From JBGPLH01 sp041486365 [NCBI: Thermodesulfobacteriota bacterium] (GTDB lineage: Bacteria; JAUYMQ01), in NCBI GenBank assembly GCA_041486365.1, contig JBGPLH010000247.1, positions 1-5,279 of the forward strand: a stretch of DNA of 5,279 bases. Reading direction: 5' to 3'. Every line of letters starts with the position of its first letter. Position 1 is the first letter of the stretch. A program made the translations under genes and the position numbers. The notes beneath the pieces are model-generated. The model had not been told where the DNA came from, searched no databases, and saw nothing but the letters and a program-made list of their open reading frames with translations. This document shows positions 1 to 5,279 of the stretch, one piece after another.

Positions 1-1324
1 CCAGCGTTCGCGCGATGGTGCCGGCCGGCGTGCCGGTGGCGAGGAGGATCGCGCCTCCGACGATTGCCGCGGCGCAGGCGGCGAGGAAGGGGCGGCTGAG
101 CGCCGACCGGGCGCGCTCCACGGCGGTGACGCCCATGCCGCTGAGGACGGCGAGCGCCAGTCCCGTGAGCAGCGCGAAGCGGTTAGGGTTCCTGAACCAG
201 GCCCCGCTGGGCAGCGCGTGGTAGAGGTCGTAGAGCGGCGTGCGCACGCCCAGGCTGAGCGCCGCCGCGAGGATGGCTCCCGCGAGGATCGCTCCCGCGA
301 TGAACGGCCGGCCGCCGAAGAGGGCGGCGGCCGCGAGCAGCGGCGGGAGGATCCCGAAGTAGAAGGCCGGCGTCTCTCGCGCGCGCAGCGACCAGAGCCG
401 CGCGAGGGCGTCGGCGGTGCCGCGCCCCTCGCCCGCGTCCCCAGCACTCGCCGGGACCGCCGGGGACGCCACGCCGGGCGCCGCGGCGGGTGGGACGCCC
501 AGCGCCGGCAGGATCGGATTGTCCGCCCAGCGCAGCGAGAGCGCTCCCGGCGCCCGCGCCGTGCGCTCGGCCAGGGCCAGCGACGGGAGGATCTGGGGCG
601 CCGCGAGCGCCGCCGCCGTGGCCGCGCCCAGCGCGAGCCAGAGCATCGCCCCGACCGTGGCCCGCGCGCCGAGGATCCGTCCCGTCCGGAAGAGGCGCGC
701 CGCCGCGAAGAGGGCCAGCGCGTAGGCGCCGTACACGAAGACCTGCAGGCCGCCCGCCAGGAGCGACATCGCTCCGCCCAGGGCGAGGAGGGCCGCCCCG
801 CGCGCCCCACGGCCCTGACAGGCGCGCTCGATCCCGAGGCCCATGAGCGGGATCCATGCGGCGCTCGCCACGAAGCACAGGGGCCCGTAGAACCACACGG
901 CGTTCTGCGTGAAGGCGAAGGTGATCGCGGCCGCGCCCGAAGCGGCGCGCGACCACCGCCAGGCCCGCGCGAGCAGGAACATGAAGGCCGCCGCCAGGAA
1001 CGTGTGCAGCGCCGCCGTCATTCCCAGGGCCACGCCGGTCGGGAGCAGCAGGAAGAGGAAGTTCCCGGGATAGAGGATGCCCGTGTACAGCGTGGCCAGG
1101 AAGGGGATCCCGCAGTAGGTCCAGGGGTTCCAGAGCGGAATCCGACCCTGCGCCAGCTCCCCGAAGCCGTAGTGGTACATGGGGAACATGAGCGTGTAGA
1201 AGTCGATCTGGAAGAGCCCCTCGCGCTCGACGCCGGGTGCGATCACGCGGGACTGCCAGAACAGGAGGGCGGCCGCCGCCAGGCCGAGGAGGACGAGCGC
1301 GTCGCCCCGGGCACGCGGGCTCAT
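1..1324 (-). CDS. YfhO-like polytopic membrane protein, probable GT-C-type glycosyltransferase (C-terminus cut by window edge)
   Basis: The frame is open from the ATG at 1324 to the left edge, giving 441 residues without a stop, so the C-terminus is missing. It is strongly hydrophobic: a first helix at about 9-25, then helices near 101-118, 131-165, 173-210, 220-250, 318-356 and beyond 383. YfhO-family signatures are visible: an Asp in the first outer loop (D41, in FQIDFY), PLWNPW at 63-68, a GIPF...YPGN stretch at about 72-88, APQILPS at 242-248 and WFRNPNRF at 376-383. Family knowledge: Bacillus YfhO is a GT-C enzyme that moves a sugar from a polyprenyl-phosphate donor to lipoteichoic acid outside the membrane. 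That role here, and D41 as catalytic base, are inferences. The start has only a weak GGGG ribosome site 7 bases upstream. It follows the DUF2304 gene by 37 bases. An Ala/Pro/Gly-rich loop at about 278-302 is unusual. Family assignment is fairly sure; donor and acceptor are unknown. Confidence 0.85.
   Translation of the reverse strand, partial: MSPRARGDALVLLGLAAAALLFWQSRVIAPGVEREGLFQIDFYTLMFPMYHYGFGELAQGRIPLWNPWTYCGIPFLATLYTGILYPGNFLFLLLPTGVALGMTAALHTFLAAAFMFLLARAWRWSRAASGAAAITFAFTQNAVWFYGPLCFVASAAWIPLMGLGIERACQGRGARGAALLALGGAMSLLAGGLQVFVYGAYALALFAAARLFRTGRILGARATVGAMLWLALGAATAAALAAPQILPSLALAERTARAPGALSLRWADNPILPALGVPPAAAPGVASPAVPASAGDAGEGRGTADALARLWSLRARETPAFYFGILPPLLAAAALFGGRPFIAGAILAGAILAAALSLGVRTPLYDLYHALPSGAWFRNPNRFALLTGLALAVLSGMGVTAVERARSALSRPFLAACAAAIVGGAILLATGTPAGTIARTL
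266..295 (-). repeat. Two-copy 15-base tandem repeat inside the YfhO-like gene
   Basis: Bases 266-280 and 281-295 match at 14 of 15 positions, and the first five bases of the unit recur at 296-300. The unit is a multiple of three and encodes GAILA twice (residues 344-353) within a transmembrane helix. It is probably a small in-frame duplication that the hydrophobic helix tolerates. No regulatory role is implied. Confidence 0.6.
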
Positions 1325-1365
1325 CGCAGCGCCCCGGCGCGGGGGCCGATCGGGCGGGGTGTCAC
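1321..1365 (-). other. Possible 14-codon bridging ORF between DUF2304 and YfhO-like genes
   Basis: A GTG at 1365-1363 overlaps the DUF2304 stop as GTGA. Its frame runs 14 sense codons (MTPRPIGPRAGALR) to a TGA at 1323-1321, which overlaps the ATG of the YfhO-like gene as ATGA. It therefore spans the whole gap between the two genes. It could let ribosomes finishing DUF2304 restart twice and reach the membrane-protein start, which has only a weak ribosome site. A chance frame in GC-rich DNA is equally possible, and the peptide resembles nothing known to me. Confidence 0.2.
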
Positions 1366-1730
1366 GGCCGGCCGATCTCCCCGGCCGGGCGCGTCTCCTC
1401 GACGCGCAGCTTCAGGAGGGCCAGCTCCTGCGCCAGCTCCTTCACCTGGTTGTTCAGCTCGCTGATCCGGATGGAGTAGAAGAGGCTCACGACGACGAGG
1501 AACACGAGGCCGGCAAAGAAGAGGATGTTCACCGGCAGCACGCCCCCGAGCAGCCGCGTGATCGCGAGGAGCGGCGCGTCCCAGGCGGAGATCACCAGGA
1601 GCGCGCCGGCGATCAGGAGCCAGAGGAACGAGTACTCCTCCCGCAGGCGACGCGAGCGCACGGCGTTCAGCACGAAGATCGCCAGTGACGCGGCGATCCC
1701 GATGGAGACGAACCGGAGCCTAGGATCCAT
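1362..1730 (-). CDS. DUF2304 family small membrane protein
   Basis: This 122-residue protein matches the DUF2304 family in length, layout and the REEYSFLWLL motif (30-39) after the first helix. Three membrane segments are visible at about 7-24, 34-50 and 66-86, with the basic SRRLR linker at 26-30. A clean heptad helix follows: hydrophobic a/d positions I89, L92, V96, L99, L103, L106 and V110, so the tail is probably a cytosolic coiled coil. The family has no settled function that I know of, but is often encoded beside DPM-type glycosyltransferases, as here. The ATG at 1730 is well supported: AGGAGGT lies 8 bases upstream, inside the preceding gene, which it overlaps by 11 bases. Likely roles are anchor or scaffold for the upstream soluble glycosyltransferase, or part of lipid-linked sugar translocation. 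Both are inferences. The family call is confident. Confidence 0.88.
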   Translation of the reverse strand: MDPRLRFVSIGIAASLAIFVLNAVRSRRLREEYSFLWLLIAGALLVISAWDAPLLAITRLLGGVLPVNILFFAGLVFLVVVSLFYSIRISELNNQVKELAQELALLKLRVEETRPAGEIGRP

Positions 1731-2493
1731 GGCGTTCCACCTCCTCCGGCCGGGGGCGCCGCCGGAGCAGCGTCACGAAGATCGACAGACACATCTTGAA
1801 CACGTAGTACACGGGCGTGATGCCGCTGTGGATCGATCGACCACTCGGATCCTCGCGGAAGAGGGCGGGCACCTCGACCATGCGCAGGCCCGCCCGATGG
1901 GCGGTCACCAGGAGATCCGCGTCGGGAAAGGTCTGTGGGTACCAGTTGGTGCAGAACAGGCGCACCGCCCGATCGTTCATCGCGCGGTACCCGGAGGTCG
2001 TGTCGGTGATGCGCTGCCCGGTGAGCAACGTGGCCACGGCGGAGAACAGGACCATGCCGAGCCGCCGGTCCAAGGGCGCGGGGTAGCGCACCCCGTCCCG
2101 GTGCGGACGGAAGCGCGTGCCGATCACGAAGTCGGCCTCGCCCCGATCGATGGGCCCGAAGAGATCGGCGATCGATGCGGGGTCGTGCTGGCCGTCGCCG
2201 TCCACCGTGACCACGCGCCGGTAGCCCCGCGCGCGGGCGTACTTGAAGCCCGTCTGGCGCGCGGCGCCGTCGCCGAGGTTGATCGGGTGGGTGACCACGT
2301 GGGCGCCCGCCCCCAGGGCGGCGGCGCGGGTCCCGTCCCGTGAGCAGTCGTCCACCACGAGGACGTCGAGCCCGGGCGCGTGCCGGCGCACCTCGGCGAC
2401 GACGTCGCCCACGCTCTCCGCCTCGTTCCAGGCGGGGATCACGACGAGCCCTGATTCCTCCGGACGCCCGGCCATCCCGCCCCCTCGGCTCAT
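1720..2493 (-). CDS. Family-2 glycosyltransferase, dolichyl/polyprenyl-phosphate sugar synthase (DPM1-like) type
   Basis: The 257-residue protein has a single GT-A domain of the DPM/DPG-synthase-like group. Visible landmarks are VVIPAWNEAESV (17-28), VLVVDDCSRDGT (44-55), the metal-binding DGDGQHDP (98-105, D98 and D100), FVIGTRF (122-128), and TDTTSGYRAMN (163-173), the family's D-x-x-SG-[FY]-R signature. The family moves a sugar from a nucleotide donor to polyprenyl phosphate at the cytoplasmic membrane face. The sugar here cannot be read. There is no pair of C-terminal transmembrane helices as in GtrB/CsbB; only a modest hydrophobic helix at about 224-243, so membrane attachment probably needs a partner, plausibly DUF2304 next door. 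The ATG at 2493 overlaps the previous stop as ATGA. A second in-frame ATG at 2475 has a better placed GAGGGG and would shorten the protein by six residues. Family is confident; exact start and substrate are not. Confidence 0.92.
   Translation of the reverse strand: MSRGGGMAGRPEESGLVVIPAWNEAESVGDVVAEVRRHAPGLDVLVVDDCSRDGTRAAALGAGAHVVTHPINLGDGAARQTGFKYARARGYRRVVTVDGDGQHDPASIADLFGPIDRGEADFVIGTRFRPHRDGVRYPAPLDRRLGMVLFSAVATLLTGQRITDTTSGYRAMNDRAVRLFCTNWYPQTFPDADLLVTAHRAGLRMVEVPALFREDPSGRSIHSGITPVYYVFKMCLSIFVTLLRRRPRPEEVERHGS
1739..1745 (-). promoter_or_regulatory. Strong ribosome binding site for the DUF2304 gene
   Basis: The minus strand reads AGGAGGT, the full anti-Shine-Dalgarno complement, 8 bases before the ATG at 1730. 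It lies within the last codons of the upstream glycosyltransferase gene. It is the best ribosome site in the window, so DUF2304 can probably be translated independently of its upstream partner, and it fixes the start codon. Confidence 0.8.
2480..2486 (-). promoter_or_regulatory. Candidate ribosome site favouring the internal ATG at 2475
   Basis: The minus strand reads GAGGGGG, with its GAGG core 7 bases before the ATG at 2475. The alternative ATG at 2493 has GAAGGA directly against it with no spacer, a poor position, but it is coupled to the preceding stop by ATGA. The site therefore leaves two credible starts for the DPM1-like gene, differing by six residues outside the catalytic fold. Confidence 0.35.
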
Positions 2494-3518
2494 TCCTTCA
2501 GCGCCAGCTCGCGTGCTCCGATCCCGAACTCCCGGAACCAGCGATCGATCTCGGCGCGCGGAACGCGCACGCGCACCTCGCGCCGCGCACGCAGCGCCCG
2601 CGGGAGGCCCCGGAGCCCGTCGATCTGCGCGCGCAACAGGGTCCGGATCAGTTTCCCGCGGGACGTTTCCCGGGCGAAACGCCCTGCGGCGCCCGTCCCG
2701 GAGAGCGCGCCCCAGGCCTGCAGCGCGTAGCGCGCCAGCGTGAAGAACGGGCTCGCGAGGAGCCGCTGCGCGGGGAAGTTCTTCGCGGCGACCCACAGCC
2801 GGTTGCGCTCCACGAAGTAGGCCTTCATCTCCGAGTAATGACCGCTCGAAGCCGAGTAGTGGTGACGCACAGTCGCCTTCGGCGCGAAGGCGCAGGTCCA
2901 TCCCGCGAGCCGCGCGCGGAGCCCGAGATCGGTGTCTTCACAGTAGGCGAAGAACGACTCGTCGTGCAGACCCACCTCGTCCAGCATCGCGCGCCGGTAG
3001 AGGGCCGCGCAGCCGGACGGAAGGAGCGCCTCCGGAAGCGCGTCGTATTGCCCGCGATCCTCCTCCAGCCGTCCGCGGGCCCGGCTCGATCCGTCCGGGT
3101 AGATCAGGAGACCCGTGCCGTCCAGGATCCGCGGGTCCTCGAAACGCACGATCTTGCAGGCCACCATGCCGGCGCGCGGATCGCGTCCGGCCGCCTCCAT
3201 GAGGGCCGCGAGCCAGCCCGGATCCGGCACCGCGTCGTTGTTCAGCGTGGCGATGAACGCGCCGCGCGCCGCGCGGATCCCCTGGTTCACCGCGCGGGCG
3301 TAGCCCTCGTTGCGCGCGTTGCGGATCAGGCGCACCCTTCCGCCCCACTCTTCGGCGACCAGGTCCGCGGATCCGTCCGTGGATCCATTGTCCACGACGA
3401 TCGCCTCGAAGGGCTCCCAGGTCTGCGCGAAGAGCGCCCGGAGGCACGCCGCGAGGAGATCGCGGCGGTTCCAGCTGGGGATGATCACCGAAACGAGTGG
3501 CGCGCCCGCGGAGGTCAT
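2490..3518 (-). CDS. Family-2 glycosyltransferase, rhamnosyltransferase-like (GT_2_like_c) group
   Basis: From the ATG at 3518 the protein has 342 residues. The GT-A fold begins at once with VSVIIPSWNRR (9-19), then VVDNGSTDGS (41-50), a YARAVNQG helix (73-80), TLNNDA (91-96, the DXD-equivalent metal site around D95) and FFAYCEDTDLG (189-199, catalytic-base ED at 194-195), followed by RHHYS and an ERNRL segment. This layout is typical of enzymes transferring rhamnose or similar sugars onto a growing O-antigen or exopolysaccharide chain in the cytoplasm. Sugar and linkage cannot be read. An alternative ATG at 3551 adds eleven residues with atypical codons (CCT CCT TCC). I prefer 3518 because seven residues before VSVIIP is usual, but neither start has a clear ribosome site. 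Its stop overlaps the next gene as ATGA. It shares motifs and architecture with the glycosyltransferase at 4425-5279. Confidence 0.92.
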   Translation of the reverse strand: MTSAGAPLVSVIIPSWNRRDLLAACLRALFAQTWEPFEAIVVDNGSTDGSADLVAEEWGGRVRLIRNARNEGYARAVNQGIRAARGAFIATLNNDAVPDPGWLAALMEAAGRDPRAGMVACKIVRFEDPRILDGTGLLIYPDGSSRARGRLEEDRGQYDALPEALLPSGCAALYRRAMLDEVGLHDESFFAYCEDTDLGLRARLAGWTCAFAPKATVRHHYSASSGHYSEMKAYFVERNRLWVAAKNFPAQRLLASPFFTLARYALQAWGALSGTGAAGRFARETSRGKLIRTLLRAQIDGLRGLPRALRARREVRVRVPRAEIDRWFREFGIGARELALKE

Positions 3519-3598
3519 GACCGCGCGGGCCCGCAGGGGGGAAGGAGGCATCCCGGGAGCGACGGCGCCGTCGGATGCCCTGCGTCGGGAATGCCCAT
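3515..3598 (-). other. Possible 27-codon leader ORF upstream of the second glycosyltransferase
   Basis: An ATG at 3598 in the gap after the methyltransferase opens a 27-codon frame ending in a TGA at 3517-3515. That stop overlaps the ATG at 3518 as ATGA. A GAGGG lies about 10 bases before this small start. If translated, it could carry ribosomes to the otherwise weak 3518 start. The peptide is Pro/Gly-rich and matches nothing I recognise. The same frame stays open well upstream inside the methyltransferase gene, as expected of a GC-rich shadow, so this is tentative. Confidence 0.12.
3560..3573. repeat. 14-base perfect palindrome in the only sizeable intergenic gap
   Basis: CGACGGCGCCGTCG is self-complementary and lies in the gap between the methyltransferase stop (3628) and the next glycosyltransferase. 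It has no loop and no following T-run, so it does not look like an intrinsic terminator. It could be a protein-binding dyad, but a palindrome this long is not surprising by chance in DNA this rich in G and C. The rest of the gap shows no recognisable -35/-10 pair. Confidence 0.3.
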
Positions 3599-3627
3599 GG
3601 GGAGTCGGCCCTCGCGCGGGTGCGGCC

Positions 3628-4425
3628 TCAGGAGGCGGCCGGTTTCCGGACCACGCACAGGACGCCGGCGCAGGAAAGCCAGGGGGAGATCCCGTCCAGG
3701 CACCGCTTGAGGATGCGACCCGCGGCGTTCAGCTCCCACATGCGCCCGCGCCTGCCGAGGAGCGGATTATAGTCGACCCACAACCCCTTTGCCTTCGGCT
3801 CCCGGTAATCATCGGCGAAGGCCCCCTCCCACTCGAATCCGGCGCGCTCAAGGATCCGGCGCATCTCGCGCGCCGTGAACCGGTACTCGGCGAACTCCCA
3901 GCGCAGGCCGCCCAGGGACGTGACCCGGCGCAGGAGCGCCATCGCCGGATGGTAGAGGAAACGCCGCAGCGGATTGTTGCAGGGGACAGCGACGAAGAGG
4001 AGGCCGCCGGGTCGGAGCACGCGGCGCGCCTCCGCCAGCGCCCGCGCGGGGCCCTCCTCGAAGTGCTCGACGACGCCCGAGGACAGGACGGCGGCGCAGC
4101 AGCCGGAGGCGACGGGCTTCTCCGCCACGTCGCCCGTGACGAGCGGGAGCCCGGGATCGTGGGCGTGGGCGCGCGCGAGGCCCTCGTGGCTCCGGTCCAT
4201 GCCGACCACGTGGAATCCCTTCCCGCGGAGGTAGAGGAGCCAGCGCCCGGCGCCGCAGCCCGCGTCGAGGATCCGGCCGTCCTTCGGCAGCCGGGCGAGG
4301 AGGAGATCGCGCGTCGTTTCGTGCTCGCACAGGGCGAGGTGCTCCTCGAAGGTCTCGTCGCGCCAGTACTCGCCCTTGTGGTAGTCGGCGCCGGGCTTCT
4401 CGATCAGGAAGAACTTGTGCGGCAT
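3628..4425 (-). CDS. Class I SAM-dependent methyltransferase (Methyltransf_11/23 type)
   Basis: The 265-residue protein has a Rossmann SAM-binding core: motif I ILDAGCGAGRW (52-62), acidic strand-2 end VVGMDRS with D77, TGDV with D99, the SSGVVEHFEEG motif (115-125) and RVLRPGGLLFVAVP (135-148). An N-terminal KGEYWRDETFEEH segment (17-29) precedes it, and a C-terminal part of about 75 residues (YRFTAREMRRIL, then a DYREPKAKG region) probably shapes the substrate pocket. Such enzymes in glycan loci commonly O-methylate a sugar or the chain end, but these motifs do not show the acceptor, and a lipid or small-molecule target is possible. The ATG at 4425 shares one base with the preceding stop (TGATG), so translation is probably coupled to the upstream glycosyltransferase; no strong ribosome site is seen. 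The class is confident, the substrate unknown. Confidence 0.92.
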   Translation of the reverse strand: MPHKFFLIEKPGADYHKGEYWRDETFEEHLALCEHETTRDLLLARLPKDGRILDAGCGAGRWLLYLRGKGFHVVGMDRSHEGLARAHAHDPGLPLVTGDVAEKPVASGCCAAVLSSGVVEHFEEGPARALAEARRVLRPGGLLFVAVPCNNPLRRFLYHPAMALLRRVTSLGGLRWEFAEYRFTAREMRRILERAGFEWEGAFADDYREPKAKGLWVDYNPLLGRRGRMWELNAAGRILKRCLDGISPWLSCAGVLCVVRKPAAS

Positions 4426-5279
4426 CAGCGCAGCCCGATCCGTTCGAGGCGCGGCCCCTCGCCGCGCCAGCCGTCCCGCATCCCGAGCAGGATGAGCCCC
4501 GCCGTGCGGAGCACCAGCCGCGGCCCCTCCCCACGCAGCGCGCGCCGCACCATGGATCCCGCGAGATAAATCGCCGACGTGGAGAGCAGGTACGCCATCT
4601 GCCGGGGGCGCGCGTGCTTGCGGGCGTACAGCACCGCGTTGCGTCCGTAGAAGTAGTAGCGGTAGTCGGCGACCGGTGAGGCGCCGTAGTGGATTGCCCC
4701 GCGGTGGTAGACGACGGAGGAGGGGAGATAGGAGACGCGCCATCCCGCCTCCCAGGCGCGCGTGCACCAGTCGACGTCCTCGTGGTAGGCGAAGAAGCGC
4801 TCGTCGAAGAAGCCGATCTCCTCCAGCGCGCGGCGGCGGAAGAGGATGCTGCAGCCGGGGACGAAGTCCCCGTCCCGGGGCCGCGAGAAGGCCTCCAGAT
4901 CGCCCGCGTGCAGGCCCTCGAGGCGGATCAGCGCGGGCCGCCAGATCAGCGTGCCGAGCACGCCGTAAATCCGATCGCGGGCCTCGTACTGCATGACGCG
5001 GGAGCCGGCGGCGGCCACCTCGCGGTCGTTCTCGAGAAGGCGGACCAGCTCCTCGATGGTGTCCGGCGTCACGATGGCGTCGTTGTTGAGCACGAAGACG
5101 TAGTCGGCGCCCGAGGCCAGGGCGTGGCGCATCCCGACGTTGTTCCCGCCGGCGTAGCCGAGGTTCTCGGCGTTCTCGAGGATCCGGATGTCGGGGAAGC
5201 GCTCCCGCGCGGCGCGGGCCACCGGCTCGCGGGATGCGTTGTCGACGAGGAGGATCTCCAGCCCCGGGGTCTTCACCGC
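4425..5279 (-). CDS. Family-2 glycosyltransferase, rhamnosyltransferase-like, N-terminus cut by window edge
   Basis: The frame is open through the right edge and ends at a TGA at 4427-4425. The GTG at 5276 is not a likely start: the first visible residues, LEILLVDNASR, are already the second strand of the GT-A fold, so about 25-40 residues including the opening VSVVIP-like strand lie outside. Counting from that GTG codon, motifs are NLGYAGGNNVG (38-48), VLNNDA (62-67, metal-binding D66), FVPGCSILFRRRALEE (138-153) and FFAYHEDVDW (161-170, catalytic-base ED at 166-167), then a Tyr-rich DYRYYFYGRNAVLYARK stretch (204-220). A hydrophobic C-terminal segment (about 227-266) suggests membrane association. 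The protein probably adds a deoxyhexose or similar sugar to a lipid-linked glycan in the cytoplasm. Donor and acceptor cannot be read. Translation is coupled to the methyltransferase downstream. Confidence 0.92.
   Translation of the reverse strand, partial: AVKTPGLEILLVDNASREPVARAARERFPDIRILENAENLGYAGGNNVGMRHALASGADYVFVLNNDAIVTPDTIEELVRLLENDREVAAAGSRVMQYEARDRIYGVLGTLIWRPALIRLEGLHAGDLEAFSRPRDGDFVPGCSILFRRRALEEIGFFDERFFAYHEDVDWCTRAWEAGWRVSYLPSSVVYHRGAIHYGASPVADYRYYFYGRNAVLYARKHARPRQMAYLLSTSAIYLAGSMVRRALRGEGPRLVLRTAGLILLGMRDGWRGEGPRLERIGLR

Follow-up and report, generated by a model that had tools for sequence, protein, structure and literature searches.

Results

Three neighboring genes for membrane glycosylation

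The stretch of DNA analyzed here (the window, 5,279 nucleotides) carries a GT-A glycosyltransferase gene, a DUF2304 gene and a YfhO-like gene. The three are best read as a multi-component system for membrane glycosylation; most likely, they attach a sugar to a membrane lipid and bring the sugar to the cell surface. In our best explanation, held at a probability of about 0.7, the GT-A/DUF2304 pair would charge the lipid, an LPG_synthase_TM domain would flip it, and the YfhO-like GT-C would transfer the sugar outside. The DUF2304/GT-A charging pair is already known from published accounts of GacI/GacJ and WpsA/WpsB. New here is a complete YfhO-like protein of the nearest relative (P0007) with a GT-C fold that ends in an LPG_synthase_TM (flippase-type) domain.

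The predicted order GT-A, DUF2304, YfhO-like was confirmed, with every gene on the minus strand. The DPM1/PpgS-like GT-A gene (P0001; 1720..2493; 257 aa; PF00535, 1.5e-24), a predicted polyprenyl-phosphate sugar synthase, overlapped by 11 bases the adjoining gene for a DUF2304 small membrane protein (P0002; 1362..1730; 122 aa; PF10066, 7e-23), a GacJ/WpsB-type GT-A partner, the same arrangement as in GacI/GacJ-type pairs. A 37-base gap (1325-1361) separated the latter from the YfhO-like GT-C glycosyltransferase gene (P0003; 1..1324), which was cut by the window edge so that the N-terminal 441 aa were seen. Upstream were a GT2 glycosyltransferase gene (P0004; 2490..3551; PF00535, 4.3e-35) with a 4-base overlap with the GT-A gene, a class I SAM methyltransferase gene (P0005; 3628..4425; PF13489, 3.6e-21) and a second GT2 gene, cut by the window edge (P0006; 4425..5279; PF00535, 5.6e-18). 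The numerous long plus-strand open reading frames of the window were by-products of a GC content of 67-79%. In the nearest relative, a Deltaproteobacteria MAG (locus L001), the order GT2, methyltransferase, GT2, GT-A, DUF2304, YfhO-like was the same and the 11-base overlap was identical; since both recur there, the arrangement in the window was not due to chance.

The translation of P0001 contained a DxD-type motif (DGDGQHD). Among PDB sequences it matched glucosyl-3-phosphoglycerate synthase (1.3e-6), DPMS (1e-5) and undecaprenyl-P 4-formamido-Ara transferase (1.4e-5). The arabinogalactan GalN system PpgS (Rv3631)/Rv3632/Rv3779 is alike in having a GT2 polyprenyl-P-sugar synthase, a small membrane partner and a separate transferase (PMC9671496, PMC3485146). 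PpgS (NF058614) was also the best NCBIfam match of P0001, at 119.5 bits versus a cut-off of 370, so by its score P0001 would be related to PpgS but not a PpgS equivalog. We take Rv3632 to be a DUF2304 protein, the PF10066 match in this comparison being for C. glutamicum only, and to our knowledge the transferase of the PpgS/Rv3779 system is not YfhO-like.

DUF2304 is the probable partner of the GT-A enzyme

P0002 scored 81.4 bits against PF10066 (cut-off 25.5), its only Pfam match at E 0.001, and had three hydrophobic segments. Its AF2 model (pLDDT 79.9, pTM 0.54) contained helices at 3-25, 31-49, 51-61 and 67-113, which is the layout published for WpsB, a helical hairpin followed by one short and one long final helix (PMC10821137). 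The DUF2304 alignment took in 75 of 78 relatives (L042, L080 and L066 left out). Foldseek gave no match for the model at E 0.001 (best 1.5), a result that favors or excludes no family; the DUF2304 profile had no match among PDB sequences at E 0.1, and no relatives of P0002 were found in phage records.

DUF2304 proteins are described as the GacJ/EpaJ/WpsB family (PMC8327497), of which GacJ and WpsB activate GacI and WpsA (PMC10821137, PMC8327497, PMC8035078). WpsB increases WpsA activity, a complex of the two is assumed, and an artificial WpsBA fusion made by the same authors was active (PMC10821137). We found a natural DUF2304-GT-A fusion as well (L112:47-1081), and the two fusions are consistent with a DUF2304/GT-A complex. 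The pairing was examined in relatives picked by P0001 similarity (best 80 of 425 confirmed), a sample that is not a census and in which several loci reach contig ends. DUF2304 was directly downstream of GT-A and co-directional in 72 of the 80, adjoining but divergent in 2 and separated by one gene in 4, making 78 of 80; in one it was not found near GT-A, and one ended at a contig end. Genes around the relatives' loci were called by a simple script, and 92 downstream and 97 upstream neighbors were kept, of which one upstream row (L076:2-3751) was later dropped (96 rows).

The original prediction had placed DUF2304 in the position of GtrA, as the flippase of a three-component system. This was not borne out, and we consider it very improbable. 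P0002 is small with hydrophobic segments, and GtrA (PF04138) matched none of the six window proteins, nor anything in the possibly incomplete MAG of the nearest relative. However, the published role of DUF2304 is GT-A activation, P0002 hits PF10066 and not PF04138, and a fusion to GT-A is known. Nor was GtrA always missing where DUF2304 occurs: it lay within 500 bases of DUF2304 in two genomes (G008, G022) and within 5 kb in two more (G041, G036), so that 4 of 88 DUF2304 copies had GtrA no more than 5 kb away against 0.36 expected, the Poisson values for these neighbor counts treating as independent clade members that the tree shows otherwise. GtrA was thus present without being routine, and because of these four copies the two families can coexist side by side. 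On the published activator role and the co-occurrence with GtrA, DUF2304 as flippase was dropped as the main reading; judged by its characterized relatives, DUF2304 is probably the loading enzyme's membrane helper rather than a flippase. Of the three-component reading, the charging GT-A and the YfhO-like GT-C transferase stood, whereas DUF2304 as a GtrA substitute was not supported.

The relative's YfhO-like protein has a GT-C fold

The P0003 fragment alone had no Pfam match at E 0.001, and the YfhO label was given because of its relative P0007, the profile of its kin and the fold. P0003 and P0007 (L001:3891-7235) were 56.5% identical in an alignment of 414 columns that covered window residues 22-434. 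P0007 is complete at 1114 aa and carries PF09586 and a C-terminal PF03706. Taken over its full length, it scored 35.3 bits against PF09586 (YfhO; cut-off 28.5), made up of two short stretches (best 730-778), each singly under the cut-off in the genome search. By structure search, the P0007 model had a GT-C fold, matching AftD (Z 19.9), STT3 (Z 19.4), PglB (Z 15.4) and ArnT (Z 15.4) over residues 1-627 or 6-795. Through P0007, the YfhO-family GT-C of the CsbB/GtrA/YfhO system therefore has a counterpart here, by both PF09586 score and fold. Neither P0003 nor P0007 matched PDB sequences at E 1, and no relatives of P0007 were found in viral contigs.

YfhO relatives were aligned from 32 of 43 profile hits (length cut; L001, L081 and L109 excluded), and conservation was counted with P0007 added. 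Asp41, kept in 91% of the 33 aligned rows, is a candidate catalytic residue, and P0003 has Asp41, PLWNP and Gly72 in common with the aligned kin. A published YfhO alignment, as described in PMC5836110, did not reveal a conserved DXD motif.

We then asked how often YfhO and DUF2304 were neighbors. By Pfam, among the matches listed for 88 DUF2304 copies, YfhO was no more frequent than by chance at distances up to 2 kb (1 copy, 0.34 expected) or 5 kb (2 copies, 0.74 expected), but 7 copies had it within 10 kb (1.41 expected); places of YfhO and LPG_synthase_TM on DUF2304 contigs were chosen by eye, and YfhO fragments count some genes repeatedly. With our own profile, a YfhO-like gene was a direct neighbor at three loci (L001, L051, L070) among the 80 best of 425 confirmed relatives, in a survey of regions selected for YfhO or LPG_synthase_TM matches that is not a census. 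The short-range counts are what would be expected if the YfhO-like gene were an unrelated neighbor, juxtaposed by chance in a sugar-rich region. Against this, the three adjacent loci sit at three places in the tree, forcing at least two changes, the 10-kb count exceeded expectation, L111 had a fusion of YfhO with a GT2 domain, and the order was conserved in L001; we regard chance juxtaposition as having very little to recommend it. The predicted proximity therefore failed at 2 kb and 5 kb but appeared at 10 kb and in direct adjacency, and the adjacency is real but rare, with no general cassette.

An LPG_synthase_TM domain is the favored flippase

The C-terminus of P0007 was an LPG_synthase_TM domain (PF03706, 1.3e-13, 51.5 bits, cut-off 33.4). 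This region lies past the end of the window; judging from P0007, the window's own YfhO-like gene would carry the same C-terminal domain. This family is predicted to comprise flippases of lipids or lipid-linked saccharides (PMC5898192). The fusion to YfhO was found in one genome only (L001). A separate LPG_synthase_TM gene lay between DUF2304 and GT-A, with overlapping open reading frames, in four actinobacterial operons (L037, L058, L075, L080), and another lay 9 bases after a YfhO gene with DUF2304 absent nearby (L105). Because the four operons form one clade in the tree, independent linkages are few. In 50 genomes, the best foreign match of the P0007 domain was the operonic copy of G058 (4e-7), and 2 of its 8 foreign matches were operonic, with 4 operonic copies present; these matches weakly suggest a dedicated subfamily. 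The P0007 domain was just 21-25% identical to the operonic ones. The LPG part of the P0007 model was poor (pLDDT mostly <50) because it was folded without alignment rows; MAFFT misplaced the LPG rows, and bridging fusions were no remedy. An LPG-type fold was absent from the structure-search rows, most of which spanned the N-terminal part. A limited literature search on YfhO with a flippase did not find LPG_synthase_TM.

Alternatively, a Wzx-type protein from another locus could do the flipping, with the YfhO-fused LPG_synthase_TM domain serving a different lipid. GacK and WpsG are Wzx-type (PMC10821137, PMC8035078). Among the matches listed, Wzx (PF01943) was present in 48 of 50 genomes searched, with 4 genes in the nearest relative's genome (G001), and at least 6 DUF2304 copies had Wzx within 5 kb (distances by eye). 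However, none of those 4 genes, among the matches listed, was on the cassette contig (C334), and LPG_synthase_TM is linked to parts of the system by fusion and operons. We consider a separate Wzx unlikely, though far from negligible.

Discussion

GacI/GacJ(/GacK/GacL) of S. pyogenes, WpsA/WpsB of L. lactis and EpaI/EpaJ resemble the window in a GT-A gene followed by a DUF2304 gene, in a GT-C transferase in the scheme and in DUF2304 helix layout; the window's nearest genome, by comparison, is a Deltaproteobacteria MAG. The GT-C of the Gac and Wps systems is GacL (PMT-2 domain) or WpsJ and their flippase is Wzx-type, whereas the window has a YfhO-like GT-C and its relative an LPG_synthase_TM domain (PMC10821137, PMC8035078). 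LTA glycosylation by CsbB/GtcA/YfhO likewise combines a GT-A with a YfhO-family GT-C (PMC8035078, PMC5836110), but has the GtrA-family GtcA in place of DUF2304, and its scheme as published there is drawn without LPG_synthase_TM. AglD, the predicted flippases of COG0392 and MprF also fuse PF03706 to an enzyme that makes or uses lipid-linked groups (PMC5898192), the partner being a GT-A in AglD, an aminoacyl transferase in MprF and a GT-C in P0007. Another difference from the CsbB system is that CsbB has membrane helices of its own.

For the activity, sugar, flipping and acceptor we infer the following scheme. P0001, held at the membrane by P0002 as its activating partner, would take a sugar off a nucleotide and attach it to polyprenyl phosphate at the cytoplasmic face of the membrane. 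The lipid-linked sugar would perhaps first be extended by P0004 and methylated by P0005. Flipping would most likely fall to the LPG_synthase_TM domain at the C-terminus of the nearest relative's YfhO-like protein, and the YfhO-like GT-C domain would then transfer the sugar outside to a surface acceptor.

A fuller version of the extension step, compatible with our best explanation, is oligosaccharide initiation as in L. lactis, with extension by P0004 and P0006, a methyl cap from P0005, flipping by Wzx or LPG_synthase_TM and transfer by the YfhO-like GT-C. WpsC extends GlcNAc-P-C55, the product of WpsA/WpsB (PMC10821137). Among the best 80 of 425 confirmed relatives, P0004-type GT2s (>150 bits) were near GT-A in 9 loci, three of which (L001, L003, L071) had one directly upstream; in the actinobacterial operons, they followed GT-A in L058, L075 and L080, and methyltransferase-family genes did so in L058 and L075. 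In contrast, 71 of the 80 loci had none, and glycosyltransferase genes are frequent in GT-A/DUF2304 neighborhoods anyway. By analogy with L. lactis, oligosaccharide initiation may well apply, at odds we place somewhat short of even.

For several glycosylation systems there is no agreement on which protein takes single-sugar polyprenyl phosphates across the membrane, and the paper on arabinogalactan modification attributes flipping to unidentified factors (PMC9671496). We tentatively propose, as an idea with a modest chance of being right, that YfhO GT-C plus LPG_synthase_TM forms one polypeptide flipping and transferring the sugar-P-polyprenol made by the DUF2304-held GT-A, and more broadly that LPG_synthase_TM, GtrA and Wzx may be interchangeable flippases for GacI/GacJ-type pairs, LPG_synthase_TM being a candidate class where the flippase is unidentified. 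The GT-C/LPG_synthase_TM fusion beside DUF2304/GT-A speaks against DUF2304 as a stand-in for GtrA. Together, a GT-C/flippase-type fusion beside DUF2304/GT-A would make a compact system, its charging, flipping and transfer steps separable by domain.

Gene content of the window

All recognised genes of the window lay on the minus strand: a GT2 gene cut by the window edge (P0006, 5279-4425), a SAM methyltransferase (P0005, 4425-3628), a second GT2 (P0004, 3551-2490), a DPM1/PpgS-like GT-A (P0001, 2493-1720), a DUF2304 protein (P0002, 1730-1362), and a YfhO-like membrane protein (P0003, 1324 to the window edge). The original prediction had named the last three genes correctly, and its 11-base overlap and 37-base gap were both exact on ORF coordinates. 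Long antisense ORFs were attributed to the GC content (67-79%).

A probable role of DUF2304 in the charging step

Homologous loci were taken as the best 80 of 425 confirmed. DUF2304 was directly downstream of the GT-A gene and co-directional with it in 72 of these 80, adjoined it divergently in 2, and was one gene away in 4; one of the remaining loci met the contig end, and in the other DUF2304 was not found. Profile search detected PF10066 in 78 of the 80 genomes (88 copies). GacJ-like (DUF2304) proteins are described as partners raising the activity of GT-A enzymes, and WpsB is said to combine a helical hairpin with one short and one long helix (PMC8327497, PMC10821137, PMC8035078). The P0002 model (76 alignment rows, pLDDT 79.9) had helices at residues 3-25, 31-49, 51-61, and 67-113. 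A natural fusion of an N-terminal DUF2304 with a GT2 domain (GT-A) was found in an Anaerolineales genome (L112:47-1081, minus strand), and such fusions are reported elsewhere (PMC10821137). Based on the GT-A linkage, the published partner role, the helix layout, and the fusion, charging is the step in which DUF2304, the middle part of the cassette, most likely takes part; its proposed placement in the GtrA position was not supported.

Frames of 348 aa with DUF2304 copies also occurred in genomes G044, G047, and G069. L078:3955-6753 (plus strand) encoded a 933-aa protein with a C-terminal GT-A domain, the first ~680 residues of which had no Pfam match at E 0.01. Since a DUF2304 match above cut-off was also obtained in one of the control genomes, Methanocaldococcus jannaschii, the GT-A/DUF2304 pair may extend to lipid-phosphate sugar systems of archaea.

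The YfhO-like transferase and the nearest relative

The top locus among the best 80 of 425 was L001 (GT-A identity 73%), from a MAG classed as Deltaproteobacteria, to which the tree tool gave the label Myxococcota. It kept the gene order of the window, including both GT2 genes and the methyltransferase, and an identical 11-base overlap. Its YfhO-like gene was intact (P0007, L001:3891-7235, 1114 aa; 56.5% identity to the 441 aa of the window over a 414-column alignment). P0007 matched YfhO (PF09586) at 35.3 bits for the whole protein, in two short stretches (cut-off 28.5), and its residues 813-1091 matched LPG_synthase_TM (PF03706) at 51.5 bits (cut-off 33.4); the window stops short of the corresponding region. 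Converging on this cassette was a sulfatase-family gene (L001:7261-8766, minus strand). The gene on its far side (L001:8684-9427, minus strand) was truncated by the locus end; its product had 6 hydrophobic segments and gave no Pfam match.

The P0007 model (27 alignment rows, mean pLDDT 66.6) was mostly at pLDDT 70-97 over residues 40-810, with loops below 50 and a C-terminal domain mostly below 50. It shared the fold of GT-C enzymes using lipid-linked sugars, as determined by Foldseek (AftD 1.0e-9, ArnT 7.6e-7) and VIA-align (AftD, Z 19.9, 589 aligned, rmsd 5.6; STT3, Z 19.4; PglB and ArnT, Z 15.4 each). Asp41, PLWNP, and Gly72 were kept in the alignment of YfhO-like kin, and all three were found in the fragment of the window. 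In a published alignment of YfhO proteins, a conserved DXD motif was not found (PMC5836110).

YfhO-like genes directly adjoined the pair in 3 of the best 80 of 425 loci, L001 and L051 with the gene order of the window and L070 with two such genes just upstream of the pair; these occupied three places of the drawn tree, forcing at least 2 changes. The L051 gene (5666-6634, plus strand), following GT-A and DUF2304, was split over two frames near the contig end, through either sequencing error or decay. By Pfam matches over the 80 genomes, YfhO lay within 5 kb of 2 of the 88 DUF2304 copies (expected 0.74) and within 10 kb of 7 (expected 1.41). Multi-pass proteins were encoded by the next gene downstream in 16 of 54 visible neighbours, L001 among them, and upstream in 7 of 55, 3 of the 7 being LPG_synthase_TM genes. 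In genome G078, a YfhO-like protein carried a fused C-terminal GT2 domain at residues 947-1108 (L111:382-3924, minus strand); DUF2304 was not found in that genome.

Flippase candidates

Pfam matches over the same 80 genomes were counted by their distance to the 88 DUF2304 copies. GtrA was within 5 kb of 4 copies (expected 0.36). The order GT-A, DUF2304, GtrA was seen in clostridia (L008:3632-4465 and G022:C58:28615-29365), with both small membrane proteins adjoining. Among the matches listed, LPG_synthase_TM was within 5 kb of 6 copies (expected 0.99), and for 4 of these the distance was 500 bases or less (expected 0.18). These four were actinobacterial operons of overlapping ORFs in the order DUF2304, LPG_synthase_TM, GT-A (L058:4553-8560, L075:4592-8508, L080:4041-7839, and L037:4610-6696), and because they formed a single clade in the GT tree (support 100/100) they amount to a single event, in addition to the fusion in L001. 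In L105, an LPG_synthase_TM gene came 9 bases after a YfhO gene, with the DUF2304 of that genome on a different contig. The family is predicted to flip lipids or lipid-linked saccharides (PMC5898192), GpgF of P. aeruginosa being another predicted case (PMC12713373), and the best foreign match of the P0007 LPG domain was the operonic copy of G058 (4e-7). Counting against this role, operonic copies were only 2 of the 8 foreign matches of that domain, its identity to the four operonic copies was 21-25%, and the genome of this nearest relative (among the best 80 of 425) had 4 Wzx-type genes elsewhere.

P0004-type GT2 genes (>150 bits) were near the GT-A in 9 of the best 80 of 425 loci, and methyltransferase-family genes were also present in L058 and L075, where they came next after the operon and were followed by a GT2 gene. 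Given these neighbours and a lactococcal precedent, the lipid-linked sugar may, by analogy, be extended before flipping.

Together, the system of the window is a putative charging pair of the GacI/GacJ type, formed by GT-A and DUF2304, the transferase here being a YfhO-family GT-C, to which a flippase-type domain is fused in the nearest relative.
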